This document shows positions 1-64,000 of a DNA stretch of 64,000 nucleotides, one piece after another. Position numbers and translations under genes: made by a program. Every line of letters starts with the position of its first letter. Within the stretch, counting starts at the first letter, position 1. Under the pieces are notes generated by a model. That model worked only from the letters and a program-made list of their open reading frames with translations. It was not told the DNA's origin and searched no databases. This DNA is from a virus. The stretch is from the IMG/VR virus record IMGVR_UViG_3300032223_002435, positions 1 to 64,000 of that record. One strand, 5' to 3'.

Positions 1-1
1 A

Positions 2-190
2 GTCAAGTTATCTTTTGAAAACGATATTAGTAAACCAGTTTACATAAAGTTGTCAGCTGAACCAGGTAGTATTGCCATGAATGAAGAAAACGCAAGGCTC
101 CGCAAGGAGAACGCAAATCTTAAAGACACTATCCAAGCCCTCCGCGACGAGATCGAGCGACTCAAAGCGGAACTATCCCGATGGAACTAA
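2..190 (+). CDS. C-terminal part of an unidentified protein ending in a leucine-zipper coiled coil (truncated by window start)
   Basis: The frame is open from the first bases of the window to a TAA at 188-190, giving 62 residues of an upstream gene whose start lies outside. The last 37 residues (from the Met codon at 77) are strongly heptad-like: charged residues with Leu/Ile at regular spacing (RL, NL, I, L, I, L, L), so they should form a short parallel coiled coil. The first 25 residues look like a beta-rich domain end. The gene lies directly upstream of the terminase genes on the same strand, 4 nt before the small-subunit start. No function can be named. The Met at 77 could serve as a separate start for a 37-residue zipper peptide, but continuous coding upstream makes a truncated larger protein more likely. 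Confidence 0.6.
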   Translation, partial: VKLSFENDISKPVYIKLSAEPGSIAMNEENARLRKENANLKDTIQALRDEIERLKAELSRWN

Positions 191-194
191 TTCG

Positions 195-839
195 ATGAAA
201 AGCGCCGTCGAAGACATCGCCTTGGCTTGGGGGGTTAGCCGCCAATACATCTACAAAGCAGCAAAAAAAGGGTGCCCTGTTAAACTGGAGCCTGGGGAGA
301 ACCTTCGGCAGCTTATCAAGCGTTCGCTCCAATGGAGGGAAGCGAGCAACATGCAGGGATCGCGTACAGAAATCCCCGATTCTTCGACATATGAACCAGA
401 ACATGTACAAGAAACGGCAAAATTTGAACATGAGGATGAGCCCGAGGGGAACCAAGTCGACGTTTCGACGATTGAGAACAGCTTGAAGGTGGCGATTGAG
501 ATCGAGGCCAAGTGTGCTGAGGAGGTCAAGAAGCTCAATGGCCGGCCTGGGGCTCTCATGACGGCGATCAATGTGTATAACAAGGCTCAGGCCAACAGGA
601 TGGCTACCGAGAAATCGGTCATGAAGCTCCAGCAAGACCGAAAACACCTGATTACGCACGATGAGGCTAAGCAGATTATTAACAGGGTGTGGGGGCCGTT
701 CATTTCTAGGCTTCGGTCTTGTCCGAGAAACGCGGCAGCGCTGGCAAATCCCCAAAACGATACTCAGGCGGAGGCCGCATTCAGAAAAGAAATCGAGCTA
801 GCGATTGCCGAGGGGCAGAAAGCGTATGGAAACGCCTAA
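195..839 (+). CDS. Terminase small subunit (Nu1-like, DNA-recognition subunit)
   Basis: A 214-residue protein. The N-terminus (residues about 8-25, ALAWGVSRQYIYKAAKKG) is a helix-turn-helix typical of Nu1/terS proteins that bind the packaging site. The middle is acidic and low-complexity, and residues about 90-150 are helical, suiting oligomerisation. It is followed immediately by the large subunit, as in lambda-like packaging modules. I place the start at ATG 195. A longer open frame begins at 81, but its first 38 residues overlap the coding frame of the preceding gene, which ends at 190, and have unnatural composition. No clear ribosome-binding site is visible. Family assignment rests on the HTH and on position; sequence identity could not be tested. 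Confidence 0.72.
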   Translation: MKSAVEDIALAWGVSRQYIYKAAKKGCPVKLEPGENLRQLIKRSLQWREASNMQGSRTEIPDSSTYEPEHVQETAKFEHEDEPEGNQVDVSTIENSLKVAIEIEAKCAEEVKKLNGRPGALMTAINVYNKAQANRMATEKSVMKLQQDRKHLITHDEAKQIINRVWGPFISRLRSCPRNAAALANPQNDTQAEAAFRKEIELAIAEGQKAYGNA

Positions 840-2658
840 CGCGACCGCCCTCTTGGAGGGGGCGATGTTTGAAGCGTTATCGTCGCCGCCAGACACGACG
901 GTGTGGGAGTGGCTGGAAGAGTTTGCCTATCTGAGTGAAAGGGAAAGTTCGACACCCGGGCCGTTTCGCACGGAAAACCGGCCCTATGTCCGCGAGCCCT
1001 TGGATTGCTTCCGAGACAAGAGTGTTCGGGATCTGATTCTTTGCTTTGGCACACAGACGGGGAAGACGCTGACCGTCATGGGTGGGGCTGCTTGGAAACT
1101 CTGCAACGACCCGATGAATGCTCTGTGGGTTATGCCCAATTCTGATCTGGCAGAGTCATTTTCCAAGGCTAGGTGGGTTCCATTTATCGACAGCATCGAG
1201 CCGCTGAAAAAGCAAAAGGCTACGGATAGGCGTTTTTTTAAGTTTATGGAGCAGTTTTACGCCAGGGCAATTTTGAATTTCGTGGGCAGTAACTCTCCGG
1301 CCAATTTGGCGAGTAGGCCGGCGGGCCTGCTTCTTATGGATGAGGTGGATAAATTTGCGCAAAAATCGTCAAGGGAGGCTGGAGCCTTACAGAACGTGGA
1401 AGAGCGTGCGAAAACCTTCCCTTATCCCTTGAAAGTGAAAACGAGTACCCCCACAACGGTGTTCGGGGAAATTTGGAGTGAATTTCTAAAAGGGGATCAA
1501 AGGTACTTCCATTTGTCTTGCCCTCACTGCAAGCGAATGATCGCTCTCAAGTGGGCACAGGTCCGGTGGTGGGAGAACGACGAAAGCGAGAGCAAGACGG
1601 ATGGGGATTGGGACGAGGAGAAGGTGAGACGCAACACATTTTACCGATGCCAGGAGTGTGAGGGAAAAATTCTGGATTACCAGAAGTACGATATGATTAA
1701 GGCTGGGCAATGGATCCCAACCAACCCGAAGGCCATGGCTGGAACGAGGAGCTATCACCTGAATTCTCTGTACGCCCCACTTCGAGAGTGTGAATGGGGC
1801 ATTTTGGCGGTGAAGTGGCTTCAGAGTAAGGTGAGCCTCACGCGCCGGCAGGCTTTCATCAATTCGACGCTGGCCGAGCCGTATGATGACGAGAGCGCGA
1901 TTGATGATGAGCCGATGAATACGCGGGAGTATTCGGTAAAGGATCTACCGGAGGATCGGATCCCGATCATGACGGTCGACGTACAGGAAAATCACTTTTG
2001 GGTCGTCATTCGAAGCTGGGGGTCGCCGAAGGCCCCAGGGGGTCAGCAGAGTTGGCTCCTGTTCGAGGGACGAGTCGAGGCACCGGAGGAGTTGGAAAAT
2101 CTCCAACGAGAGTACGGGGTGGCCAGCAAGCGGGTATGCTTGGATATGGCGCACAGGCCGAACATGGTGGGCGCACTTCTGGTCAAGAATGGGTGGAGGG
2201 GGCTATGGGGTAGCGACAAGACTGGATTTACCCACGCCCTTGGCAATGGGTATCGGGTGCAACGGGAATACTCGCCGGTTCAGTACCGCGATCCGCATCT
2301 CGGCACGGTTCATCAAAGCGAGAGGAACGCCAAGGCGATGTTCCTGTTCTGGAGCAATGACCGAATCAAGGATCGGTTGGAGGTACTGAGGTTTTCCGAC
2401 CCACCAAGATGGCACGTTCACAGCAATATAACGGCCGAGTATGTCCGGCAGATGAATTCCGAGAGGCGGGAGATCAAGACCAACAGGACTACGGGAAGGA
2501 AGACCTATTACTGGAAGCGGCTTAGGAGGGACAACCACATATGGGACTGCGAATCGATGCAGATCGTGGCAGCGTTGGCAGGAGGGGTACTAGAGGACTC
2601 CGTGGACGCCGCATCCTCAAATTCACCATTCAAACTGGACCCAAACGCTGAACAATAA
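826..2658 (+). CDS. Terminase large subunit, GpA family (packaging ATPase and nuclease)
   Basis: A 610-residue protein that cuts concatemeric DNA and pumps it into the prohead. Walker A is GTQTGKT (residues about 75-81), Walker B is LLLMDEVDKF (D172/E173). A zinc-ribbon insert has a CPHC pair and a CQEC pair (residues about 226-275), a GpA-family feature. The nuclease half starts at MTVDVQENHFWVV, with a second acidic site near DMAHRP. Length and order match lambda gpA-type terminases. ATG 826 is preferred over the upstream TTG at 805, with a GAGGGG stretch 12 nt upstream. It overlaps the small-subunit gene by 14 nt. Unusually, the portal is 19 kb away, separated by an oppositely transcribed block. 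Confidence 0.93.
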   Translation: METPNATALLEGAMFEALSSPPDTTVWEWLEEFAYLSERESSTPGPFRTENRPYVREPLDCFRDKSVRDLILCFGTQTGKTLTVMGGAAWKLCNDPMNALWVMPNSDLAESFSKARWVPFIDSIEPLKKQKATDRRFFKFMEQFYARAILNFVGSNSPANLASRPAGLLLMDEVDKFAQKSSREAGALQNVEERAKTFPYPLKVKTSTPTTVFGEIWSEFLKGDQRYFHLSCPHCKRMIALKWAQVRWWENDESESKTDGDWDEEKVRRNTFYRCQECEGKILDYQKYDMIKAGQWIPTNPKAMAGTRSYHLNSLYAPLRECEWGILAVKWLQSKVSLTRRQAFINSTLAEPYDDESAIDDEPMNTREYSVKDLPEDRIPIMTVDVQENHFWVVIRSWGSPKAPGGQQSWLLFEGRVEAPEELENLQREYGVASKRVCLDMAHRPNMVGALLVKNGWRGLWGSDKTGFTHALGNGYRVQREYSPVQYRDPHLGTVHQSERNAKAMFLFWSNDRIKDRLEVLRFSDPPRWHVHSNITAEYVRQMNSERREIKTNRTTGRKTYYWKRLRRDNHIWDCESMQIVAALAGGVLEDSVDAASSNSPFKLDPNAEQ

Positions 2659-2661
2659 ATT

Positions 2662-2892
2662 ATGAAAAAAGAATCAATAATCGTATCCCACGAGGGATGG
2701 TTTCTCTTTTGTCCAGTGTACTGGTCAGAAGATCAAGATGAGGCTATCGCGAAATATGGCCTCTGGTGGCTTTTCGACCTAGCCCTCGATCTTCAGCAAA
2801 TGCGCAATTGGTGTTTATCCCTTATCGGGGTGGAGGGGGGATTCCCATTTAAGCTGAAAGAGCTCCCTATCGCCAAAGTCATCACACAATGA
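2662..2892 (+). CDS. Hypothetical protein, 76 aa
   Basis: Not recognised. It is 3 nt after the terminase stop and ends in a 4-nt ATGA overlap with the next gene, so it is part of the packaging operon. It is rich in Trp, Leu and Phe with a central segment (LWWLFDLALDLQQM) that could be an amphipathic helix. No signal peptide is obvious. Confidence 0.55.
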   Translation: MKKESIIVSHEGWFLFCPVYWSEDQDEAIAKYGLWWLFDLALDLQQMRNWCLSLIGVEGGFPFKLKELPIAKVITQ

Positions 2893-3098
2893 TCGCAATA
2901 GTAAACGCAGGCGGTGGCTCAGGCCCCGAAGATAAAATGGGAGAGCGCAACTACGAGGTGCGCATTAATCACGAAGTAATCGCCACCTTTCGCCACAGAA
3001 GGGCCGATGGGCTTACGGCTTGCCTGATCGCGGCCGCCAAGGCCGTTGAGCGCAAGAAGTGGGAAAGGGTTGACGATTTCCTCAAGGGCTATGAGTGA
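2889..3098 (+). CDS. Hypothetical protein, 69 aa
   Basis: Starts inside the stop of the preceding gene (ATGA), suggesting translational coupling. It is a small basic alpha/beta protein; the C-terminal half (ACLIAAAKAVERKKWERVDDFL) is a probable amphipathic helix. Function is unknown. The DNA of its last codons carries a GTTGAC hexamer (3069-3074) located 16 nt before the next gene's start, the same arrangement seen before the late structural genes. Confidence 0.55.
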   Translation: MIAIVNAGGGSGPEDKMGERNYEVRINHEVIATFRHRRADGLTACLIAAAKAVERKKWERVDDFLKGYE

Positions 3099-3309
3099 TC
3101 CAATCAACCCCACCCACTACACTTCCCCTGGCGCGCAGGGGGTGGAGCTGATCGACTTCATCAACCACCTGAACTACAGCAGGGGAAATGCCATCAAGTA
3201 TATTTTTCGGGCCGGAAGGAAGGACCCTCTAAAGGAGCTGGAGGATTTGAAAAAAGCGCAATGGCTCATCAATCGAGAGATTGAAAAACTATCTTCGAGA
3301 ACAGCGTGA
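3091..3309 (+). CDS. DUF3310 family protein
   Basis: A 72-residue protein beginning MSDPINPTHYTSPG, with the family's NxxHY start and the pattern NYSRGNAIKYIFRAGRK, then L-x-DLKKAQWLI. These are hallmarks of DUF3310, small helical proteins common in phages and of undefined role (sometimes annotated as nucleotide kinase-like without biochemical support). The start at 3091 is chosen because the family begins here; a longer frame from 3046 adds 15 unrelated residues. GTTGAC lies 16 nt upstream. It overlaps the previous gene by 8 nt and is the last gene of the left + cluster. Confidence 0.85.
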   Translation: MSDPINPTHYTSPGAQGVELIDFINHLNYSRGNAIKYIFRAGRKDPLKELEDLKKAQWLINREIEKLSSRTA

Positions 3310-3670
3310 AGAGGGAAAAAATGGGTACTTTTTCTTAACAAATTACTCTGTTATCCGTTCGGTGAGCAGATTATACCCGAGCGGCCATAATCCCGGCGAA
3401 TTCGCCATAATTGCCGATCATTTTGTCAGAAAAAGGGTATAGTTTTTCTTTCAAGAATGTTACCGATCACGCACATTCAATAAAAGTCTACGAGCAGAAA
3501 CAATAATTATTCCCGACCAGTAAAGGGACATCAAGATTGTTTTAGGCGTTAGTCTAATAAATCTCTTCCTGCTTTTTGCTATAGTCTACAGGATGTATTT
3601 TTAATACAAAAGATTACGTTTCCGGTCATCTTTTGTATGGATTTTGGCCCTAGGGAAAAAAAACCAAAAA

Positions 3671-3698
3671 AAATCCCCACCATTTATGGCGGGGATTT
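3671..3698. terminator. Bidirectional intrinsic terminator
   Basis: AAATCCCC-ACCA, a TTTA loop, then the complementary TGGC-GGGGATTT: a 12-bp stem with one A/C mismatch. A-rich DNA lies on the left, giving a U tract for leftward transcripts, and T-rich DNA begins the right side. It sits between the converging terminase and helicase operons, where a two-way terminator is expected. Confidence 0.75.
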
Positions 3699-3760
3699 CG
3701 TGTTAATTATACAAGCCCGTTTTATTAACGGATAAGAAGCTGAGTGGGTGCTTTCCGAGC

Positions 3761-3791
3761 AAAAGAATAAAAAAGAATAAAAAAAGAATAA
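3761..3791. repeat. Short tandem repeat of AAAAGAATAA, about three copies
   Basis: Two exact adjacent copies and a third offset by one A in the non-coding region. It is too short to assign a role and may simply reflect slippage in A-rich DNA. Confidence 0.6.
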
Positions 3792-3859
3792 ATAGACCCT
3801 TTTAAAATGCGTATACAGCTTTCCTTCAGGGGCTTGCGTATTCTTATATCTTTAGCTGC

Positions 3860-4024
3860 TCATGGAGCTTCCATTTTGAGCGCCACGGCCTGACATCGGG
3901 CAACCTGTTCTGCGGTCATGTCTTCGGCCAATTCTTCAGCCAGCTTGGTAAACTCATCGGTCATGTGTTCAGGACAATATATCGCTGACCACAGCGCCTT
4001 AGTAAGAGCTTCAGCTTGGGTCAT
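3860..4024 (-). CDS. Hypothetical protein, 54 aa
   Basis: A small helical acidic protein (ALTKALWSAIY, DEFTKLAEELAEDM). It is the last gene of the leftward early operon. The ATG at 4024 is used here; a TTG at 4042 would give a TTGA overlap with the previous stop and six extra residues, matching the coupling style of this operon, so the start is uncertain. No known family recognised. Confidence 0.5.
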   Translation of the reverse strand: MTQAEALTKALWSAIYCPEHMTDEFTKLAEELAEDMTAEQVARCQAVALKMEAP

Positions 4025-4038
4025 TTTTCGGATAAAAA

Positions 4039-4485
4039 TCAAATCCAGTATAACGGCGTAGATCCTTCCTGCATTGCTGCCGACGGAAAGATTATTGAGT
4101 ATGGCCGTTGTGCCTTCATCGTTCCGGCCGCGTCGCTCGCTGCCACTTTTTTCTCACACCACGCAAGGAATGCCCTGTCGTTTTTGGATTCTTCAGTAGG
4201 ATTTGAGTTCTCGTAGTCAGGGTTGAGCGGAAAGATTCCGCGACTGATACCATCGGCCAGGGCATCGCTGACGCACACCGGGATGGGGACGGCGCATATC
4301 TCCGTGGGCAAAAAGTCGGGGTCTAGTTTTTGGGCGGGATACTTTGCTAGATCCTCTTCAATTTCTTTTCGCACGACATAGGGTGATTTGTTGGTAACGC
4401 CGCAAGCCTCCATCAATTTCGGAAGAATCTCATTAAGGATTGATTCATTGGGCATGGGGCTGGTGTTTTCATTTGTGGTGGTCAT
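4039..4485 (-). CDS. Hypothetical protein, 148 aa
   Basis: Not recognised. It starts with a 4-nt overlap with the helicase gene and is therefore co-translated with it. The N-terminus (residues 1-60) is helical and charged; the middle contains ICAVPIPVCVSDAL and a possible catalytic-looking but unproven Cys pair. Soluble, no membrane segment. Context suggests an accessory to the SNF2-like helicase. Confidence 0.6.
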   Translation of the reverse strand: MTTTNENTSPMPNESILNEILPKLMEACGVTNKSPYVVRKEIEEDLAKYPAQKLDPDFLPTEICAVPIPVCVSDALADGISRGIFPLNPDYENSNPTEESKNDRAFLAWCEKKVAASDAAGTMKAQRPYSIIFPSAAMQEGSTPLYWI

Positions 4486-6422
4486 GGGCGCCTCTTCTTC
4501 AGTTTGGTGGTTATGTTCTTGAGAGTGAGTGATGTCGGTTTCTTATAGGTGCCAGCCTTGTAGTGCTTGCGGAGGATATTAACAGTGACTTGAGTGGGCG
4601 ACGGGATCTTGAGCGTGGCGATGGCGTGATCGCGATCCTTGGGGTCGCCGGCATTCCGGTGCTCGTCATACTGGCCTTGGGCAACCCGCATCTTGCGGTG
4701 ACCTGCGGCATCCCATAGGTTGAGTATGCGTTCTTCATCGGTGGTGATGGCTCTCGGATCGAATGTCTTGATTGTTTCTTCCAACAGCTTCTCAAAGTCA
4801 ATCTCGGCCTCGGGCTCATGAAGCATGCGATCAATAGCCATTGCAGCCGATCCTGACTTCTCGGCAAAGATTTCATGAAGGCGCTCGTCGATTGATCCGG
4901 CCATGATGACGGGATAGATGGTGACAGGGTGCTTGGATGTCAGTCGCCAGACGCGATGGATGAACTGCTCGTTCTCATCGTAGGCATAGGTGAGGCCAGG
5001 GAGAATGAGGTCGGAACAATTCTCGAACGAATGCCCCTCCCCCATGGCCTTGATGCCGGCGACAAGAACAGAGTGATCGCCACGCTTGAACTGCTGGGCA
5101 AGCTCGCCGCGTGCGACGGGATCAGTATCGCCATCGAGGACTACGGAGGATACGCCGGCAGCCTTGAGGAATGAATCGAGGCGGTCAGAAAAATCGCGGA
5201 ACGGAGACCCGACGATGACTTGCTTGCCTTCCCCTAGCCTCGCTCGGATGATTTCGAGGACAGCCTCCATCTTGGGAGTATAAGATGTCCATGACTTGCG
5301 CGGACCCTTGACCCCTGTGATGGACTCGGAGAGCGTATTGCTGTCTGGGCACAATGCCGCGTATCGAAGCATCGTAAGTTGAACGCCGATCTGCACGCGC
5401 CTGTGCATGGCTTTCTTGCTTTTGCGCCCTACGACGGGCGGATTGTTGAGGTGGTATTGATAGACTGCCTGTTGGGCTGTTCCGGGCTTTACGATGGTTG
5501 GCTTCATGATTTTTGTCACAATATCCTCGCCGCAATCCTGCTTGCGTCGGCGAATAACGACGGGGGCTAGTGTTTTCCACAACTTTTGTACTGAACAAAG
5601 TCGATTGGAACGACGGGTTGTATTATACGGCTTTCGGCCTTTGGCGGCCATGTTTTCTTCTCGAGTGATAAATCGCTCCGACTGCAGGAATGTCGTGGCG
5701 AATCGTTCACGCTCGGCCTCCGTCGGCTTGAAGGGCCAACGCTTTCCACCCGCCCAAGAAGCGAGCCAGAAAATAGAATCTAGCCTATTCTTAACCGGAG
5801 TGCCGGTGAGAACGAGGCGCGATGCTGGGTTGAGCAGGCGAACCGAGGAACCGATACGACTCTCCGTGGCTTGGAGTCGGGTGCCCTCGTCGACTACGAC
5901 GCAATCGAAGGAATTGTAGGCTTGAATTACTCGGGCTAGGGTCGGCGCCCAAATACAAGTGATGCCGTGTTGGGTTTCGCCTACATTCTCATCGTCATGC
6001 TTGAGACCGAAAGCCTTGGATTGAGCCTTGCGGCGAGACTTGAGCGTTTTGGATATGCGAGCAGCGCCAGGGCGGCCAAATCCAATAGGCCATTCGTCAC
6101 CACCGTTGAGACCAAGAGCCGTGTAGGAGATGACATAGAACTTGGGTGAACCAACGTGGGGGCGGTGAAGCCCAAACTGGTAGAACTCCTCTGGCGTATT
6201 GATCTGACGTAGCGACTTCTTGAAAAACTTGGCCGCGCTGATTTGAAGCTGTTTGTGTAGCGATCCAGGGGCGACGATGAGCGTGCGCTTGGACTGGCGA
6301 GCGAGGGGGTAGGCAATGGCGGCAAGGCTTTTGCCAAGCCCTTGCTCCCAAGCGAGGATACAGCCATCGTGAAGCGCGGCGCGGGAGAGATCTTCGATTT
6401 GAAATGGTTTAAGTAATGTCAT
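4482..6422 (-). CDS. SNF2-like DEAD/DEAH-box helicase (superfamily 2)
   Basis: A 646-residue DNA-dependent ATPase. Motif I is WEQGLGKS (residues 25-32), motif II is VVVDEGTRL (D177/E178; DEGT instead of DEAH), motif III is LTGTP (204-208), and the second RecA domain ends in GEGHSFENCSDLIL followed by a motif VI-like QFIHRVWRL. This is the two-domain Snf2 layout without chromatin domains, as found in many phages, where such proteins act in replication, recombination or countering host defence. The C-terminal 100 residues are basic. The ATG at 6422 has no visible ribosome-binding site. It is followed by two small genes in ATGA or near-ATGA coupling. Confidence 0.88.
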   Translation of the reverse strand: MTLLKPFQIEDLSRAALHDGCILAWEQGLGKSLAAIAYPLARQSKRTLIVAPGSLHKQLQISAAKFFKKSLRQINTPEEFYQFGLHRPHVGSPKFYVISYTALGLNGGDEWPIGFGRPGAARISKTLKSRRKAQSKAFGLKHDDENVGETQHGITCIWAPTLARVIQAYNSFDCVVVDEGTRLQATESRIGSSVRLLNPASRLVLTGTPVKNRLDSIFWLASWAGGKRWPFKPTEAERERFATTFLQSERFITREENMAAKGRKPYNTTRRSNRLCSVQKLWKTLAPVVIRRRKQDCGEDIVTKIMKPTIVKPGTAQQAVYQYHLNNPPVVGRKSKKAMHRRVQIGVQLTMLRYAALCPDSNTLSESITGVKGPRKSWTSYTPKMEAVLEIIRARLGEGKQVIVGSPFRDFSDRLDSFLKAAGVSSVVLDGDTDPVARGELAQQFKRGDHSVLVAGIKAMGEGHSFENCSDLILPGLTYAYDENEQFIHRVWRLTSKHPVTIYPVIMAGSIDERLHEIFAEKSGSAAMAIDRMLHEPEAEIDFEKLLEETIKTFDPRAITTDEERILNLWDAAGHRKMRVAQGQYDEHRNAGDPKDRDHAIATLKIPSPTQVTVNILRKHYKAGTYKKPTSLTLKNITTKLKKRRP

Positions 6423-6493
6423 TCAGTTCGTGGTACAAATCTAAACGCAAATTATGCGTTAGGCGTATAAAGGTATCGAATTCGACGGGTTTA

Positions 6494-6673
6494 TCACCTT
6501 TCGGGTATAATCCCCAGACTCTCAGCTCGGCGTTGGGCTCGTGCCCTTTCTATATGAAGAGACTTCCTATTTTGCCCTCTGGCACCAGTGCATGGAGAAA
6601 ATGGTGGCGCACCGCATTGGGGGCAAAACCCCTCATCCACATCTTCCTCATTTCCTGATTTGGAGTCTTTCAT
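6494..6673 (-). CDS. Small zinc-binding protein, 59 aa
   Basis: Encoded immediately after the PP-loop gene (its TAA is directly followed by this ATG). The sequence has CPQCGAPPFSPC followed by a Gly/Arg-rich stretch and S-x-H-x-E-R, the layout of the short phage and actinobacterial zinc-finger family with a CPxCG...PC...H pattern. Four metal ligands are plausible (three Cys and one His). A role in nucleic-acid binding is inferred only from the fold. It is shorter than 60 residues and easily overlooked; tight packing between neighbours supports it. Confidence 0.75.
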   Translation of the reverse strand: MKDSKSGNEEDVDEGFCPQCGAPPFSPCTGARGQNRKSLHIERARAQRRAESLGIIPER

Positions 6674-7561
6674 TTAGGCGAAGCAGATGTCTTTAATAAA
6701 GGTTTGCCAGTTATCAATGTCTTCTTTGAAAAGGGGCTGGGTTGGCGTTTGGGTAATGACGGAATCAATTTCTTCATTGGTGAGTAGGTGTTCAGTACGG
6801 ATGTAGTCAGTCATGCGACCGGAGCGAGTTTTGGTGGACGATCTCCATAATCCCTCGACTGACTTGAGGTGTGGGTGTGCCCGACTCTCAATCATCACGA
6901 TTTTCTTGAGTAATTCCTTACCCATGGAGTGAAGTTCGTGAGGCTTGGTAGCTGGGCAAAAGTAACAAGCTGACTTTGCTGGCACCGGTATGCCTTCGGC
7001 GGCGATGACGGCCTTGCATTTCTCTCGATCCCACCCCCACTCGATGAGGGGGTACTCATAGGAATACAGGGGATCCTCTAGGGAGCCGGCGTGATTGCGT
7101 CGACGCATATCGGCTGCGCCCGCATCGTAGCCGATCATTTTGCGAACCTTGCCGCCAGCAGACCAGCACTCCAGAGCAGGCTTCCAAGACTTCGCCCATT
7201 TATCCTGGGGCTGGATCTTCCATTTTTGAGAACAACTCTTAAATCCGAATGCAAGGCTCGGGAGAGTCGAGTTAGTGAGGAGGTTTTCTTCAAGGGATGA
7301 GTAAGGGGGCCAATTCTTAAAGTTCTTCGGTTCATATCGAACCGTGGTCAAGGCAGGAAACCCTACTTTCTTGAGCCAATCTTCAATCACTGCACCATAT
7401 GCGTAGGTATCCGGTTTTTCTGATCCAACATCGGCAAATACAATGGCATCCGGGCGATCACCGCGATTCTTTAGGCCGACCAAGAGCGCGGTCGAATCCA
7501 CCCCCATCCCATAGGCCACCATGAGGGGTGGGGTTACTTGGAATGGAAGTTGTTCCGTCAC
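6674..7561 (-). CDS. PAPS reductase-like PP-loop (adenine nucleotide alpha hydrolase) protein
   Basis: A 295-residue protein with the PP-loop YGMGVDST (residues 17-24), a variant of the SGGxDS ATP-pyrophosphatase loop, then IVFADVGSEKPDTY as in PAPS reductase-like enzymes. A Cys pair CYFC (199-202) and an earlier CSQKWK could bind an iron-sulfur cluster or zinc. Relatives include sulfonucleotide reductases and DndC-type DNA sulfur-modification enzymes; phage homologues have mostly unknown substrates. It begins with GTG in a GTGA overlap with the preceding gene. A nucleotide- or base-modifying or sulfur-transfer role is inference. Confidence 0.82.
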   Translation of the reverse strand: MTEQLPFQVTPPLMVAYGMGVDSTALLVGLKNRGDRPDAIVFADVGSEKPDTYAYGAVIEDWLKKVGFPALTTVRYEPKNFKNWPPYSSLEENLLTNSTLPSLAFGFKSCSQKWKIQPQDKWAKSWKPALECWSAGGKVRKMIGYDAGAADMRRRNHAGSLEDPLYSYEYPLIEWGWDREKCKAVIAAEGIPVPAKSACYFCPATKPHELHSMGKELLKKIVMIESRAHPHLKSVEGLWRSSTKTRSGRMTDYIRTEHLLTNEEIDSVITQTPTQPLFKEDIDNWQTFIKDICFA

Positions 7562-7836
7562 GTGGCCTTGGCAATCACGCCCGTCAGGAAAGCATAATCT
7601 TCTTGCTCGATGTCGTCGTCGCTATCTCCCTCCATGTAGTGTTTTGCAATTTTCAACGCCTCCAACATTTCAGGTGCAGCAGCAATAAGTCGCGCATTGG
7701 CTTCCGCTTCCTCGTCCGTGTCTCCAAAAGATAAAGCTACCCCGGATACTTCCCCCTCCGGCTGGATTTTTCTTTGATTTTGCTCCGGCCAATTTGGGCA
7801 GATTTCCCAAGGGCCAGGCGTGTATTGTGTGGTCAT
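7558..7836 (-). CDS. Phage protein with NARLIAAAPEML motif, 92 aa
   Basis: A short protein starting TPGPWE and carrying EANARLIAAAPEMLEAL, a pattern shared by many small phage proteins that have no established function. It is the first leftward gene after the divergent region at 7.84-7.92 kb and is coupled to the PP-loop gene by GTGA. Confidence 0.7.
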   Translation of the reverse strand: MTTQYTPGPWEICPNWPEQNQRKIQPEGEVSGVALSFGDTDEEAEANARLIAAAPEMLEALKIAKHYMEGDSDDDIEQEDYAFLTGVIAKAT

Positions 7837-7921
7837 AAAAACGAAAATTCAAATTGATCGACACGACTCCATCTCTTGAGAGCCTCAATCATGGAACATA
7901 ATTGACACAAGGGTTAGTAGT
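7837..7921. promoter_or_regulatory. Divergent intergenic region between leftward operon and zincin gene
   Basis: An 85-bp gap between outward-facing genes, so promoters for both are expected. On the + side ATTGAC (7901-7906) lies 15 nt before ATG 7922, a one-base variant of the GTTGAC signal found before late genes. No standard -35/-10 pair with correct spacing is evident on either strand. Confidence 0.45.
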
Positions 7922-8647
7922 ATGACTTTCCTTGATCGACTTGAGGCTCTTACGGAATTCGCGATGCGTCTTTCGGTGGCAAAAAACTTTCTAAAGGAAG
8001 TGAAATCGGATCCGATGGTTAAGCCATTCTTGGTAAATGGAAAAATTAACAGGGCTTCTCAAAGTGCATTTGGAATTCCGGGACGCCCTAAAAAAAATGA
8101 GCTTGGCCCAGGCATTCACATCGTTCGCAGCCAAGACCCTCTATACGACTTGGCTCATGAATACGGACACGCACAAGATTCTTCCAGCCTCATTCATGCA
8201 AGAAAGCAGAAACAAAAGATTTCAGCCGCAATGACCAGCGCAAGGAAAGATATCGAAGATGCAGCCAGCAATTATCAATACTCGCGCATTCCGGATATCA
8301 TCAAGAAGCACGGAGTCAATCCGAAGAAGGCCTATGACTCCGATGGCGATTTGTCGCTAGGACGAATTTACAAGCAGATAGATAGAATTACCTACTCCAG
8401 AAGGTTAACTGGGGAACGGGTTGCTACGCGAAATGGAGCCGAAGCATTGCAACGCGCTGGGGCGAACAATGGAGAACTTGGTGAATATTTTAGATCTATA
8501 CGGGAAGGCGAGCTGCCCAAGCACCCATCTTTTGCGTTAATGCACCCGACATACGAAGCTGCATACGAATCAAAAAAGATAGAAGATCCCAAGCTCCGCA
8601 TGGGTGGAGACAAGCCAATGCGCCGAAAGTATATTCTTCCAGGTTAG
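7922..8647 (+). CDS. Zincin-like metalloprotein with HEYGH motif
   Basis: A 241-residue protein, alone on the + strand inside the leftward block. It carries DLAHEYGHAQ at residues 77-86, an HExxH zinc motif of the HExGH type, with an upstream GPGIHIVRS strand. The N-terminus MTFLDRLEALTEF resembles the F-x-x-RL-T-EL motif repeated in the putative internal virion proteins near 27-29 kb. The second zincin there has HEIGH. A late-gene type signal (ATTGAC) precedes it. I infer a virion-associated or capsid-targeted metallopeptidase-fold protein; catalytic activity is unproven. Its stop overlaps the stop of the convergent gene. Confidence 0.65.
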   Translation: MTFLDRLEALTEFAMRLSVAKNFLKEVKSDPMVKPFLVNGKINRASQSAFGIPGRPKKNELGPGIHIVRSQDPLYDLAHEYGHAQDSSSLIHARKQKQKISAAMTSARKDIEDAASNYQYSRIPDIIKKHGVNPKKAYDSDGDLSLGRIYKQIDRITYSRRLTGERVATRNGAEALQRAGANNGELGEYFRSIREGELPKHPSFALMHPTYEAAYESKKIEDPKLRMGGDKPMRRKYILPG

Positions 8648-8847
8648 GCTATGATCGAGTTGAGATCCTGGATCTTGCCTCGCATGGAGCTTAATTGCTT
8701 ATTCGCAATCTCGTGCTGTCGCCCTAACTCAAACGCATGGCGGAATCGCTCCATGGCGTCGATCGCGCCATTGCCGTCGGGGCCAAGGTAGCGGATGCCT
8801 TCAGTTTTCCAAGCCTGCTTCCACAGGGGATCTTGATCGTCACTCAT
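8644..8847 (-). CDS. Hypothetical protein, 67 aa
   Basis: A small helical protein (ERFRHAFELGRQHEIANKQL, then a short coiled coil). It converges on the zincin gene, the stop codons sharing bases, and overlaps the upstream gene by 8 nt. Not recognised. Confidence 0.6.
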   Translation of the reverse strand: MSDDQDPLWKQAWKTEGIRYLGPDGNGAIDAMERFRHAFELGRQHEIANKQLSSMRGKIQDLNSIIA

Positions 8848-9103
8848 GCTCCTTGGGGTTTATGACAACTTCCTCGATCACAAACTCGGCGTCAGGAATA
8901 TGCTGGTGGGTCACATAATCGAACATATCAGGCGGAAGGCGTGTTGGCTCCTTGGAACATTTCTCACACAGGTAGTAGATGCCGGAGTCGCCGATATCGA
9001 CGGGCTTATCCAGTAATCGAACGCAGTTCTGATTGGGGTTTTCGTTGAGGTGAGCACAGATCATGTATTGATCCGTGTAGGGGTTTACTTTCAGTTTCTT
9101 CAT
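8840..9103 (-). CDS. Small Cys-containing hypothetical protein, 87 aa
   Basis: The start is taken at ATG 9103, overlapping the ligase stop (TAATG); a longer frame up to 9253 is an artefact running over the ligase gene. Contains MICAHLN, an NQNCVRL and YYLCEKC, so a possible four-Cys/His zinc site. It may be a small zinc-ribbon-like protein. Function unknown. Confidence 0.6.
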   Translation of the reverse strand: MKKLKVNPYTDQYMICAHLNENPNQNCVRLLDKPVDIGDSGIYYLCEKCSKEPTRLPPDMFDYVTHQHIPDAEFVIEEVVINPKEHE

Positions 9104-9657
9104 TAAAATTCCCAGCGGTGTTTGATCCAGAGGGTAGTCTCTTCGGTCGAAGAACGCAACTGGTGCGGATACGGGCTGTCTGTGCGTTTGGCTACGAATC
9201 CCTCGTAGAACTCGCAACCAAGGGTTTTGTTGATCTCCTGAAGCTCCCCCCACCCCTTCATAGCCTCATCAGAGGAGTAGTGATCGAGCACGAGATCAGG
9301 ATACTGCTCTCGCAGTGATGCGTGTCTCTCGATCCAAGGAGTCTTATCGTAAGACTCTGGAATGTAATCGAGAACATAGAGCTTTCCCCTCTCAATGTTG
9401 TGGCGACGAGCAAGGCCCTCGCAATCAAGCCACTCCCAAGGAGAGGAGGACAGGGCTGCTATGGAATCTTCAAACTCGTGCGTGATGGACATTAGTTTTC
9501 CGTGGCGATTAAATACATCGCCGGTCTTGGTGTTCACAATGGCACGCCAGCCATTGATCTTGGGTTCGTAAATCCACTCGCCACGCTTGGGGCGGGCGCG
9601 ATCTAGCGGGCCTCCGTTAATTGGGCGCAGGGGGTATGTCGGAATTGTTAAAATCAC
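9103..9657 (-). CDS. Minimal ATP-dependent DNA ligase-like nucleotidyltransferase
   Basis: A 184-residue protein with the covalent nucleotidyltransferase motifs in order: motif I EPKINGWR (K33, the expected AMP-accepting lysine), RHGK (51-54), motif III WLDCEG (about 76-81), motif IV EGFVAKR (152-158) and motif V WIKHRW (177-182). No OB-fold domain follows, so this is only the catalytic core, like the smallest phage ligases. GTG 9657 is selected because it makes a GTGA overlap with the preceding gene; a GTG at 9684 is possible. An AGTCTTA-N3-TAAGACT palindrome (9340-9356) lies inside the gene. Activity as DNA versus RNA ligase cannot be told. Confidence 0.82.
   Translation of the reverse strand: MILTIPTYPLRPINGGPLDRARPKRGEWIYEPKINGWRAIVNTKTGDVFNRHGKLMSITHEFEDSIAALSSSPWEWLDCEGLARRHNIERGKLYVLDYIPESYDKTPWIERHASLREQYPDLVLDHYSSDEAMKGWGELQEINKTLGCEFYEGFVAKRTDSPYPHQLRSSTEETTLWIKHRWEF
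9340..9356. promoter_or_regulatory. Palindrome AGTCTTA-TCG-TAAGACT, copy 1
   Basis: A perfect 7+7 inverted repeat with a 3-nt centre, inside the ligase gene, where it encodes S-Y-D-K-T on the - strand. Flanking G and C extend the symmetry to 19 bp. Confidence 0.85.
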
Positions 9658-9848
9658 ACTGCTTCTATCTTCAAGTGGCCGCACCCATTGCCTTCTGGAT
9701 CACAATCGACCCACACATAAAAAGTAGTTTCATCTTTAGTGGCTACAAAGCCAAACGAATCGGACTCCTCATCTAGTAATGATGATGTTATTTTTGCTCC
9801 TATAAGATTTTTTTGAATCTCTTCTGACATATAAGTTGAATGGTTCAT
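9654..9848 (-). CDS. Hypothetical protein, 64 aa
   Basis: A small acidic beta-rich protein (DSFGFVATKDETTFYVWVD, GCGHLKIEA). Its stop overlaps the ligase start. Not recognised. Confidence 0.6.
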   Translation of the reverse strand: MNHSTYMSEEIQKNLIGAKITSSLLDEESDSFGFVATKDETTFYVWVDCDPEGNGCGHLKIEAV

Positions 9849-9855
9849 GGTGTTT

Positions 9856-10050
9856 TTATGGTGTTGTTATGGTTTTACCGATTTTTTGCTGACGGAGATA
9901 TTCATCGACTACCAATCGGAATTTTACATCCAGATCCTCGATGGCTTGAGCCGATACTCGGGTGAACTTGGAGCCTGACCCAGGGTTCACGCGAACGATG
10001 CGGTCGAGGAGGTGTTTTTTGAGAGCGGAATTGTTGAAGAGGTTACTCAT
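9856..10050 (-). CDS. Small helical protein with possible histone-fold character, 64 aa
   Basis: Starts at ATG 10050 (MSNLFNN), overlapping the previous gene by 8 nt. The segment RVSAQAIEDLDVKFRLVVDEYL followed by GKTITTP resembles the C-terminal half of bacterial histone-fold proteins, which have a long helix, a short loop and a R/GKT-x-x-P end. The N-terminal part has a basic ALKKHLLDRIVRV helix. This is weak pattern similarity only; a simple helical DNA-binding protein is equally possible. Confidence 0.55.
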   Translation of the reverse strand: MSNLFNNSALKKHLLDRIVRVNPGSGSKFTRVSAQAIEDLDVKFRLVVDEYLRQQKIGKTITTP

Positions 10051-10237
10051 TGGAGATGTACGCAAGCATGGTTGGTTTCAGCAGTTTTTGATAAATTCGC
10101 AACAGAACTTCATACCGAGCCGACTCTTTCTTGGATGGATTATTGTCCATTTCATGCTGCTGAAGCTCTACATCCAGGACGGATGAAAGCTCCACGAGTT
10201 CTTTGGCGTTTAGTTCTAGATCACAAATCTTGCTCAT
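10043..10237 (-). CDS. Hypothetical helical protein, 64 aa
   Basis: Begins MSKICDLELNAKELVEL at ATG 10237, overlapping the stop region of the preceding small gene by 17 nt; the in-frame TTG at 10264 is less likely. Probably two amphipathic helices. Unknown function. Confidence 0.55.
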   Translation of the reverse strand: MSKICDLELNAKELVELSSVLDVELQQHEMDNNPSKKESARYEVLLRIYQKLLKPTMLAYISNE

Positions 10238-10394
10238 AGTTTTTAGGGTCGTATCCGTTAACAATTAGGTAGGAAGCAAAGATGTCATTCATCTCTGCTT
10301 CTAGTTTTTTGGCTGGCAACTCTTCTCCGCCGGTTTCGTCACGATAGTAGGCCTCGGCAGACCTGCGAATGGATTGTATAACTTTAATTTTCAT
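10221..10394 (-). CDS. Hypothetical protein, 57 aa
   Basis: A gene below the usual length cut-off: ATG at 10394 overlaps the upstream stop as ATGA, and the stop TGA is at 10221-10223. The protein starts MKIKVIQSIRRSAEAYY and ends NGYDPKNYEQDL. The exact overlap and the absence of any other coding in this 150-bp interval support it. No family known. Confidence 0.65.
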   Translation of the reverse strand: MKIKVIQSIRRSAEAYYRDETGGEELPAKKLEAEMNDIFASYLIVNGYDPKNYEQDL

Positions 10395-10642
10395 TTTGAC
10401 CTAATCTCAACGCTCACCCACTCGTCGCAAGTATCGCCGGTCACATAAAGATTAGGATAGGCTTCCTTGAGGATCTTGATAATGCGACGGGCCTCGATGA
10501 TGTCTTTATCACCAGGGCACTCTCCCCCGACATCTCCGTGATCTCTGGTGCTTATCGAGATAAGGTCAGAACAAACGCAGTCTTCATCAAACCAAGTTGA
10601 CCCAATGGTTTTATTGATTTGGCTGATCGTGGGTAGGCTCAT
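10391..10642 (-). CDS. Hypothetical protein, 83 aa
   Basis: Contains a Cys-rich, Asp-rich N-terminal half (DEDCVCSDLI, GDVGGECPGD) and an alpha/beta end (IKILKEAYPNLYVTGDTCDEWVSVEI). Coupled by ATGA to both neighbours. Unknown. Confidence 0.6.
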   Translation of the reverse strand: MSLPTISQINKTIGSTWFDEDCVCSDLISISTRDHGDVGGECPGDKDIIEARRIIKILKEAYPNLYVTGDTCDEWVSVEIRSK

Positions 10643-12228
10643 TTTAGTGTGTGTGGATCAACATTTCCGAACGATTTGGGAGGAAGGATTGCTAGGTCGG
10701 CTTCCTTTTTCGCGGCGTCAACATTGAAGCCGATTAGATTCGACATATACCGATAATCCATTTCGTAGAGGTGGGCATCCATGAGGCGTTTTGGCTCTGG
10801 AATGAGGCCCAGCAGAACCGATTTGACATGGGGCCATAGGGCTTCCTTTCTGGGCGCGGCTTTGGCTCGGGTGAATGGGCTCTTTCGGGATGACCCACCC
10901 TCGTCGCAATAGCTGTAACCATCCTCGTCGCAATAGCTGTAACCATCATCTACGCACTTGAGGGGTGGGTCTTTGATTTCAAAAACTTGCTCCCATCGCT
11001 TTGATTCGTTCGGCTTAACGACCGATCCGGTAATCTTGTATGGAAGGCCAAAAGTGGCAATCACACGATCAATATCACAGGTGAGAGATTGCAGGGTGGC
11101 TTTTTCCAGAGCCAACACCAGCTTCTCGCGGACTAGGAGCCAACGCTTGCCTTGAAGAGCATTGATTTTCTTTTCGAGCTTCTCGGCGGGTGTTGACTCC
11201 TCCTTAACTTTGCCGTCCTTGGTCTTGGGGTTATTAAGGTAGCGGATAGAGAGCTTGCTGTCGCCATCAACAAAAGCCACCGGCTTACCAGTCTTACCCC
11301 ACTTGTGCGTTTCGTAGTCGCGGGAATAATGCGTTCCCTTAATGACTATTGGTGTTTCGGAAATAACCGGCAGATTAACGCCGGCCTCCTTACAAAGCTC
11401 GTCGTACTGATGGTCGATGTACAGCGAGAGACGCTTTTTGAAACACACCCCGTTGAGGCACCGAGCGCAATCCTTCTTCTTTCCATCTTTGAAGTCGAAG
11501 ATGTCGGCTTGCTTGGAGCTATCGGTGGCACAACCTGGGCCGCAATCTTTGACGAAGAACTTCGGGTCATGTAGGTCGAAGGGAGCATCCTTGAGTGAAG
11601 GAGATTTCCTCTGGATATATTTGAGCAACTCGTCGCGAGTGGAGCATTGGTTCCAGCGATCATCTGCAATTTCAGATTGCTGCTTAACGCTTAACGATCC
11701 AAGCAACTCCATCATGTCGATGGAGAAGTGCCTAATACTGCTCTTTGGGTCACGCCAGGTCTTGAGGATCTTAGCATTGACCGCCAGCAACTTGATGCGG
11801 CGGCGAACCCATGTCTCAGCCTTACCCATGTAGGCGGCAATCTCAACGGCGGTCTGACCACGCTCGTGAAGTTTGAAGAGAAGCTCGGCCTCGGCCTTGG
11901 GATCTGGATTCTCGCGCTGAAGATTGTCCACAAGAATGGCGGTCTGGAACTCGTCCTCGCTCATGTCTCTGACGGAGGCGCGGAGCGTTTTGATGCCGGC
12001 CACTCGGGCGGCAACGCTACGGCGAGCACCGGCGGCGATCTCATAGTGCCCCTTCTTCGTGGGATGCGGACGGACAAGGATGGCAGCGGTCTGCCCCATG
12101 GTCGCAAGCGAAAGGGAAAGTTCCTTGATGCCGGAATCCGTCTCCTTGGGCTGGCGTGTGTTATGCTCCGAGATGTGGAGCTTATCAACAGGGATGTCGA
12201 TGGTGGTGGTTTCGATGGTGGTGTTCAT
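10639..12228 (-). CDS. ParB/Spo0J-like protein with Cys-rich insert
   Basis: A 529-residue protein. Residues about 10-110 form a ParB N-terminal (CTPase/nuclease-like) domain with ISEHNTRQ, GARRSVAA and VDNLQRENPDP, followed by a helix-turn-helix (QTAVEIAAYMGKAETWVRRRI) near residue 135. A Cys cluster (CGPGC, CARC, GVC; residues about 240-265) may bind zinc, as in ParB-like proteins of plasmids and phages. Near the C-terminus an 8-residue unit DGYSYCDE occurs twice in tandem, matching a 24-bp DNA repeat at 10899-10946. It starts at ATG 12228, coupled (ATGA) to the DUF2958 gene. It may bind partition or regulatory sites; the target is unknown. Confidence 0.82.
   Translation of the reverse strand: MNTTIETTTIDIPVDKLHISEHNTRQPKETDSGIKELSLSLATMGQTAAILVRPHPTKKGHYEIAAGARRSVAARVAGIKTLRASVRDMSEDEFQTAILVDNLQRENPDPKAEAELLFKLHERGQTAVEIAAYMGKAETWVRRRIKLLAVNAKILKTWRDPKSSIRHFSIDMMELLGSLSVKQQSEIADDRWNQCSTRDELLKYIQRKSPSLKDAPFDLHDPKFFVKDCGPGCATDSSKQADIFDFKDGKKKDCARCLNGVCFKKRLSLYIDHQYDELCKEAGVNLPVISETPIVIKGTHYSRDYETHKWGKTGKPVAFVDGDSKLSIRYLNNPKTKDGKVKEESTPAEKLEKKINALQGKRWLLVREKLVLALEKATLQSLTCDIDRVIATFGLPYKITGSVVKPNESKRWEQVFEIKDPPLKCVDDGYSYCDEDGYSYCDEGGSSRKSPFTRAKAAPRKEALWPHVKSVLLGLIPEPKRLMDAHLYEMDYRYMSNLIGFNVDAAKKEADLAILPPKSFGNVDPHTLK
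10899..10946. repeat. 24-bp tandem repeat, two copies, inside the ParB-like gene
   Basis: Two adjacent identical 24-bp units within the ParB-like coding region, in frame, encoding DGYSYCDE twice on the - strand. Typical of recent slippage. Confidence 0.85.
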
Positions 12229-12587
12229 TCGGTGATTTCTTGTGCGGGGGTTGGGTTGAACCAAGTGTCGACTTCGATACCGATGCCCATGCGGCCTCGG
12301 ATGGAGGAGAGCTCCTTGAGCGAGAAAGATCCCCACTCGCCCTCAAATCCTTGGACATACCCAAAACAGATGTCAGAGCCATCCCACTCTTGGACATACC
12401 AAGTAAATGAGCCGGAGGGATCGAACAGCTTTACGCGGAGCGTTGTGTCCTTGGTCGAGCCATTCTCGTCGATATTGTCATCGGAGAAAGGCACTTTCTG
12501 AAGGCGGCACGCCTTTTGCATTAGGGCTAGTTTATTTGCCCCGTAGGTAACTCCTGACTGATTGATGTGGTCGGTTAGGTGGATCAT
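12225..12587 (-). CDS. DUF2958 family protein
   Basis: A 120-residue protein with the DUF2958 pattern: KLFDPSGSFTWYVQEWD, then F-x-x-E-G-E-W-G-SFSLKELSSIRG and a final GIEVDTWF. DUF2958 proteins are common on plasmids and mobile elements, usually near antirestriction and ParB-like genes as here. Biochemical role unknown. ATGA overlaps on both sides. Confidence 0.85.
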   Translation of the reverse strand: MIHLTDHINQSGVTYGANKLALMQKACRLQKVPFSDDNIDENGSTKDTTLRVKLFDPSGSFTWYVQEWDGSDICFGYVQGFEGEWGSFSLKELSSIRGRMGIGIEVDTWFNPTPAQEITE

Positions 12588-12805
12588 AGGTGATTGGAAA
12601 CGAAGGCTTGGTGTTGGATTACGAAACGCACTTGCGATGCGGGAATAGTCTCCCCGCTAATTCCGCGCCAATGCCCTTGGTGTTTGATGAGCGTGGTGAA
12701 GTTAGTAACGGACTGAAATGCCTCCTCCAGAGTCAATGATTCTGGAGAGGTGGGACACCAAAGGCCGTCGCCGGCGTCGGGATAGACGAAATATTTATTG
12801 GTCAC
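12584..12805 (-). CDS. Hypothetical protein, 73 aa
   Basis: GTG start at 12805, overlapping the 54-residue gene upstream by 11 nt. A small alpha/beta protein (NKYFVYPDAGDGLWCP, LEEAFQSVTNF, QVRFVIQHQAF). Function unknown. Confidence 0.55.
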   Translation of the reverse strand: MTNKYFVYPDAGDGLWCPTSPESLTLEEAFQSVTNFTTLIKHQGHWRGISGETIPASQVRFVIQHQAFVSNHL

Positions 12806-12959
12806 GATTGATGAGGTATTCGGAGCACTCGGAAATGGTGAAAATTGCCTCAGTCACTGCGGCTCCAGCTTGGTCGGCCTGATGGTCATCGAGTTGATGC
12901 AATAGATCCCTGGCGGAACGAAGGCTGTCCAATAGTCCGTCGATTTGCTTATGTGTCAT
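12795..12959 (-). CDS. Hypothetical helical protein, 54 aa
   Basis: ATG at 12959 sits in a TAATG overlap with the upstream gene; the stop TAA is at 12795-12797. Mostly helical and acidic (IDGLLDSLRSARDLLHQLDDH). It fills an otherwise empty 150-bp slot in a gapless operon, which supports it. No family recognised. Confidence 0.6.
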   Translation of the reverse strand: MTHKQIDGLLDSLRSARDLLHQLDDHQADQAGAAVTEAIFTISECSEYLINRDQ

Positions 12960-13609
12960 TACTTTCTCCTCCCCTTGGTTTTAACCATGGCGACAATCGG
13001 GCAAATGCCATCGACCGCGATATTCTCCGACACGGAGAGCTGCGAGTGACGAGCAACATGGAAGTCACTTGTGGGCTTGATAACGGCCTTGGCGGACAAG
13101 GCTTCAGTCGCGTTATGTTTGGCGAAGAGGGCCTGGATCTCTCCAATAAGCTCCTCGGCCACATCGGCAGGGATCTTGTCGCCATCGACCTTCAACTCGA
13201 AAGCCTGACGGAAGAACTGGCCGGTGCGCTCGGCTCCGATGGCCTCGATGATGGGAGTCTCATCGGTCAGCATCTTGTAGCGGTTTGCAAACGAGACGAT
13301 GATGGTCTGGTCAGGCTTGGTTCCTTTGGCCTCAACGGAGGAAGGGATGTCGAGCTTTCCGTGTAGATGCTCGAAATAGAAACCTTGAGCAATGCTCTTG
13401 AGTTCTGCTTTCTTGATTTCGAGAGATCCCTCAATGGATTCTAACTCACGGGCTTCGTCCAGATAGTCGGTGACGAGGCGAGCCAGGTCATCGCTTGCGG
13501 GTAACTGCGGATACTCAGTCGCAGTTTTCTCTGTCTTGGTAGCTATGCCACCAAGGTTCAGTTTCTTGATGCCGGTTTTAGCCGCCGGTGCGGGTGTTTT
13601 GGTTGCCAT
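12959..13609 (-). CDS. Hypothetical protein, 216 aa
   Basis: Not recognised. The N-terminal 35 residues are Ala/Lys/Thr-rich and probably disordered. Residues 40-75 look like a helical hairpin (LARLVTDYLDEARELESI). The rest is alpha/beta with VSFANRYKML and a helix pair. The size and disordered basic start fit a nucleic-acid-associated phage protein, but this is inference. The following gene begins in its stop codon. Confidence 0.6.
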   Translation of the reverse strand: MATKTPAPAAKTGIKKLNLGGIATKTEKTATEYPQLPASDDLARLVTDYLDEARELESIEGSLEIKKAELKSIAQGFYFEHLHGKLDIPSSVEAKGTKPDQTIIVSFANRYKMLTDETPIIEAIGAERTGQFFRQAFELKVDGDKIPADVAEELIGEIQALFAKHNATEALSAKAVIKPTSDFHVARHSQLSVSENIAVDGICPIVAMVKTKGRRK

Positions 13610-13612
13610 AAA

Positions 13613-14011
13613 CTAGAGTGATGAAAGGTGATTGATGATGGATTGGTATTGATCGGACATGACCTCTGCTGCGTCTGGCACATGAGGGATCAGAAAGTGT
13701 TCGGCTAGAACTCTGGTTGGATGTATCGCATGAAAGCCGCGCTTCGATGGGGGCTCATGATCGGTGAACAAATTGCGGCGATGCAGATTATCTAGAATGA
13801 CGAGCGAAAACTCGTCGCCGGTCACAAGAACCTTCTCTCGCTTTCCCTCATAGAGTCTTATCGTAAGACTTCTGACTTTTTGCGTGCGCGTTTGGACTCG
13901 GTAGAGGCGACCGGCCTCAAAGCCATTGAGGTTGATCGAGCAACGGATTGCCTTGGCCCCATCCATCCAGCCCAGCCGTTCGTGCGGGGCTAGTGGAGTT
14001 AATGGGTGCAT
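13613..14011 (-). CDS. Hypothetical protein, 132 aa
   Basis: Unknown. The start ATG 14011 overlaps the stop of the upstream gene by one base. It contains GRLYRVQTRTQKVRSLTIRLYEG, a run of predicted beta strands, and an EKVLVTGDEFSLVI strand. The AGTCTTA palindrome copy 2 lies within codons for S-L-T-I-R-L. Confidence 0.6.
   Translation of the reverse strand: MHPLTPLAPHERLGWMDGAKAIRCSINLNGFEAGRLYRVQTRTQKVRSLTIRLYEGKREKVLVTGDEFSLVILDNLHRRNLFTDHEPPSKRGFHAIHPTRVLAEHFLIPHVPDAAEVMSDQYQSIINHLSSL
13854..13870. promoter_or_regulatory. Palindrome AGTCTTA-TCG-TAAGACT, copy 2
   Basis: Identical to copy 1 over all 17 bases but read in another reading frame by its host gene (S-L-T-I-R-L), so the protein sequence does not explain the conservation. 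Confidence 0.85.
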
Positions 14012-14208
14012 TAGTCTAGTGAGCCTACAAATTGAATTTTTAGGGTGCCTTGTTCGATCCCTAGTTCATTGCAGAAATGTGAGAACGACTGATTTAAGTG
14101 CATCTCCAACTCACTCAATCGGTGATCGGACAGCACAAATATGTCCCTCATGGCGTCGGTGATCGCGTCTTGAGCAAATTCAATTTCGTCGGCTGGGGTT
14201 ATGCTCAT
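14011..14208 (-). CDS. Hypothetical protein, 65 aa
   Basis: Starts MSITPADEIEFAQDA at ATG 14208, overlapping the upstream stop (ATGA). Helical, acidic. Not recognised. Confidence 0.55.
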   Translation of the reverse strand: MSITPADEIEFAQDAITDAMRDIFVLSDHRLSELEMHLNQSFSHFCNELGIEQGTLKIQFVGSLD

Positions 14209-14480
14209 TGATAGTTTTCGTTCCAGCGTTTTTGCCACTCCTCGGCGGCGGCCACCCAGGACTCGCCGCTGATAAGGCCGTATTGCATGAGGGCAATCAG
14301 TTCATCTTTGTTTTCTACGCACTGCGCGGCGTATTTACAGACGGCCTCGATCAGCCACACTTGTTGCATCGGTGAACCATGTGTCATGAAGTCGCGGACA
14401 AAATCCGCATTGGTCATCCTTTTGGCCCACGCCGCCTTGAGAAGCGGGTCTGGCTTTTTATCTACGGGTATTGTGTGCAT
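14205..14480 (-). CDS. Hypothetical helical protein, 91 aa
   Basis: The start at ATG 14480 (MHTIPVDKKPDPLL) lies just after the stop of a 40-residue gene; an upstream in-frame ATG at 14543 would overlap that gene. Entirely helical (VWLIEAVCKYAAQCV, ESWVAAAEEWQKRW). Function unknown. Confidence 0.6.
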   Translation of the reverse strand: MHTIPVDKKPDPLLKAAWAKRMTNADFVRDFMTHGSPMQQVWLIEAVCKYAAQCVENKDELIALMQYGLISGESWVAAAEEWQKRWNENYQ

Positions 14481-14481
14481 T

Positions 14482-14604
14482 TTAAGAAAGGCGACGATCC
14501 CATATTTCAAAAACACGCTTTCCGTATTCGGTGAGCTTTCCATTTTGGGCGGCGGGAATGCGGTGCAGTTTGCACCAACAGAGAAACTGAATTTGCTTAA
14601 TCAT
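14482..14604 (-). CDS. Microprotein, 40 aa
   Basis: ATG 14604 overlaps the stop of the zinc-ribbon gene (ATGA) and the stop is 1 nt before the next start. It begins MIKQIQFLCWCKLHRIP and ends WDRRLS. It is basic, with helical propensity. Perfect packing is the main support. Confidence 0.5.
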   Translation of the reverse strand: MIKQIQFLCWCKLHRIPAAQNGKLTEYGKRVFEIWDRRLS

Positions 14605-14816
14605 CGGTCTACATCTATGTAAAAGTCGGGGTCGGGCTCGTTGTAATAGTCACCCGCACAGCGCCCCTCGCAAAACCTCTGGGCGTTGCTGGTGGGCTTA
14701 AAGTTATCGCCACACCACTTGCACTCTCTCGTAGTGTAACGCCAATCATCAGGGCACCCCTCCTCGTGGCATGGAGTTCCGTTGATGACCAGCAATTCGC
14801 AAGAAGGGCAGCTCAT
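14601..14816 (-). CDS. Zinc-ribbon-like small protein, 71 aa
   Basis: Four metal-binding pairs can be traced: CPSC at the N-terminus, C/H at PCHEEGC, CKWC, and CEGRC. The second half (CKWCGDNFKPTSNAQRFC) looks like a small treble-clef or MYM/FCS type finger found in phage and plasmid proteins. Coupled to both neighbours by ATGA. Nucleic-acid or protein binding is inferred. Confidence 0.65.
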   Translation of the reverse strand: MSCPSCELLVINGTPCHEEGCPDDWRYTTRECKWCGDNFKPTSNAQRFCEGRCAGDYYNEPDPDFYIDVDR

Positions 14817-14938
14817 GGGGTTTTTCGTTTAGATTTTCGCCTAGGCGGCTTTGGTTTTGTTGGCAAGAACGAGCACAGGGACAGAAGAAACTCCGACAAA
14901 GCACACACGGCCTCCGCAACATCTTCTCGGTAAATCAT
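14813..14938 (-). CDS. Basic microprotein, 41 aa
   Basis: ATG 14938 and stop 14813 both form exact ATGA overlaps with their neighbours. An N-terminal hydrophobic/helical half (AVCALSEFLLSLCSFL) is followed by a Pro/Lys/Arg tail (KPPRRKSKRKTP). It could bind nucleic acid or sit at a membrane. No family known. Confidence 0.55.
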   Translation of the reverse strand: MIYREDVAEAVCALSEFLLSLCSFLPTKPKPPRRKSKRKTP

Positions 14939-15417
14939 GCCTCTTCTAGTGTTAGGTCTTCTTCGGGAAGATTATGGATGTCTCGCATCCATAAAGGAGC
15001 TTCGGCCACATCTCCATAGCACTCGTCGTCATCTCCGTTTTCGTAATCGGCGGTGAACCGGCCAATAAATCCGCATCCTTCATCCAGGTAATCGAGAACC
15101 AACCTTGTTTTTAGGATTTCAGACAGCTTGGTAATAATCGGCAAAGGCGGCGACCATGCGGTTTGGAAAAACAGCGACTCGCCCTGAAGTGACGGAGAGT
15201 AACTATTCCATTTCGATCCCCAGTTTTTAACTCGCCAATCATACCATCCGTTTTCTCCAAAGGGGGTTTCCATATCCACCGATGCGGGCGTAGGAATTAC
15301 TTTCTCGAAGTCGATGGAATAATCATCGTCGATTTCATAAAGATAAGGCAGCAGTAGCTTTGACATACTCCCTTGATAATCGGGAGCCGTCAGAATGTTG
15401 TCGGTGTGATTAGGCAT
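14935..15417 (-). CDS. DUF1281/YubB-like ferredoxin-fold protein
   Basis: A 160-residue protein with MPNHTDNILTA at the start and the diagnostic central block GWYDWRVKNWGSKWN, followed by FQTAWSPPLPIITKLSE. This matches plasmid DUF1281/YubB-type proteins with a ferredoxin-like fold. They sit in leading regions of conjugative plasmids beside antirestriction genes, as here near ArdA, but have no firm function. Confidence 0.75.
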   Translation of the reverse strand: MPNHTDNILTAPDYQGSMSKLLLPYLYEIDDDYSIDFEKVIPTPASVDMETPFGENGWYDWRVKNWGSKWNSYSPSLQGESLFFQTAWSPPLPIITKLSEILKTRLVLDYLDEGCGFIGRFTADYENGDDDECYGDVAEAPLWMRDIHNLPEEDLTLEEA

Positions 15418-15608
15418 TGTTAGTGGTGTTTAGTTTAAAATAGTTCCCCTGCCCTCCCGTCGGAGGCTTTCCCAATTTTGGTTTTCGGTAACTCCCTCCA
15501 TTTGCAAATGGAGGTAAGAAGTCACACAGGGGGTCTCTCTGCTTTAGCCGACGGCGTGGGTCCTTCGGGCCGGTTCCCCTGGCTTGAGACAGGCGGTGGC
15601 AGCATTAC
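15418..15608. promoter_or_regulatory. Structured non-coding leader with 20-bp perfect palindrome
   Basis: A 190-bp gap in an otherwise gapless operon. It contains a perfect palindrome, CCTCCATTTG followed by its reverse complement CAAATGGAGG (15495-15514), and a second hairpin with GCCCTCC and GGAGGC arms around 15450-15470. Only a 27-codon open frame is present on the - strand. The position upstream of the DUF1281-like gene suggests an operator or RNA control element. Confidence 0.55.
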
Positions 15609-15767
15609 TCAATTATGCAAAACAAAGGCCAAGATGAGGGCAAAGGCAGTAGCCATAATGCACAACAACAAACCAGAAAGGATCAGGTAATGATTCTGTC
15701 TATCTCGGCGGGCTTTTTGCTTTAAAAGATACGGACGGATAAGAATGTTAATTTCGTTGGAAGTCAT
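15609..15767 (-). CDS. Small single-span membrane protein, 52 aa
   Basis: ATG 15767 overlaps the stop of the zinc-ribbon gene as ATGA. The first 28 residues are basic and polar (LLKQKARRDRQNHY); the rest is one hydrophobic segment (LILSGLLLCIMATAFALIL) ending VLHN. The topology is probably N-in. It could be a small membrane regulator or toxin-like peptide; nothing in the sequence names it. Confidence 0.65.
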   Translation of the reverse strand: MTSNEINILIRPYLLKQKARRDRQNHYLILSGLLLCIMATAFALILAFVLHN

Positions 15768-16012
15768 ATTTCTTCAATGGTTTCTCCAGCTTCGACAAGG
15801 TATCGGTATCCATCGCCATCACTTGCCGACCATCCGCAATAGCAGTTGGACAATCCTTTGTGATCGCCACAATTATCGCAGATCCTTACCCCGCATCCAC
15901 GACTGGATGTTTGGGGGTAGTAGTGACCACAGCCACACTTTTCGGGTTTTTCGCGGCCACACTCGGGGCAATGGTCTTCGCCAAATGGCACGCCGCATCG
16001 TTCACATTTCAT
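15764..16012 (-). CDS. Cys-rich zinc-ribbon protein, 82 aa
   Basis: Starts MKCERCGVPFGEDHCPECG at ATG 16012 in an ATGA overlap with the ArdA stop. At least ten Cys occur in CxxC-type pairs (CERC, CPEC, CGC, ICDNC, CYC), giving two to three zinc ribbons. The tail is acidic. The role is unknown; similar small proteins often bind RNA or DNA. Confidence 0.65.
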   Translation of the reverse strand: MKCERCGVPFGEDHCPECGREKPEKCGCGHYYPQTSSRGCGVRICDNCGDHKGLSNCYCGWSASDGDGYRYLVEAGETIEEI

Positions 16013-16515
16013 CGACGGAATACCCACACTTGATTGTTGTCATCAGTGCTGGTGCAAAATGAATGGGTCAGCTCGGATTCCCAGACTCGGTTCCAATCTA
16101 TACAGGAGGTAATCCAAGTGGGGCAGTCGCTCGGTATCCCACCTGTCTCTTCAGAAAATTGCTGAGCAAAGTCTTCTTCAGAATCATACTTCCCTACAAA
16201 TGCGTCATTTGCATCGGTTATGTTCCGGCCGTTGCCAATGGCGTCATAATACATCTCGACCATCATGCGTTCGTCATCATCCAATTCGAGCCACTCCCAT
16301 ATCTGATTATCGAGACCAGACTCTCCGTAGAAATCACGGGGAAAGTTTTGGAAATCTTGAAACATCAATTCGGGGTCGGCCTCATCTTTGTGAAGCTCGC
16401 GGCATTCCTCGTAAAACGACTCTTTGTCGTGACCCTCTAATGAAACCCACGCCCCATCAATGCTTCCATTATTGTATTTGGCGTAAGTGCCAACATAAAC
16501 AGATGGGTCATCCAT
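16009..16515 (-). CDS. ArdA-like antirestriction protein
   Basis: A 168-residue, strongly acidic protein beginning PSVYVGTYAKYNNGSIDGAWVS, the conserved ArdA start, with a DFQNFP block, long acidic helices in the centre and a closing CIDWNRVWESELTHSF. ArdA proteins mimic B-form DNA and inhibit type I restriction enzymes, protecting incoming DNA. The acidic residue run and length (about 165) agree. It is followed by zinc-ribbon microproteins and preceded by a 65-residue gene in an 8-nt overlap. Confidence 0.9.
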   Translation of the reverse strand: MDDPSVYVGTYAKYNNGSIDGAWVSLEGHDKESFYEECRELHKDEADPELMFQDFQNFPRDFYGESGLDNQIWEWLELDDDERMMVEMYYDAIGNGRNITDANDAFVGKYDSEEDFAQQFSEETGGIPSDCPTWITSCIDWNRVWESELTHSFCTSTDDNNQVWVFRR

Positions 16516-16705
16516 AAGACTCGTCCTCTAGCGTGGTTACCAGGCCGTCAAAGTCTTCGTTTTTCCCAAGCATATCGGCGGCGGCACAAACCATCGCCAA
16601 ATCAATTCCGTATTCTTGTGACAGAGATTTCAGATACTCCATTCGGTTGGCATATCCATGCTCTTGATAGATGGATAGCTTGGGGGCTTCAGTAGTTGTA
16701 TTCAT
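16508..16705 (-). CDS. Conserved small protein upstream of ardA, 65 aa
   Basis: Starts MNTTTEAPKLSIYQEHGYANR at ATG 16705. The pattern YxxxYGID...LGKNEDFDGLVTTLED resembles small proteins found beside antirestriction and helicase genes in mobile elements. Function unknown. It overlaps ardA by 8 nt, so joint expression is likely. Confidence 0.65.
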   Translation of the reverse strand: MNTTTEAPKLSIYQEHGYANRMEYLKSLSQEYGIDLAMVCAAADMLGKNEDFDGLVTTLEDESYG

Positions 16706-16871
16706 GGTCGGGCATCTCCCACTGCTGTTCATAATACTCGTCGGGATTAGGGTATATTCCGTAGTCGGGCTTCATCAGCCGGTCTTCTTGAGCCACCAAC
16801 TCAAAGTCGATGTTACTTTGATGGCGTGCTTCTCGGTCTTCTTTTTCCCAATCAATTTCAATAATACTCAT
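16689..16871 (-). CDS. Acidic hypothetical protein, 60 aa
   Basis: ATG 16871 in ATGA overlap with the upstream stop. Composition is very acidic with many Tyr (YPNPDEYYEQQWEMPDHEYNY). Overlaps the next gene by 17 nt. Function unknown. Confidence 0.55.
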   Translation of the reverse strand: MSIIEIDWEKEDREARHQSNIDFELVAQEDRLMKPDYGIYPNPDEYYEQQWEMPDHEYNY

Positions 16872-17128
16872 TGTTTTTCTAGTAAGTTTTCTTCTTTCAG
16901 CCAATTAACAAGGGCATCGAATGAAGTTTGCGGAAGCTCATCACACACTTCAAAATCGCCATGCTCGCACTCCTTGTAGTCCTCGATTTCGTCATAGGTG
17001 ATATTGATTTGCCCCGTTCCAGCCTGGTTGCAAATGGTGATGCCGAGACGATCCAACTTTCCGTTTCGCAATTCCTCTTCGGTGAGTGAATCGTAAGTTT
17101 TTCCGAAGGCGGTGGTGGTGTATATCAT
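16868..17128 (-). CDS. Acidic hypothetical protein, 86 aa
   Basis: Not recognised. An alpha/beta pattern with a central acidic run (ITYDEIEDYKECEHGDFEVCDELP). Coupled by ATGA to the clamp gene upstream. Confidence 0.6.
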   Translation of the reverse strand: MIYTTTAFGKTYDSLTEEELRNGKLDRLGITICNQAGTGQINITYDEIEDYKECEHGDFEVCDELPQTSFDALVNWLKEENLLEKQ

Positions 17129-18282
17129 TTGGTCGCAGGTGTTGGGTCTTCAACCGATACACGCATCGGCATCAGAATGACTTTGACCCCCATCTTGGCG
17201 GGAGATGTGAATACCCCCGGAGAGAGGGAGTCGATTAAAGACAGGCGGCCAAGCCCTGCATCGAGGGCATCGGCCACAAAGTCTTGATTGAAACAGATGT
17301 AGGGATTGTAGCCGGTTCGCCCATCCCCGATGTCGCCCTTGGTGTCGGCGGCGACATTGAACGAGCCACGCTTGCCCTTGAGGGAAAGTTGTCCAGGAGA
17401 GATGTCCAGACGGAGGCTCTTCTCCTTGGTATTGGCTACATTTGCCTTGCGGATGGTGCTGGCAAGCTCGGCGGCATCCACTCGGATCACGCACTTCACT
17501 GCTCCCTCGTCGGGGATAACCTGACGGAAGTTGGGGAATTGCCCATCCACAAGTTTAGAAGTGAGTCTTACGATAAGACTGCCAACTTTCGTGAAGCGAA
17601 CAAAGCGAGTCTCGTCCTTGTCCACCTTGTTGAAGCAAATCGTCATACCCTCCTCGACCATCTTGCAGGTCTCATTCGGGATAATGGCGTCGGCTTTGAT
17701 CGCGGGGAGACCCTCACGCAGATACAGGCGACGGCCATCTGCTGCGACGGCCTCACCCTTGGCAGAATAAAGCATTCCGTTGAGGACATATCGGGTCGCA
17801 TCATTGGAAGCATGAGAAATGCCTTCGCTGACGGCCTTGTGGAACGGGTCGGCATCGAGCGTCGTGGTCGGCCAAGTGAGAGTCGGTATAACAGGGAAGC
17901 TATCCATCGAGACTTCTGTCTCAACGGCTGTATAGGCGGCGATGCCGCCAGTGACATAAGACAGGCCGCCAGGCTCGATTTTTATACTGGTTCCCTTGTC
18001 GGATGCCTTGGCGACTTGCGTCAGGGTATCAATCGGCACTAGGAAGTCAGCCTGCTCGCGAGCCAATGACAATGCGGCCAGCTTGCGGGACAATTCACTC
18101 GTGCCAACTTCGGACGGAATTGAGATCGTCAGGAAACGATCTTGATCGGTGGCGACCAGATGCGTCCCAGTAGCGTTGCGAGTGCAACGCACATAGGACA
18201 GCACCGGCATCTTGGCAGAGGGCGATGCAACCTTGCGGAGGCGACGGGCGACATCCACAAGGAGCGATTGGGAAATAATCAT
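17125..18282 (-). CDS. dnaN: DNA polymerase III beta-subunit homologue (sliding clamp)
   Basis: A 385-residue protein with the three-domain layout of bacterial beta clamps. Recognisable sites are PVLSYVRC in domain 1, NDATRYVLNGMLYSA then AADGRRLYLREG in domain 2, and KLVDGQFPNFRQVIP leading to domain 3. The C-terminal hydrophobic pocket strand reads ILMPMRV in place of the classic PMRL end, followed by a 12-residue tail. It would tether a polymerase to phage DNA. Phage-encoded beta clamps are uncommon, and no polymerase gene is visible in this window. Palindrome copy 3 lies inside it. The start overlaps the 58-residue gene by ATGA. Confidence 0.88.
   Translation of the reverse strand: MIISQSLLVDVARRLRKVASPSAKMPVLSYVRCTRNATGTHLVATDQDRFLTISIPSEVGTSELSRKLAALSLAREQADFLVPIDTLTQVAKASDKGTSIKIEPGGLSYVTGGIAAYTAVETEVSMDSFPVIPTLTWPTTTLDADPFHKAVSEGISHASNDATRYVLNGMLYSAKGEAVAADGRRLYLREGLPAIKADAIIPNETCKMVEEGMTICFNKVDKDETRFVRFTKVGSLIVRLTSKLVDGQFPNFRQVIPDEGAVKCVIRVDAAELASTIRKANVANTKEKSLRLDISPGQLSLKGKRGSFNVAADTKGDIGDGRTGYNPYICFNQDFVADALDAGLGRLSLIDSLSPGVFTSPAKMGVKVILMPMRVSVEDPTPATK
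17564..17580. promoter_or_regulatory. Palindrome AGTCTTA-CGA-TAAGACT, copy 3
   Basis: Inside the clamp gene, in the codons for S-L-I-V-R-L. Centre CGA is the reverse complement of the TCG centre of copies 1 and 2, so it is the same site in the opposite orientation. Confidence 0.85.
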
Positions 18283-18455
18283 GGCTTGATGTAGGCGTTG
18301 AGGCCGATAGTCACCGGCTTGCCATTAACAAGGGCGGTGGTGGTGATGTTGCCGCTAGTGGTGGCGACGACCAGCGTCTTGCCGCTTGCGGAGGGGCGAG
18401 GCTTCTCCAGCGGGATCTCGATAAACAGGGTGTTGTCTTTGATGGTGGTTTTCAC
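18279..18455 (-). CDS. Conserved-looking small protein, 58 aa
   Basis: GTG start at 18455, stop in ATGA overlap with the clamp gene. The sequence begins MKTTIKDNTLFIEIPLEKP, continues SASGKTLVVATTSGN and ends VTIGLNAYIKP. It is a regular beta-strand pattern that could be a small all-beta (SH3/OB-like) domain. The GTG lies within a CCGTCCGTG motif that also recurs in other regulatory gaps. A role linked to the clamp is inferred from coupling only. Confidence 0.7.
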   Translation of the reverse strand: MKTTIKDNTLFIEIPLEKPRPSASGKTLVVATTSGNITTTALVNGKPVTIGLNAYIKP

Positions 18456-18479
18456 GGACGGGTTTAGTTGAATTTGAAT

Positions 18480-18512
18480 AAAAAGATGCCGCCCACTTAA
18501 CGGCGGGGCGGC
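18480..18512 (-). terminator. Intrinsic terminator after the Ala-rich coiled-coil gene
   Basis: GCCGCCC (18488-18494) pairs with GGGCGGC (18506-18512) around an 11-nt loop. In the leftward direction the stem is followed by a T tract (the A run at 18480-18484). It lies between the stop of the 286-residue gene and the next small gene, so it would uncouple or attenuate that transcript. Confidence 0.75.
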
Positions 18513-18528
18513 GTTGCCGTGTTACTGA

Positions 18529-19389
18529 TTAGGCAGCAACGACCTTCTTCTTCTTACCCCCCAAATTAACCCCCACAGCCTCGGCGAGTTCGGCGATGCG
18601 GGCGGTGACTACGGCTTGGCTGTCCTCGTCCAACTCGGAGAAGGCCAGCTCGACCGCATTGATAGCGTCCAGAACACCGGCCAAGGTGACACCTTCGGGA
18701 GCCTCAATGGTCTCCTCCTCGGTCTCGTCCTCGTCGGTAGAGGCTGGGGCGGGATGGCCGGCCTTGGCATCCTCGATCTCGGGATCGGACTGCTTGGCGG
18801 CTTTCGCCTTGAGGTCAGCGTTCTCGGCCTTGATCTTCTCGATCTCGACCGCCTCGGCCTCGGCCTTGGCAGTCGCGGCGGCCTCGGCGGCAGCCTTCAC
18901 CTTGTCGGCGGCATCCTGCTTGGCCTTGGCCTCATCGAGGGTCAGGCCGGTCTCGTAGAGACTTGCCAACTCCTCGTCAGGCTCACCGGCCACCTTGACA
19001 ACGGCTACCACCTCCTCGGCGGTGAGTTGCTTGGCGGATCGGGCGGTTTGAACACGGACGATGTTGAAGCAATCCGCGTGGGACAGCCGATCATACTCGG
19101 CCTCGGTCAAGTGTCCGGCCTCGACCAGGCTAAAGACCTTGGCGGCATAGCTGGCGTTGGATATGGAACCCTTGGGGATACCAGCCTTCTGCAGGAGAGG
19201 GAAGATACCCTTATCCTTTTTGGTCAGGCTGGCTTCGATGCAACGGAACAGCTTGCCCATTGCAGAGAAGGCACGCTGTCCGGCTGATGCTTCCACTTGG
19301 AAGCGAGTGACCGCCTCGGCTCGCGTCATTGCGGCGGCGGCGGCGTAGGATAGTGCCTCGATAGGCACTTCGACTTTCGTCTTTTTCAT
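18529..19389 (-). CDS. Ala/Glu-rich coiled-coil protein, 286 aa
   Basis: Not recognised. Residues 1-150 are helical (GKLFRCIEASL, KGSISNASYAAKVF, a possible HTH-like core). Residues about 150-200 are a continuous Ala/Lys/Glu coiled coil. Residues 200-235 are an acidic linker and the end is a helical domain with a Lys-rich tail (GGKKKKVVAA). The leader is unusual: ATAACGGG and CCCGTTAT arms bracket a CAACCC repeat, and the second arm includes the first two bases of the start codon. This suggests translational control of an abundant product. Confidence 0.65.
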   Translation of the reverse strand: MKKTKVEVPIEALSYAAAAAMTRAEAVTRFQVEASAGQRAFSAMGKLFRCIEASLTKKDKGIFPLLQKAGIPKGSISNASYAAKVFSLVEAGHLTEAEYDRLSHADCFNIVRVQTARSAKQLTAEEVVAVVKVAGEPDEELASLYETGLTLDEAKAKQDAADKVKAAAEAAATAKAEAEAVEIEKIKAENADLKAKAAKQSDPEIEDAKAGHPAPASTDEDETEEETIEAPEGVTLAGVLDAINAVELAFSELDEDSQAVVTARIAELAEAVGVNLGGKKKKVVAA

Positions 19390-19546
19390 AACGGGTTGGG
19401 TTGGGTTGGGTTGCGTCCCGTTATCCTTTCGCAGAGTCTTACGATAAGACTCGCGTCAGGATCAGAGGCACAACACGGACGGGACAAGCCGTGTTGCTAA
19501 AATCACGCAGAAACCACGGACGGCTAAACTCGCCGCCGGTAAAAGA
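19390..19546. promoter_or_regulatory. Leader region of the 286-residue gene: hairpins, palindrome copy 4, CCGTCCGT motifs
   Basis: Reading leftward: ACGGACGG motifs at 19516-19523 and 19475-19482, a hairpin CAACACGG/CCGTGTTG (19471-19496), palindrome copy 4 (19435-19451), then CCCGTTAT/ATAACGGG arms (19417-19424 and 19388-19395) enclosing four CAACCC units next to the start codon. No standard promoter boxes are clear. The density of paired elements marks it as a control region. Confidence 0.65.
19435..19451. promoter_or_regulatory. Palindrome AGTCTTA-CGA-TAAGACT, copy 4
   Basis: The only copy in non-coding DNA, 46 bp upstream of the 286-residue gene's start codon, with the 19-bp extended symmetry (G...C). 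Confidence 0.85.
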
Positions 19547-19566
19547 AAACCGGCCTAGGCCGGTTT
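19547..19566 (-). terminator. Intrinsic terminator overlapping a stop codon
   Basis: A perfect 20-bp inverted repeat, AAACCGGCCT/AGGCCGGTTT, whose centre contains the TAG stop of the 197-residue gene (19555-19557). Leftward of the stem the - strand reads into a T-rich run, as expected for a leftward terminator. Confidence 0.7.
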
Positions 19567-20148
19567 CTTGTAGTTAAGTGCCGCGCCAGCCAGCCATCGG
19601 GAAGGCGTATGCGCGCCGCGCCTGCAATCCTTGCCGGAGGCGGTGACATACCATCCGACAGCGGGTCGGGGTTTCTTCTCGGCAGGGCGGTCAGGTAAGA
19701 TAGCCATCGCCTCACGCTCAAATCGCGCGGCGGCATCCGCGCCGCATCGCCGCGCGATCTCCCTCGATTTCTTGATGATCGAGGCAGGGTCAGTATTCGG
19801 GGTGATCTTGAAAGAGTAGTCGCCAGCCGAAACGGACAGCATGGCAATGCGGAATTTCAATTCGACTTGAGAGCCGTCTTTCTTCGTCTTGAATCGGGGC
19901 GGCGAGAAGGGCAGGAAGATTTCGGTCTCTTCCATCTCGAGATTGTCGAGAGTCTTATGGTAAGACTCGCACGATTTACGGGCGACGATGCGCGCGGCGC
20001 GTAGTCGCCGGGCGGCATAGCGATCAGCGGCCAGGGCGGCGGCGGCGGCGCGATCATCCGAGGATGACCACGGGACATTAGGAACTCCCGACACTTGGAA
20101 AAGGCGGTCGGATGCCGAGGCTACAGGTTTGATGGTGGGAAGTTTCAT
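19555..20148 (-). CDS. Basic, Ala/Arg-rich hypothetical protein, 197 aa
   Basis: Not recognised. An Arg/Ala-rich helical stretch (RAAAAALAADRYAARRLRAARIVARKSC, residues about 33-60) is followed by beta strands (ELKFRIAMLSVSAGDYSFKI) and another Arg-rich helix. The DNA is much richer in GCGC than neighbouring genes, as is the next gene upstream, suggesting a separately acquired segment. Palindrome copy 5 lies in its codons for S-Y-H-K-T. Confidence 0.6.
   Translation of the reverse strand: MKLPTIKPVASASDRLFQVSGVPNVPWSSSDDRAAAAALAADRYAARRLRAARIVARKSCESYHKTLDNLEMEETEIFLPFSPPRFKTKKDGSQVELKFRIAMLSVSAGDYSFKITPNTDPASIIKKSREIARRCGADAAARFEREAMAILPDRPAEKKPRPAVGWYVTASGKDCRRGAHTPSRWLAGAALNYKKPA
19951..19967. 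promoter_or_regulatory. Palindrome AGTCTTA-TGG-TAAGACT, copy 5
   Basis: Within the 197-residue gene; a different centre (TGG) with intact 7-bp arms and G/C flanks. Confidence 0.8.
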
Positions 20149-20157
20149 TGCATGAAA

Positions 20158-20189
20158 AAGCCCCGCGCCTCTTCCGAGACGCGGGGCTT
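20158..20189 (-). terminator. Intrinsic terminator
   Basis: AAGCCCCGCG and CGCGGGGCTT form a perfect 10-bp stem; leftward the - strand continues CTTTTTC. It terminates the 254-residue gene just before the next gene's start. Confidence 0.85.
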
Positions 20190-20196
20190 GTGATGT

Positions 20197-20221
20197 TATG
20201 GGGTCGAGCCGTCAGTTATTC
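20197..20221. repeat. Partial (25-bp) copy of the 56-bp repeat at the 3' end of the 254-residue gene
   Basis: Twenty-five bases, TATGGGGTC to GTTATTC, match the third 56-bp repeat unit (21152-21176) exactly. The copy overlaps the stop codon of the gene at 20220, so that gene is bracketed by direct repeats about 955 bp apart. Confidence 0.85.
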
Positions 20222-20984
20222 AGAAAGCCATCATGTCGGCGGCAAGCATGGCGGCATCTATTGAATTGAAGCCGAAGGCGTAGGTCTTGAGCGCGCTGGT
20301 TCGCATTCTCCACGCCGAAGAATCGGTCTCCACTACAGGGCAAAACCCTGCGAAGGGATCAACAGAAGTGACAAGGCGCGCGGCGGTGGACAAGTGACCA
20401 CGAAGCGCGGCGCGCCGTTTGCGTGAAGTGTCCGAGGCGAAGCGCATGAAGCACCGAGCGCGAAGGTCGCGCGCAATGCTGGCAAGGTGGAGGCGGCGCG
20501 CGCTTCCGCGATGATCCTGCGCGCCTAGTGGCGCGAAGTGTTCCAGCGCGTCGAGGATGGTCTCCTCCTCCGCGCGGCTCTGATCGTCGCGCGTGTTATT
20601 GATGCGAAGCAATTTTCGCACCTTCTGGAAAATCTCCGCGATGCCGTCAGTCTTTCGGTGAGTGCCGAGAAGGTACTCTGTGAAAATCTCCTGCGCGGCG
20701 TCCTCCTTGTCGTGCAAGGAAAGGTCGCGCGCTGGGCGCGCGTTCCATGCCGCGCGCCTTGTGGAGATACTGACGCCGCGCCGAGGCTTTTCCGCGATGG
20801 ACTCTCCGCGCGCGATGGTCTCGCGATGCGTCAGGTCTTGCGCGGTGAGTTTCGCCTTGGGTCGCTCGATGCGCCAAATAATGACGGAGGCGAGTTTCGC
20901 CGCCTCTTCAGAAGGCGCGCCGAGCGTGAGGCTTTCGCCGCGCGCGGTGATGGTCAGGGTCGGGGTGGTGGTGGTGGTTTGCAT
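20220..20984 (-). CDS. GC-rich hypothetical protein with weak sigma-region-2-like helix, 254 aa
   Basis: Not confidently recognised. Residues about 89-105 (HDKEDAAQEIFTEYLLG) recall the DAEDxxQExF helix of sigma-70 region 2, followed by helical segments (FQKVRKLLRI, an Arg-rich helix near 150-190). The codon and base use (many GCGC) differ from nearby genes. It is the first leftward gene after the repeat array at 21.0-21.2 kb, which lies in its upstream region. A transcription-factor or replication-initiator role would fit the context, but neither is shown by clear motifs. Confidence 0.55.
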   Translation of the reverse strand: MQTTTTTPTLTITARGESLTLGAPSEEAAKLASVIIWRIERPKAKLTAQDLTHRETIARGESIAEKPRRGVSISTRRAAWNARPARDLSLHDKEDAAQEIFTEYLLGTHRKTDGIAEIFQKVRKLLRINNTRDDQSRAEEETILDALEHFAPLGAQDHRGSARRLHLASIARDLRARCFMRFASDTSRKRRAALRGHLSTAARLVTSVDPFAGFCPVVETDSSAWRMRTSALKTYAFGFNSIDAAMLAADMMAF

Positions 20985-21014
20985 AGGGTGAAATAATGGC
21001 CGAAAAACTACAGA

Positions 21015-21176
21015 TTTTCAACCTTTATCCTTCTATTGATATGGGGTTGAGCCGTCAGTTATTCGACCGATTTTCAACCTTCATCCTTCTATTGATATGG
21101 GGTTGAGCCGTCAGTTATTCGACCGACCTTCAACCTTCATCCTTCTATTGATATGGGGTCGAGCCGTCAGTTATTC
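21015..21176. repeat. Three tandem 56-bp direct repeats (iteron-like)
   Basis: Units at 21015-21070, 21071-21126 and 21127-21176 (last one 6 bp short) differ at one to four positions. Each contains TTCAACCTT, TCCTTCTATTGATATGGGG and GAGCCGTCAGTTATTC. No spacers separate them, so this is not a CRISPR array. They lie between the divergent 254-residue gene and the virion operon, a position suited to replication initiator or repressor binding. Confidence 0.9.
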
Positions 21177-21369
21177 GCGCCCATACGCCAGGACAATTAA
21201 ACATAGTTATGAATAACTAAACATACCGCCGGTAAAAAAAATTTGGTGATATATTAGCCGTCCGTATTTTTTATGTGAGTTAGTATCCGTCCGTGGGTTC
21301 TGTGAGTGGCTTTTAGGATTTCTGCATACCCGTCCGTGGTTTCCATGCGTTGACCAAAGATTTATGGGC
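21177..21369. promoter_or_regulatory. Upstream region of the late (virion) operon
   Basis: An AT-rich stretch with three CCGTCCGT motifs (21258-21265, 21287-21294, 21329-21336), a GTTATGAATAAC inverted repeat near 21208, and GTTGAC (21349-21354) placed 15 nt before ATG 21370. The main late promoter should be here, although no sigma-70 consensus pair stands out. Confidence 0.6.
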
Positions 21370-21618
21370 ATGGCTTCACTCGAATGGATGGAAATCTACC
21401 GGACTTACTCTCCGGCGGAACTTGATGCGGAGATCATCGCGCTCAAAGGGCAGGCCACCCTCTACACAAGCCAGACTATGGGTGAAAAATCCTACGCCAA
21501 AGATTTGGTGATGGTTCAAAACCGGCTTCAGGCAGCCGTCCGTGTTCGAAATGAGAGGTCGAGTCGTTACACCAATCCGTCCTATGGCGTTCCTGACTTC
21601 TCCAGCGGAGTAAACTAA
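21370..21618 (+). CDS. Head-tail connector-like small protein (gpW/DUF6148-like), 82 aa
   Basis: Begins MASLEWMEIYRTYSPAELDAEI; two helices flank a short beta hairpin (YTSQTMGEKSYAKDL...), the layout of lambda gpW-type and DUF6148 proteins that sit just before the portal. ATG 21370 is preferred to the ATG 6 nt earlier because GTTGAC then lies at the standard 15-nt distance. It overlaps the portal start (TAATG). Confidence 0.6.
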   Translation: MASLEWMEIYRTYSPAELDAEIIALKGQATLYTSQTMGEKSYAKDLVMVQNRLQAAVRVRNERSSRYTNPSYGVPDFSSGVN

Positions 21619-23357
21619 TGAGCGCAAAGATCAATTTCCTAGACAGAGCAATCAGTTTTGTTTCCCCAGAGGCCGGTGTTCGTCGCGGCATGGCTCGGTC
21701 ACAGCTTCGGTTGTTTGGTTACGATGCGGCTAATCCTGGCACAAAGCGTGGGCGTTCTGGAAGTGCATCCAAAAACGCTTCTTCCGAAAACTGGCGTAGT
21801 GCTCGCGACCGCATAAACCTCATGTGGGATAGCCGCGATGTCGTGCGAAATTTTGCCATTCTCAGAGGCATGGTTGCTAGGATCGTGCAGTATGTCTGTG
21901 ACGGAACCAGCTATATTTCGCAGACCGGCGATGAGGGGGTTGATGGGGCATACCAAGATTACTTCAACCAGTGGGCAAAGAACGCCGACATAACAGGGCG
22001 CCACAATTTTAGCGACCTGGTGACTATGGCCTTCTGGGCCATGCTTGTGGATGGCGATCATGGCTGGAACATGCTGACCATGCCGGTCGGGGGGGCGCCG
22101 ACAATTAAGATCCAACCGATTGAGGCCGACCGCATCGGGAATGTGTATAACCCTGCGGAGACGAACGAGGGAAATAAGATTGGCGGCATCTTGGTCGGCG
22201 ACATGGGCGAGCCCTTGGCATACGAGATCTACAAGCGTGGCCGGCTCAACGTCCAATACACCTTTGAGCAAGAGGTGCCGGCAGAGCAGTTCATCCATCT
22301 CTTTGACCCTACCCGAGTCGATCAGTATCGAGGCATTACCGCCCTCGCTACGGCAATCGCCCCCGCCCGCGACCTGTACGAGATCTACGAGTTCGAGATA
22401 CAAGCGGCGAAGTGGCAAGTCGGCCACGCTGGCGTGATCCGAGTAGCAGATCCCTTCAAACAAGGCTCGGTCAGCCAATGGGACGGCAATACGGAGCCTG
22501 TGACGAGCACTGGGGTCGGAACTGTCCAGATGGAGCCCGGCAAGATCCTGCGGCTCACGCAAGGCGAGGATGTGACCTTCTCCCCTGGCACGAACCGACC
22601 CAACGGAGCATTCCTCAACCTCGTGCAAACAATGGTCAGGGAAATGGCCATGGCGCTGAATATGCCCTACGGCTTCCTCTACGACATGAGCACGTTCGGA
22701 GGCCATGCCAGCCGCATCGAGATCGCTCAGGCACAGCGTTGCATCCGTCGCTTCCAGAAGCTCCTCAAGGAGCAAGCCCTAGACCCCGTCCGCAATGCCG
22801 TGCTGGGGCTCGGCATCAGCGAGGGCGTCATCCCTGCCCACCCCCAATGGCAGAACGGCCGCTGGGGCTTTGGTGCCAGCCTCTCAGGCGACTACGGCAA
22901 CGACACAGCCGCCAACCTCCAGAAGTTGCAAGCCGGCCTCATCACTGCAAGCGACCTCATCTCCGAAGGAGGGCAAACCTTTGAAGAAGTAACCCGCCGC
23001 CAAGCCTCTGAAGTGCAGTATATGCAGAGAGTAGCGGCCGAGACAGGTGTGCCGATCGAACTCTTCACGACCCGCCTCTCCGGTGCCACCGAACTGCTGG
23101 CCGCCATGAACACGCCGCCACCTGCTCCCCCTGCCGGCTTAGTAGAAGCTGGCACGGACGTGAAGCCCATGATCGACATCCTCAAGAATGTCGGAGACGG
23201 CGTGATGGATCGTCAGAGTGCCATCAACACCCTCATGCAGATGTACGGCATGAGCAAAGCCGAGGCCGACAAGATCGTGCCAGAGTACCAAGAACCAGAG
23301 GTAGTTGCTGCTCCTGCGACACCCTCCAAGCCAGCCGATAAGGCTAAAGAGAAATGA
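21618..23357 (+). CDS. Portal protein, lambda gpB type
   Basis: A 579-residue protein with family hallmarks: an early SARDRINLMWDSRDVVRN segment, DGTSYIS, LVDGDHGWNML, then IEADRIGN, a FEQEVPAEQFIHLFDP strand and GITALATAIAPARDLYEIYEFE, ending in the conserved crown/tunnel helices around SRIEIAQAQRCIRRFQ. It forms the dodecameric DNA entry ring that docks the terminase. The C-terminus is Ala/Pro/Lys rich. It is coupled by ATGA to the giant glycine-zipper gene, where many phages have the protease. Confidence 0.92.
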   Translation: MSAKINFLDRAISFVSPEAGVRRGMARSQLRLFGYDAANPGTKRGRSGSASKNASSENWRSARDRINLMWDSRDVVRNFAILRGMVARIVQYVCDGTSYISQTGDEGVDGAYQDYFNQWAKNADITGRHNFSDLVTMAFWAMLVDGDHGWNMLTMPVGGAPTIKIQPIEADRIGNVYNPAETNEGNKIGGILVGDMGEPLAYEIYKRGRLNVQYTFEQEVPAEQFIHLFDPTRVDQYRGITALATAIAPARDLYEIYEFEIQAAKWQVGHAGVIRVADPFKQGSVSQWDGNTEPVTSTGVGTVQMEPGKILRLTQGEDVTFSPGTNRPNGAFLNLVQTMVREMAMALNMPYGFLYDMSTFGGHASRIEIAQAQRCIRRFQKLLKEQALDPVRNAVLGLGISEGVIPAHPQWQNGRWGFGASLSGDYGNDTAANLQKLQAGLITASDLISEGGQTFEEVTRRQASEVQYMQRVAAETGVPIELFTTRLSGATELLAAMNTPPPAPPAGLVEAGTDVKPMIDILKNVGDGVMDRQSAINTLMQMYGMSKAEADKIVPEYQEPEVVAAPATPSKPADKAKEK

Positions 23358-26300
23358 GTGAATTATTTCGCAAGATAGAGGAGGCCGCGCGCCTTGGTAA
23401 AAAGAAAGGTCGCTCAGGCCGACTTGTTCCCAATCGTTCCGAGCTGTTCCCCCCACGCCCTAACCCCCTCCCCCCGAGTGATAAACGCTGGGATGAGGGG
23501 CTAGAGGGGATTCGCCAAATAAAAGCGGCTCTTGCGAGTGGAAAAAAGGAGTTTTCTGCCCTAAGCGATACCGAGAAGGCCGTTTGGAGGCATTACTTCT
23601 CTAGGGAGTTGACCGCCCTCCTAAAAGGAATGAAGCAATTCCAGTCTTACGCTAAGACTCCAGAAGAGGAGCGTCATGGCCTTTTAAAAACAGCCATCGG
23701 AGCCGCTGGCCTTGCCGCTGGCCTAACTGGAGCCGGTCACGCACTTAAGGGGACTGTTGCCGCCGCCGAACGTGCTGACATTGCTCGCAACGCTGTGAAT
23801 CGCGTCGTTCGTGCCCAGCGGAACGCTAAAGCCGCCGCCATGGGTGTTGCCGCTGAGAAAGCCAAGGGAGCCAAGACCGCCGCAAAAGCTCGATACAAGG
23901 CCGGTAATGCCAGCTTCAAGAAAGCCGCTTCAAACCCGAATCTCTCCAAGGGAGAGAAGGCCGCATTCAAGCGTGCTCAAACTCGCTGGCAGGAGGCAAA
24001 TCCCAACAACGAATTCGAGACCGTCATTGTTCAAAACCAGAAGCGTGATGCTCTTTCCAAGATTCGTGATGCTGCCAGCCTTGCCGCCAGCGTGGGATCG
24101 CTGGGCCTTTTGGGCTACGTCGGTTATCGCGGGCACGGGCTATACAAAAAGGTTTCCAAGGAAATCCCCAAGGTTGCCGCAACATTTCATGAGCACGCCC
24201 CCGCCGTTGCCGCACACGCCAAGGAAACCATGTCCAAGGTTTCGAGCGCGGCAGATGCTATCAAGGCAACCGCAGCCTCTGTGAAAAACGGACCTATCGC
24301 TGACGGAGCCCCAAACGTGCTGAAGCGCGATAAGAAAGCGTTTTCTGACGAGAGGAAGCATTCGGTTCTTCTTCCCTTGATTGGGGGTGCCGCCATAGGG
24401 GCTGGAGCTGTCGCTATCCCCCAAGTGGCAAGGGCCGCCCGTCGCGTGGAAAAAGTTGCTAAAACCAATCTTCGGAAGGCAGGAAATGTGGCTGAATCTG
24501 TGGGTAGGACCCAGGATAATGTCAAGCACAGCACGTCGATCTATGCTGACCTTGGCAGAATCTATGGCGAGGCCAAGGGTGGCATTTACAACATCCTTCA
24601 TCCCATCAATACATGGAAAGAAACCAAAGCTGGTTTTAAAGCCGGGATGAAGGGCAAAAAAAGCTATGCAACTCGCCCTCGCCCCGATTGGGCATTGTCG
24701 GCAAAATTGAAGATTAAGGAACTTGCTGAGGATTTCCGTCGCTATGAAGATGGCGTGCCATTTAACGGTAGGGTAGCCCACGATCGTTTCATCAAGACAA
24801 TCCATGAGGGGGATCTTGACCGCCGTGATCGGAATATCGTTCACGCCGCCGTTGCCGGCGGCCTAGCTGGAGCCCTTGTTCGTGGGCGCAAGCCAGTTCT
24901 CAACAAGGTCGCTATTGGAGCCGCCCTCGGTGCAGGGGGCGTCATAGCCGTTCGCGGTGCTACTAATCATAGCCGCGATATTTATGGAGATCGCCCCCGC
25001 TGGGCAAAGCAGGCAGAAAACATCCCTGCACTTGCTGGTACAGCCGCGATTGCTGGCCTAGCCGCCAAGAGAGCAAAGCTGTTTGCTCGGAAGAATATGG
25101 TCAGGGCGCTGGCTAACCCTCACTTTTTTGAAAAGCAGTCTAATCCAACTATCAAGGCTGCTATTTTAGGCGGAAGCACAGGAGCAATCCTTGGGGCTAT
25201 TCCTGGGTTAAAAATGAAATCAACGCTTGCCGGAACCCTTACGAGCATTGGAAGAGGTGCTGCCTTGGGAGGATCCCTTGCTGGAGGCGGTACCGCAATC
25301 GGAACGGCTATTCTTGGTAAACCTAAAAATCATGAGGGCGCTCCAGTAACGAAAAGGGCCGCTCTTGGAGGAGCTATTGTTGGCGGCATTCTTGGAGGCA
25401 CTGGCGTAGTTGCCGCGAGGAAATTCCCCGCATCCGTCAAGTGGACTGGCATCAACCTTGATAAACTTGCCAATCCCAAAACAGGATGGCGACCGGCCGC
25501 CTTCATGAAGAAGGCACCCCTTCCATTGGCAGCCGCCGCTGGGGCTGGCGCTGGCGCTGTAGTGGGTGGATCACACGCCGCAGATGAGGGGCAAGAAGTG
25601 GATACAGTGAATTCTCTTCAGGGAAAAAAGAAATTCTTTGAAGAATTCCGTGGCTATTCGCCATACGACGACGTAGCCGATGCGCGCAAACAAGCGTTCC
25701 ATGCAAGTGGCGTCACTGCCGCCGTGGGTATGGCCGCCGCCGCAGGCCTCGGCTATCGCGGTGGATCTAAAGCTCAATTTGCGCGGACTGCCTCTCGTGT
25801 AAAGAAGTCGTTTAAAGAGACGAAAACCGCAAAGGCTTCCGCAAGAGCATGGCGTTTTGCCAGCCAGCAAGATTCCCAGCGTGCATCTAGGGCGGAAGCT
25901 CAAGCTAGGGATTGGGAGAATAAATACCGCAACGCTTCCTCGTCATCCAAGGGGGCAAGCAATTCTTCCCGCCAAGGCCCCCCTCCCCGTCATCGAGCCA
26001 AAGGCCCAACCAACCCGCACGCCGGCACTGCAAAAGCCGAGAAATGGGAGAAATGGCAGTCTATGAAACGAACAGCTTCCGAAAGCAATCACGAGGGGGA
26101 GCGTACCGCCGCTCAAGCCGCCGCTGATAAATGGCAGAAGAAATACAACCTCGCTCGCAAGATCAAGACCACACTCAAGGAGTTTGGTTTCTACAACCAG
26201 CCTCGCCGCGCTGGCGAGCAAGTCGGAACCGATAAGAACAACAACCCTCGCTATAGCCGCGAGCGCGGAACCTTTGCTAGCCCTGTTCGCTCGGCATACG

Positions 26301-27079
26301 GAGTTGAAGGGGATCTCCTATCAAACCAAGACGGAACCATGCCCACATTCGGTCAGGCGCAAATGATTCGCGGATTCTATAACGAAGGCAAGGGTATCCA
26401 CAAGTGGGGCACTCGTGCCGCGCGCCTAGCCGGCGATACTGGAGATGTTTTTGCTGGCAACCCTCGCAAGCGTGATGCTTCTGGTCGCCCCCAAAAGCGC
26501 GAATGGGAAAAGTCTTGGTTCAAAAATGCCGCTGGAGCCGCCGCTGCCGGTGGAGCCCTTGCTGGGGGGGCGTTTGTGACCAACAATACAGCTTGGGGAC
26601 GAAAAAACATTCAGGGGAGACTTAAAAAGATTATTCGATCAGCCGCTAAACGGGGTTATCGGATCTTTTCCTCCAAGGTTAAACCTCACTTCTTTGACGA
26701 GTGGGCGGCCTATAATGGTTGGGATGTTCGCGATCCACGGGGCCGATCGGCCCGAGTGTTTGCGCCAGGCTCCCGCGCTCGCTACCGCCGCGAAAAAGAG
26801 TGGCATGAGAAAAAGGAAAACCGAGACCTTCTCTGGAAGGTAACGGCTGGCACGGCCGGAATTGGCGGAGCCGCCGTTGGCATATTAGCCGCGCGTAAAC
26901 ACGCCGGCCTTCCTGTGAACCCCTTTAGAACCGGCGGAGCAAAAGGCGTGTTCGACATGAAGGGCAACCCTGTTAGCGCCAAAGCTGGGCCTCGCTATCG
27001 TTCTAGCGTTTTCCCACCAGGGCATCCCGAAGAAGCGAAAGAGAGCATCCGCAAAAACGGATTTCACGTTGTAAAGTAA
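23354..27079 (+). CDS. Giant basic glycine-zipper protein, possible internal/ejection protein, 1241 aa
   Basis: No known family recognised. The protein alternates basic, helical stretches with about nine short Gly/Ala-rich hydrophobic segments (residues near 109-130, 338-360, 498-535, 602-656, 670-690, 722-743, 787-805, 1058-1076, 1162-1181), each a glycine zipper such as GGAIVGGILGGTG. Glycine zippers pack as membrane-inserting hairpins. It is co-translated with the portal (ATGA) and followed by a smaller zipper protein and a zincin, before the protease. I infer a virion-internal protein that could be ejected and span the cell envelope. Palindrome copy 6 is in its codons for S-Y-A-K-T. Confidence 0.7.
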   Translation: MSELFRKIEEAARLGKKKGRSGRLVPNRSELFPPRPNPLPPSDKRWDEGLEGIRQIKAALASGKKEFSALSDTEKAVWRHYFSRELTALLKGMKQFQSYAKTPEEERHGLLKTAIGAAGLAAGLTGAGHALKGTVAAAERADIARNAVNRVVRAQRNAKAAAMGVAAEKAKGAKTAAKARYKAGNASFKKAASNPNLSKGEKAAFKRAQTRWQEANPNNEFETVIVQNQKRDALSKIRDAASLAASVGSLGLLGYVGYRGHGLYKKVSKEIPKVAATFHEHAPAVAAHAKETMSKVSSAADAIKATAASVKNGPIADGAPNVLKRDKKAFSDERKHSVLLPLIGGAAIGAGAVAIPQVARAARRVEKVAKTNLRKAGNVAESVGRTQDNVKHSTSIYADLGRIYGEAKGGIYNILHPINTWKETKAGFKAGMKGKKSYATRPRPDWALSAKLKIKELAEDFRRYEDGVPFNGRVAHDRFIKTIHEGDLDRRDRNIVHAAVAGGLAGALVRGRKPVLNKVAIGAALGAGGVIAVRGATNHSRDIYGDRPRWAKQAENIPALAGTAAIAGLAAKRAKLFARKNMVRALANPHFFEKQSNPTIKAAILGGSTGAILGAIPGLKMKSTLAGTLTSIGRGAALGGSLAGGGTAIGTAILGKPKNHEGAPVTKRAALGGAIVGGILGGTGVVAARKFPASVKWTGINLDKLANPKTGWRPAAFMKKAPLPLAAAAGAGAGAVVGGSHAADEGQEVDTVNSLQGKKKFFEEFRGYSPYDDVADARKQAFHASGVTAAVGMAAAAGLGYRGGSKAQFARTASRVKKSFKETKTAKASARAWRFASQQDSQRASRAEAQARDWENKYRNASSSSKGASNSSRQGPPPRHRAKGPTNPHAGTAKAEKWEKWQSMKRTASESNHEGERTAAQAAADKWQKKYNLARKIKTTLKEFGFYNQPRRAGEQVGTDKNNNPRYSRERGTFASPVRSAYGVEGDLLSNQDGTMPTFGQAQMIRGFYNEGKGIHKWGTRAARLAGDTGDVFAGNPRKRDASGRPQKREWEKSWFKNAAGAAAAGGALAGGAFVTNNTAWGRKNIQGRLKKIIRSAAKRGYRIFSSKVKPHFFDEWAAYNGWDVRDPRGRSARVFAPGSRARYRREKEWHEKKENRDLLWKVTAGTAGIGGAAVGILAARKHAGLPVNPFRTGGAKGVFDMKGNPVSAKAGPRYRSSVFPPGHPEEAKESIRKNGFHVVK
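23643..23659. promoter_or_regulatory. Palindrome AGTCTTA-CGC-TAAGACT, copy 6
   Basis: Near the 5' end of the glycine-zipper gene on the + strand; the only copy within the virion operon. Arms are intact, centre CGC. Confidence 0.8.
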
Positions 27080-27103
27080 TAGTTGACCAACCTCATAACC
27101 ATC

Positions 27104-28066
27104 ATGAACACACATTTTGATCGCCTTATCGAACTATCTTCTAATTGCAAAGAATTTGGGGGCATTCCCATTACTCCACAGGAGGCCGCTCGTAAGAAGG
27201 GTCAGACGCCGCAAGGAAATGTGTCTCGCGCGGTTGGAACTAACCTCTTCATGCCTCTTGCGAGTGGGTATATCGGCGTTCCAGCGTCGGTTCACAATGC
27301 CGTAGACGCCGAGGCTGCTGGGCAAGTTTATCGCAAGCGCGACGCATACAAGGATGGCTGGAAACAAACAGGATCTATTATTGGTGGCGTCGCCGCCGCC
27401 GGGGCCGCTGGGGCTGGCGGGTCTTTGGCGGGTCACAAGATTGAAGAAAAGCTAGCTGAGCGAGCCGGGCGCAATTTAATGATTTCTCCATCAATTGTTC
27501 ATGAACGAGCTCAAACAGCCGGCCTTATTGGAGCCGGACTTGGTTTGGCTGGCGGAGCGATTGGTGGCTACAAGTGGGCTCGAAATGCTGGTAAAAAGCG
27601 CATCGAGTCCAACAAGCAGATGTCTGCTCTTGATCGCCTGACCGAGCTTTCTCGCAAGATCGAGATGGGCTTTTTCAATCCGACTAAGCAAGTTCCCGAT
27701 TATGAGGACGGCCAGTTCAATGGAATGAAAACTTCCGTCAACCCCGTCGGAGTCGTTGGCGATATCGCCGCCGCCGGTGCTGTTGGTGGAGCGGGATACC
27801 TTGGACACAAGGCTGTAATGGGAACCTATGGACAGCATCCCGCTACTCAGGGACTCAACGCTAGCCTTGGTGGCGGCGCTGGAAAGCCAATGAATATTCC
27901 CGTAAAGGACGCATATGCCAACCTGGGGAACGACCTCAAGGCTGGAGCCAAGTCCGCTTGGACAGGCGCATCACAAGTAGGATCCAAACTCGGCCCTGCC
28001 GGAAGCAAGGTTTCGGGGCTTGCTGGCATTCTCGGCAAACTCCGTAATGCCGCTGCCTTTGCTTAA
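27104..28066 (+). CDS. Glycine-zipper protein with RL-x-EL motifs, 320 aa
   Basis: ATG 27104 is set by GTTGAC at 27082-27087 (16 nt before); an in-frame TTG at 27083 lies inside that motif. Residues 5-12 (FDRLIELS) and 175-184 (LDRLTELS) repeat a motif shared with the neighbouring zincin gene. Three Gly-zipper segments lie at about 89-111, 138-157 and 214-237. The C-terminus is Ala/Gly/Lys rich. It looks like a smaller relative in style of the 1,241-residue protein and is probably virion-internal. No catalytic motif. Confidence 0.65.
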   Translation: MNTHFDRLIELSSNCKEFGGIPITPQEAARKKGQTPQGNVSRAVGTNLFMPLASGYIGVPASVHNAVDAEAAGQVYRKRDAYKDGWKQTGSIIGGVAAAGAAGAGGSLAGHKIEEKLAERAGRNLMISPSIVHERAQTAGLIGAGLGLAGGAIGGYKWARNAGKKRIESNKQMSALDRLTELSRKIEMGFFNPTKQVPDYEDGQFNGMKTSVNPVGVVGDIAAAGAVGGAGYLGHKAVMGTYGQHPATQGLNASLGGGAGKPMNIPVKDAYANLGNDLKAGAKSAWTGASQVGSKLGPAGSKVSGLAGILGKLRNAAAFA

Positions 28067-28084
28067 TTTCAACAACCAACTACC

Positions 28085-28270
28085 ATGAGCAACATCAATA
28101 CATCCTCAGCTTGGGACTCCATCAAGACTTACCTTGCTAACTTCACGCACGGACTCGATTCCGAGATCAAGCATATCGAAGAGAAGCTCGGCCTCATCAA
28201 GGTCGAGGCTCCTAAAGAAGTTAAGGCCCCTAAAGCCGCCAAGGTTGAGGCCGCTTCCGAAGAGGCTTAA
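28085..28270 (+). CDS. Small Lys/Glu/Ala-rich protein, 61 aa
   Basis: Starts MSNINTSSAWDSIKTYL; an amphipathic helix (DSEIKHIEEKLGLI) precedes a repetitive Lys-Ala-Pro tail. The leader is CAACAACCAAC-rich with no ribosome-binding site, like that of the decoration protein. Possibly a minor head or scaffold component; unproven. Confidence 0.6.
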   Translation: MSNINTSSAWDSIKTYLANFTHGLDSEIKHIEEKLGLIKVEAPKEVKAPKAAKVEAASEEA

Positions 28271-28272
28271 TC

Positions 28273-29445
28273 ATGCCAGACACGCGCCCCAGAAATGCAG
28301 AGGGTCAATTCTCCCCCGAGACGGGTGGAGGAGCTAATCCTGGCTCGTTTCAGGCTGCGTACAACCCAGCGGTAATTATGCAAAACGATTTAAATCGCAA
28401 AGCTATTCTTGCCGCTGTTAATAAGCGCAAGCAGCAGACTCGGGGCGTAGAAGTCACAGAGGCAAGCGGTCCTTCTGATACAATTCTTTCGAGGAAGGAT
28501 TTTGAAGGCATGAAATGCTGGGATGGCTATCAGGCGAAGGGAAAGAAAAAAGGCAAAAATGGCAAGATGGTTAATAATTGCGTTAAACTATCTTTCATCG
28601 GCCGCCTGACTGAACTCGCCGAAAAAACCGATCGGCTCAATCCGCACGCAACCACTGCGGCATTAGCGGCTCCAGCCGCCGTTGGTCTCGGCGTTAGCAT
28701 TCCTACGTTAGGTGCTGTAATTGGAAATCCGTTTGGAGAGGGGCATCGAGAAGCAACATCGCAAGAGAAAAAAGTTTATAATCACATTGTAAAAAATGCA
28801 AAAAAAGAAGGCATCGGGGTTCACACCTCAAGTCATAAATACATGCCTGGTTTCGCTTGGAATCATTCAGGAAAAGAAGATGGAGTTTTTACCCAGATTC
28901 AAAAAATGGGAATTGAAAGCCTGACCAGAGATAACGGCAGTAAAAGCACTCGCGGCGTTGCTATTGGGGAAAACGTACACCCTGCAATGAAGTCGGGGGT
29001 TCTAGCCCATGAAATTGGACACGTTTCTGGAAATCCACTTGTGCACTCCGGCTGGGGACGTGGTATCGGAAGGCAAGCATCTGGAATTGGGGCTCTTTAT
29101 GCTTCGGCTGGAACATCCGATCAAAATAAGGCAAGGAATGCAGCCATCATTGGAACAATCGCATCCGCCCCAGAGATGGCATCTGAAATAGACGCCTCTG
29201 TTCGAGGCCACGCTGTTTTAAGAAATGCCCATAAGGCAACAAAGGTAAAAATGGGAGTTCTCGACCACCTTAAGCCCGGGGTCGGTATTGCTTCGTATGG
29301 AGCCGTAGCTGCCGCTCCAGCACTTGCATACGAAGTGAAAAAGCATCTTGGTGGATATAAGCAGAAAAAAGACTTCGCTTTCCTCGGCCGCCTTACTGAG
29401 CTCTCTGCCTGGAGCAAAACTCTCCGCAAGGCAAGCAAGGGATGA
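28273..29445 (+). CDS. Zincin-like virion protein with HEIGH motif, 390 aa
   Basis: The protein starts PDTRPRNAEGQFSPE, resembling the start of capsid-associated proteins. Residues about 110-116 (RLTELAE) and 372-378 (RLTELSA) repeat the motif of the neighbouring protein. The core holds GVLAHEIGHVSGNP with HEIGH at residues 246-250, and a hydrophobic Ala/Gly segment follows near 355-365. HExGH motifs bind zinc in metallopeptidases; the third ligand could not be assigned. Placed among putative internal proteins upstream of the prohead protease, it may be packaged and act on the cell envelope during entry, but this is inference. Confidence 0.65.
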   Translation: MPDTRPRNAEGQFSPETGGGANPGSFQAAYNPAVIMQNDLNRKAILAAVNKRKQQTRGVEVTEASGPSDTILSRKDFEGMKCWDGYQAKGKKKGKNGKMVNNCVKLSFIGRLTELAEKTDRLNPHATTAALAAPAAVGLGVSIPTLGAVIGNPFGEGHREATSQEKKVYNHIVKNAKKEGIGVHTSSHKYMPGFAWNHSGKEDGVFTQIQKMGIESLTRDNGSKSTRGVAIGENVHPAMKSGVLAHEIGHVSGNPLVHSGWGRGIGRQASGIGALYASAGTSDQNKARNAAIIGTIASAPEMASEIDASVRGHAVLRNAHKATKVKMGVLDHLKPGVGIASYGAVAAAPALAYEVKKHLGGYKQKKDFAFLGRLTELSAWSKTLRKASKG

Positions 29446-29467
29446 GTTGACGCCCCATGCAATTTGC

Positions 29468-30763
29468 ATGGACACCAAGTTTTTTGAGCAACTCGTAGGA
29501 AAGGTAGATCCCGTTTCTGGGGTTATCCACGGAGTATCCGTTATTACCGGAGGAGTGACAGCTCGAGGCCACGAACTTGAGGTCGACAATAAAACTCTTG
29601 AGCAACTTTTTGAGTGCGCCTGCAAGATGGGCAAGGTTCCTGTTAAATGGAATCACCGCTCCGGGGCTGATGCCGTTGCTGGATACCTGGAGAACTTCCG
29701 CATCAAGGATCACAAACTTCTGGGTGATTGGCATCTTCTCAAGAGCCACGCCCAATATGAGCAAGCCCTTGAGCTTGCTCAGCGTATGCCTGAGTGCATC
29801 GGCCTGAGTGCCGCATTCATGGGTGAGGACGAAAAACGCTCCGATGGAAAAACTGCGGCACGTTGCAGGGAATTAATTTCCGTGGATGTGGTCGCAAATC
29901 CAGCGGCCAATCCGAATGGTTTCTTTGAAGCTAATTTCGGGATGTCAGTTGACACGCAAACTAACAAGCAAACTCTTATGAGCACACCAAACAACCAGCA
30001 GCCACAGGCCGAGCCCTCCCTCAAGGATGTGCTTGACCAACTCACCGCGATCAACGCTCGCCTTGATCAGCAAGACCAGTTCAACGCCGAACTCCAGCAG
30101 TCCACGCAGGGCCAGCAGGAGCCAGATGGCGATGAAAACGAAATCACCATCGAGGATCTTCTGACCCTCACCCCAGAGCAGATCAGTCAGCTTGTTGCTG
30201 AAGGTCACATGACCGAGGATGACGCCGCTGGCATTCATGCACTGCAGGCCGAGGCCATGGCCGGTGATGATGAAGCCGAGGAGGCTGAAACCGAGCCCTC
30301 CGAAGAGGCCGGCGAACTCGCCGGTGCCGGCGTGGAAACCTCTGCTGGTGGCGGATCTGAGCTTTCCGCTCTCCGCGCCCAGGTCAAGGAGCTCTCTGCC
30401 AAGTTTGAGAGCAAGCAGGCCTCCGAGGACAACGCCACGATCGAGCATCACTTTGCAACCATCGAGGGAACCCTCACCGAGCTTTCTTCCCAGAATGCCT
30501 CGCTAAATGAACTTAACAGCAAGCTTCAGGCTCGTTGCGACGCACAGGCACACGCCCTGCGTACCGGAACCCGCCCCGTTGCTTTCTCTGCTGAGGGTGA
30601 CATCTCCTCCAGCAACCTCGAACTCTCCGATTTTGAGAAACTCGTAAAGAATTTCGAGTCGCAGGGGAAAACCAAGGCCGAGGCCATCCGTCTGGCTCAC
30701 AAAGAGAGCCCCGATGCCCACGCCAAACACCTCTCTGACCGTCGCGAGGCGCGCTCAGTGTAA
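29468..30763 (+). CDS. Prohead protease fused to C-terminal scaffold domain
   Basis: A 431-residue protein. Residues 1-165 look like a phage capsid maturation serine protease: GVSVITGG, VPVKWNHRSG with a candidate catalytic His, and ECIGLSAAF with a candidate Ser, then VDVVANPAANPNGFF. The remainder is acidic, Gln/Glu-rich and coiled-coil, as in scaffolds. The start is ATG 29468, preceded by GTTGAC 16 nt upstream; a longer frame to 29348 overlaps the zincin gene. As in lambda C/Nu3, an internal start probably yields the scaffold alone. Confidence 0.8.
   Translation: MDTKFFEQLVGKVDPVSGVIHGVSVITGGVTARGHELEVDNKTLEQLFECACKMGKVPVKWNHRSGADAVAGYLENFRIKDHKLLGDWHLLKSHAQYEQALELAQRMPECIGLSAAFMGEDEKRSDGKTAARCRELISVDVVANPAANPNGFFEANFGMSVDTQTNKQTLMSTPNNQQPQAEPSLKDVLDQLTAINARLDQQDQFNAELQQSTQGQQEPDGDENEITIEDLLTLTPEQISQLVAEGHMTEDDAAGIHALQAEAMAGDDEAEEAETEPSEEAGELAGAGVETSAGGGSELSALRAQVKELSAKFESKQASEDNATIEHHFATIEGTLTELSSQNASLNELNSKLQARCDAQAHALRTGTRPVAFSAEGDISSSNLELSDFEKLVKNFESQGKTKAEAIRLAHKESPDAHAKHLSDRREARSV
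29978..30763 (+). CDS. Nested scaffold protein (internal start), 261 aa
   Basis: In frame with the protease gene, ATG 29978 opens MSTPNNQQPQAEPSLKDVLDQL, exactly where the protease domain ends. A GTTGAC hexamer lies at 29948-29953, though 24 nt from the start instead of the usual 15-17. The product would be an acidic, helical scaffold with a basic, capsid-binding C-terminus (HLSDRREARSV). Independent translation is inferred by analogy with lambda Nu3. Confidence 0.5.
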   Translation: MSTPNNQQPQAEPSLKDVLDQLTAINARLDQQDQFNAELQQSTQGQQEPDGDENEITIEDLLTLTPEQISQLVAEGHMTEDDAAGIHALQAEAMAGDDEAEEAETEPSEEAGELAGAGVETSAGGGSELSALRAQVKELSAKFESKQASEDNATIEHHFATIEGTLTELSSQNASLNELNSKLQARCDAQAHALRTGTRPVAFSAEGDISSSNLELSDFEKLVKNFESQGKTKAEAIRLAHKESPDAHAKHLSDRREARSV

Positions 30764-30800
30764 CCAACAACCCAACCAACCGACCCAACAACCAACAATT

Positions 30801-31160
30801 ATGAGCAACTTCAACACCGTTGTTTCTGCAATTGCCGCCTCCGACCTATCTGGGAAGGAAGGCGTGCTCCTCAAGCTCACCTCCAGCGGCGTAGCCGTCG
30901 CCGGCGCGAGCGATATCGTCATTGGAACCCTCGTCCGTGGTGCCGTCGCCGGCGCTGCTGTCGCAGTGTTCCTTTCCCACGCCAATGGCATCTCCTTCGT
31001 CCAAGTCGGAAATGATACGGCGATCGCCATCGGCGATTCCCTCGATCAGGCCGCAAACGGACAGGTCGTGAAGCACACCACCGGAACCGTCGTTGCCTAC
31101 GCCTGGGAGGCAGCTCCCGCCGGAAGCTCCAACGGCCAGATCCGCGCACTCTTCATCTAA
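30801..31160 (+). CDS. Capsid decoration protein-like (DUF2190-like), 119 aa
   Basis: Small, Ala/Val/Gly-rich beta protein between scaffold and capsid genes, the place of lambda gpD. It contains VVSAIAASDLSGKEGVLLKL and a central AVFLSHANGISFVQVG beta core. The start is MSNFNTVV at 30801; an upstream frame from 30714 overlaps the scaffold gene. The leader is purely A/C-rich (ACCAACAACCC...), with no Shine-Dalgarno. Confidence 0.7.
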   Translation: MSNFNTVVSAIAASDLSGKEGVLLKLTSSGVAVAGASDIVIGTLVRGAVAGAAVAVFLSHANGISFVQVGNDTAIAIGDSLDQAANGQVVKHTTGTVVAYAWEAAPAGSSNGQIRALFI

Positions 31161-31180
31161 TTAACTGAGGAAAACACATT

Positions 31181-32137
31181 ATGTACAACACCACCGATTC
31201 AGTCCCACGTCAGGACATCAGCACCCTCCTAATGGAGGCTGTTCATCAGAAGGAGCACTACATTGGTCAGTCGCTTCTCCCCGTCTATTCCAGCCCCAAG
31301 GAGATCGGCCGCTATCCCAAGTTCCGTGTCGCCAAGGGTGAGCTTCTCAAGAAGGAGAGCCAGAAGCGCAATTCTACTGGCACCTACAACGAGAGCGAAG
31401 AGAGCTTTGAGTGGGACAGCTACTCGACCGAGGAGTTCGGTCATGAGAAGCGTGTCGACGACAAGGTTCGCAAGGAGATGAAGGATTTCTTCGATGCCGA
31501 AATGGTCACCGCTAACTTCTGCATGCAGAAGGTGATGCTCGATTACGAGCTGGCTACCTCCCGAGCCATCATGGATCCCTCGACCTTCAACCTCAGCAAC
31601 GGATCGGTCGCTTACACTGAGACAAACCTCAACACAATTGACGTTCCCCATGACATCAATTATGCGCTTGAGAGCCTTTCCAGCGTCGGCGAGACCCCCA
31701 ACACGCTGGTTCTCAGCCTGTCGGTGTTCAACCTGATCAAGCGTTCCAAGCTCATGCAGACCTATCTGTATGGCTTCCTCAACACCACTCAGGGCGGTTC
31801 CAACATCACCACCCAAGTGCTCGGAGATGCTTTCGGTATCCCCAACGTCGTTGTGGCTCGCAAGACCTACGATGCCGCCATCAAGGGCAAGACCAGCATC
31901 CAGAATGTGTGGGGTAATGACTACATGTTCCTTGGCGATGTCCAGGGCGGCGACTTCATGGCCGGCGGCGTGGGCCGCACGATCATCTGGGACGCTGACA
32001 GCGAGGGTGGCCTGTTCACCACGGATCAGTATCGTGACGAGGCTCGTCGCGGCGACAAGATCCGAGTTCGCTCGAACCGCACCGTCAAGATCATCAACCC
32101 CAACGCCGGTATCCTTATCGGCACGCAGTGGGCATAA
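31181..32137 (+). CDS. Major capsid protein, lambda gpE-like (HK97 fold)
   Basis: A 318-residue protein. Typical elements are a helical N-terminus, the glycine-rich E-loop region, P-domain with VPHDINYALESLSS then PNTLVLSLSVFNLIKRS, and a C-terminal part with GGVGRTIIWDADSEGG and DEARRGDKIRVRSN, which correspond to the gpE/P-loop family end. A GAGGA stretch lies 12 nt upstream, one of few Shine-Dalgarno-like sites here. It is followed directly by a strong terminator, which should set a high ratio of capsid to downstream transcripts. Confidence 0.88.
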   Translation: MYNTTDSVPRQDISTLLMEAVHQKEHYIGQSLLPVYSSPKEIGRYPKFRVAKGELLKKESQKRNSTGTYNESEESFEWDSYSTEEFGHEKRVDDKVRKEMKDFFDAEMVTANFCMQKVMLDYELATSRAIMDPSTFNLSNGSVAYTETNLNTIDVPHDINYALESLSSVGETPNTLVLSLSVFNLIKRSKLMQTYLYGFLNTTQGGSNITTQVLGDAFGIPNVVVARKTYDAAIKGKTSIQNVWGNDYMFLGDVQGGDFMAGGVGRTIIWDADSEGGLFTTDQYRDEARRGDKIRVRSNRTVKIINPNAGILIGTQWA

Positions 32138-32170
32138 TCTAAACTGATTGCCATTGTGGGCGCATAGAGG

Positions 32171-32204
32171 CCCCGGCTGGAGGAAACTTCAGCCGGGGCT
32201 TTTT
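32171..32204 (+). terminator. Strong intrinsic terminator after the capsid gene
   Basis: CCCCGGCT (32171-32178) and AGCCGGGG (32191-32198) form a perfect 8-bp stem with a 12-nt loop, followed by CTTTTT. Two GTTGAC hexamers follow within 20 nt (32207 and 32217). Confidence 0.9.
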
Positions 32205-32238
32205 GCGTTGACGGGAGTTGACCTGTGCCCAATGAACA

Positions 32239-32601
32239 ATGAGCAGCAGCAGCTTTGACGACGCGATGGAAATTGCAGATACGGCCCTATTTTCCGAAAT
32301 GGATTCCCTCGTCATTCTGGAAGGCCGATCCGTCCGCGCCATCATCTCTCCCATGAGCGGGTACACCACAGAGAGTGACGGGAATGGTGGGTTCTCCCGA
32401 GTAGAGGGCGCCAAGCTGGAAGTCCTCTCAACCGATATGGCTGCCGCTGAGAATTGGGGCGGTCCTCGTGTCGGCATGATGGTCGCTGTCCCGACGACCC
32501 CCACCCAGCACTACCGCGTCACGGGGATCCGCAATAACGGCTTCACCACCACGCTCACCTGCGGCTCCACCTCCGGTACCGCGCCGCGCTCCCAATTCTA
32601 A
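32239..32601 (+). CDS. Head-tail joining/adaptor-like protein, 120 aa
   Basis: Begins SSSFDDAMEIADTALFSEMDS and continues in beta strands to the end, the usual pattern of head-completion proteins located after the capsid in lambda-like phages (FII-type position). The ATG at 32239 stands 16 nt after GTTGAC 32217-32222. Identity to a named family is uncertain. Confidence 0.6.
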   Translation: MSSSSFDDAMEIADTALFSEMDSLVILEGRSVRAIISPMSGYTTESDGNGGFSRVEGAKLEVLSTDMAAAENWGGPRVGMMVAVPTTPTQHYRVTGIRNNGFTTTLTCGSTSGTAPRSQF

Positions 32602-32603
32602 CA

Positions 32604-33005
32604 ATGAATGTCCGATCCCTGATCGAAGTCGAGATGGCGGCATCTCTCTCTGAAAGCAATGTCATTTCCTGCCCCGCCCTCCCAGGGGCCTCGGATGGGG
32701 TCAGGCCCGATCGCTATGTCTCTGTCGTTGCCACGGAGGCGGAGCATCGCGGAAGCGCTCATCTGGTGACCTTGGAGTTCCGCATCGCGGCCCCTGCGGC
32801 TGAGGCGATTGACCCCATGAGGGAAACTACCGACGCCGTTTATCTCTGGGCCACGGGTGAGGATTCTCCTCTCAAGGAGTATGAGGCAAACGGGCTTAAA
32901 ATCCTCGGCCATTCACCGGCCAACCTCAGGAGTGAAGTGCGCGATTTCCAGAGAGCCGAGATCCTGGAGTTCAAGGTCGGGGCGGCTACGAGTGCCGCTT
33001 CGTAG
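32604..33005 (+). CDS. Minor tail/tail-completion protein candidate, 133 aa
   Basis: Two nucleotides after the previous gene. Alpha/beta pattern: an N-terminal helix, strands RYVSVVATEAEH and AHLVTLEFRIAA, then helix DPMRETTDAVYLWA. Layout and size suit a tail terminator/completion protein (gpU or gpZ position). No firm motif. Confidence 0.55.
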   Translation: MNVRSLIEVEMAASLSESNVISCPALPGASDGVRPDRYVSVVATEAEHRGSAHLVTLEFRIAAPAAEAIDPMRETTDAVYLWATGEDSPLKEYEANGLKILGHSPANLRSEVRDFQRAEILEFKVGAATSAAS

Positions 33006-33027
33006 TTGACACAATCTCAATAGTATT

Positions 33028-33360
33028 ATGAGCATTGCAAATCACGGACAAGGAATGGGAAATTATAAGTTTGGAACCGGAGACGAAAACATTGCGCAGC
33101 TTTCGGTTGAGAAATCCTACACTGTTCAAATCGACGTAGTAGATGGAACAGGCCTACTTAAAGACATCATGTATGGTGGCGAGGAGAATAAAATCAGTGC
33201 TACCAAATACGAAACGGGCGGAGGAGTTCCAGATCTTGGATCCGCTTTTTCGGCAGGAGGCGTCAATGGATACGTCACAAAAGCTGCCTCAATCAGGAGC
33301 AACGAGGACGTATCAAAAATACAAATCGAAGCAATTGGGTCACCCTCTGTCGGATCATAA
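33028..33360 (+). CDS. Tail tube-like protein 1, 110 aa
   Basis: A beta-rich Gly protein starting MSIANHGQGMGNYKF, with GTTGAC 17 nt upstream. The C-terminal AASIRSNEDVSKIQIEAIG aligns by eye with the end of the next gene's product (SKLEASNQDFVKVSVTGKG), suggesting a duplicated pair. Position before the chaperone and tape measure suits a tail-tube subunit. Confidence 0.55.
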   Translation: MSIANHGQGMGNYKFGTGDENIAQLSVEKSYTVQIDVVDGTGLLKDIMYGGEENKISATKYETGGGVPDLGSAFSAGGVNGYVTKAASIRSNEDVSKIQIEAIGSPSVGS

Positions 33361-33372
33361 CCAAATAAAAAT

Positions 33373-33696
33373 ATGGCACTTAACTCTTTCAACGGCACGA
33401 CCGCCGGCGCCGGAGGCGTCAGCGTTAACGGCATTAGCGTAGTTACCCAGGTATCTGAGGGATCAGAATATGGGAACATCGCTCGTGCAAAAGATTCCAC
33501 TGGTGAAATCGCCGCTATCTATATGAGCAAAGGCACTTATACCTCTGAAGTTTCCGGGTACGCCAATACCTTCGCGGCGCCTGGCCTGGGTGGCAGCATC
33601 TCTGGTGTTGCGGGAGATCAGAAGATCATGAGTTCCAAGCTTGAAGCCAGCAATCAGGATTTCGTAAAGGTAAGCGTTACAGGCAAGGGCCTTTAA
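33373..33696 (+). CDS. Tail tube-like protein 2, 107 aa
   Basis: Beta-rich, Gly/Ala/Ser protein; see the similar C-terminus in the previous gene. Twelve nucleotides separate the two. One may form the tube and the other a variant or initiator ring. Functional assignment rests on order only. Confidence 0.55.
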   Translation: MALNSFNGTTAGAGGVSVNGISVVTQVSEGSEYGNIARAKDSTGEIAAIYMSKGTYTSEVSGYANTFAAPGLGGSISGVAGDQKIMSSKLEASNQDFVKVSVTGKGL

Positions 33697-33705
33697 TGAG
33701 TCAAC

Positions 33706-34503
33706 TTGGTTGAGAATTATTACATTTTCGACGAGCGTTTTGCGGAAAGTTTTTTACATTCCGCAAAACCAGTTCGTGTTTTTGGTTTTAAGTTAAAGCC
33801 ATTTTCAAACTGGCATCGCTTACAATTGGAGTGGGTGAACTCTAAGATCCTGATTGGTGGAGCAAAAAAATGGGATGCCTATCTGGCAGCTAAAATCTGT
33901 ACCAGCCAATACCCTCAAAAAACAAACACCACAGAATTGGGGGCAGTGTCCTCAATTCTATGGCATATCTTTGTTTATTTTTTTAATGCCAATAAGGAAA
34001 TATCGAAACTTTACGACTATATTGAAGATTATAACTCTCCGCCAAAACTATGGGGTGGAAATGGGTCGTCTTTAAAAAAACTGTCAGAGGCATATCACGA
34101 TATGTTCTTGATAACCAAAGACCCGGATTATCAGACCAGCGCGAATAAAGCGGCACACGACGCCTTTCTGCAAGAAAATCAAGATTCACAGATTGATGAT
34201 ACACTTTCGCAAGTATCCTATTACTGCAAAGTTGCATCGCGTCCTCCCAAGGAAGCCTGGAATATGCCAGTTGGAGAATTGGCTTGGATGAACGTTTGTT
34301 TTGCAAAAATGGAGGGTGGGAAAGTGGATATCTGGACCCCTATGGACGAAGAGCGCTTTAAGGAAAACCTGAAAGTGCGACAACAAAAGATAGCCGACAT
34401 AGCAGATGAATTAATAAAAGAGCACCCAAATACCCCAACGCCCCATGCTACGGGGTTGGCCGCGATCAAATACTGGAAGCAGGTTATCGATCGCAATAGA
34501 TAA
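33706..34503 (+). CDS. Tail assembly chaperone candidate, 265 aa
   Basis: Lies between the tube-like genes and the tape measure, where tail assembly chaperones occur. Helical (HRLQLEWVNSKILIGG, SSILWHIFVYFFNA, and a C-terminal helix of about 40 residues). The start is TTG 33706; no ATG is available near the 5' end, and two stop codons (TAA TGA) lie just upstream in frame. No overlapping second frame for the classic G/GT frameshift was found. Unusual size for a chaperone, so other roles remain possible. Confidence 0.5.
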   Translation: MVENYYIFDERFAESFLHSAKPVRVFGFKLKPFSNWHRLQLEWVNSKILIGGAKKWDAYLAAKICTSQYPQKTNTTELGAVSSILWHIFVYFFNANKEISKLYDYIEDYNSPPKLWGGNGSSLKKLSEAYHDMFLITKDPDYQTSANKAAHDAFLQENQDSQIDDTLSQVSYYCKVASRPPKEAWNMPVGELAWMNVCFAKMEGGKVDIWTPMDEERFKENLKVRQQKIADIADELIKEHPNTPTPHATGLAAIKYWKQVIDRNR

Positions 34504-34527
34504 TTGTTGACGATCGAGGGTTCTGGT

Positions 34528-37500
34528 ATGCCGCCGACAGCCACTGCACCGAGGTCACCGCAAGCACCCACAGAGCCTTGGAAGGCTTTCAAAAACATCC
34601 TTGCTGAAACTGTTGGTCCAATCGCAGTCCTTGGTATTGCCTCTCAAAAACTGCTTTCAACCATCGCATCTACAGCGATGAACGCAAAGAAATTGCAGGA
34701 CGCAATCAATACCTCATCCGGCGCAGAACAGCTTAGAAAGCAATTTGAGGGCATCGGACTCTCCGCCGCCCAAGCAAAACAAAAAGTTGAGGAACTTGCC
34801 CAGGCATCAGCAAATGGGCCATTCAACCTAGATTCTTTGGGGGCGGCTTCAAAAAACTTAAAAATCGTCGGCGGAGACGCAGTAAATACCGCTGCCAATC
34901 TCAAGAAAGTGGCAGACATGGCTGCGGCCACAGGATCTCCGATCGACACAATGGCCACGGCTTATGCTCGCCTAATTGCGTCCATGAAGGGGGGCGGCGG
35001 TGCAGAGGCGGCCGCCTCGCTGGCGGAAATGGGAGCCATTTCTAGCGATACGGCCGAAAAGATTAACAACATTACTGCCGCTGGTGGATCGTTCTCAGAA
35101 AAGATGATAGCTCTTTCTGGTGATCTTTCCAAATCGACCGGAGCTGCCAATGCCCTGGGTGGAACCCTGGCGGGTCTTCAGGCTAAACTCGCATCGCTTC
35201 AAGCCAATAGCGCCAGAAATATAGGCGACATGTTTATCGAAGGGGAAAAAGCAGCCCTTCGAGCACAAATATCCTTTCAAAAAGTTAAAAGCGCACTTGA
35301 CGAGGCGGCCTCCGCCCCTTTTGCCGCGATTAGCGAGGGATTTAATGGAATAAAAGAATCTATTGGCAAATTCTTATCCTCTTCTGATTCTGTTAAGGGT
35401 ATTGTCTTGATTTTTAATGCCATATTTGCAGCCGCTGCCGGCATTTTTGTCACGACATCCGTAGCCGCATTGGGGGTTGCAGCAACTCTTATCAGAATGG
35501 GTTCAGCCGCATTTACAGCGGCTGGAGGAATGACCGCTCTAAATGCAGTCACCAGAAGCTGGGTTGGTCTGGGGGCAGGCGCTTTGGGGTTCATTTCGGC
35601 GATTGTTACGGCATTGGTACTTTTTGGGGGCCGCGCCTTACAAACCTCGCGCGAGGTTGATCAACTGATTAAAAAGAACAAAGAACTTGCCGCAAGCGGT
35701 GCGCAAGGCTCTTCAAAGATCGAAGCAATGGTTCCAGCCGTCAAAGGCGGTACAGTTGAGGACAGGCAAAAAGCTTTAGAAACAGCCGATGCGAGTGTTG
35801 ATGAGGCCAAGACTCGCCTTGAATCGGCGCAAAAAACACAGCAAGGCGAATCTAAAAAAGATACGAACTGGAATCGAGCAGTTACAATGGATTGGTTTGG
35901 AGTAGCTGCTCGGGAACGACAAGCTAGTGCAGAGGGTGAGGTGAATTCAGCCTCGCAAGAGTTAAATAGAAGAAAAAATGCCAGATCTCAGATTGCTGCT
36001 ATTTCTAGTAACGGACTCGGCCTTGATAGGGAACAATTACAAAAGAACTATCAGCGAAACGATATTATCGAGAATAGTCGAAATGCAGCCTTTGAGCGCC
36101 TTCAAGGGTCAGTCGATGTCGACTCAGCAGCCTCTATGGCTAAATCTGAAGTAGAACGGGCCACGAAAAAAGATGATAAAAACCAAATTGTTTCCAAGCA
36201 ATCCTACGACGAGCGTACTAAAATAAACAATGCCAGCGGAAAAATAGCAAGGTCGGAAACTGCCCAAGAAAAAGAAAAGGCTTTTGAAGAACTAAAATCA
36301 ATAGAAACCAAATCTGAAAGCGGTGGCATTCAAAAACAAATCGATTATAAAAAAAGTATTGTTGGCGAACAAACTATGCTTGAAAGCGAAAGCCGGGCTT
36401 CAAAAGCAGACTTACTGGAAAAAACCTTTGCAAGGGATAACCTTGAAAAGAGGTACGGATCCCAGATGCAGCAACGTGAAAAGTTTATTAAAGAGGGGGG
36501 CAGCGAGTCAGGGGCTGATAGTCTTTATGGCCCAGCAAACAACAATCTGATACAAGCACGAAAAGACGTAGAAGTGGCTAAACAAAGAGAAGCTGATATT
36601 AATCTCCGAAAAAAACAAATCGATAAAAGGGCGACCTCTGAAGGGGATGTGTCTGGAAAAGCCATTCAGGAACTAGAAGTAAAACGAGATGCCGCATTAA
36701 AAAAAGAAGATCCAACCATATCTGCACAGCAGAAAGAGAATGCAATAAATAAAAGTCAAGCGGCTGCGGAAGCATTGGCAGCTCGAAATAACATGGTTCA
36801 ACAGTCTCGAAATAAGGCTACTTTAGAATCACGACTAGCAAGCCTTTCAAGCGATGGTTCCGATGATGAATATAAGATCAACGCCGAAAGTGGATTAAAC
36901 AGATCCTCAAACGTCAAAGCACTAAATGCTGCTGTCGAATTAAAAAAGAAGGCTGACGAATACAATGCTTCAAGGGGTACTGACCAGGAACAAAAAAAAC
37001 GCAAAGAGCTGGAAGTGGCTCAAGTGCAAGCCGCCGCCGCCGGAACCAATGGTCGCGGTGCTGAAGAGATCCAACAAGAGCTAGATGCCGAAAAACAAAT
37101 TACTGCTACCAAGCTTCAGGCGGCAAAAATCTCTGAATCTGCCGCAAAAGCAGAATATGAGGCATCCATGCGCAGGCTTAACGTCGAAAAACAGATTTCG
37201 CAAATGAAAGTAGCTCAATCGAAGAGCGTAATCGAAGGATCTGAGTTTAAGGGCAAAACCGAAGGCGCTATCAATATGAATGGCGCCAAAAAAGAACTTG
37301 AAAGCCAACTAAAAGCACTTGAGGCATCGAAGGCAAAAGACGCCGCCTCGGCCGCTTACAAGGCCAACCCAAATGAGCAAAACAAGGCAAATCTTGATAA
37401 CGCCAATGAGGCGGCTTCAGCGGCCGGAGTGGGTAATAGGCGTACTCGTGATCTGGAGGCATTGGTTCAATCTTCAAGCCGAGATTTGAGTGCAAAAAAA

Positions 37501-37944
37501 GAACAGGAAGCCACGTCGCTTGCTGAGGCCAGGGACAACTTAAAGCTTCAATCATTACGGACTTCAGAGAAATATGGAGCAACATACAAAGAAAGGGAAT
37601 CTTCCAGAATTGCCGCCGATTCGCTCGAGGATACCAAGGCCAAGCATGAAAGAGCGGCAGAATTAGGAAAAACAATTTCCGATCCCGATCAAGCGAACAA
37701 ACTTGCCGACATTGAAGTGAGAAGAAACAGGGTTGTCAAAGACATAGAAAGGGAAGGAACCATACCTGTTAGCAACTTGGCTAGAATGGGAGGTTCTTCA
37801 GGGTGGGCAGGCATGGTCAATTCAAACGAAAACAAGAACAAGAAACTTGAGGATCTAAACAACGAGCAAAATAACTTATTAAAAAGAATAGATGAAACCA
37901 TGAAACAATCGTGGAATCTAGCAAAAACTCTATCCGAACGATAA
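34528..37944 (+). CDS. Tail tape measure protein
   Basis: A 1,138-residue protein, the longest in the tail module. N-terminal residues 1-260 contain the tape-measure type helical domain (LRKQFEGIGLSAAQAKQKVEEL, GPFNLDSL). Two or three hydrophobic segments (residues about 270-360, VLIFNAIFAAAAGIFVTT and GALGFISAIVTALVLFG) follow. The C-terminal 700 residues are charged coiled coil. It sets tail length; at about 0.15 nm per residue the tail would be near 170 nm. ATG 34528 follows GTTGAC by 16 nt; the in-frame TTG at 34504 is within the motif region. Confidence 0.9.
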   Translation: MPPTATAPRSPQAPTEPWKAFKNILAETVGPIAVLGIASQKLLSTIASTAMNAKKLQDAINTSSGAEQLRKQFEGIGLSAAQAKQKVEELAQASANGPFNLDSLGAASKNLKIVGGDAVNTAANLKKVADMAAATGSPIDTMATAYARLIASMKGGGGAEAAASLAEMGAISSDTAEKINNITAAGGSFSEKMIALSGDLSKSTGAANALGGTLAGLQAKLASLQANSARNIGDMFIEGEKAALRAQISFQKVKSALDEAASAPFAAISEGFNGIKESIGKFLSSSDSVKGIVLIFNAIFAAAAGIFVTTSVAALGVAATLIRMGSAAFTAAGGMTALNAVTRSWVGLGAGALGFISAIVTALVLFGGRALQTSREVDQLIKKNKELAASGAQGSSKIEAMVPAVKGGTVEDRQKALETADASVDEAKTRLESAQKTQQGESKKDTNWNRAVTMDWFGVAARERQASAEGEVNSASQELNRRKNARSQIAAISSNGLGLDREQLQKNYQRNDIIENSRNAAFERLQGSVDVDSAASMAKSEVERATKKDDKNQIVSKQSYDERTKINNASGKIARSETAQEKEKAFEELKSIETKSESGGIQKQIDYKKSIVGEQTMLESESRASKADLLEKTFARDNLEKRYGSQMQQREKFIKEGGSESGADSLYGPANNNLIQARKDVEVAKQREADINLRKKQIDKRATSEGDVSGKAIQELEVKRDAALKKEDPTISAQQKENAINKSQAAAEALAARNNMVQQSRNKATLESRLASLSSDGSDDEYKINAESGLNRSSNVKALNAAVELKKKADEYNASRGTDQEQKKRKELEVAQVQAAAAGTNGRGAEEIQQELDAEKQITATKLQAAKISESAAKAEYEASMRRLNVEKQISQMKVAQSKSVIEGSEFKGKTEGAINMNGAKKELESQLKALEASKAKDAASAAYKANPNEQNKANLDNANEAASAAGVGNRRTRDLEALVQSSSRDLSAKKEQEATSLAEARDNLKLQSLRTSEKYGATYKERESSRIAADSLEDTKAKHERAAELGKTISDPDQANKLADIEVRRNRVVKDIEREGTIPVSNLARMGGSSGWAGMVNSNENKNKKLEDLNNEQNNLLKRIDETMKQSWNLAKTLSER

Positions 37945-37945
37945 T

Positions 37946-38665
37946 ATGTTGAAATCATTCAATGCAAGTAATGGCGTACTTAAGATTTACGAAAGTCGCC
38001 GCGTTTCAGGAGTTTTGTATCATGAGGTTACCATTACAATGATCTGTATTTCAGGAACGGCCCCTCCTCCGGTAAAAGAGATTCCGTGGCCTGGTATGTT
38101 TTATGGACTTCATAACATCACTGGCGAAATGACCGATGGGTTCTGGAAGATTGACTACACGTTTGTTTCTCCCGCAGGGGGCCTCGATGCGCAATATGGC
38201 GATGCAGGAAGTGTTGACACCTCATCGGCTCTCACTTCCTCTGTTTCGTCATCTCCAATTACCATGCACCCAAAGATAGGATACCTAGTTCAGCAATTCG
38301 CGACTGGTGTTAAGGATGGAAAAGTCTTGTGGAAAGAAACACTTGATACTGGCGGTACAAATGGACTCGACAAAGACGGGAATGCAATTTCTAATGCCAA
38401 CCCATTTGCAAACGTAGACATATTCATGGAGGGGGGCGCTACATGGTCTGCCAGCAAAAGCTTTCCTTATAGGCAGGCAGTCGATTTGAATTTTTATGGC
38501 ATAGGAAAAATATCAAACGGCTCCCCGATTGGAAACCTTCCAGGAAGTGGAACTAGGAACTGGCTCTATGCTGGGTTTAGCTTTGATCAGCGTGGGGCGG
38601 CTTACACATACAAAGTTAATTACTTGTTATCTGGCCCCGGGGGCTGGAATAAACTTATCTATTAA
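37946..38665 (+). CDS. Tail protein downstream of tape measure, 239 aa
   Basis: Beta-rich; ends with GPGGWNKLIY, closely matching the end of the following gene's product (PHGWNRIIYSS). This suggests that the two proteins share a C-terminal tail-binding element. No known family recognised. Position suits a distal tail or baseplate component. Confidence 0.55.
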   Translation: MLKSFNASNGVLKIYESRRVSGVLYHEVTITMICISGTAPPPVKEIPWPGMFYGLHNITGEMTDGFWKIDYTFVSPAGGLDAQYGDAGSVDTSSALTSSVSSSPITMHPKIGYLVQQFATGVKDGKVLWKETLDTGGTNGLDKDGNAISNANPFANVDIFMEGGATWSASKSFPYRQAVDLNFYGIGKISNGSPIGNLPGSGTRNWLYAGFSFDQRGAAYTYKVNYLLSGPGGWNKLIY

Positions 38666-38668
38666 GCC

Positions 38669-39424
38669 ATGATAGCTACTAAGACAATCGGCAAAAACGA
38701 GCCATATCTACACAGAATATCATATTCTCCAGGAAAATGGACATGCGCGGTAGCATGCAAAGTTTTTGGAGGAGAATCTACTAATCCTGACTCACGCCAG
38801 GTGCAACTTCCAAGCGTGGGTTTTGGTTGGGTTCACGTTAGGGATGAATACGAAAATGACGGCGAGGGAATCGGAATTTTGTATAAAATCTATGAAACGG
38901 CTAGTGAAATTGTTAGTCACAGCGGAATCGGGCCAGGACAAAATTCCCTTTGGTCTGCTGATGTTCATCTGGAACTTTGTCCCATATCCCTGCACAAAAA
39001 CTTTGGTGAATTAAAAAACAAATACAAAGCGCGCTTAAATGACGGAGAATGGGATTGGCCAGCCTACGATCCAACCGGGGAAAGCACTCGAACCGGAACG
39101 GACAAAACAGGGAAAACTATTTATGGTATCAACCCCATGTATGGAGTTCAAGAATTCCTTTTACCAACAGTAACAGTTCAGAAAACAACACCTAATGCTG
39201 GTAGCTATAGTAATATAAGCGGTGATGTAGGATATGTTGATAGTCCTCCGGATGGACCAGTGCCATTCCCAAGAGGGGGCGGAAATCAACTCAGCGGAGC
39301 CGCTGCGAACGATCCTTGGATCAAGAGTTCTGATTCTTACGAGGTTCACGGAAGAGATCACTTATCAACAGAAGCTTGGACATATTCACCTCATGGGTGG
39401 AACAGAATTATTTATTCATCATGA
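38669..39424 (+). CDS. Tail protein with shared GWN-x-x-IY terminus, 251 aa
   Basis: Beta-rich, Gly/Ser/Pro-rich in the C-terminal half (PPDGPVPFPRGGGNQL). C-terminal PHGWNRIIYSS parallels the preceding protein. Overlaps the next gene by ATGA. Probably another tail-tip component. Confidence 0.55.
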   Translation: MIATKTIGKNEPYLHRISYSPGKWTCAVACKVFGGESTNPDSRQVQLPSVGFGWVHVRDEYENDGEGIGILYKIYETASEIVSHSGIGPGQNSLWSADVHLELCPISLHKNFGELKNKYKARLNDGEWDWPAYDPTGESTRTGTDKTGKTIYGINPMYGVQEFLLPTVTVQKTTPNAGSYSNISGDVGYVDSPPDGPVPFPRGGGNQLSGAAANDPWIKSSDSYEVHGRDHLSTEAWTYSPHGWNRIIYSS

Positions 39425-39912
39425 TTGTTTTAGCTGTAAAAGACGAAAAACCTAAACCACTGGTTTCTCCGGATTCCACCAGGACGCCTCGCAGGACATT
39501 TCGAGGAGCTTTCTATGTGGATGCGCATCTTTTGGACGCTCAAACCATAAAGGCTTCTATAAGCCTGGGGTATGTCAATGGAATTGAACCAACAATTGGA
39601 AGCTCTCGGATTTCGGATAAAGACGTGTATTACACAGGAGCATTGAAATTTGACACTTACAAACGTTGCTACATTGGTGTCGTCATCAAGGTAAATACAA
39701 ATGGAAAAATGCTGGCAATAAAACAGGATCAAGCGGAAAACAATCTTTTTATTGAGGCAAGAGCAAATAATATATCAAATCCTGACGAATGCTTTCACCC
39801 ATTGGCTATATGGCATGAAAAACAAGGGCTTCATCAACTTGCTTTTCATGATCTACTGCACATTTCAATTATTCAATATGGTAGGCCGCGTAGTTTGATT
39901 TTCTCGTCATGA
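39421..39912 (+). CDS. Tail protein, 163 aa
   Basis: Starts MIVLAVKDEKPKP at ATG 39421 within the previous stop. The block IKASISLGYVNGIEPTI is matched in the next protein by VTIKPGFINGVDPSV, so these two also look like relatives. Function unknown beyond tail context. Confidence 0.55.
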   Translation: MIVLAVKDEKPKPLVSPDSTRTPRRTFRGAFYVDAHLLDAQTIKASISLGYVNGIEPTIGSSRISDKDVYYTGALKFDTYKRCYIGVVIKVNTNGKMLAIKQDQAENNLFIEARANNISNPDECFHPLAIWHEKQGLHQLAFHDLLHISIIQYGRPRSLIFSS

Positions 39913-40979
39913 TCATTCTTGTTCCTAAAAAAAAGAAAGATCGAATAGATCGACCTGAGTTTAAAACGCCCGATGCGTTTACTGGTCACGCATGGACTAC
40001 AACTCCCTTCTTTAAAGAAGGAAACTGGTATGTTACCATCAAACCTGGGTTTATTAATGGGGTTGATCCAAGTGTACCAAGGGCCATGGAGGATGCCGAC
40101 GCTGAGGCCGCTGCCAAGAAGAAAGATGTTCCCGCAACCAAATTTAGCAGTACGGGTCAGCGTATTTCTGGTACGGAAATAAATCTTTTGGACAAACCGA
40201 TGATTAAGATCAGACTTTCGGATATTTACGATCCAAGGGATGGTATTGCTCAAAGTGATGGCACAATAAAACATGAAGTGATTCCTGAATTCATTTACGC
40301 CATGGGAGTAAAAAAGGGCGTAGCGTTAAGTTCTGATGCGGTAAACGCTTCAAACTTTGATGATCCGACCACTGCGGCCAATTTGCTAGACCAGACGCTC
40401 TCTTCAGGAGCTGGACCATCCTTGTCGAAATGTGACGTTTGGATTTCCCAAGCCAGAATTACCAACAAACTATTCGTGGATATTCCAGGCAATATCGTAA
40501 CAGGCCAATTGGTGGATTACACCGTGGGCATAGACACCGCAACCCTGCAGGGGGTGGGGGCAAGGGCTCGGATTGTGATCGGCCCTTATGTTCCGCCGGC
40601 CCCAGTTTCACCGGGCTTTGATCAGCGACTGGGAGGATCTTATGGTGATAATGGCGAAGACCAGATTTTAGTTTCTACAATTTACTGGATCTCTCCCCCG
40701 GATTCCGCTGGCAAATCATTCACAGAAACGGATGATGAAGGAAATCCAAGGTGGTCTGCTTTTGTAAAACACAATCTGTTTTATAATCTGACATACAAAC
40801 CAAAAAACCTTGTGCCTCAAAACAATAACCAGCCTGGGATTGATCCGTTTTTAGCTTGGTTTGTTGGCCGATACACCTTTGCGGGCGGCATCGCCGGGGC
40901 TGTGACAGCTATTTCGGATCAGGTTCTAACTGCTTTATGGAACGATTCTAACGGAGAGGGAGCCTTCTGGACAGCATGA
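39909..40979 (+). CDS. Tail protein, 356 aa
   Basis: Larger relative of the previous gene (similar opening MIILVPKKKK and the FINGVDP block). It includes an all-beta domain at residues about 170-240 (VDIPGNIVTGQLVDYTVGID) and a hydrophobic region near the C-terminus. Probably a tail-tip or hub component. ATGA overlaps on both sides. Confidence 0.55.
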   Translation: MIILVPKKKKDRIDRPEFKTPDAFTGHAWTTTPFFKEGNWYVTIKPGFINGVDPSVPRAMEDADAEAAAKKKDVPATKFSSTGQRISGTEINLLDKPMIKIRLSDIYDPRDGIAQSDGTIKHEVIPEFIYAMGVKKGVALSSDAVNASNFDDPTTAANLLDQTLSSGAGPSLSKCDVWISQARITNKLFVDIPGNIVTGQLVDYTVGIDTATLQGVGARARIVIGPYVPPAPVSPGFDQRLGGSYGDNGEDQILVSTIYWISPPDSAGKSFTETDDEGNPRWSAFVKHNLFYNLTYKPKNLVPQNNNQPGIDPFLAWFVGRYTFAGGIAGAVTAISDQVLTALWNDSNGEGAFWTA

Positions 40980-41176
40980 GTATCGCCGTTGACGAATATG
41001 GGACCAACAAACTTGCGAGGGCGCGTGCTCGCATCGCTGTCGAAGTTGCCACTGCGGTCATCCCGTTATTGGAGCCAGGTTTTCCTTATACAGTAATGAC
41101 ACCTCCGATAGATTACTTTAAAAAGTTTATTAAACAAGAACCCCCAACAGAAGATTTGCCTCCTCAGGGGTGGTAG
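40976..41176 (+). CDS. Small tail-module protein, 66 aa
   Basis: Helical N-terminus (KLARARARIAVEVATAVIPLL) with a Pro-rich acidic end. Coupled by ATGA to the preceding tail gene. Not recognised. Confidence 0.55.
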   Translation: MSIAVDEYGTNKLARARARIAVEVATAVIPLLEPGFPYTVMTPPIDYFKKFIKQEPPTEDLPPQGW

Positions 41177-41201
41177 TTGACGCTCGGCAAATCGGGTAGG
41201 T

Positions 41202-43811
41202 ATGTCCTATCCCGCCCAAATCGTCTATGTGGATCTTCAGTCTTCGCAGGTCTTCTCTAATACCACAGGACAATCACTTAGCTGGCCGACGTTTCTAGCC
41301 GGCGGTGTGCAGAATATCGGAATTCGCTTCCTTACCGGAGACGGTATGGGAGGCTATGTGCTGGACGCCTCCTACGCTTCCCGTTGCGCATCAATCCGAT
41401 GTGGACTCGGCATCAGGGACTACTCGCTCAATGGAGGCCAGTATCGCCTTGTGATCCAGGAGGGAACTACCGACTTCATTCCCTTCTCTGCCAGTGCCAA
41501 GCAAGTGCAGGATGCCCTCAACTCGTTGCTCCAATCCAATCCCTTCACCTGCGAGAGCGACGCCACCGGCATCTATCTTTCACGCGCAACCGGAGCTAAT
41601 TTTGTCATCTCCTCCGCGGAAAACACTCTTCTTCCGCAGTCGTTCATTTCTTTCCGAGGTCAGACTCTCAATGGGAAAACCCGCTATAAGATGACCTTTG
41701 AGGCAGCGCCCCTGGCATTCACCTCCGGCGGCGACCAGATCCTTCCCCCACCTCCGATCGCCACCATTCTCCAACATGGAGGAACTGACCCCTCCGGTAC
41801 TTCCCTCTGGTCAACAATCCAAAATCTCTACATCCCGCCCACCTTTCAGGGAACATTTCAGCTCTCTGATGGTCTCTACAAAAGCAACCTACTCGACATC
41901 ACTGACGGCGCAACCCAGATCAAAGACGAGCTGACCCAAATGTTCTCCAACAAGGGGGGTGGATATACCGTTACGGTCACCAATCCGACGAGCTTCAACG
42001 TCCATATCACTTTTGACGGAAAATTTACAGGAACCGATGTTCCTCCGCTGCTTGTCTCGGTCTATTCGGCTCCACCTGCCGACTGGACCGTGCTTCTCAA
42101 TCTCGACACCATCCCACTGCAGGAATACCTCAGAGGAAAGGGCTCTCAGTCTCTTCAGTTTGAGGCAGAGGCTGACTTTTATGTATCTACTCCGGTACAG
42201 GGGCAGCCACTGCCGGCTACGTTCCGAAAAAAACTCTGGTCGATGCCGGTTACCATCGCGGAACCGCTCATCAAACCCGAATTCCAGACTGCCCAGGCTA
42301 TCGAATGGCTCGAGCCCCCCTCTGGAAAAAGCTACATTCCCTTTTCTCCCAATCAAATCATCACCGGCCAGCAAAGCTATACTGCCGTTATCGGAGATGG
42401 ATCGGCCACTACTTTCCAGCTCGCTCACAATCTCTCCTCCGACAATCTCTCCTCCATCCTCGTTCGCCAGAACTCCTCTCCGGGCCGAGTCTACCGCCCC
42501 TCGGAATATCAAGTAATCGAGGTGAATAGTAACACACTGAGCCTGCAGTTTCCTACCGCCCCTGCTGCCAACTCCCTGGTTGTCGCAATCACCACTGCTG
42601 GCCCTGTCTCCGCATTCCTGACTCACACACACACGATTTCCCAAATCGACACTCTTGCTGATCGGCTCGATTATCTTGGGTCCAAGGTGGGCTATCTTCT
42701 CTCCTTGGTTCCAGTCGCCGCGCTTGCTCCTGTATCAAACAATCAACCAAACGCAGTCAGTTCGGTCGCCTCGTTTGGAGAAATTCTTCCAGACCCCTCG
42801 CTCGAAGACAGCGTTCTCTCTATCTCATCGCAAGTTATTCCGGCCTCGGGAAGCAGTGCCGCAGCGGCAGTTCCTGGCACAAATCTACAAGAGCAGCTTG
42901 CAACGAATGCCGCAGCGCTTGCTGCGCTCAAGGCTCAACTGGCAGCGGCACAAAAGGCGATTGCAGATGCCACTGCTGCCGGAGCAACCGTGGATCAAGC
43001 AAAACAGATTGCTTCCAAAACCACGACCACATCGATGCTTGTCACCTCTCTTTCGTCTCCCGCCGTTGGAACGGCAATCACGCCGCTTCTGTGGCCATCA
43101 ATGCGGAGGAACAACAAAATGCCATTTTTGTTTCAAGCTCTCTCAACGGCAAGTGTCGATTATTCTGGGACCACCCCTCCCAATCCTTCAGCAGGATCCG
43201 TGTATCGCTCCGTCGGCGGCATAACTCTTTCCGTGGGAGGGGGGCGCAAACCCCAGATTATTCCCGCCGGCGGTTACTTTGCCTCTGACGGAAATACATT
43301 CTACAGAGTTTATCGCGGGCAGGATTCGCTTTGGCATGCCTCGGAAATGGATCGGGAGCTTTCCAGATTTGCCATCTCGTCAGATGCTTTTCCGGCCGGC
43401 AGTACCCTGCAGTATTCGTGGAATACAATCGCGGCTTTGATGCCAGATCAATTTGATAGCACCAATCAAGGTGCTGACCTGTTTGCTCGATATAGCCTGC
43501 AGATACTTGCCACTCCAGCCTCACCCTCTGTTGTGACGACACCCGTAGTGCTTGCGTCGGTTCCATTGACATTTTCTGAATCATCCGAAAACAGGAACTT
43601 TGCATTAACGATCAATCGTCCTTCCGACGATTCAACGGATTCGTCGGCCTTTCTGACGTCGTATGGAGTGAAGAGCCCCATCAATGCACTTCCCTGGGGC
43701 GACGTTGTTCTTTCGGTATGCCTCAAGGAATTTGAAACCGATCACAATTCATCAGCCCTTGGCCAGCTCAGTCTTCATGTGCCCTCGAGCCAACTGACCA
43801 TCTCAAAATAA
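41202..43811 (+). CDS. Large tail-tip/fibre protein with coiled coil, 869 aa
   Basis: Residues 1-450 consist of repeated beta domains, including strain-like YRLVIQEGTTDF and YTVTVTNPTSFNVHI segments. A His-rich THTHTIS and an Ala/Gln coiled coil (LAALKAQLAAAQKAI, residues about 570-600) suggest trimerisation. The C-terminal about 200 residues (from SVYRSVGGITLSVG) have a clear relative in the next gene. GTTGAC lies 20 nt upstream of ATG 41202. Probably a receptor-interacting tail component. Confidence 0.65.
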   Translation: MSYPAQIVYVDLQSSQVFSNTTGQSLSWPTFLAGGVQNIGIRFLTGDGMGGYVLDASYASRCASIRCGLGIRDYSLNGGQYRLVIQEGTTDFIPFSASAKQVQDALNSLLQSNPFTCESDATGIYLSRATGANFVISSAENTLLPQSFISFRGQTLNGKTRYKMTFEAAPLAFTSGGDQILPPPPIATILQHGGTDPSGTSLWSTIQNLYIPPTFQGTFQLSDGLYKSNLLDITDGATQIKDELTQMFSNKGGGYTVTVTNPTSFNVHITFDGKFTGTDVPPLLVSVYSAPPADWTVLLNLDTIPLQEYLRGKGSQSLQFEAEADFYVSTPVQGQPLPATFRKKLWSMPVTIAEPLIKPEFQTAQAIEWLEPPSGKSYIPFSPNQIITGQQSYTAVIGDGSATTFQLAHNLSSDNLSSILVRQNSSPGRVYRPSEYQVIEVNSNTLSLQFPTAPAANSLVVAITTAGPVSAFLTHTHTISQIDTLADRLDYLGSKVGYLLSLVPVAALAPVSNNQPNAVSSVASFGEILPDPSLEDSVLSISSQVIPASGSSAAAAVPGTNLQEQLATNAAALAALKAQLAAAQKAIADATAAGATVDQAKQIASKTTTTSMLVTSLSSPAVGTAITPLLWPSMRRNNKMPFLFQALSTASVDYSGTTPPNPSAGSVYRSVGGITLSVGGGRKPQIIPAGGYFASDGNTFYRVYRGQDSLWHASEMDRELSRFAISSDAFPAGSTLQYSWNTIAALMPDQFDSTNQGADLFARYSLQILATPASPSVVTTPVVLASVPLTFSESSENRNFALTINRPSDDSTDSSAFLTSYGVKSPINALPWGDVVLSVCLKEFETDHNSSALGQLSLHVPSSQLTISK

Positions 43812-43815
43812 GATT

Positions 43816-44862
43816 ATGTTCCTAACAGGCGGACTCACCAAAATAGATCAGCTCCCGCAACCTGCGATGGGGTTACTCCCCGCTGTGCATTCCACACAGG
43901 CGGTGCAGATTAGCTCGACAACTTTGCCGGATGTCATGGCGGCTTCCGGACTTCTTTACAAGAACGCAACGGGCTCCACGCTGTCACTGCCGGCTCAGGG
44001 GGGTTTCCCTGCACGCTCTATCCCAGCCAACGAGTTTTTCAGCAGCAATGGCGTGGCGTTTTATAAGCTTCGCAATAAGACGGGCCTTACTCGCCAGATT
44101 CTATCCGTAGAAAACGGGGTATTCACCATGAGCCAGCCACATCAGTTTGTGAATGGGGAAACGGTTGCTTGTTATGGATTCCTAAACGCATCCGCAACAG
44201 TTAATGGCTCGGCCGCCAACTTTAGTGATAGAGGGGTTCTTTACAAGATTGCAGAATCTTCCGGGAATACATTCAAGATTGCTACCGACTCCGGACACAT
44301 CCTTGCAGACGCATCAACGAGCGGCAACACAGGCGGGTGGATCCATACTCAGCAATCCTCCTCCTATTACCCATCGGCTTTTGAAAGGACGATTTATACC
44401 TTTCCATTTACCCTTCAATCCTTACCAATCGGCGAAAGCTTTACGCTTTCAAGAATCTTTTCGTTCCGATCCATCAGCGCAAAAAGCGCCTGCGTCTGGA
44501 GCATCATTATGGAGTTCGGAGAACGAGTGGATGATGCCACCCCTGGTTCAATCGGACCTAACTTAAAAGCCTATAATTATTTACCTCCGGCACTGGAGCA
44601 GCAAGTGGTCATCACCGATGTCACAACAGACCACGCACTTGGGATTTCTTTTACACGCTCCGTAGATGGCATTAGCGGCAGTCGATCTCTATACTCAAGA
44701 TCGCCAAACTTGATACCTGGAACAACTCCTACATCATCGGGAGATTTCACCTTGCGTGTCCGGCTTTGCCAGTTCGATATCGAAGATCAGATCGCAGATC
44801 CTTCGGGATACGTTGCTTACAGCGTCACGGCAAATCCCAATCGTAAAGATAGCTTGGGATAA
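43816..44862 (+). CDS. Tail-fibre-like paralogue of the preceding C-terminal domain, 348 aa
   Basis: The region YKNATGSTLSLPAQGG...IPANEFFSSNGVAFYKLRN parallels YRSVGGITLSVGGG...IPAGGYFASDGNTFYRVYR of the previous protein, indicating domain duplication. Otherwise beta-rich. Possibly an additional or alternative tail-tip protein. Confidence 0.6.
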   Translation: MFLTGGLTKIDQLPQPAMGLLPAVHSTQAVQISSTTLPDVMAASGLLYKNATGSTLSLPAQGGFPARSIPANEFFSSNGVAFYKLRNKTGLTRQILSVENGVFTMSQPHQFVNGETVACYGFLNASATVNGSAANFSDRGVLYKIAESSGNTFKIATDSGHILADASTSGNTGGWIHTQQSSSYYPSAFERTIYTFPFTLQSLPIGESFTLSRIFSFRSISAKSACVWSIIMEFGERVDDATPGSIGPNLKAYNYLPPALEQQVVITDVTTDHALGISFTRSVDGISGSRSLYSRSPNLIPGTTPTSSGDFTLRVRLCQFDIEDQIADPSGYVAYSVTANPNRKDSLG

Positions 44863-44886
44863 ACCGTTGACCAACCTCTCATTGTT

Positions 44887-45654
44887 ATGGCCGTTCCTGT
44901 TATCAATACGACTCAAAGCATCTTGAGTTATCGACAATGGCAAGCAAACGTATTTCAGGCAACTGCAACAAATTCTCCTAATCTATGGAGGATTTCTCCC
45001 GCTCCTCCAGTTGGAATGTCATTTGATTCAGCCACAGGCAGGGTATCCGGCAAGCCTAGCTTGATGGGCATCTACAACTTCACTCTTGGAGCACAAAATG
45101 CAGATGGTTGGAGCGCGCCAGCCGCTTTTACGATTGGGGTCTATTATTCCGAAGGTGACTTCACTTCCATTCGTCTGAATGCTGATATCGATGTGGCAAC
45201 GCGTGCTGTAGTGGTAACTCCAGCAAATACAGAAACTCCACTTCAGGGGCAGGCCACGCCGTTGCTCTCGCTGAAGAACAATGACGATCTTCTCTTAAAA
45301 GTTGTTTTTAAGAAAGATACCTCTCCGTTGGATCTTCAGCTCACTTCTTTGTATTTTGGAGTCAAGGACGTAGATACATCTGCGTTGATACTAAAATCCC
45401 AAATTAGTGATTGGGAAAAAGTGGTGGCTCAGGACGGCGCGACTGTCACTTCCTACTATCTGATCTATATGAAGATCGGAAGCGATATGCTCACATCAGT
45501 CCTCAGTGACGCTGAGGCCGATACAGGCACCTTCATTGATGCGTATGGTGAGATCGAATGGATCATGGACAGCGCCAATGAGGTTGGCCCGGCATCTCTA
45601 AGAAATTCCACTGATACTTTCCGAGTGCGGATTACGAGGGATCTCATTGCTTAA
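44887..45654 (+). CDS. Tail protein with N-terminal putative Ig (He_PIG-like) domain, 255 aa
   Basis: Residues about 33-85 read WRISPAPPVGMSFDSATGRVSGKPS...YNFTLGAQNADG, the signature of putative-Ig (He_PIG) domains used in phage tails for surface binding. The second half is an adaptor-like beta domain ending in VRITRDLIA. GTTGAC lies 15 nt before ATG 44887. Confidence 0.7.
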   Translation: MAVPVINTTQSILSYRQWQANVFQATATNSPNLWRISPAPPVGMSFDSATGRVSGKPSLMGIYNFTLGAQNADGWSAPAAFTIGVYYSEGDFTSIRLNADIDVATRAVVVTPANTETPLQGQATPLLSLKNNDDLLLKVVFKKDTSPLDLQLTSLYFGVKDVDTSALILKSQISDWEKVVAQDGATVTSYYLIYMKIGSDMLTSVLSDAEADTGTFIDAYGEIEWIMDSANEVGPASLRNSTDTFRVRITRDLIA

Positions 45655-45656
45655 TT

Positions 45657-48245
45657 ATGGCTACATTGCCTCTTACTCATGTGGAACTTACGGGGCAAAC
45701 TAAGTTTGCTTGTATATTACCTTTTTATATTTATGCACCAATTTCTGGAAACTATATTTTTGATGTAACGGCAGATGACACTTTTGAATACTCATTAAAT
45801 GAAAGTTTCTTCGGGCGGTCTGGATATGCTGCAACTGGTGCGTTCGAAGGGGTTTTAACATTAAACCTAAATCAAGGATATAATAAGTTTATTCTCAGTT
45901 ATGCAAATTTGATAGCTACTGGAGCGTACTGTTCAGTACGAAAAAGAAACAGTAGTATTTTATATTATTATCCATCAACCATTGCAACTATTGCTGGATC
46001 TAGTGTGATATCATGCATTCCTTTAGTTCCAGATGTATCCATCTTGAGGGTAGGAATAACTGGCTTGATATACTACCAGAGCGGTTCATATACAGGGCCT
46101 GGAAGCATGACTGCGGCGGCAATCCCGCCTTCTAACCTTGCTTCCGGATCTTATAGATTACCATCTCCAAGTGCTTATCTTGCTCCAAGTAACGATGTTA
46201 ACTATTATTCAGAAACGGGAATCCCCGCAGCACCAAATCCACCAAATAGCAAGGCATGGTTAGCTGAAACTAGTTTCTTAACTAGTCCCCTTCCAGTAGA
46301 GCAGACGATCTCAGCCTTTGCGACCATTGCCGGCAAGACTCCTGGAGTTGCCCCCTTCACAATCACGCCACCCACTGCCAGTAGCGGGCTTCCGGTAGCA
46401 GTTAGCGTTATTAGCGGCCCAGCGACCATATCAGGCAACACTGTCACTCTCACAGGAACGGCGGGAGTCGTCGTCCTCGCCGCCAACCAAGCGGGGAATA
46501 CCAATTACAAAGCAGCCCCTCAAGTCACAACCAGCTTCATTGTTAGCGTCGCTCCGATGATTCCATCGAACCAGGTTGTCATCGGCGAGACAGGAAAGGC
46601 TCTATCCTATCAGGTCATCAATTCTGGTCAGGTGGCTACCTCTTGGACAGCCACTGGTATGCCCGTCGGACTCTCGATTAGTGCTTCAGGAGTGATTTCT
46701 GGAACGGTAGCAGTTGATGGAAACTCAGTGGTCACGGTCACGGCAAGGAACGCCGGTGGAAGTTCGTCGCAAAGAGTTGGTGTTTCTATCATCTACAGCG
46801 GAAAACAATACCACTGGCACGAAGCTGAGTGGGCTTTGCGTAGCAACAACAGCATCAAGGCCCGTAGGCTTAACTGGTTTAGAAAGACCAAAGCAGGAAC
46901 TGGAACAAACATGTGGATAACTTTCAGCAATCCGTTCTTCTATATGGGAGAGAATGGAGCCAAGACAGCATTGGTTCAGTCTGGTGAATTCGGAACAACA
47001 GAATTTACAACGCCAGATTGGGTTCTCGATCTCAATGATGCAGATCCGGACATAGTAATTCCCCCATCCATAAAATCACTCAGAATCGCGCCAGATACAG
47101 CCGCAGACTTTATCTGGGGTGATATTGATCCGATTCCTTGGGATCCTAATCCTCCACCAGACAAACCTCAACCACCTAAAGATCCGGTTTTCACTGCTGG
47201 CGTTTTTTGGGCTCACAAGGGAGCTGGAGTATCATCAGAATGTGTAACAGTAGAGCTTACCGTTACAACTTCTGACCAATCAAACTACACCGTTAATTGG
47301 GGTGACAAACAAACTGCCGCGGATTCCAAAGAAACTACCGCTGCTTCTGGAACGATAAGCTCCGCTTCGTATTGCCCTGTTGCTGGTGCTGGATTGGTTA
47401 TCGGAGCGTGGGGCGATCCACATTGGGTGATTACAGGGCCAGTAAATAAATACTCTGAATCCTTCGCCATATCCGGATTAGTTAATGGAAATACGGCAAG
47501 AATCATACATAATACGGATATTCCTAACGGGCAGCAAGTCTGGTTGTATGAGTGCAATAATAAGTTCCTCAATGGAACATATACGGCAAAAGTAGTAAAC
47601 AATACATCGTTTGATTTACTTTTTGTAAATGGACAAAACATGCCGTCAGCAATTACAGGAAAGCTATCCAGGGTCACCCCATCAATACAGACTGCTAAAA
47701 AAATGCTTTTTGGCGATAATGCTGCACCTGAAACGGTATTATTGCTTTTTCTTAAATATCAAGATGGGTCCGAGTGGTGTGTTCATTCTACCAATACTGT
47801 TTACTCACCCAACGGAGCACAGATCATCAGTGAGATTGCAATTATCAGAACAACGCAAACTGGCGTTATCACCCGAATCAATCCTGTAAATCTTGGTCCT
47901 GTGAGGATCGGCACTTTTTGCACTATAGAAGTTTCAGCGGGCGGCTACTTACAGCCCCGATACTACGGATTCGGAGGTCAAAACATCACGCATATAGGGG
48001 GGGCAATGTGGGGAATGTTCCAAGCATCTCAAGCTGCTGATGGGCAATACAGGGATTTTGGAGATGGCTCCAATCATGATGGATACGGTGTCATGGGAGC
48101 CACTATTGGATACACTAGAAAAATGTGGGTGGATGCTTCTACCTTACTTAGAAATAATCCAGGATTAGCTCCAGGTAGTCTTTACGATAATAATGTGATA
48201 GTTCCGTTCTCTAATTCTGTATATCTCTCATTATGCCAAACATAA
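45657..48245 (+). CDS. Tail fibre/receptor-binding protein with PA14-like and Ig-like domains, 862 aa
   Basis: The N-terminal 120 residues have a PA14-like pattern (ISGNYIFDVTADDTFEYSLN, then YNKFILSYAN), a fold that binds glycans. Residues about 225-300 and 305-380 are Ig-like domains (PFTITPPTASSGLPVAV; MPVGLSISASGVISGT). The C-terminal 480 residues are unassigned beta structure with GDPHWVITG. The first about 600 bp are much more AT-rich than the rest, as if this head domain was exchanged. Likely an adhesin contacting the host surface. Confidence 0.65.
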   Translation: MATLPLTHVELTGQTKFACILPFYIYAPISGNYIFDVTADDTFEYSLNESFFGRSGYAATGAFEGVLTLNLNQGYNKFILSYANLIATGAYCSVRKRNSSILYYYPSTIATIAGSSVISCIPLVPDVSILRVGITGLIYYQSGSYTGPGSMTAAAIPPSNLASGSYRLPSPSAYLAPSNDVNYYSETGIPAAPNPPNSKAWLAETSFLTSPLPVEQTISAFATIAGKTPGVAPFTITPPTASSGLPVAVSVISGPATISGNTVTLTGTAGVVVLAANQAGNTNYKAAPQVTTSFIVSVAPMIPSNQVVIGETGKALSYQVINSGQVATSWTATGMPVGLSISASGVISGTVAVDGNSVVTVTARNAGGSSSQRVGVSIIYSGKQYHWHEAEWALRSNNSIKARRLNWFRKTKAGTGTNMWITFSNPFFYMGENGAKTALVQSGEFGTTEFTTPDWVLDLNDADPDIVIPPSIKSLRIAPDTAADFIWGDIDPIPWDPNPPPDKPQPPKDPVFTAGVFWAHKGAGVSSECVTVELTVTTSDQSNYTVNWGDKQTAADSKETTAASGTISSASYCPVAGAGLVIGAWGDPHWVITGPVNKYSESFAISGLVNGNTARIIHNTDIPNGQQVWLYECNNKFLNGTYTAKVVNNTSFDLLFVNGQNMPSAITGKLSRVTPSIQTAKKMLFGDNAAPETVLLLFLKYQDGSEWCVHSTNTVYSPNGAQIISEIAIIRTTQTGVITRINPVNLGPVRIGTFCTIEVSAGGYLQPRYYGFGGQNITHIGGAMWGMFQASQAADGQYRDFGDGSNHDGYGVMGATIGYTRKMWVDASTLLRNNPGLAPGSLYDNNVIVPFSNSVYLSLCQT

Positions 48246-49021
48246 CATTAACAGCAAATTCCGATATTACAGAAATCTCCTGTTCAAGAACTGGCTTGCT
48301 CGGTGGGATTGTAAATATAGAAATGTATCCGAACATCATAAACTTTACTTGCGCAGAGAATGCCATAAATGAATTCCTTGGTTTTGAGAAATGTCCAAAG
48401 TTAGTTTCACTAAATGTTTCTCAAAATGAAATTATTGGAAGATTTGATGAGGTATTCGCAAAACTCGATATTCACCAATACTTACAAGATTTTCGATGCT
48501 ATTCAAATAATTTGACTGGTACAATACCAGATTTGAGTCAAAACACGGCTTTAACTAATTTTTATGTTACTCAAAACCAATTAGGTGGCACCATTCCCAG
48601 CTTGAGCGCCAATGTAAATCTAAGCTGGATTGCATGCGGTCTAAATCAATTAACTGGCGCGATACCAGATTTGAGTCAAAATATCGCCTTGGAGAGTTTT
48701 CATTGTTATAACAATCAGCTATCTGGATCGATTCCTAGCTTAAGCGCCAACGTAAATCTAACTTCGTTTGTATGCCGTAACAATTCACTAAATGGATTTA
48801 CAGGAGGTGTGTCTGACAATCTGGGTGATTTTCAGGCACAAAATAATAACTTATCATCCACGGCTGTAAATGCAATCCTCGCTGCATTTGTCAGCGCGAA
48901 TTGCACAACAGGACCCCGGGTATTAAATCTCGGTGGCACGGGCAATGCCGCACCAACCGGCCGGGGCCTCAGCGACGAAGTAATCTTAGCATCGAGGGGA
49001 TGGACTATAACAACTAACTAA
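48233..49021 (+). CDS. Leucine-rich-repeat tail protein, 262 aa
   Basis: Residues about 75-190 contain LRR units of the type LTGTIPDLSQNTALTNFYV / LGGTIPSLSANVNLSWIAC, with the L-x-G-x-IP form best known from plant LRRs. Two-unit alternation (PDLSQ and PSLSA) indicates internal duplication. The end (GRGLSDEVILASRGWTITTN) is typical of bacterial surface LRR proteins. It overlaps the upstream fibre gene by 13 nt. Probably a receptor-recognition module of the tail. Confidence 0.8.
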   Translation: MPNITLTANSDITEISCSRTGLLGGIVNIEMYPNIINFTCAENAINEFLGFEKCPKLVSLNVSQNEIIGRFDEVFAKLDIHQYLQDFRCYSNNLTGTIPDLSQNTALTNFYVTQNQLGGTIPSLSANVNLSWIACGLNQLTGAIPDLSQNIALESFHCYNNQLSGSIPSLSANVNLTSFVCRNNSLNGFTGGVSDNLGDFQAQNNNLSSTAVNAILAAFVSANCTTGPRVLNLGGTGNAAPTGRGLSDEVILASRGWTITTN

Positions 49022-49022
49022 T

Positions 49023-49262
49023 ATGATAATCGTTACTGAAAAACCTGATAACTTAGAAACCAATGAAACCTCTTGGTGGATAGTTTATGATCCTAAGAGC
49101 AAGAAAATTGTAATACCAGAACTGGTGCAAATGCTTGGCAAGACCAGCTCTCCCTTCACAATGGTAGTAGGCGATACCAGAGAAGAGATTGATGCGTATA
49201 TGGTGGAAAACGAATTGGACTTTACAGATACAGAGCAAGATGTAGCGCCGGTGGCCTCTTAA
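49023..49262 (+). CDS. Small protein between fibre genes, 79 aa
   Basis: Acidic alpha/beta protein (ETSWWIVYDPKSKKIVI, REEIDAYMVENELDF). Comparable small genes after fibres are often chaperones, but nothing here proves this. Confidence 0.55.
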   Translation: MIIVTEKPDNLETNETSWWIVYDPKSKKIVIPELVQMLGKTSSPFTMVVGDTREEIDAYMVENELDFTDTEQDVAPVAS

Positions 49263-49298
49263 AGCACCTTCAGCAGTTGACGTGGCGGGAATTGGGAT

Positions 49299-51452
49299 AT
49301 GAGAATTTCTGTTTCTTTGGATACTTTTGCGCGGGAATCAACTTCTTCAATTTCTTTTAATCGGCTTTCAAATATCCCTGTAACAATCGAATTTACGCAA
49401 CAGGGATCTGTTGTTGAACTGCCATCTGGCACTCAAGGGCGACTCGGAATCAAGGAAAAATATAGCTCAGATCTTTTGGCGTATTCTTCCGATTGGAGAC
49501 GTGTTGGATCTGGATCATCGGCCTCTTACGAATTCGATATCAACTTAAATACTTCCGAAATGGCAGCCGCCTTTGCGGAAAACCCAAACAACCTAGCTGT
49601 ATTATTTGAGGTTTCCTGGGCGTATGCAAATTACGATTTTAGAACAATTTCGATTGCCGCAACCATTACCAATAGCGTTCTTGCAGCGCAGGGCCAACTT
49701 CCATCCTCCATCCAAGGCTTACAAGCAACTCAATCTGAAGCTGTTGACGGAACGAGCGACTCAAAGTGGATGTCTCCACTTAAGGTGGCTCAAAGTATTG
49801 TTTCAAGGATTGCTGGGCTCGACAACGCCGTTCTGCACGACGCTAACGACATTATCTCCGTAAAGGGGGTCAAATCTGCAACTCCCGTCACCGTTGAGGT
49901 CGATGACGCGACGAAGGCTTACCAATGGGTTTTCTCAAGCGACGGGCACATTGATGTCCAGACCAACGGAAACCAAGTCGGTTATCTTGGTACAGGTTTT
50001 TATGCCGACGGCCAAGAAATCTACTTGGAAAAACTCGATCCCTCTACGGGAAACGTGGTGGCTGGCAATACGCTCAACTTTGATACGGGCCATGGAAACC
50101 TGAACTTTGTTTTCCCATCGACCAGCGGAACCGTTGCCCTGACCTCGGACGTGTCAGCGGCTCAATCTGCATCTGTACCTCTTGCATCCAAGGGGATAGC
50201 TAATGGCGTGGCAAGCCTTGATGGAAGCGCAAAGGTTCCTGCATCCCAGCTCCCAAGCTACGTGGACGACGTCTTGGAGTTCGCCACCCTGTCAGCGTTC
50301 CCAGCAACCGGCGAGACGGGGAAGATCTATGTAACTACTGGAACAAATAAGACCTACCGCTGGAGCGGATCTACCTATGTAGAAATTGCCTCCTCTCCTG
50401 GATCAACAGATGCCGTTTCCGAAGGCTCGACAAACCTTTATTTCACAGCAGCCCGCGCCATCGCGGCTGTGGGGGGAAGCCTAGCCTCCTATGCAACTCA
50501 AGCATGGGTTGCCGCTCAAGGGTACGCTACGTCAGCTTCCGTTACCTCTGCTGTCTCGTCCGCCATCTCCGCATTGGTTACGGGAGTTAGCTCCGTGGCT
50601 GGCAAGACGGGGGCGGTTACGCTTGCCAAAGCTGATGTCGGCCTAGGGAACGTGGATAACACTAGCGACGCCAACAAGCCCGTATCAACTGCCACTCAGA
50701 GCGCTCTGGGCGGTAAGGCAAACTCTTCGCACACCCATGCTATTGCTGATGTCACAGGTCTTCAGACTGCTCTTGATGGGAAGCAAGTTGCTGGAAGTTA
50801 TGCCACGGCGGCTCAAGGAGCAAAGGCAGATACCGCGCTTCAGTCAGGAACAGCTATTTCCACAATATCGGGTCTTCAGACTGCTCTTGATGGGAAGCTC
50901 TCGCTCGCTGGAACTCTCACGGGAAATCTGAATATGCCAACCGACGCGGTGGATGTTGTTCCTAGAGCTATTTTGTCATCTGTTCCGTTTGCAACTAACG
51001 GAAATGTCAATTTTACGATGTTTACGCCTTTGGTAAATTTAACTGTTTCTCGTTTTGTAATATCAAGTGGAGCAAGCTCAACGGTAGGAGCAACTTTGGT
51101 GAGATTAGGCCTTTATGTTTGGAATGAGGCCACTCTAACAGCCACCCTTGTTGCGAGAACCTCAAACGACACGTCGATTCTCTCATCAGCCAACACAACT
51201 TTTACTAGAAACTTTGACACAACCGGAGGCTACCCATCATCTTATTCTCTCGTGGCAGGATCTAGGTATTCGGTCGCTTGGATCATTGTGGGTGCTACAG
51301 CATTTACCCGAATCCCGAGCTTGGTGGGTCAGAGTTCCGTTTTCCTGCAAACCCCAGTAATGGCTCGCACCCTATCAGGCCAATCTGATTTGCCAGCATC
51401 TACAAATGCCACTGCGGCCAATGACACTATTTACAATACAAGACTTTCCTAA
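49299..51452 (+). CDS. Tail fibre protein with repeat shaft, 717 aa
   Basis: N-terminal 150 residues form a BppU-like or fibre-attachment beta domain. A shaft follows with phage-fibre repeats such as LPSYVDDVLEFATLSAFPATGETGKIY, KADVGLGNVDNTSD, KANSSHTHAIADVTGL and twice GLQTALDGK. The C-terminal 150 residues (from NVNFTMFTPLVNLTVS) form a receptor-type beta domain. GTTGAC is 17 nt upstream of ATG 49299. Confidence 0.8.
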   Translation: MRISVSLDTFARESTSSISFNRLSNIPVTIEFTQQGSVVELPSGTQGRLGIKEKYSSDLLAYSSDWRRVGSGSSASYEFDINLNTSEMAAAFAENPNNLAVLFEVSWAYANYDFRTISIAATITNSVLAAQGQLPSSIQGLQATQSEAVDGTSDSKWMSPLKVAQSIVSRIAGLDNAVLHDANDIISVKGVKSATPVTVEVDDATKAYQWVFSSDGHIDVQTNGNQVGYLGTGFYADGQEIYLEKLDPSTGNVVAGNTLNFDTGHGNLNFVFPSTSGTVALTSDVSAAQSASVPLASKGIANGVASLDGSAKVPASQLPSYVDDVLEFATLSAFPATGETGKIYVTTGTNKTYRWSGSTYVEIASSPGSTDAVSEGSTNLYFTAARAIAAVGGSLASYATQAWVAAQGYATSASVTSAVSSAISALVTGVSSVAGKTGAVTLAKADVGLGNVDNTSDANKPVSTATQSALGGKANSSHTHAIADVTGLQTALDGKQVAGSYATAAQGAKADTALQSGTAISTISGLQTALDGKLSLAGTLTGNLNMPTDAVDVVPRAILSSVPFATNGNVNFTMFTPLVNLTVSRFVISSGASSTVGATLVRLGLYVWNEATLTATLVARTSNDTSILSSANTTFTRNFDTTGGYPSSYSLVAGSRYSVAWIIVGATAFTRIPSLVGQSSVFLQTPVMARTLSGQSDLPASTNATAANDTIYNTRLS

Positions 51453-51453
51453 T

Positions 51454-51600
51454 ATGGACGAAAACAGGCAACCAATTAACATCCGCCTTGAAGACAAGGG
51501 AACTATTGACGGCATTCATGTCGTTGAGGTCTATAACGCAAACACCAATGAACTGATCGGGAAGAACGAGAGTTTTGTTGAAGAGGAGACCACCCTTTAA
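51454..51600 (+). CDS. Small acidic protein, 48 aa
   Basis: ATG 51454, 1 nt after the fibre stop. Starts MDENRQPINIRLEDKGTI; predicted beta hairpins. A longer frame reaching into the fibre gene is not used. Function unknown, possibly fibre assembly. Confidence 0.55.
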   Translation: MDENRQPINIRLEDKGTIDGIHVVEVYNANTNELIGKNESFVEEETTL

Positions 51601-51632
51601 TCCGTATGTTTGGTTATGGCCAATAGCAAGTT

Positions 51633-51899
51633 ATGACACCTGAAGCACATGTTCCAAAACTCTTAGAGTTTGCCGCAAAATGGATAACCCCTGTAGGTGT
51701 GGTGATCCTTCTTTTACTTCAGGGACAATTTGTAAGTCGCAAAGAATTTAACGATGCTTCCGACAAGCTATCGGGAAGAGTTGAGGGCATCGAGAAGGTT
51801 TTGGTTCAAATGGCCGAAGCGGCCAAAGTCAATGATCGCCAGGATGTGATTATCGGCGACCACGAGCGCAGAATTCGCGCTCTGGAAATTCACCCGTAA
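51633..51899 (+). CDS. Small membrane protein with coiled coil (lysis-region), 88 aa
   Basis: One N-terminal membrane segment (WITPVGVVILLLLQG, residues about 17-31) and a periplasmic or cytoplasmic coiled coil (LSGRVEGIEKVLVQM). Similar architecture is seen in phage holin/haemolysin XhlA-like proteins. It is the first of three membrane-associated genes before the hydrolase. Confidence 0.6.
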   Translation: MTPEAHVPKLLEFAAKWITPVGVVILLLLQGQFVSRKEFNDASDKLSGRVEGIEKVLVQMAEAAKVNDRQDVIIGDHERRIRALEIHP

Positions 51900-52576
51900 T
51901 GAAAAAATACTTTCTACTGCTTTCTCTTGGCTTTCGTTGGTGGGTTTTGAATATAAAATTGATCGGCATTTGCGCCGCCATCGCTTTCTGGTCGCGCACG
52001 ACTGTTATTACAATAAGGTGGCAAGTCAGGTTGTTGCGGTGGTCCGGCTTGGCCGTCTTTTCATTTTTTTGCATGGGGTGTGCACACAACGCAGAAATTT
52101 CTTTTGGGCAAAATCATAGCGCGGCAGATACGGCCATGACTGCCGCCAGGGCATCACAACAATCTGCTTCCTATCAGATCAATGCTTTGAGCAATTCTCT
52201 TTCTGATCCCAGCGCCAAAAAAGCCGCAAAAGCACTGCAACAAACAATCTCTGATCTTGGAATAAAACTCGAAATAGCGACGGGCAAACTTTCTTGGTAC
52301 GAAACACAATTTGACATCGTTTCGAAACAAGCTCAAGTCGACCGCGCTGCACGGGTGCAATCTGAAAAAGAGAGGGATGCCCTTATTTGGGTTTTCTCCC
52401 TGATTTGCGGGATGACAGCCCTAGCCTCATTTCGGCCAGCGTTGCAAGTTGTGCAAATGCCCTGGCAAGTGGTTGCTCTTGGAGCCGTATTTTCGGGAGG
52501 CTTTACAGCGGGGTTTGTGGCCGGACGGTATTGCCTTCGAACCATGGCTCTCTTTACTCCCCATTTACCCTTCTGA
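51899..52576 (+). CDS. Membrane/lipoprotein-like lysis protein, 225 aa
   Basis: Two or three N-terminal hydrophobic stretches, including FSFFCMGCAH, a possible lipobox at about residue 60, which argues that translation might begin at an internal Met or that the signal is unusually long. A helical middle (DPSAKKAAKALQQTISDLG) is followed by C-terminal membrane segments (FSLICGMTALASF and VALGAVFSGGFTAGF). Could be a spanin-like or holin-like protein; not recognised. Confidence 0.5.
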   Translation: MKKYFLLLSLGFRWWVLNIKLIGICAAIAFWSRTTVITIRWQVRLLRWSGLAVFSFFCMGCAHNAEISFGQNHSAADTAMTAARASQQSASYQINALSNSLSDPSAKKAAKALQQTISDLGIKLEIATGKLSWYETQFDIVSKQAQVDRAARVQSEKERDALIWVFSLICGMTALASFRPALQVVQMPWQVVALGAVFSGGFTAGFVAGRYCLRTMALFTPHLPF

Positions 52577-52818
52577 TGCGCGAATGGATCCTCAAGATGC
52601 TGGCTGAATCGAGCGGAACGCCATCGTCTATTAGGGTGGCTTTGTTGTGCGTCGTGGCAGTCATTGTCGGAGTCGTGGTTTACTGCGTGCTCCGTCACAT
52701 CATGACCCATGAACCATTCGACCTGGGCCCTAATCTTAGCAATCTTTTATCTGTTACGATTGGCAGCCTTTCAGCGGCAAAGGTTGGATCTAAATTTGGA
52801 GAAAAACCCACCGAGTGA
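52576..52818 (+). CDS. Holin-like membrane protein, 80 aa
   Basis: ATG 52576 shares a base with the preceding stop (TGATG). One strong transmembrane helix (VALLCVVAVIVGVVVYCVL, residues about 21-39), a second moderately hydrophobic helix (LLSVTIGSLSAAKVG) and the tail GSKFGEKPTE match a common phage holin pattern ending AAKVG-x-KF. It lies immediately before the hydrolase. Confidence 0.7.
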   Translation: MREWILKMLAESSGTPSSIRVALLCVVAVIVGVVVYCVLRHIMTHEPFDLGPNLSNLLSVTIGSLSAAKVGSKFGEKPTE

Positions 52819-53405
52819 TGAACAAACTGCTTTTAAACATAAACGGCCGCCACATTTTCCAAGAGGAAGATGCAAGCATTACGTTCTGGGGCGAGGCTTG
52901 CATCGACGCAGATGGATCCCCTCGAGCATACGGCCCATACGGGCAGGGGCTCGATCATTTAGACAATGCCGGCCATCCAGGAAATTGGTGGGGTATCGTA
53001 ACCGATCAACAGGGATATCCCGTTTTGCAAGGGGTCAACGATCCATATCCCGGGTATTATATCTCCACAACATCTTTACAGCGGCGCATATACCCGCGCA
53101 ATGATCCTCGTCGGTATATTGATTCAGAAAACATTTCATTTATCGTGATTCCAGCTCCGTTGGCACGCGCGGCGGTCGGTATTGTTTTAGGATGCAAGGC
53201 AGAAATAACCCATAACGAAAAAACAATTTCTGCCGTTGTCGCCGATCTGGGTCCGGCCTCTCACCTTGGCGAAATGTCCATTAAGGCGGCTCGCGCAATA
53301 GGCATCAATCCAGATCCCAAGTCAGGAGGCAGTTCCAATCGAGATTTTAAATACACTTTTTGGCCAGGGCAAGGTGCTCCTGGGTTTGACCTCCAACCCC
53401 TATAA
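52818..53405 (+). CDS. GH75-like (chitosanase-fold) hydrolase, possible endolysin, 195 aa
   Basis: The start ATG 52818 overlaps the holin stop. The core resembles glycoside hydrolase family 75: FWGEACIDADGSPRAYG at the N-terminus, then SFIVIPAPLARAA, and VADLGPASHLGEMSIKAARAIG, with candidate catalytic Asp and Glu in the last block. GH75 members cleave chitosan; in phages related proteins sit in lysis cassettes. Here the position directly after holin-like genes supports cell-wall lysis, an inference. No signal peptide. Confidence 0.72.
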   Translation: MNKLLLNINGRHIFQEEDASITFWGEACIDADGSPRAYGPYGQGLDHLDNAGHPGNWWGIVTDQQGYPVLQGVNDPYPGYYISTTSLQRRIYPRNDPRRYIDSENISFIVIPAPLARAAVGIVLGCKAEITHNEKTISAVVADLGPASHLGEMSIKAARAIGINPDPKSGGSSNRDFKYTFWPGQGAPGFDLQPL

Positions 53406-53408
53406 TGG

Positions 53409-53597
53409 ATGAAATCTTGCCCTCAAAACACAGAGGCAAGATGCGATTGCCGAGACGCTGATGTGTTTTTATCCATCAAGGCTATTGCATATATGCTTCG
53501 GGATGGGAGCCTAGAGCCTAGAGACGCTGCAATTGCACTTCTCCTTCTTTGTTCTTCTCCAAGCAGAAAAAGCCGCCATGTTCGGCACCATGACTAA
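53409..53597 (+). CDS. Hypothetical protein, 62 aa
   Basis: ATG 53409, ending in a TAATG overlap with the phosphoesterase gene. N-terminal Cys/Asp-rich, then helix (SIKAIAYMLRDGSLEPRDAAIALLLL), with a basic His-rich end. Function unknown. Confidence 0.5.
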   Translation: MKSCPQNTEARCDCRDADVFLSIKAIAYMLRDGSLEPRDAAIALLLLCSSPSRKSRHVRHHD

Positions 53598-54565
53598 TGA
53601 GCAAATTCGCCGTCAAAAAGTTTCAGAACGATGCCCATGCGGCTGAGATAGATCGCCTTAAGCGGGAACTAAAGGCATCAGAGGCGTTGAGATCCAAGAT
53701 GGCCCTTTCGTTTGATCGGCATTTGCGCGCCAAGAAACCTCGTTCAATTGTTCCAGCAAGGCCTCGGAATGGCAAAGAGGATCTTGTGCGCGTTATCATT
53801 CCAGATACTCACGGCGCTAAGGTGGACAAGGGGGCGCTCGCCGCCTGTCTCGGTGACATCAAGGCGCTTTCCCCGGATGAGGTGATTTTATTAGGAGATC
53901 ACGTCGACTGCGGGGGTTTCCTGGCCCAGCACCACGTCATGGGATTCGTGGCGGAAAGCGACTGCACGTATGAGTCAGATATTGCAGCCACAAATGCCTT
54001 TCTGGATGCACTGCAGGGCGCTGCGCCGCGCGCCAAGATCGAGTATATCGAGGGAAATCACGAAAGACGGATCGAGCAATGGGCTATGACACAGACGCTC
54101 CGGAACTCGAAAGACGCAGAGTATCTAAGGCGGGCTTTTGCCCCTGAATTCCTTCTCAAGTTGAAAGATCGCGGAATTCCTTACTACCGGCAGGGTGAAT
54201 GTTACGATGGGCTTTCGCTTCAAGGGACGATCCGGCGAGGCAAGTGCTATTTCACCCACGGATCGAGCACCAGCAAGCAGGCAACAACAACAATGCTACA
54301 AAGTTTCGCTGGTAACATAGTTTTCGGTCATACGCATCGAGAGCAATCATCGAGCGCGCGCCCCGTCCACACCGGCCAAATCAAGAGCTGGAATCCAGGG
54401 TGCCTTTGTGAGTTGCAGCCATTGTGGTGCCACACCCAGCCCACCGCCTGGTCGCATGGACACGCTATCCAGCTCGTCGCCCGCTCGGGTGAATTCCTTC
54501 ACCTCAACATTCCGATCATAAAAGGCAAATCGCTCCTAGGATCACTTGCAGCCAAATTTCAATGA
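53597..54565 (+). CDS. Calcineurin-like metallophosphoesterase, 322 aa
   Basis: Metal-binding motifs in order: IIPDTHG (D and H), LLGDHVDCGG, IEGNHERRI, a YFTHGSS His and VFGHTHRE. This is the full signature of the calcineurin-like superfamily. The N-terminal 50 residues form a charged coiled coil. Phage members hydrolyse nucleotides, DNA ends or protein phosphates; the substrate cannot be told here. Coupled by ATGA to the next gene. Confidence 0.88.
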   Translation: MSKFAVKKFQNDAHAAEIDRLKRELKASEALRSKMALSFDRHLRAKKPRSIVPARPRNGKEDLVRVIIPDTHGAKVDKGALAACLGDIKALSPDEVILLGDHVDCGGFLAQHHVMGFVAESDCTYESDIAATNAFLDALQGAAPRAKIEYIEGNHERRIEQWAMTQTLRNSKDAEYLRRAFAPEFLLKLKDRGIPYYRQGECYDGLSLQGTIRRGKCYFTHGSSTSKQATTTMLQSFAGNIVFGHTHREQSSSARPVHTGQIKSWNPGCLCELQPLWCHTQPTAWSHGHAIQLVARSGEFLHLNIPIIKGKSLLGSLAAKFQ

Positions 54566-54792
54566 AACCTCCAACACTTTTACAGGTCAAATCTCAACGG
54601 AAACCAGATCGGATTCCAGCGGGATGGTTTACGCGCCAGCAACTTGAAAACGAGTGGAATCTCTCACGCGACTATGCCGGCAGTCTCATCAAGCAAGCCA
54701 TTATTGAGGGAAAGGCCGAAATGAAAAAATTTCTTATCCCCACACCAACGCGAGGATTATACCCAACCCAACATTACAAGTTTAGGTTATGA
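54562..54792 (+). CDS. Small DNA-binding-like protein, 76 aa
   Basis: A probable winged-helix or HTH unit: GWFTRQQLENEWNLSRDYAGSLIKQAIIEG, resembling MerR-like or MarR-like recognition helices. Basic throughout. Coupled by ATGA on both sides. No named family. Confidence 0.6.
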   Translation: MKPPTLLQVKSQRKPDRIPAGWFTRQQLENEWNLSRDYAGSLIKQAIIEGKAEMKKFLIPTPTRGLYPTQHYKFRL

Positions 54793-55169
54793 AAAAACCG
54801 GCTCGCATCAAAACAAAGGTGCTTCCGTTAGACATTTATCATGACTCTATCGTCTTGGTATGGCCGGTCACGCCTGAAAAAGCGACTCAATGGTGCAAAA
54901 AGCGAGGCTACAAAGATTTAGACCCCTTGGATCCAACCGATGCCGCTGCCACCTATAGAGTGGAAGGGGGGTCGGTGCTCATGCTTACAAGCTGGGATAC
55001 CGACATCGACCACCTTAGCCTGCTGGCTCATGAGGCCGTCCACATCGCATCGGATATCCTGCGAGAAAAGGATGTGAAGGAGGTTCAGGGTCAAGAAGAA
55101 GCCATGGCCTACTTGATCGGGCTCATCATGAGACAGCTGCTCAAGGCGCTGACAGGGCTAAGGCGATAA
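54789..55169 (+). CDS. Minimal zincin-like protein with HEAVH motif, 126 aa
   Basis: Contains LLAHEAVHIASDIL with HEAVH at residues 81-85 and a downstream QEEAMAYLIG that could give the third zinc ligand (Glu). This matches small phage zincin-like proteins. It is unlike the other two HExGH proteins in the window. Role unknown; immunity to or modification of host proteins is possible. The end overlaps a convergent ribbon-helix-helix gene by 12 nt. Confidence 0.7.
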   Translation: MKKPARIKTKVLPLDIYHDSIVLVWPVTPEKATQWCKKRGYKDLDPLDPTDAAATYRVEGGSVLMLTSWDTDIDHLSLLAHEAVHIASDILREKDVKEVQGQEEAMAYLIGLIMRQLLKALTGLRR

Positions 55170-55337
55170 ATACTCGCCTTGCACTAAAAGTTTTTTTTGT
55201 CGCAAATCTTGGTTCACTAGGTTGGCCAGATAATTGGAAAATGATCGTCCTTCCATTTGCGCCGCCTTTCTACCAAGGACTTTGGATTTGGGACACATGC
55301 GGAAGGTGGTAATTGTTTTCTTTTCGATCTGATTCAC
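55158..55337 (-). CDS. Ribbon-helix-helix-like regulator 1, 59 aa
   Basis: GTG start at 55337, stop TAG at 55158-55160. Pattern: EKKTITTFRMCPKSKVLGRKAA then GRSFSNYLANLVNQDL, the beta strand plus two helices of CopG/Arc-type DNA-binding proteins. Shorter than 60 residues, hence easily missed. It lies on the opposite strand to the flanking genes and probably acts as a regulator of the lysogeny region. Confidence 0.65.
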   Translation of the reverse strand: MNQIEKKTITTFRMCPKSKVLGRKAAQMEGRSFSNYLANLVNQDLRQKKLLVQGEYLSP

Positions 55338-55499
55338 GGGGCGGCGTTTTTAACAATAAAAACACATTTTGCAATTTTAAACGGCGCATTGATAGCAATG
55401 AGAGGGTACTTCGTACTCTGTTGGTACCGCTAAACGAGTATTAATGTAATACCATTATTTGCTTACAACATATAGCTCCGTGATATACAGTGGTGGTCT
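55338..55499. promoter_or_regulatory. Operator/promoter region of the regulator cluster
   Basis: Between divergent ribbon-helix-helix genes. It holds a perfect inverted repeat GTATTA-ATG-TAATAC (55438-55452) and a GGTAC/GTACC pair (55413-55436) around TTCGTAC. TTGCTT with a TATAC box about 17-19 bp downstream could be a promoter for the + gene at 55500. AT-rich. Confidence 0.55.
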
Positions 55500-55637
55500 A
55501 TGTCCCCCAACATAAAATCAAGAGTGCGAATGAAGCTTACTCAGGAAGAATACAAACGAGTCCAGCGCACGGCTGAATGCGCCAGGATCAGCATCCAAGA
55601 AATTATTCGAGCGGCGTTGAAAAAAGCCCTGCGCTAA
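55500..55637 (+). CDS. Ribbon-helix-helix-like regulator 2, 45 aa
   Basis: MSPNIKSRVRMKLTQEEYKRVQR leads into helices AECARISIQEIIRAALKKAL, a compact CopG/Arc-like unit. ATG 55500; the stop TAA 3 nt before the end of the convergent regulator. Operator-like palindromes lie 48 nt upstream. Confidence 0.65.
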   Translation: MSPNIKSRVRMKLTQEEYKRVQRTAECARISIQEIIRAALKKALR

Positions 55638-55640
55638 AAA

Positions 55641-55820
55641 CTACTGCCCCCTCCCCCCCCCTTGGGTACGGTCAATATCGTCTAAGGCCAAAAGCAAAAC
55701 TTTTTTTACAAAAGCGCTCAGGCTGGTCTCATTTGCGCGCTCCGCTGCGGCTTTCAACATTGCCTTTTCGCTAGGCAGCAAGCTGATGGAGACCCCTTTT
55801 CTTAACTCCTTCTTTTTCAT
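55641..55820 (-). CDS. Ribbon-helix-helix-like regulator 3, 59 aa
   Basis: MKKKELRKGVSISLLPSEKA is followed by two helices (MLKAAAERANETSLSAFVKKVLLLAL) typical of CopG/antitoxin-like proteins. A promoter-like TTGCCA-N16-TAAATT lies just upstream. The C-terminal codons sit on a G9 run (C9 at 55653-55661 on the + strand), which could be slippage-prone. Confidence 0.7.
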   Translation of the reverse strand: MKKKELRKGVSISLLPSEKAMLKAAAERANETSLSAFVKKVLLLALDDIDRTQGGGRGQ

Positions 55821-55829
55821 GTCAACAAC

Positions 55830-55857
55830 AATTTAACGCAATATCAAGAATTGGCAA
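55830..55857 (-). promoter_or_regulatory. Sigma-70-like promoter for the leftward regulator
   Basis: Read on the - strand: TTGCCA (55857-55852), 16 nt, TAAATT (55835-55830), 9 nt before the ATG at 55820. One of the few good -35/-10 pairs in the window. Confidence 0.6.
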
Positions 55858-55929
55858 TTTTTTAGTTTCTAAGCGCATTGACTAGATTATTTCTTGCCAT
55901 GTCTTCCTATTTCTTCGCAAGATTTAGGA

Positions 55930-56106
55930 ATGGCAAGAGCTGTTGTTCCAAAAGACCAAAAGGCGATCCCCGCCCATATTTCCCTTCCAGCGCCCCTAAT
56001 CGCAAAAACACGCAAAATTGCGTGCAATCAGGGTAAGTCGCTTTCGGGGTTCATGCGTGAGCTTTTAATGGCCCACCTAGCCGCCCTTGAGGAGGCCGCG
56101 CAATGA
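55930..56106 (+). CDS. Ribbon-helix-helix-like regulator 4, 58 aa
   Basis: Start taken at ATG 55930 (MARAVVPKDQKAIP). IPAHISLPAPLIAKTRKIACNQGKSLSGFMRELLMAHL has the strand-helix-helix pattern. Coupled by ATGA to the next gene, a larger HTH protein, so the two may form one regulatory unit. An upstream TTG at 55894 is possible. Confidence 0.6.
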   Translation: MARAVVPKDQKAIPAHISLPAPLIAKTRKIACNQGKSLSGFMRELLMAHLAALEEAAQ

Positions 56107-56765
56107 CCCCTGAAGACTTGAGCGATTACGACGCTCATGTTTTGAGACAAAACACCGCTTATGCGGTGGCGTTTGAGGAGTTTGAGGCCTCCCTTACCCC
56201 CGAGCAAAGGATAAGCCTCGGCCGCAATGGGGCTCCCGACATCGAAGACAATCGAGCGGTTCCCACTCGCCGCGTTTTCATTGGAATCACCAAGGACGCC
56301 GCCGACAGCTATCTAGCAAGCGAAACTCCAGATATCGCGGCAGGCATTGACACAATTAAGGATGAGATGGCCGAACTTGGCATACCGAAAGAAGTGATTG
56401 ATCGGTTCGCCAAATGGCATGAAGCCCGAGTGATGAAGGAGAGCGAATCAAGCAAAGCCTCTTTGGTAGTGAAGTTTGCCGGAATCTTCCTCCACTCCAG
56501 CAATGTGCGGCTACACGCCGCAGCGTTGGCCTACAGCGCCGACCTCGCGCTGGTATACGGCATGGGGTCCATGGATTCCTGGGCAAAACAACACGGCCTG
56601 TCGCGGCAGGCCGTCAGTAAGGTCGCAAATTTTTGGCGTCGCGAATTGGGGCTCCCCGGCGGGAGCCACATGAGGGACGACAAAACGAGAGAAGCATACA
56701 AAAACGCCCAATTAAACAACCACTGGAGAAAGAAAAAATATGAAAATCGCCCTGTTCACAAATGA
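56103..56765 (+). CDS. HTH-containing DNA-binding protein, 220 aa
   Basis: The C-terminal part contains MDSWAKQHGLSRQAVSKVANFWRRELGLP, a clear helix-turn-helix (residues about 160-188), followed by a basic tail. The N-terminal 140 residues are acidic and helical. Overlaps the next gene by 26 nt. Could be a repressor, a terminase-like small subunit analogue or a replication regulator. Confidence 0.65.
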   Translation: MTPEDLSDYDAHVLRQNTAYAVAFEEFEASLTPEQRISLGRNGAPDIEDNRAVPTRRVFIGITKDAADSYLASETPDIAAGIDTIKDEMAELGIPKEVIDRFAKWHEARVMKESESSKASLVVKFAGIFLHSSNVRLHAAALAYSADLALVYGMGSMDSWAKQHGLSRQAVSKVANFWRRELGLPGGSHMRDDKTREAYKNAQLNNHWRKKKYENRPVHK

Positions 56766-57369
56766 GTGCCAACTGCGATGGGAGGATAATGGCCTCACCA
56801 TTGCCCCCGACGCACAACTAGCCGACTTTGAGCACGCCGTCCGCGTCCTTGCGCGGGTTGGAAAGATCAGCAGAATCGCTTTAGGTGATCTCCTGACCGA
56901 AGCCTCCAAGAAGGGCCTTGAGGAACAATTGACCATTGTTTTTGAAGAGGTTGGCCTGACTCCTGTGGAGGTTGGCAAGAGCCTTGCAATTGCCGCCGTG
57001 CCTCGTTCGCTCCGAAGCGAGGAACTCAGCGAAGAGCATTACTTCGTCGTGAGCAAACTTTCTTTAGCCGATCAGACAAAGTGGCTCGATGCCGCCATCA
57101 AACACGGGCTCAACGCTCTTGAAATGAAGCGGTCAATCGAGGCCGGCCGGATCCTCAAACGCGATGAAATCAATGATCTTTCCGGTCGGGGCTCTGGAAT
57201 CATCAATTATCACGGGATCGTAAATCAATGGGATCGCTGGGCCAACAAGATCGGCGGCGTGACGGGCATGACGGAGTGGCCGATTGAAACCCTCAGACGG
57301 TGGAGAGAAGAGGTCGATTCGGTGGCCGAGATGATCGCCAAGGTCGACAAAATCCTCGCTGAGAAATGA
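56740..57369 (+). CDS. Hypothetical protein, 209 aa
   Basis: Not recognised. Helical throughout with a possible HTH at LSLADQTKWLDAAIKHGLNALEMKRSIEAG. Begins MKIALFTNECQLRWEDNG. Its gene sits in the replication cluster, so a DNA-related role is likely but unproven. ATGA with the next small gene. Confidence 0.6.
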   Translation: MKIALFTNECQLRWEDNGLTIAPDAQLADFEHAVRVLARVGKISRIALGDLLTEASKKGLEEQLTIVFEEVGLTPVEVGKSLAIAAVPRSLRSEELSEEHYFVVSKLSLADQTKWLDAAIKHGLNALEMKRSIEAGRILKRDEINDLSGRGSGIINYHGIVNQWDRWANKIGGVTGMTEWPIETLRRWREEVDSVAEMIAKVDKILAEK

Positions 57370-57512
57370 GCAAGAAGAAGAAGCCCAATCGCCAACCTTT
57401 CTATGCCCAACTCCTCACTGAAAGAGTCCGGTCGCAAGATGAACGTCGTAAAGCCCTCAATCAGGCGGCTGAGCGAGTCCTCAAACCGATCAAAGATTCG
57501 CCACCTAAGTAA
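57366..57512 (+). CDS. Basic microprotein, 48 aa
   Basis: ATG 57366 overlaps the previous stop (ATGA). MSKKKKPNRQPFYAQLLTERVRSQDERRKALNQAAERVL is a basic, helical peptide ending KDSPPK. A longer frame nearby (57403-57708) crosses it out of frame and is less natural. Confidence 0.55.
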   Translation: MSKKKKPNRQPFYAQLLTERVRSQDERRKALNQAAERVLKPIKDSPPK

Positions 57513-57694
57513 GGCCTTCCTTCCACCCGAATTTTATTTTCGCCTCCGCGCAAAAGGACTGATTGGAGCCCCCAAGTTCCTCAGCTCCATCCATGCGGGA
57601 TTTCCACTCCCATCCTTTCCAAAACTTTCCCGTCAAGGCGGGAATATCACAACAACAACCCTGGAAAAACAGGACAACCAACAAACAGCAACCC

Positions 57695-58438
57695 ATGAGA
57701 ATCAGTAATAAAAGCGGCGCTAAGTTCGCCCCCCATGACGAAGGAAACTTCATCGGAGTCCTCGTCGATATCACCCCCGAGGTCGTTCGCGAAACTCAAT
57801 TTGGACCAAAAAAGGAGTTCCGACTCGTCTTCGAGACCAACGCACCAGCTCGTGAAGACGGATCACCACAACTGATCTGGTCCCGTGGATTCACCGCCTC
57901 GCTCAACGAGAAGGCGGCTTTTCGCAAGTTTATCCGTCAATGGTTTGGTCGTGACCTCACCATTGAGGAAGAATCGGATTTCGACATGGAGCCCCTCTTG
58001 GGACGATGCGGCAAGCTCGTTATCGTTCACGAGGTCAATGGCGACCGCACTTACGCCAATATCGCCGCCTGCACCCCTCACAAGGGTGAACCAATCAAGG
58101 CGTCTGGCAAGTTCGTCCGCAAGCAGGATCGCGAAGAGAAGGCTCCAGCCGGATCCGAGACGTCCTACCGTGGTGCCGCCAAGCCAGACGACGCTCCTGC
58201 CGCCAACACAAGCGTCGATGACACTCAAGCCGGCGCGGATTGGAGCAGGGTCAAGGTTCATGTCGGAAACAACAAGGGAATCGAGTTGCGTGACCTTGAT
58301 GGCGAGGCCATCAACAAATTGGTCGCCAACTGGCTTCCGGTTCATCGTGCCGCCAAAAAGCCTTCCGCTGACGACAAGCGGCTGGCCGCAGCCTTGGAAC
58401 TCGCGCAGGAAGCGATCTCAACTTCTGTTGAATACTAA
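57695..58438 (+). CDS. OB-fold ssDNA-binding-like phage protein, 247 aa
   Basis: Start ATG 57695 (MRISNKSGAKFAPHDEGNF), preceded by a CAACCAACAAACAGCAACCC leader with no Shine-Dalgarno. The pattern GNFIGVLVDITPEVV, FRLVFETNA, LIWSRGFTASL, GRCGKLVIVHEVNGDRTYANIAAC resembles OB-fold proteins of phage replication modules that bind single-stranded DNA. The C-terminal half is a linker plus a small helical domain. An upstream open extension to 57563 is not used. Confidence 0.65.
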   Translation: MRISNKSGAKFAPHDEGNFIGVLVDITPEVVRETQFGPKKEFRLVFETNAPAREDGSPQLIWSRGFTASLNEKAAFRKFIRQWFGRDLTIEEESDFDMEPLLGRCGKLVIVHEVNGDRTYANIAACTPHKGEPIKASGKFVRKQDREEKAPAGSETSYRGAAKPDDAPAANTSVDDTQAGADWSRVKVHVGNNKGIELRDLDGEAINKLVANWLPVHRAAKKPSADDKRLAAALELAQEAISTSVEY

Positions 58439-58439
58439 G

Positions 58440-59180
58440 GTGAAACTCGAAATCGTCGTTAGCGGCCCACTGCAGCGACCCGAGATCGAACTGGCCCCTG
58501 CCGCCTTCAATGCGCGGCAGGTGGCCCTCGATTCGGCCACGCAGATCACGGAAATCAATTCGGTTTCCGACCTCGATGAAGCAGGGCGAGCCCTCACCCT
58601 CGTAAAATCACTGACTCGCTCCGTTGAGGACAGCCGAAAAGCCGTCAAAGCACCGGTTCTCGAGGTAGGAAAGCGCATTGATGGCATTGCAAAAGACTTT
58701 GCCACCCCGCTCGAGATTGAAGGCGATCGCCTGTCAAAAATGATCGGAGCCTATCAAGAAATGCAGAAACGCAAGGCCGAAAGGGAGCGGGAAGAAGCTG
58801 CCAAAGCTCAAAGCGATGCCCTGAAGGAACTGAGTTTGAAACAAACTCAAGCCGCCATGGCAGGCGACGTTATGGCCGCCGACGCTGCTCGAGCCGAGGC
58901 CGCTGAGAAAATAGCTGAGGCACAACTCGCCATGATCAATGCCGAAGGGCCGCGTTTGGACAACATCACAACCAGAGGGGTTTGGAAGTTTGAGGTTACC
59001 GATATCCATGCACTTTTCGAGGCGCGTGCAGATCTGTGCCTCATCGAGCCAAACAATGCTGCTATTCGCGCCATCGTCAAGGCGACTAACGGAAGGCCCA
59101 TTCCAGGTCTGCGTGTCTGGCAAGAGGCTACCGCAATTGTACGCTCCGCATCACTCGCCCCATCACAATATGACTACTGA
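58440..59180 (+). CDS. Coiled-coil recombination/replication-associated protein, 246 aa
   Basis: GTG 58440 lies just after the OB-fold gene's stop. Residues 60-100 contain a Lys-rich helical repeat (VLEVGKRIDGIAKDF), 95-160 a long coiled coil (RKAEREREEAAKAQ), then a domain ending IPGLRVWQEATAIV. The layout recalls phage proteins that accompany RecT/SSB genes (DUF1351-like), though family assignment is uncertain. A long frame from 57885 runs antiparallel-like over the previous gene and is rejected. Confidence 0.6.
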   Translation: MKLEIVVSGPLQRPEIELAPAAFNARQVALDSATQITEINSVSDLDEAGRALTLVKSLTRSVEDSRKAVKAPVLEVGKRIDGIAKDFATPLEIEGDRLSKMIGAYQEMQKRKAEREREEAAKAQSDALKELSLKQTQAAMAGDVMAADAARAEAAEKIAEAQLAMINAEGPRLDNITTRGVWKFEVTDIHALFEARADLCLIEPNNAAIRAIVKATNGRPIPGLRVWQEATAIVRSASLAPSQYDY

Positions 59181-59382
59181 GGCCGACCCTGATCGCCTTG
59201 AGTGGCCCAAGACGCTGGCTCCCCTTGTTGGGCTCCACGCCAATCAGATCCAATTCTTGAGAAAGAAGGGATGTCCTTTCTATGGCCGCAAAACAACCCT
59301 CAATTGGGTTCGTGGATTTCTGGCAAAGGAGGCGGGAGCGCCGGCACCTTTAGAAGAGCTCTCCGCGCATCCTCAACATTGA
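59170..59382 (+). CDS. Excisionase-like winged-helix protein, 70 aa
   Basis: MTTEADPDRLEWPKTLAPLVGLHANQIQFLRKKGCPFYGRK is a MerR/Xis-like DNA-binding unit (helix LAPLVGLHANQIQFLRKKG). It overlaps the end of the convergent integrase gene by 83 nt, the classic place of xis in temperate phages. It would steer integrase towards excision. Assignment is by context and fold pattern. Confidence 0.6.
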   Translation: MTTEADPDRLEWPKTLAPLVGLHANQIQFLRKKGCPFYGRKTTLNWVRGFLAKEAGAPAPLEELSAHPQH

Positions 59383-60379
59383 GCTTGGAATAGATTCGGT
59401 GAACCAGATCAGTGCTGTGATTAACCAACCGCATCGCTTCCGCTTGGGAGAGACCGGCCCGGTGGCATCGTGTGATGAAGGTCACGCGACAGCTATGGCT
59501 GGTCGCTCCGCAGGCTCGCTTGAGGATGCGGTTAAACTTCCTATTGGCATGGTTGTTTCGGAACTCATCGGGTCCTCCGACAATCTCAGGAAGCGTGAAT
59601 CCATCATGCCACTCAATGCCCTGCAGGAAGGTGGCGAGATGCTGACTCATCGGAACGGTAAATACCTTTCGAGGGTCATTCTCGTCTCGCTTGGAGTCCA
59701 CAAGAAGGATGGTCAGGTTCTTGAAGTTGATGTTCTCCTTTGCAATTCTAGCCTCGTTGAATCTGCAGCCGAGGTTGATCAGGATCTCAAAGCAGACACG
59801 GCACCATTTCTCTTCGGGCCTAGATCCCAAGAACTTCAGCCTGGCCTCATGGATGTCGTTATCATCCAATTCCGCTTTCTCCTTGGGGGGCTTTTTGGCG
59901 ATGATCTCCCCTCCCAAGACATTTCGTTCGGCAATACGCTTCCGAATGGCCTCTTTCATGATGAAGCTGAGGAATTTGACCTCGGCCCTCGCGGTATTAT
60001 GGGAGGCACCGGCCTTCTTGCGCCAAGTCATGTATTGGTGAGCGTGTTCGTGCTCGAGCTCTCGGGGGTGCCGGATCTTTTGGGAGAGAAGCCAGCTTTG
60101 CAAATTGCTCCAGAAATGATGAGCGCGTTGGCGCGTCTTGATTTTCAGGTAATGGCTCTCGATGTAGGCCGGAACCCACTCTCCAAAATCATCGCCCCTA
60201 TTCGGGCTAACCATCGCCTCTTCTTTGCTCTTCTTGGCGGCCTGCTTGAGCGCGGCCGCAGTTTCTTTGGCGTCATCAATCCGAAGCTTGAGATTCTCTC
60301 TCACCCAAACCCCTGTTTCCAAATTGCGATACCTCAAGTGCCAGAACGGGCTTCGGTCGCGCTTGGTCAGGTAAGCCAT
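59300..60379 (-). CDS. int: Tyrosine recombinase (phage integrase)
   Basis: A 359-residue protein with N-terminal arm-type domain, SAM-like core-binding domain (residues about 65-160) and catalytic domain: R206 (GCRFNEAR), H295/R298 (SHSCRV, the HxxR motif), H321 (VNHSTDL) and the nucleophile Y330 (RIYSKL). The Lys of the beta-hairpin is probably in the KRDENDPRKVF block. It integrates phage DNA at the att site, which should lie directly upstream (60380-60642). Starts at ATG 60379. Confidence 0.92.
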   Translation of the reverse strand: MAYLTKRDRSPFWHLRYRNLETGVWVRENLKLRIDDAKETAAALKQAAKKSKEEAMVSPNRGDDFGEWVPAYIESHYLKIKTRQRAHHFWSNLQSWLLSQKIRHPRELEHEHAHQYMTWRKKAGASHNTARAEVKFLSFIMKEAIRKRIAERNVLGGEIIAKKPPKEKAELDDNDIHEARLKFLGSRPEEKWCRVCFEILINLGCRFNEARIAKENINFKNLTILLVDSKRDENDPRKVFTVPMSQHLATFLQGIEWHDGFTLPEIVGGPDEFRNNHANRKFNRILKRACGATSHSCRVTFITRCHRAGLSQAEAMRLVNHSTDLVHRIYSKLNVEDARRALLKVPALPPPLPEIHEPN

Positions 60380-60642
60380 AAATCAGACAGTGGGACACAG
60401 GGGGACAAATCGCAAGTTTTTTGCGGTTTTCTAAAGTGTTCTAACACTGAAGATCATGTGCTTTCTACACAGGGGGAAATTTTACCGTTACACCACGGGG
60501 CAATCTATCTCTCTGTAGATCAGCTATTTACGACTGAGGGGGACACAAGGGGGACAAGCCCCTGTGGTGTAGTAGCTGATTCACGCTACGAGCATGCCGA
60601 AAGAGTTACGGCTGCGCAAGTTCTTACCCACGCACTACCACT
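60380..60642. promoter_or_regulatory. Candidate attP region
   Basis: Non-coding DNA between the integrase start and the next + gene. It contains three imperfect copies of ACACAGGGGGACAA (at about 60395, 60467 and 60541), a palindrome AGTGTT-CT-AACACT (60435-60448), and an inverted pair: ACACCACGGGGC (60490-60501) versus GCCCCTGTGGTGTAG (60558-60572). Arm-type repeats around a core fit a phage attachment site. The inverted arms look like the 5' end of a tRNA gene (GCCCCGTGGTGTAACGG). Confidence 0.5.
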
Positions 60643-61047
60643 ATGCCCACACTAGCCGAAATCCTTGCTTCAAAGAGCAAGCCACAACAGACAGGCGGCC
60701 TCAGAATAAGAGCCGTCGACGAAAAGGCCCAAATGGCCGCCGACATCAAGCTCACCCTTGATGGACTTGCCCCAAAAATCCAGCCCCTAGCTTCCCAGCC
60801 AAGGGAGTTAGGGGCGATGGAGCACGGCGAGAGGATTCCCATGGATCATCCATCACCAGGGGCGTCGGAGGACGAGGTGAAGTGGTTCAATTCGTTGCAC
60901 GCTTTCGCAAGCGACATGGGGGTGGTGATCGACCCAAGCAACGAGCACGCGTGGATAGCTGTCCGCCAGAACAAGCACGACAGCCATCCCCTCCTCCTGC
61001 TCAAGCTCCCGCTCCTGAATTGCCCATCCCCACAAGGGCCGTTTTAG
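60643..61047 (+). CDS. Hypothetical protein, 134 aa, probably frameshifted
   Basis: Residues 1-110 look coherent (VKWFNSLHAFASDMGVVIDPSNEHAWIAVRQ), but the end HPLLLLKLPLLNCPSP has unnatural composition. From about 60985 the frame one base back encodes QPSPPPAQAPAPELPIP, an ordinary Pro/Ala linker, followed by a folded-looking end that stops at 61187. A natural or programmed -1 shift near 60985 would join the two. No classical slippery heptamer was found. Confidence 0.5.
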   Translation: MPTLAEILASKSKPQQTGGLRIRAVDEKAQMAADIKLTLDGLAPKIQPLASQPRELGAMEHGERIPMDHPSPGASEDEVKWFNSLHAFASDMGVVIDPSNEHAWIAVRQNKHDSHPLLLLKLPLLNCPSPQGPF

Positions 61048-61187
61048 ACGCCGATTCCGAATCCAATCGAATCGCTCACCAACTACACATCGCCGTCCGG
61101 ATGGGCTTTCTAGCGCCCAACGATCCCGACATTCCATTCTATGCACACATCATCCATCTCTTTAACGCAACCGTCGAAGATTATTAG
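60985..61187 (+). other. Out-of-frame coding continuation of the preceding gene
   Basis: In frame 0 this segment encodes a Pro/Ala linker then VLDADSESNRIAHQLHIAVRMGF and a C-terminal helix ending HLFNATVEDY. It overlaps the start of the helicase gene by 47 nt. No convincing start codon of its own is present upstream of the linker, hence interpreted as the second part of a frameshifted gene. Confidence 0.45.
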
Positions 61188-62457
61188 ACTCGATCAGGGG
61201 CAAAAAAACGCCATCGATATCATGCAGTCGGGGCGCTCCGTTTTCCTAACGGGCATGGCGGGCACTGGAAAGAGTTCCACGCTCTGCCAATACCTCGCGC
61301 AGGCCTTTTCTGAAGTTTCGGTCACGGCCACAACTGGCATCGCCGCCCTCAACCTTCAGGATCAATACAGGAGCGCCGCACGCATTGGGCTTCCAGCCTT
61401 CACCATCTATCGTTGGGCCGGCATCTTCACGGGCCCCCTTCCCTATCAGTCCATAGAGGAGTTCGCTCGCTTCCTGTTCGCGAGCGAGGCTCGCAATGTG
61501 ATCAATGCGCGCAAGCGTATTGAAAAAGCTCGGGTTCTCGTCATTGACGAAATCTCGATGCTGCCCGGACGCACGCTTGATTTTCTAGATTTCTACTTTC
61601 GCAGTGTCCGTAAAAAAGACACCCCTTTCGGCGGCATTCAGATGATTTTTGTGGGGGATTTTTTGCAACTCCCCCCTGTCTCCAAGACCGGACGTTACGA
61701 TTGGGCGTTTCAGTCTCGCTCATGGAACGAGCTTCACCCACTACCGATTTACCTCAAGAACATCCATCGTCAGGACGAACCTCTATTCGTCGAGGCTCTT
61801 AACAACTTCCGAGAAGGCCGCATTAGTCAGTCGGTCGCCAACACCTTGGCAGCCCGCGTGAATATGTTTACGCCCCGCAAGGTTCCTCGGCTCTTCACTC
61901 ACAATGCTCAGGTCGACAAATGGAACCATGTGCAGATATCCGACCTCGAAGGCGATGCAGAAACCTTTACCGCCACCTACGAGGGATCCCCCTCCGATAT
62001 TGAATTCTTAAAGAAGAATTCCATCACTCCACACGAGCTGACCATCAAGCGAGGGGCTCGCATCATGGTCACCGCCAATATCAGCGACGATACAGGCGAT
62101 CTGGTCGCTGTGAATGGACAGCTTGGAACCGTGCGAGAGACGTTCCCCCTCATCGTCGATCTTGATAACGGACATCCACTGCGTGTCGAAAAGCGCCAGT
62201 GGTCGCTCGATCCACAGAACCCCAAGTCAGCCACGATGACACAGGTTCCATTAAAGCCGGCCTATGCCATCTCTATCCACAAATCCCAAGGCCTCACCCT
62301 GCCTTGTGCGCATATCGACATCCGCGCCGCGCGTGAACCTGGACAAGCCTATGTCGCGCTGTCCCGCCTCAAGTCACTGTCGGGCCTCTATCTCAAGGAG
62401 TGGATCAAGGGCGTCCATGTAAGCCCTGCCGCCATCAACTTTTACAAAAATCTATGA
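61141..62457 (+). CDS. PIF1-like/RecD-type SF1 helicase
   Basis: A 438-residue helicase: motif I GMAGTGKSS (residues 38-46), Ia TATTGIAAL, motif II VLVIDEISML, motif III MIFVGDFLQLPP, the PIF1 family pattern, and C-terminal AISIHKSQGLTLP plus VALSRLKSLSGL (motifs V/VI). PIF1-type helicases unwind DNA 5' to 3' and in phages often stand beside the replicative primase, as here. Starts at ATG 61141, which is in-frame at the earliest position. Confidence 0.9.
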   Translation: MHTSSISLTQPSKIIRLDQGQKNAIDIMQSGRSVFLTGMAGTGKSSTLCQYLAQAFSEVSVTATTGIAALNLQDQYRSAARIGLPAFTIYRWAGIFTGPLPYQSIEEFARFLFASEARNVINARKRIEKARVLVIDEISMLPGRTLDFLDFYFRSVRKKDTPFGGIQMIFVGDFLQLPPVSKTGRYDWAFQSRSWNELHPLPIYLKNIHRQDEPLFVEALNNFREGRISQSVANTLAARVNMFTPRKVPRLFTHNAQVDKWNHVQISDLEGDAETFTATYEGSPSDIEFLKKNSITPHELTIKRGARIMVTANISDDTGDLVAVNGQLGTVRETFPLIVDLDNGHPLRVEKRQWSLDPQNPKSATMTQVPLKPAYAISIHKSQGLTLPCAHIDIRAAREPGQAYVALSRLKSLSGLYLKEWIKGVHVSPAAINFYKNL

Positions 62458-64000
62458 GCTCCACTATATCCTTGTTCCCTTCCGCGCTCGCCCAAGAGCC
62501 AACGGAAAACATCACAATACTTCAATTCATCAAGGATGTCCGTGACGGCCGGTGGGCGGCCAACATCACACCGCTGCGCCACCATATCGCCATGGATGAT
62601 CGGGCATCCTACGATGCCAAGAAGCGACTCCTCCCTGCCGTCACGATCTCCTGCCACTGCATGAGCCGTGAGCGTGACCTTTCTGCAGAGGCCAAGGCCA
62701 TCACCCATTCCGGCTGGCTCCAAGCCGACTTCGATCTCAAGGACAACCTCATGTTCGGAGATCCTGAAGAGGCGATGGCCATGCGGGCCTCCCTCATCAA
62801 TGACCCTTATGTGGGCGCCGTCTTCGTAGGCCCCTCCGGTGAGGGGCTCAAGGCTCTCGTCTACATCGGCACGGAGAACCACAAAGACTCCTGGTTCGCC
62901 GCCGAACTCCACTTCCGTGAGCAATACAAGCTCACCATGGACAAGGCCACAAAGGATCCACTGCGCCTCTGCTTCGTCTCTTTCGATCCCTTGGCCGAGA
63001 TGTCGGAGTTTTATTGCGAACTCCCCATCCCCGAAAAGGTAGAGACCGAGGAGCGTCGGTGGACACCACCCATCGAATCCACAGCCGAGGACATTGCCGA
63101 GATGCTCTCCTATATCCCCCCTCGCCCTGATTACGACACATGGCTGCGTATCGCCTCGGCCGTCTGGAGCGTTCTCCCCGCTGGTGAGGGTTCCATGCTT
63201 CTAAACAAGTGGTCTCCAGAAGAACAGGACGGCGAATACATGGGCAAACACAAGGCTCGCCTGACCCAAATCGGGATCGGAACCCTCGCCATGATGGCAC
63301 AACAGCATGGTTTTGATGCCAAGGAGGCCTATCGCCGCCGCCGATGGGCTGGCCGTATCCGCTTCGCCGATTCCACTCGCAGCCCTTTCCAGAAGCAGGA
63401 CGAGGAAAAATCTCCAGAGATAACTGAAATCTCCAGAGAGCGTATTATCCGTGCCTTCAATGATCAGCAAGTGGGAGATGCCCTCCTCTGGTGCGAGATT
63501 CGCGCCGGCCAACGTATCTACAACATCAACGCCAAACTCTGGATGTATTACCAAGACGGGGTTTGGCTCCGCGACTCCGGACGCATCACCACCCACGACA
63601 TCTCCCATACGCTCAAGGAGATTTACAGCGCTTTGGCCGATTCCGTCCGTGATGAAATCATCCAAAACCCCGCCCCTCCCAAGACCGACGATCCTAGGAC
63701 GGAACAACTCGCCTCCATCCATAAACGTATCAAGGATCTCGGATCATCGAAGTATCTGGCCGGGGTCGAAACCCTTGCCGAACGCCATCTCTACACTTCA
63801 GCCACTGATTTTGATCAAAATCGGGAGCTTCTCGTCGTTTCCAATGGAACCATCGACTTTAAGGAGGGCCACAAGCGCGAACATCAGTCCAGCGATCTGG
63901 CCACCATCAAGAGCAATATCAACTTCGACATCGAGGCTCAATGCCCCAAGTGGGACGCCTTCCTCGAACGCTGTATTCCCAACCTTGAGACACGCGAATA
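62454..64000 (+). CDS. Primase-helicase (VirE-N/BT4734-like, PriCT-2 and D5-type), truncated by window end
   Basis: ATG 62454 overlaps the helicase stop (ATGA) and the frame stays open to the end of the window (at least 515 residues). Residues about 30-200 resemble a BT4734/VirE-N-like primase-associated domain (PYVGAVFVGPSGEGLKALV). Residues about 210-260 carry a PriCT-2-like unit (DYDTWLRIASAVWSV...NKWS). The last part, ELLVVSNGTIDFKEG then CPKWDAFLERC, is the D5_N region that precedes the SF3 helicase domain of P4-like primases. It should start DNA replication. The ATPase domain lies beyond the window. Confidence 0.85.
   Translation, partial: MSSTISLFPSALAQEPTENITILQFIKDVRDGRWAANITPLRHHIAMDDRASYDAKKRLLPAVTISCHCMSRERDLSAEAKAITHSGWLQADFDLKDNLMFGDPEEAMAMRASLINDPYVGAVFVGPSGEGLKALVYIGTENHKDSWFAAELHFREQYKLTMDKATKDPLRLCFVSFDPLAEMSEFYCELPIPEKVETEERRWTPPIESTAEDIAEMLSYIPPRPDYDTWLRIASAVWSVLPAGEGSMLLNKWSPEEQDGEYMGKHKARLTQIGIGTLAMMAQQHGFDAKEAYRRRRWAGRIRFADSTRSPFQKQDEEKSPEITEISRERIIRAFNDQQVGDALLWCEIRAGQRIYNINAKLWMYYQDGVWLRDSGRITTHDISHTLKEIYSALADSVRDEIIQNPAPPKTDDPRTEQLASIHKRIKDLGSSKYLAGVETLAERHLYTSATDFDQNRELLVVSNGTIDFKEGHKREHQSSDLATIKSNINFDIEAQCPKWDAFLERCIPNLETRE

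Follow-up and report, generated by a model that had tools for sequence, protein, structure and literature searches.

A fast-changing tandem-repeat array beside the gene for a basic protein: a possible self-specificity control region in a group of phages

Iteron origins, of which iteron plasmids and the ori/O region of lambda are examples, have an initiator adjacent to their repeats, and plasmid partition loci of the single-protein or parC type carry repeats upstream of an autoregulated gene whose product binds DNA. Type III toxin-antitoxin loci are represented by ToxIN and CptIN (PMC8860590, PMC4627078), and the immunity regions of temperate phages by cI with its operators in the lambdoid phages and by the repressor and stoperators of cluster A mycobacteriophages (PMC9283540, PMC6550527). 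Here we describe a phage locus, within a window of 64 kb (the whole stretch of DNA that was analysed, 64,000 bases), that shares traits with each of these. Like phage immunity regions it has repeated, putatively cognate sites near divergent early genes, an apparent specificity that differs between close relatives, module exchange and, now and then, a lone site among the early genes; like iteron origins it sets direct repeats by AT-rich DNA with a basic-protein gene adjoining, site and gene being exchanged together; like type III toxin-antitoxin loci it has a single protein gene immediately preceded by tandem repeats; and like the partition loci it has repeats upstream of the gene for a candidate DNA-binding protein. 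It is unlike immunity regions in that the adjoining protein, p254, lacks a recognisable repressor domain and the sites, tandem units of 36-89 bp built around a 22-bp core, are long, and unlike the many, dispersed stoperators of cluster A in having one lone site per genome, in two phages. Literature searches returned no matching system.

The window is part of a 66,603-base phage record whose ends overlap by 123 bases, so that the phage genome is circularly closed. The surroundings are of phage character, with genes for terminase, the lambda-type portal and major head and tail proteins, for a sliding clamp, for helicases of the SNF2- and Dda-like kinds, and for ArdA, a ParB_N protein and a tyrosine integrase, the last encoded by seven of eight genomes of the group. 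The array separates p254, p197, p286 and the clamp, which run leftward, from p84 and the portal, which run rightward, and the window has the following features.

10639-12336: ParB_N-domain protein
18529-19389, minus strand: p286, conserved, kept in relatives, outside the cassette on its left
19506-19523, minus strand: CCGTCCGT-type element between p197 and p286; in the exchanged pair the left breakpoint falls at a motif of this kind
19555-20148, minus strand: p197, second cassette gene, basic (pI 10.0), GCGC-enriched
20158-20189, minus strand: terminator-like GC-rich inverted repeat followed by a T-run, directly after p254 and the lone core; relatives are similarly arranged after p254
20197-20221, plus strand: isolated 25-bp core copy, TATGGGGTCGAGCCGTCAGTTATTC, identical to 21152-21176 in unit 3
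20220-20984, minus strand: p254, basic 254-residue protein (pI 10.0) with no family assigned, first gene left of the array and candidate array ligand
21010-21065, plus strand: array unit 1, core GGGGTTGAGCCGTCAGTTATTC at 21043-21064
21066-21121, plus strand: array unit 2, 96% identical to unit 1, core at 21099-21120
21122-21177, plus strand: array unit 3, 91% identical to unit 1, core GGGGTCGAGCCGTCAGTTATTC at 21155-21176
21201-21219, no strand: AT-rich palindrome ACATAGTTATGAATAACTA, kept across relatives, right cassette edge in the exchanged pair
21258-21347, plus strand: three CCGTCCGT-type direct repeats (21258, 21287, 21330) preceding the rightward genes
21364-21618, plus strand: p84, conserved, right of the array and outside the cassette, kept in relatives, divergent from p254
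21618-23357, plus strand: portal protein, outside the cassette
59300-60379, minus strand: tyrosine integrase-family protein, suggesting a temperate or plasmid-like life cycle

The original prediction had described three near-identical 56-bp units upstream of minus-strand p254, the last 25 bp of which recur exactly across that gene's stop codon, and both statements hold: the tandem array at 21010-21177 is the top-scoring one in the window (TRF period 56, 2.9 copies, score 302), and the isolated copy shares two bases with the stop codon (20220-20222, minus strand). The pattern GGGGTYGAGCCGTCAGTTATTC occurs four times in 64 kb against 0.00 expected, and the whole 66,603-base record contains no additional repeat copy.

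A terminase search turned up 30 relatives and portal alignment yielded 33 portal-bearing loci, all of them metagenome assemblies in which independent lineages are few and phylogenetically related. Homologues of p254 (about 26-53% identity) stand at the same position, divergent from p84-portal, in G003, G005/G006, G008, G001, G016 and G018; G017 has one by profile match (E 1.7e-8), and L120 (CAMCIN010000141.1) shows a weak match, again in the same position. Single-protein searches of viral contigs with p254 and with the portal returned no relatives, and an exact 18-mer of the unit had two matches there, both within an unrelated coding gene and put down to chance. Twelve lineages carry their own version of a tandem array at this site, with two to five copies, periods of 36-89 bp and strongly differing sequences: 56 bp x3 in the window phage (G000), 56 x3 in G003, 67 x2 in G005, 89 x2 in G008, about 68 x3 in G001, 83 x2 in G016, 48 x4 in G018/L105, 67 x4 in G017, 77 x3 in L096, 36 x3 in L098, 54 x2 in L097 and 46 x5 in L120, where copy numbers from short-read assemblies are uncertain because in G017 and G018 the contig ends partway through the array, and where L097 and L098, whose contigs end short of the p254 position, show the array without its gene. 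The MAG under which the L120 contig is filed is one of Akkermansia muciniphila, which may point to Verrucomicrobiota as hosts or may reflect a binning error. The portal match in the near-identical G005 (21872-23602) and G006 (53465-55195; loci L042 and L043) has one internal TGA flagged, which may be the frame end.

Comparison of relatives with and without the gene tied the two together, since arrays lie beside p254 and none of the five lineages without detectable p254 (L099, L101, L106, L107, G015) has an array at this site. The array is 47% identical between G000 and G003, the flank next to it on the right 78% and the start of p84-portal 73%, so that the array changes faster than its surroundings. 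When units are aligned on their AT-rich block, a 22-bp core following that block is common to them, and the spaced motif GGG-N16-TTC recurs in nine of the 12 lineages, a level at which no spaced motif in 100 shuffled sets arrived (seven at most); G017, L096 and L120 keep the core spacing, not all of the letters. Copies of the core within one phage match each other fully or almost fully, while the linkers between them vary in both length and sequence (G000, G001, G005, G016), and the core is therefore probably the functional unit of the array; its spacing is without helical phasing. The isolated 25-bp copy in the window is this same core, and G006 has a lone core of its own (22 of 24 bases, 45192-45215), both lying in array orientation and each adjoining the stop codon of a minus-strand ORF. 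A pattern search for lone copies in G008, G016 and G018 found none.

The array moves with its genes. G024 (locus L096) and G018/L105 are 95-99% identical across most compared stretches on both flanks, and one block of about 2.0 kb, comprising array, p254 and p197, is wholly different and has been swapped as one cassette. The exchange was seen in one contig, G024, where a chimeric assembly is a residual possibility, although near-identical DNA joins both sides. The left breakpoint of the exchange is at a GGACGGC (CCGTCC-type) motif before p286, the right one in the stretch from the array edge to the conserved AT-rich palindrome; both are at conserved sequences outside the repeats. A cassette, which had been proposed earlier, thus exists, but its extent is array plus p254 plus p197 and its limits are not the repeats. 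The L096 protein at the p254 position (307 aa) has no BLASTP or profile similarity to p254 that we could detect, and the pairing there therefore rests on position, size and charge.

Each of the ten phages examined has a basic protein at the p254 position (pI 9.0-10.7). Searches of p254 against Pfam, NCBIfam, PADLOC and PHROGs gave no convincing match and no HTH or other DNA-binding fold, no solved structure of similar sequence was found, and no relatives turned up in bacterial genomes; p254 is without a recognisable relative beyond this phage group. AlphaFold models it as a helical protein, with low confidence (pLDDT 65 and 61), and PDB fold searches with these weak models gave no convincing match. 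A sigma factor identity (ECF/sigma-70, region 2) gained no support, the likeness of DKQDAAQEVF... being visual only, with an hhalign probability of 2.6% and no Pfam hit.

The explanation that we favour, tentatively and short of an even chance, is that the array in cis and p254, perhaps with p197, in trans form a self-specificity control module with immunity-type operators in a probably temperate phage; taken as a whole, the locus suggests a lock-and-key control region telling one virus from another. A basic phage protein (p254 or p197) would recognise the 22-bp cores between the leftward early and the rightward structural genes and, once bound, would control its own expression as well as the start of the early programme, much as an immunity repressor acts on operators. 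Each phage would carry its own version of key and lock, exchanged as a block. We infer that p254 binds the cores and affects transcription, and that the cassette version would set immunity specificity. What was observed in favour of such a module is the array itself, the core spacing, the co-occurrence with p254, the joint exchange, the positive charge of p254 and the integrase in seven of eight genomes, the integrase being what points to lysogeny in the group. The lone cores and the faster change of the array also speak for the module; against it speak the lack of a recognised DNA-binding fold in p254, cores that are not in helical phase, and the dissimilarity of the L096 protein to p254. As in an immunity region, 12 lineages have several near-identical sites where leftward and rightward genes diverge, and sites and adjacent gene are exchanged as a module between G024/L096 and G018/L105. 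If correct, this would be a specificity switch in a phage group without, as far as searched, a closely related annotated phage record, and it would predict which phages of the group can coexist in one host. The locus also offers a natural series of about a dozen site/protein pairs, including one swapped between near-identical phages, and is therefore usable to read how protein-DNA (or RNA) specificity changes.

The main rival to an immunity-type module is an iteron origin, in which the cores would be iterons for p254 as initiator, the AT-rich blocks would aid strand opening, and the cassette would be swapped in the manner of lambdoid ori/O modules. We consider this unlikely, though it retains an appreciable share of the probability: the direct repeats beside AT-rich blocks, the adjoining basic protein, the joint exchange of site and gene, and the sliding clamp gene in the same leftward set as p254 (in G000 and G003) all fit an origin, whereas the array periods (36-89 bp) are, unlike those of iteron origins, unphased and much longer, and p254 yielded neither an initiator fold nor a match to an initiator family. 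GC skew is weak in phages, and in G000, where it is weak and shaped by gene direction, the cumulative skew turns at about 66.4 and 41.0 kb and not at 21 kb; the extrema of G001 and G006 also lie elsewhere, and only that of G003 is near (20.0 kb against an array at 20.5 kb). The earlier proposal of an iteron-type site for the adjacent protein is supported in part: a binding-type array that would belong to p254 is retained on comparative grounds, because the two co-occur in relatives, the core has a fixed length and the exchange is joint, but the skew of G000 gives no origin here.

The repeats could alternatively be tandem early promoters, each minus-strand unit acting as a weak sigma-70 promoter (KYGAAT-N18-TTANTA) into p254, which would then be a rapidly evolving protein of early host takeover whose gene has a terminator to itself, the identity of the repeats reflecting slippage and concerted evolution. 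GAAT and TTANTA/TATAAG-like blocks do occur at fixed spacing in most units and a terminator-like hairpin lies just after p254. This reading is rather improbable, as it leaves unexplained both the identity of the core interior between copies despite drifting linkers and the joint exchange of array, p254 and p197. A PF00940 search for a phage RNA polymerase that would go with T7-like promoters (CTATTAAGGG) was without match, but so was its control, and the silence therefore says little against such promoters.

Sequence composition adds a further dimension. The claim that p254 and its neighbour are unusually GCGC-rich was confirmed: GCGC occurs 47 times per kb in p254 and 4.3 times per kb across the window, and p197 is enriched too. 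In G000, G003, G017 and L096, GCGC and CGCG together reach 75-115 per kb across about 0.8-1.2 kb on the left of the array, drop through p197 and are near background in p286 and mostly so right of the array; in p254 they stand at about two to five times the expectation from its amino acids and the phage's own codon use. In G018, G001, G016 and G008 the same left stretch is rich in A/T runs instead, so that the near-identical pair L096 and G018 are of opposite word-bias types. The bias, whether GCGC/CGCG or A-tract, is confined to the left-side cassette in the window (19555-20984) and in relatives L060, L070, L096, L150 and L151, and we know of no explanation for a DNA word bias confined to a cassette. 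A new class of self-recognition locus strikes us as quite improbable; in it the hypervariable array would change in step with the word make-up of the genes and with two basic proteins of no known class, for instance because a protein loads at the array and spreads over the word-rich DNA (1.6-2 kb, one array side only). Shared 3-mer usage between array and gene was weak (matched r 0.32 against 0.20, permutation p 0.019), failed in the window phage and was discarded.

More doubtful still is a partition or incompatibility locus, with the array as a centromere bound by p254 in a single-protein system of a plasmid-like prophage: repeats do lie upstream of one basic protein gene and a ParB_N-domain protein is encoded at 10639-12336, but an integrase is present and, unlike in partition loci, the search for a motor NTPase in the cassette was negative. 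About as doubtful is an RNA element, in which the repeats would be transcribed and function at the RNA level, a type III antitoxin to p254 or p197 being one example. The repeats precede the gene as toxI precedes toxN, and several arrays fold better than shuffled DNA (z to -6.7 in L098 and -6.5 in G003); folding is, however, not general (z near 0 or positive for the G000 plus strand, G005 and G017), and paired positions vary by lineage. A conserved RNA hairpin was discarded on the same pattern of strong folding in some arrays and none in others. Unlike type III loci, the short gap between array and p254 in G000 shows no terminator by inspection and relatives share none, no lineage-wide RNA fold is seen, no match in Pfam, NCBIfam, PADLOC or PHROGs is named for the ToxN, CptN or TenpN toxins, and Rfam gave no match. 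That recombination between the array and the 25-bp copy brought p254 in or can remove it, as a cassette flanked by direct repeats, has next to nothing left to it, for although the copy is an exact direct repeat of unit 3 some 0.84-0.96 kb from the array copies, p254 is positionally kept in relatives, none of three whole genomes (G001, G003, G006) has a far-end copy, and the actual exchange boundaries fall outside the repeats.

Several smaller observations concern the surrounding DNA. The AT-rich palindrome right of the array is single, with no second copy in the window phage genome, and has perfect 14-bp arms in G017. CCGTCCG elements stand at 19482, 19523, 18461 and 18117 on the minus strand and at 21258, 21287 and 21330 on the plus strand, before leftward and rightward genes alike. 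The leftward gene set includes an ArdA-type antirestriction protein (16009-16515) and a phosphoadenosine phosphosulfate reductase-like gene (6674-7561). GTTGAC lies about 10-30 bases 5' of the ATG of many rightward genes (21349, 27082, 29446, 29948, 32207/32217, 33005, 34506, 41176, 44866, 49276; genome count 18 on the plus and 6 on the minus strand); Shine-Dalgarno sequences are not obvious at the genes so preceded, and the GTTGAC before p84 is kept in relatives.
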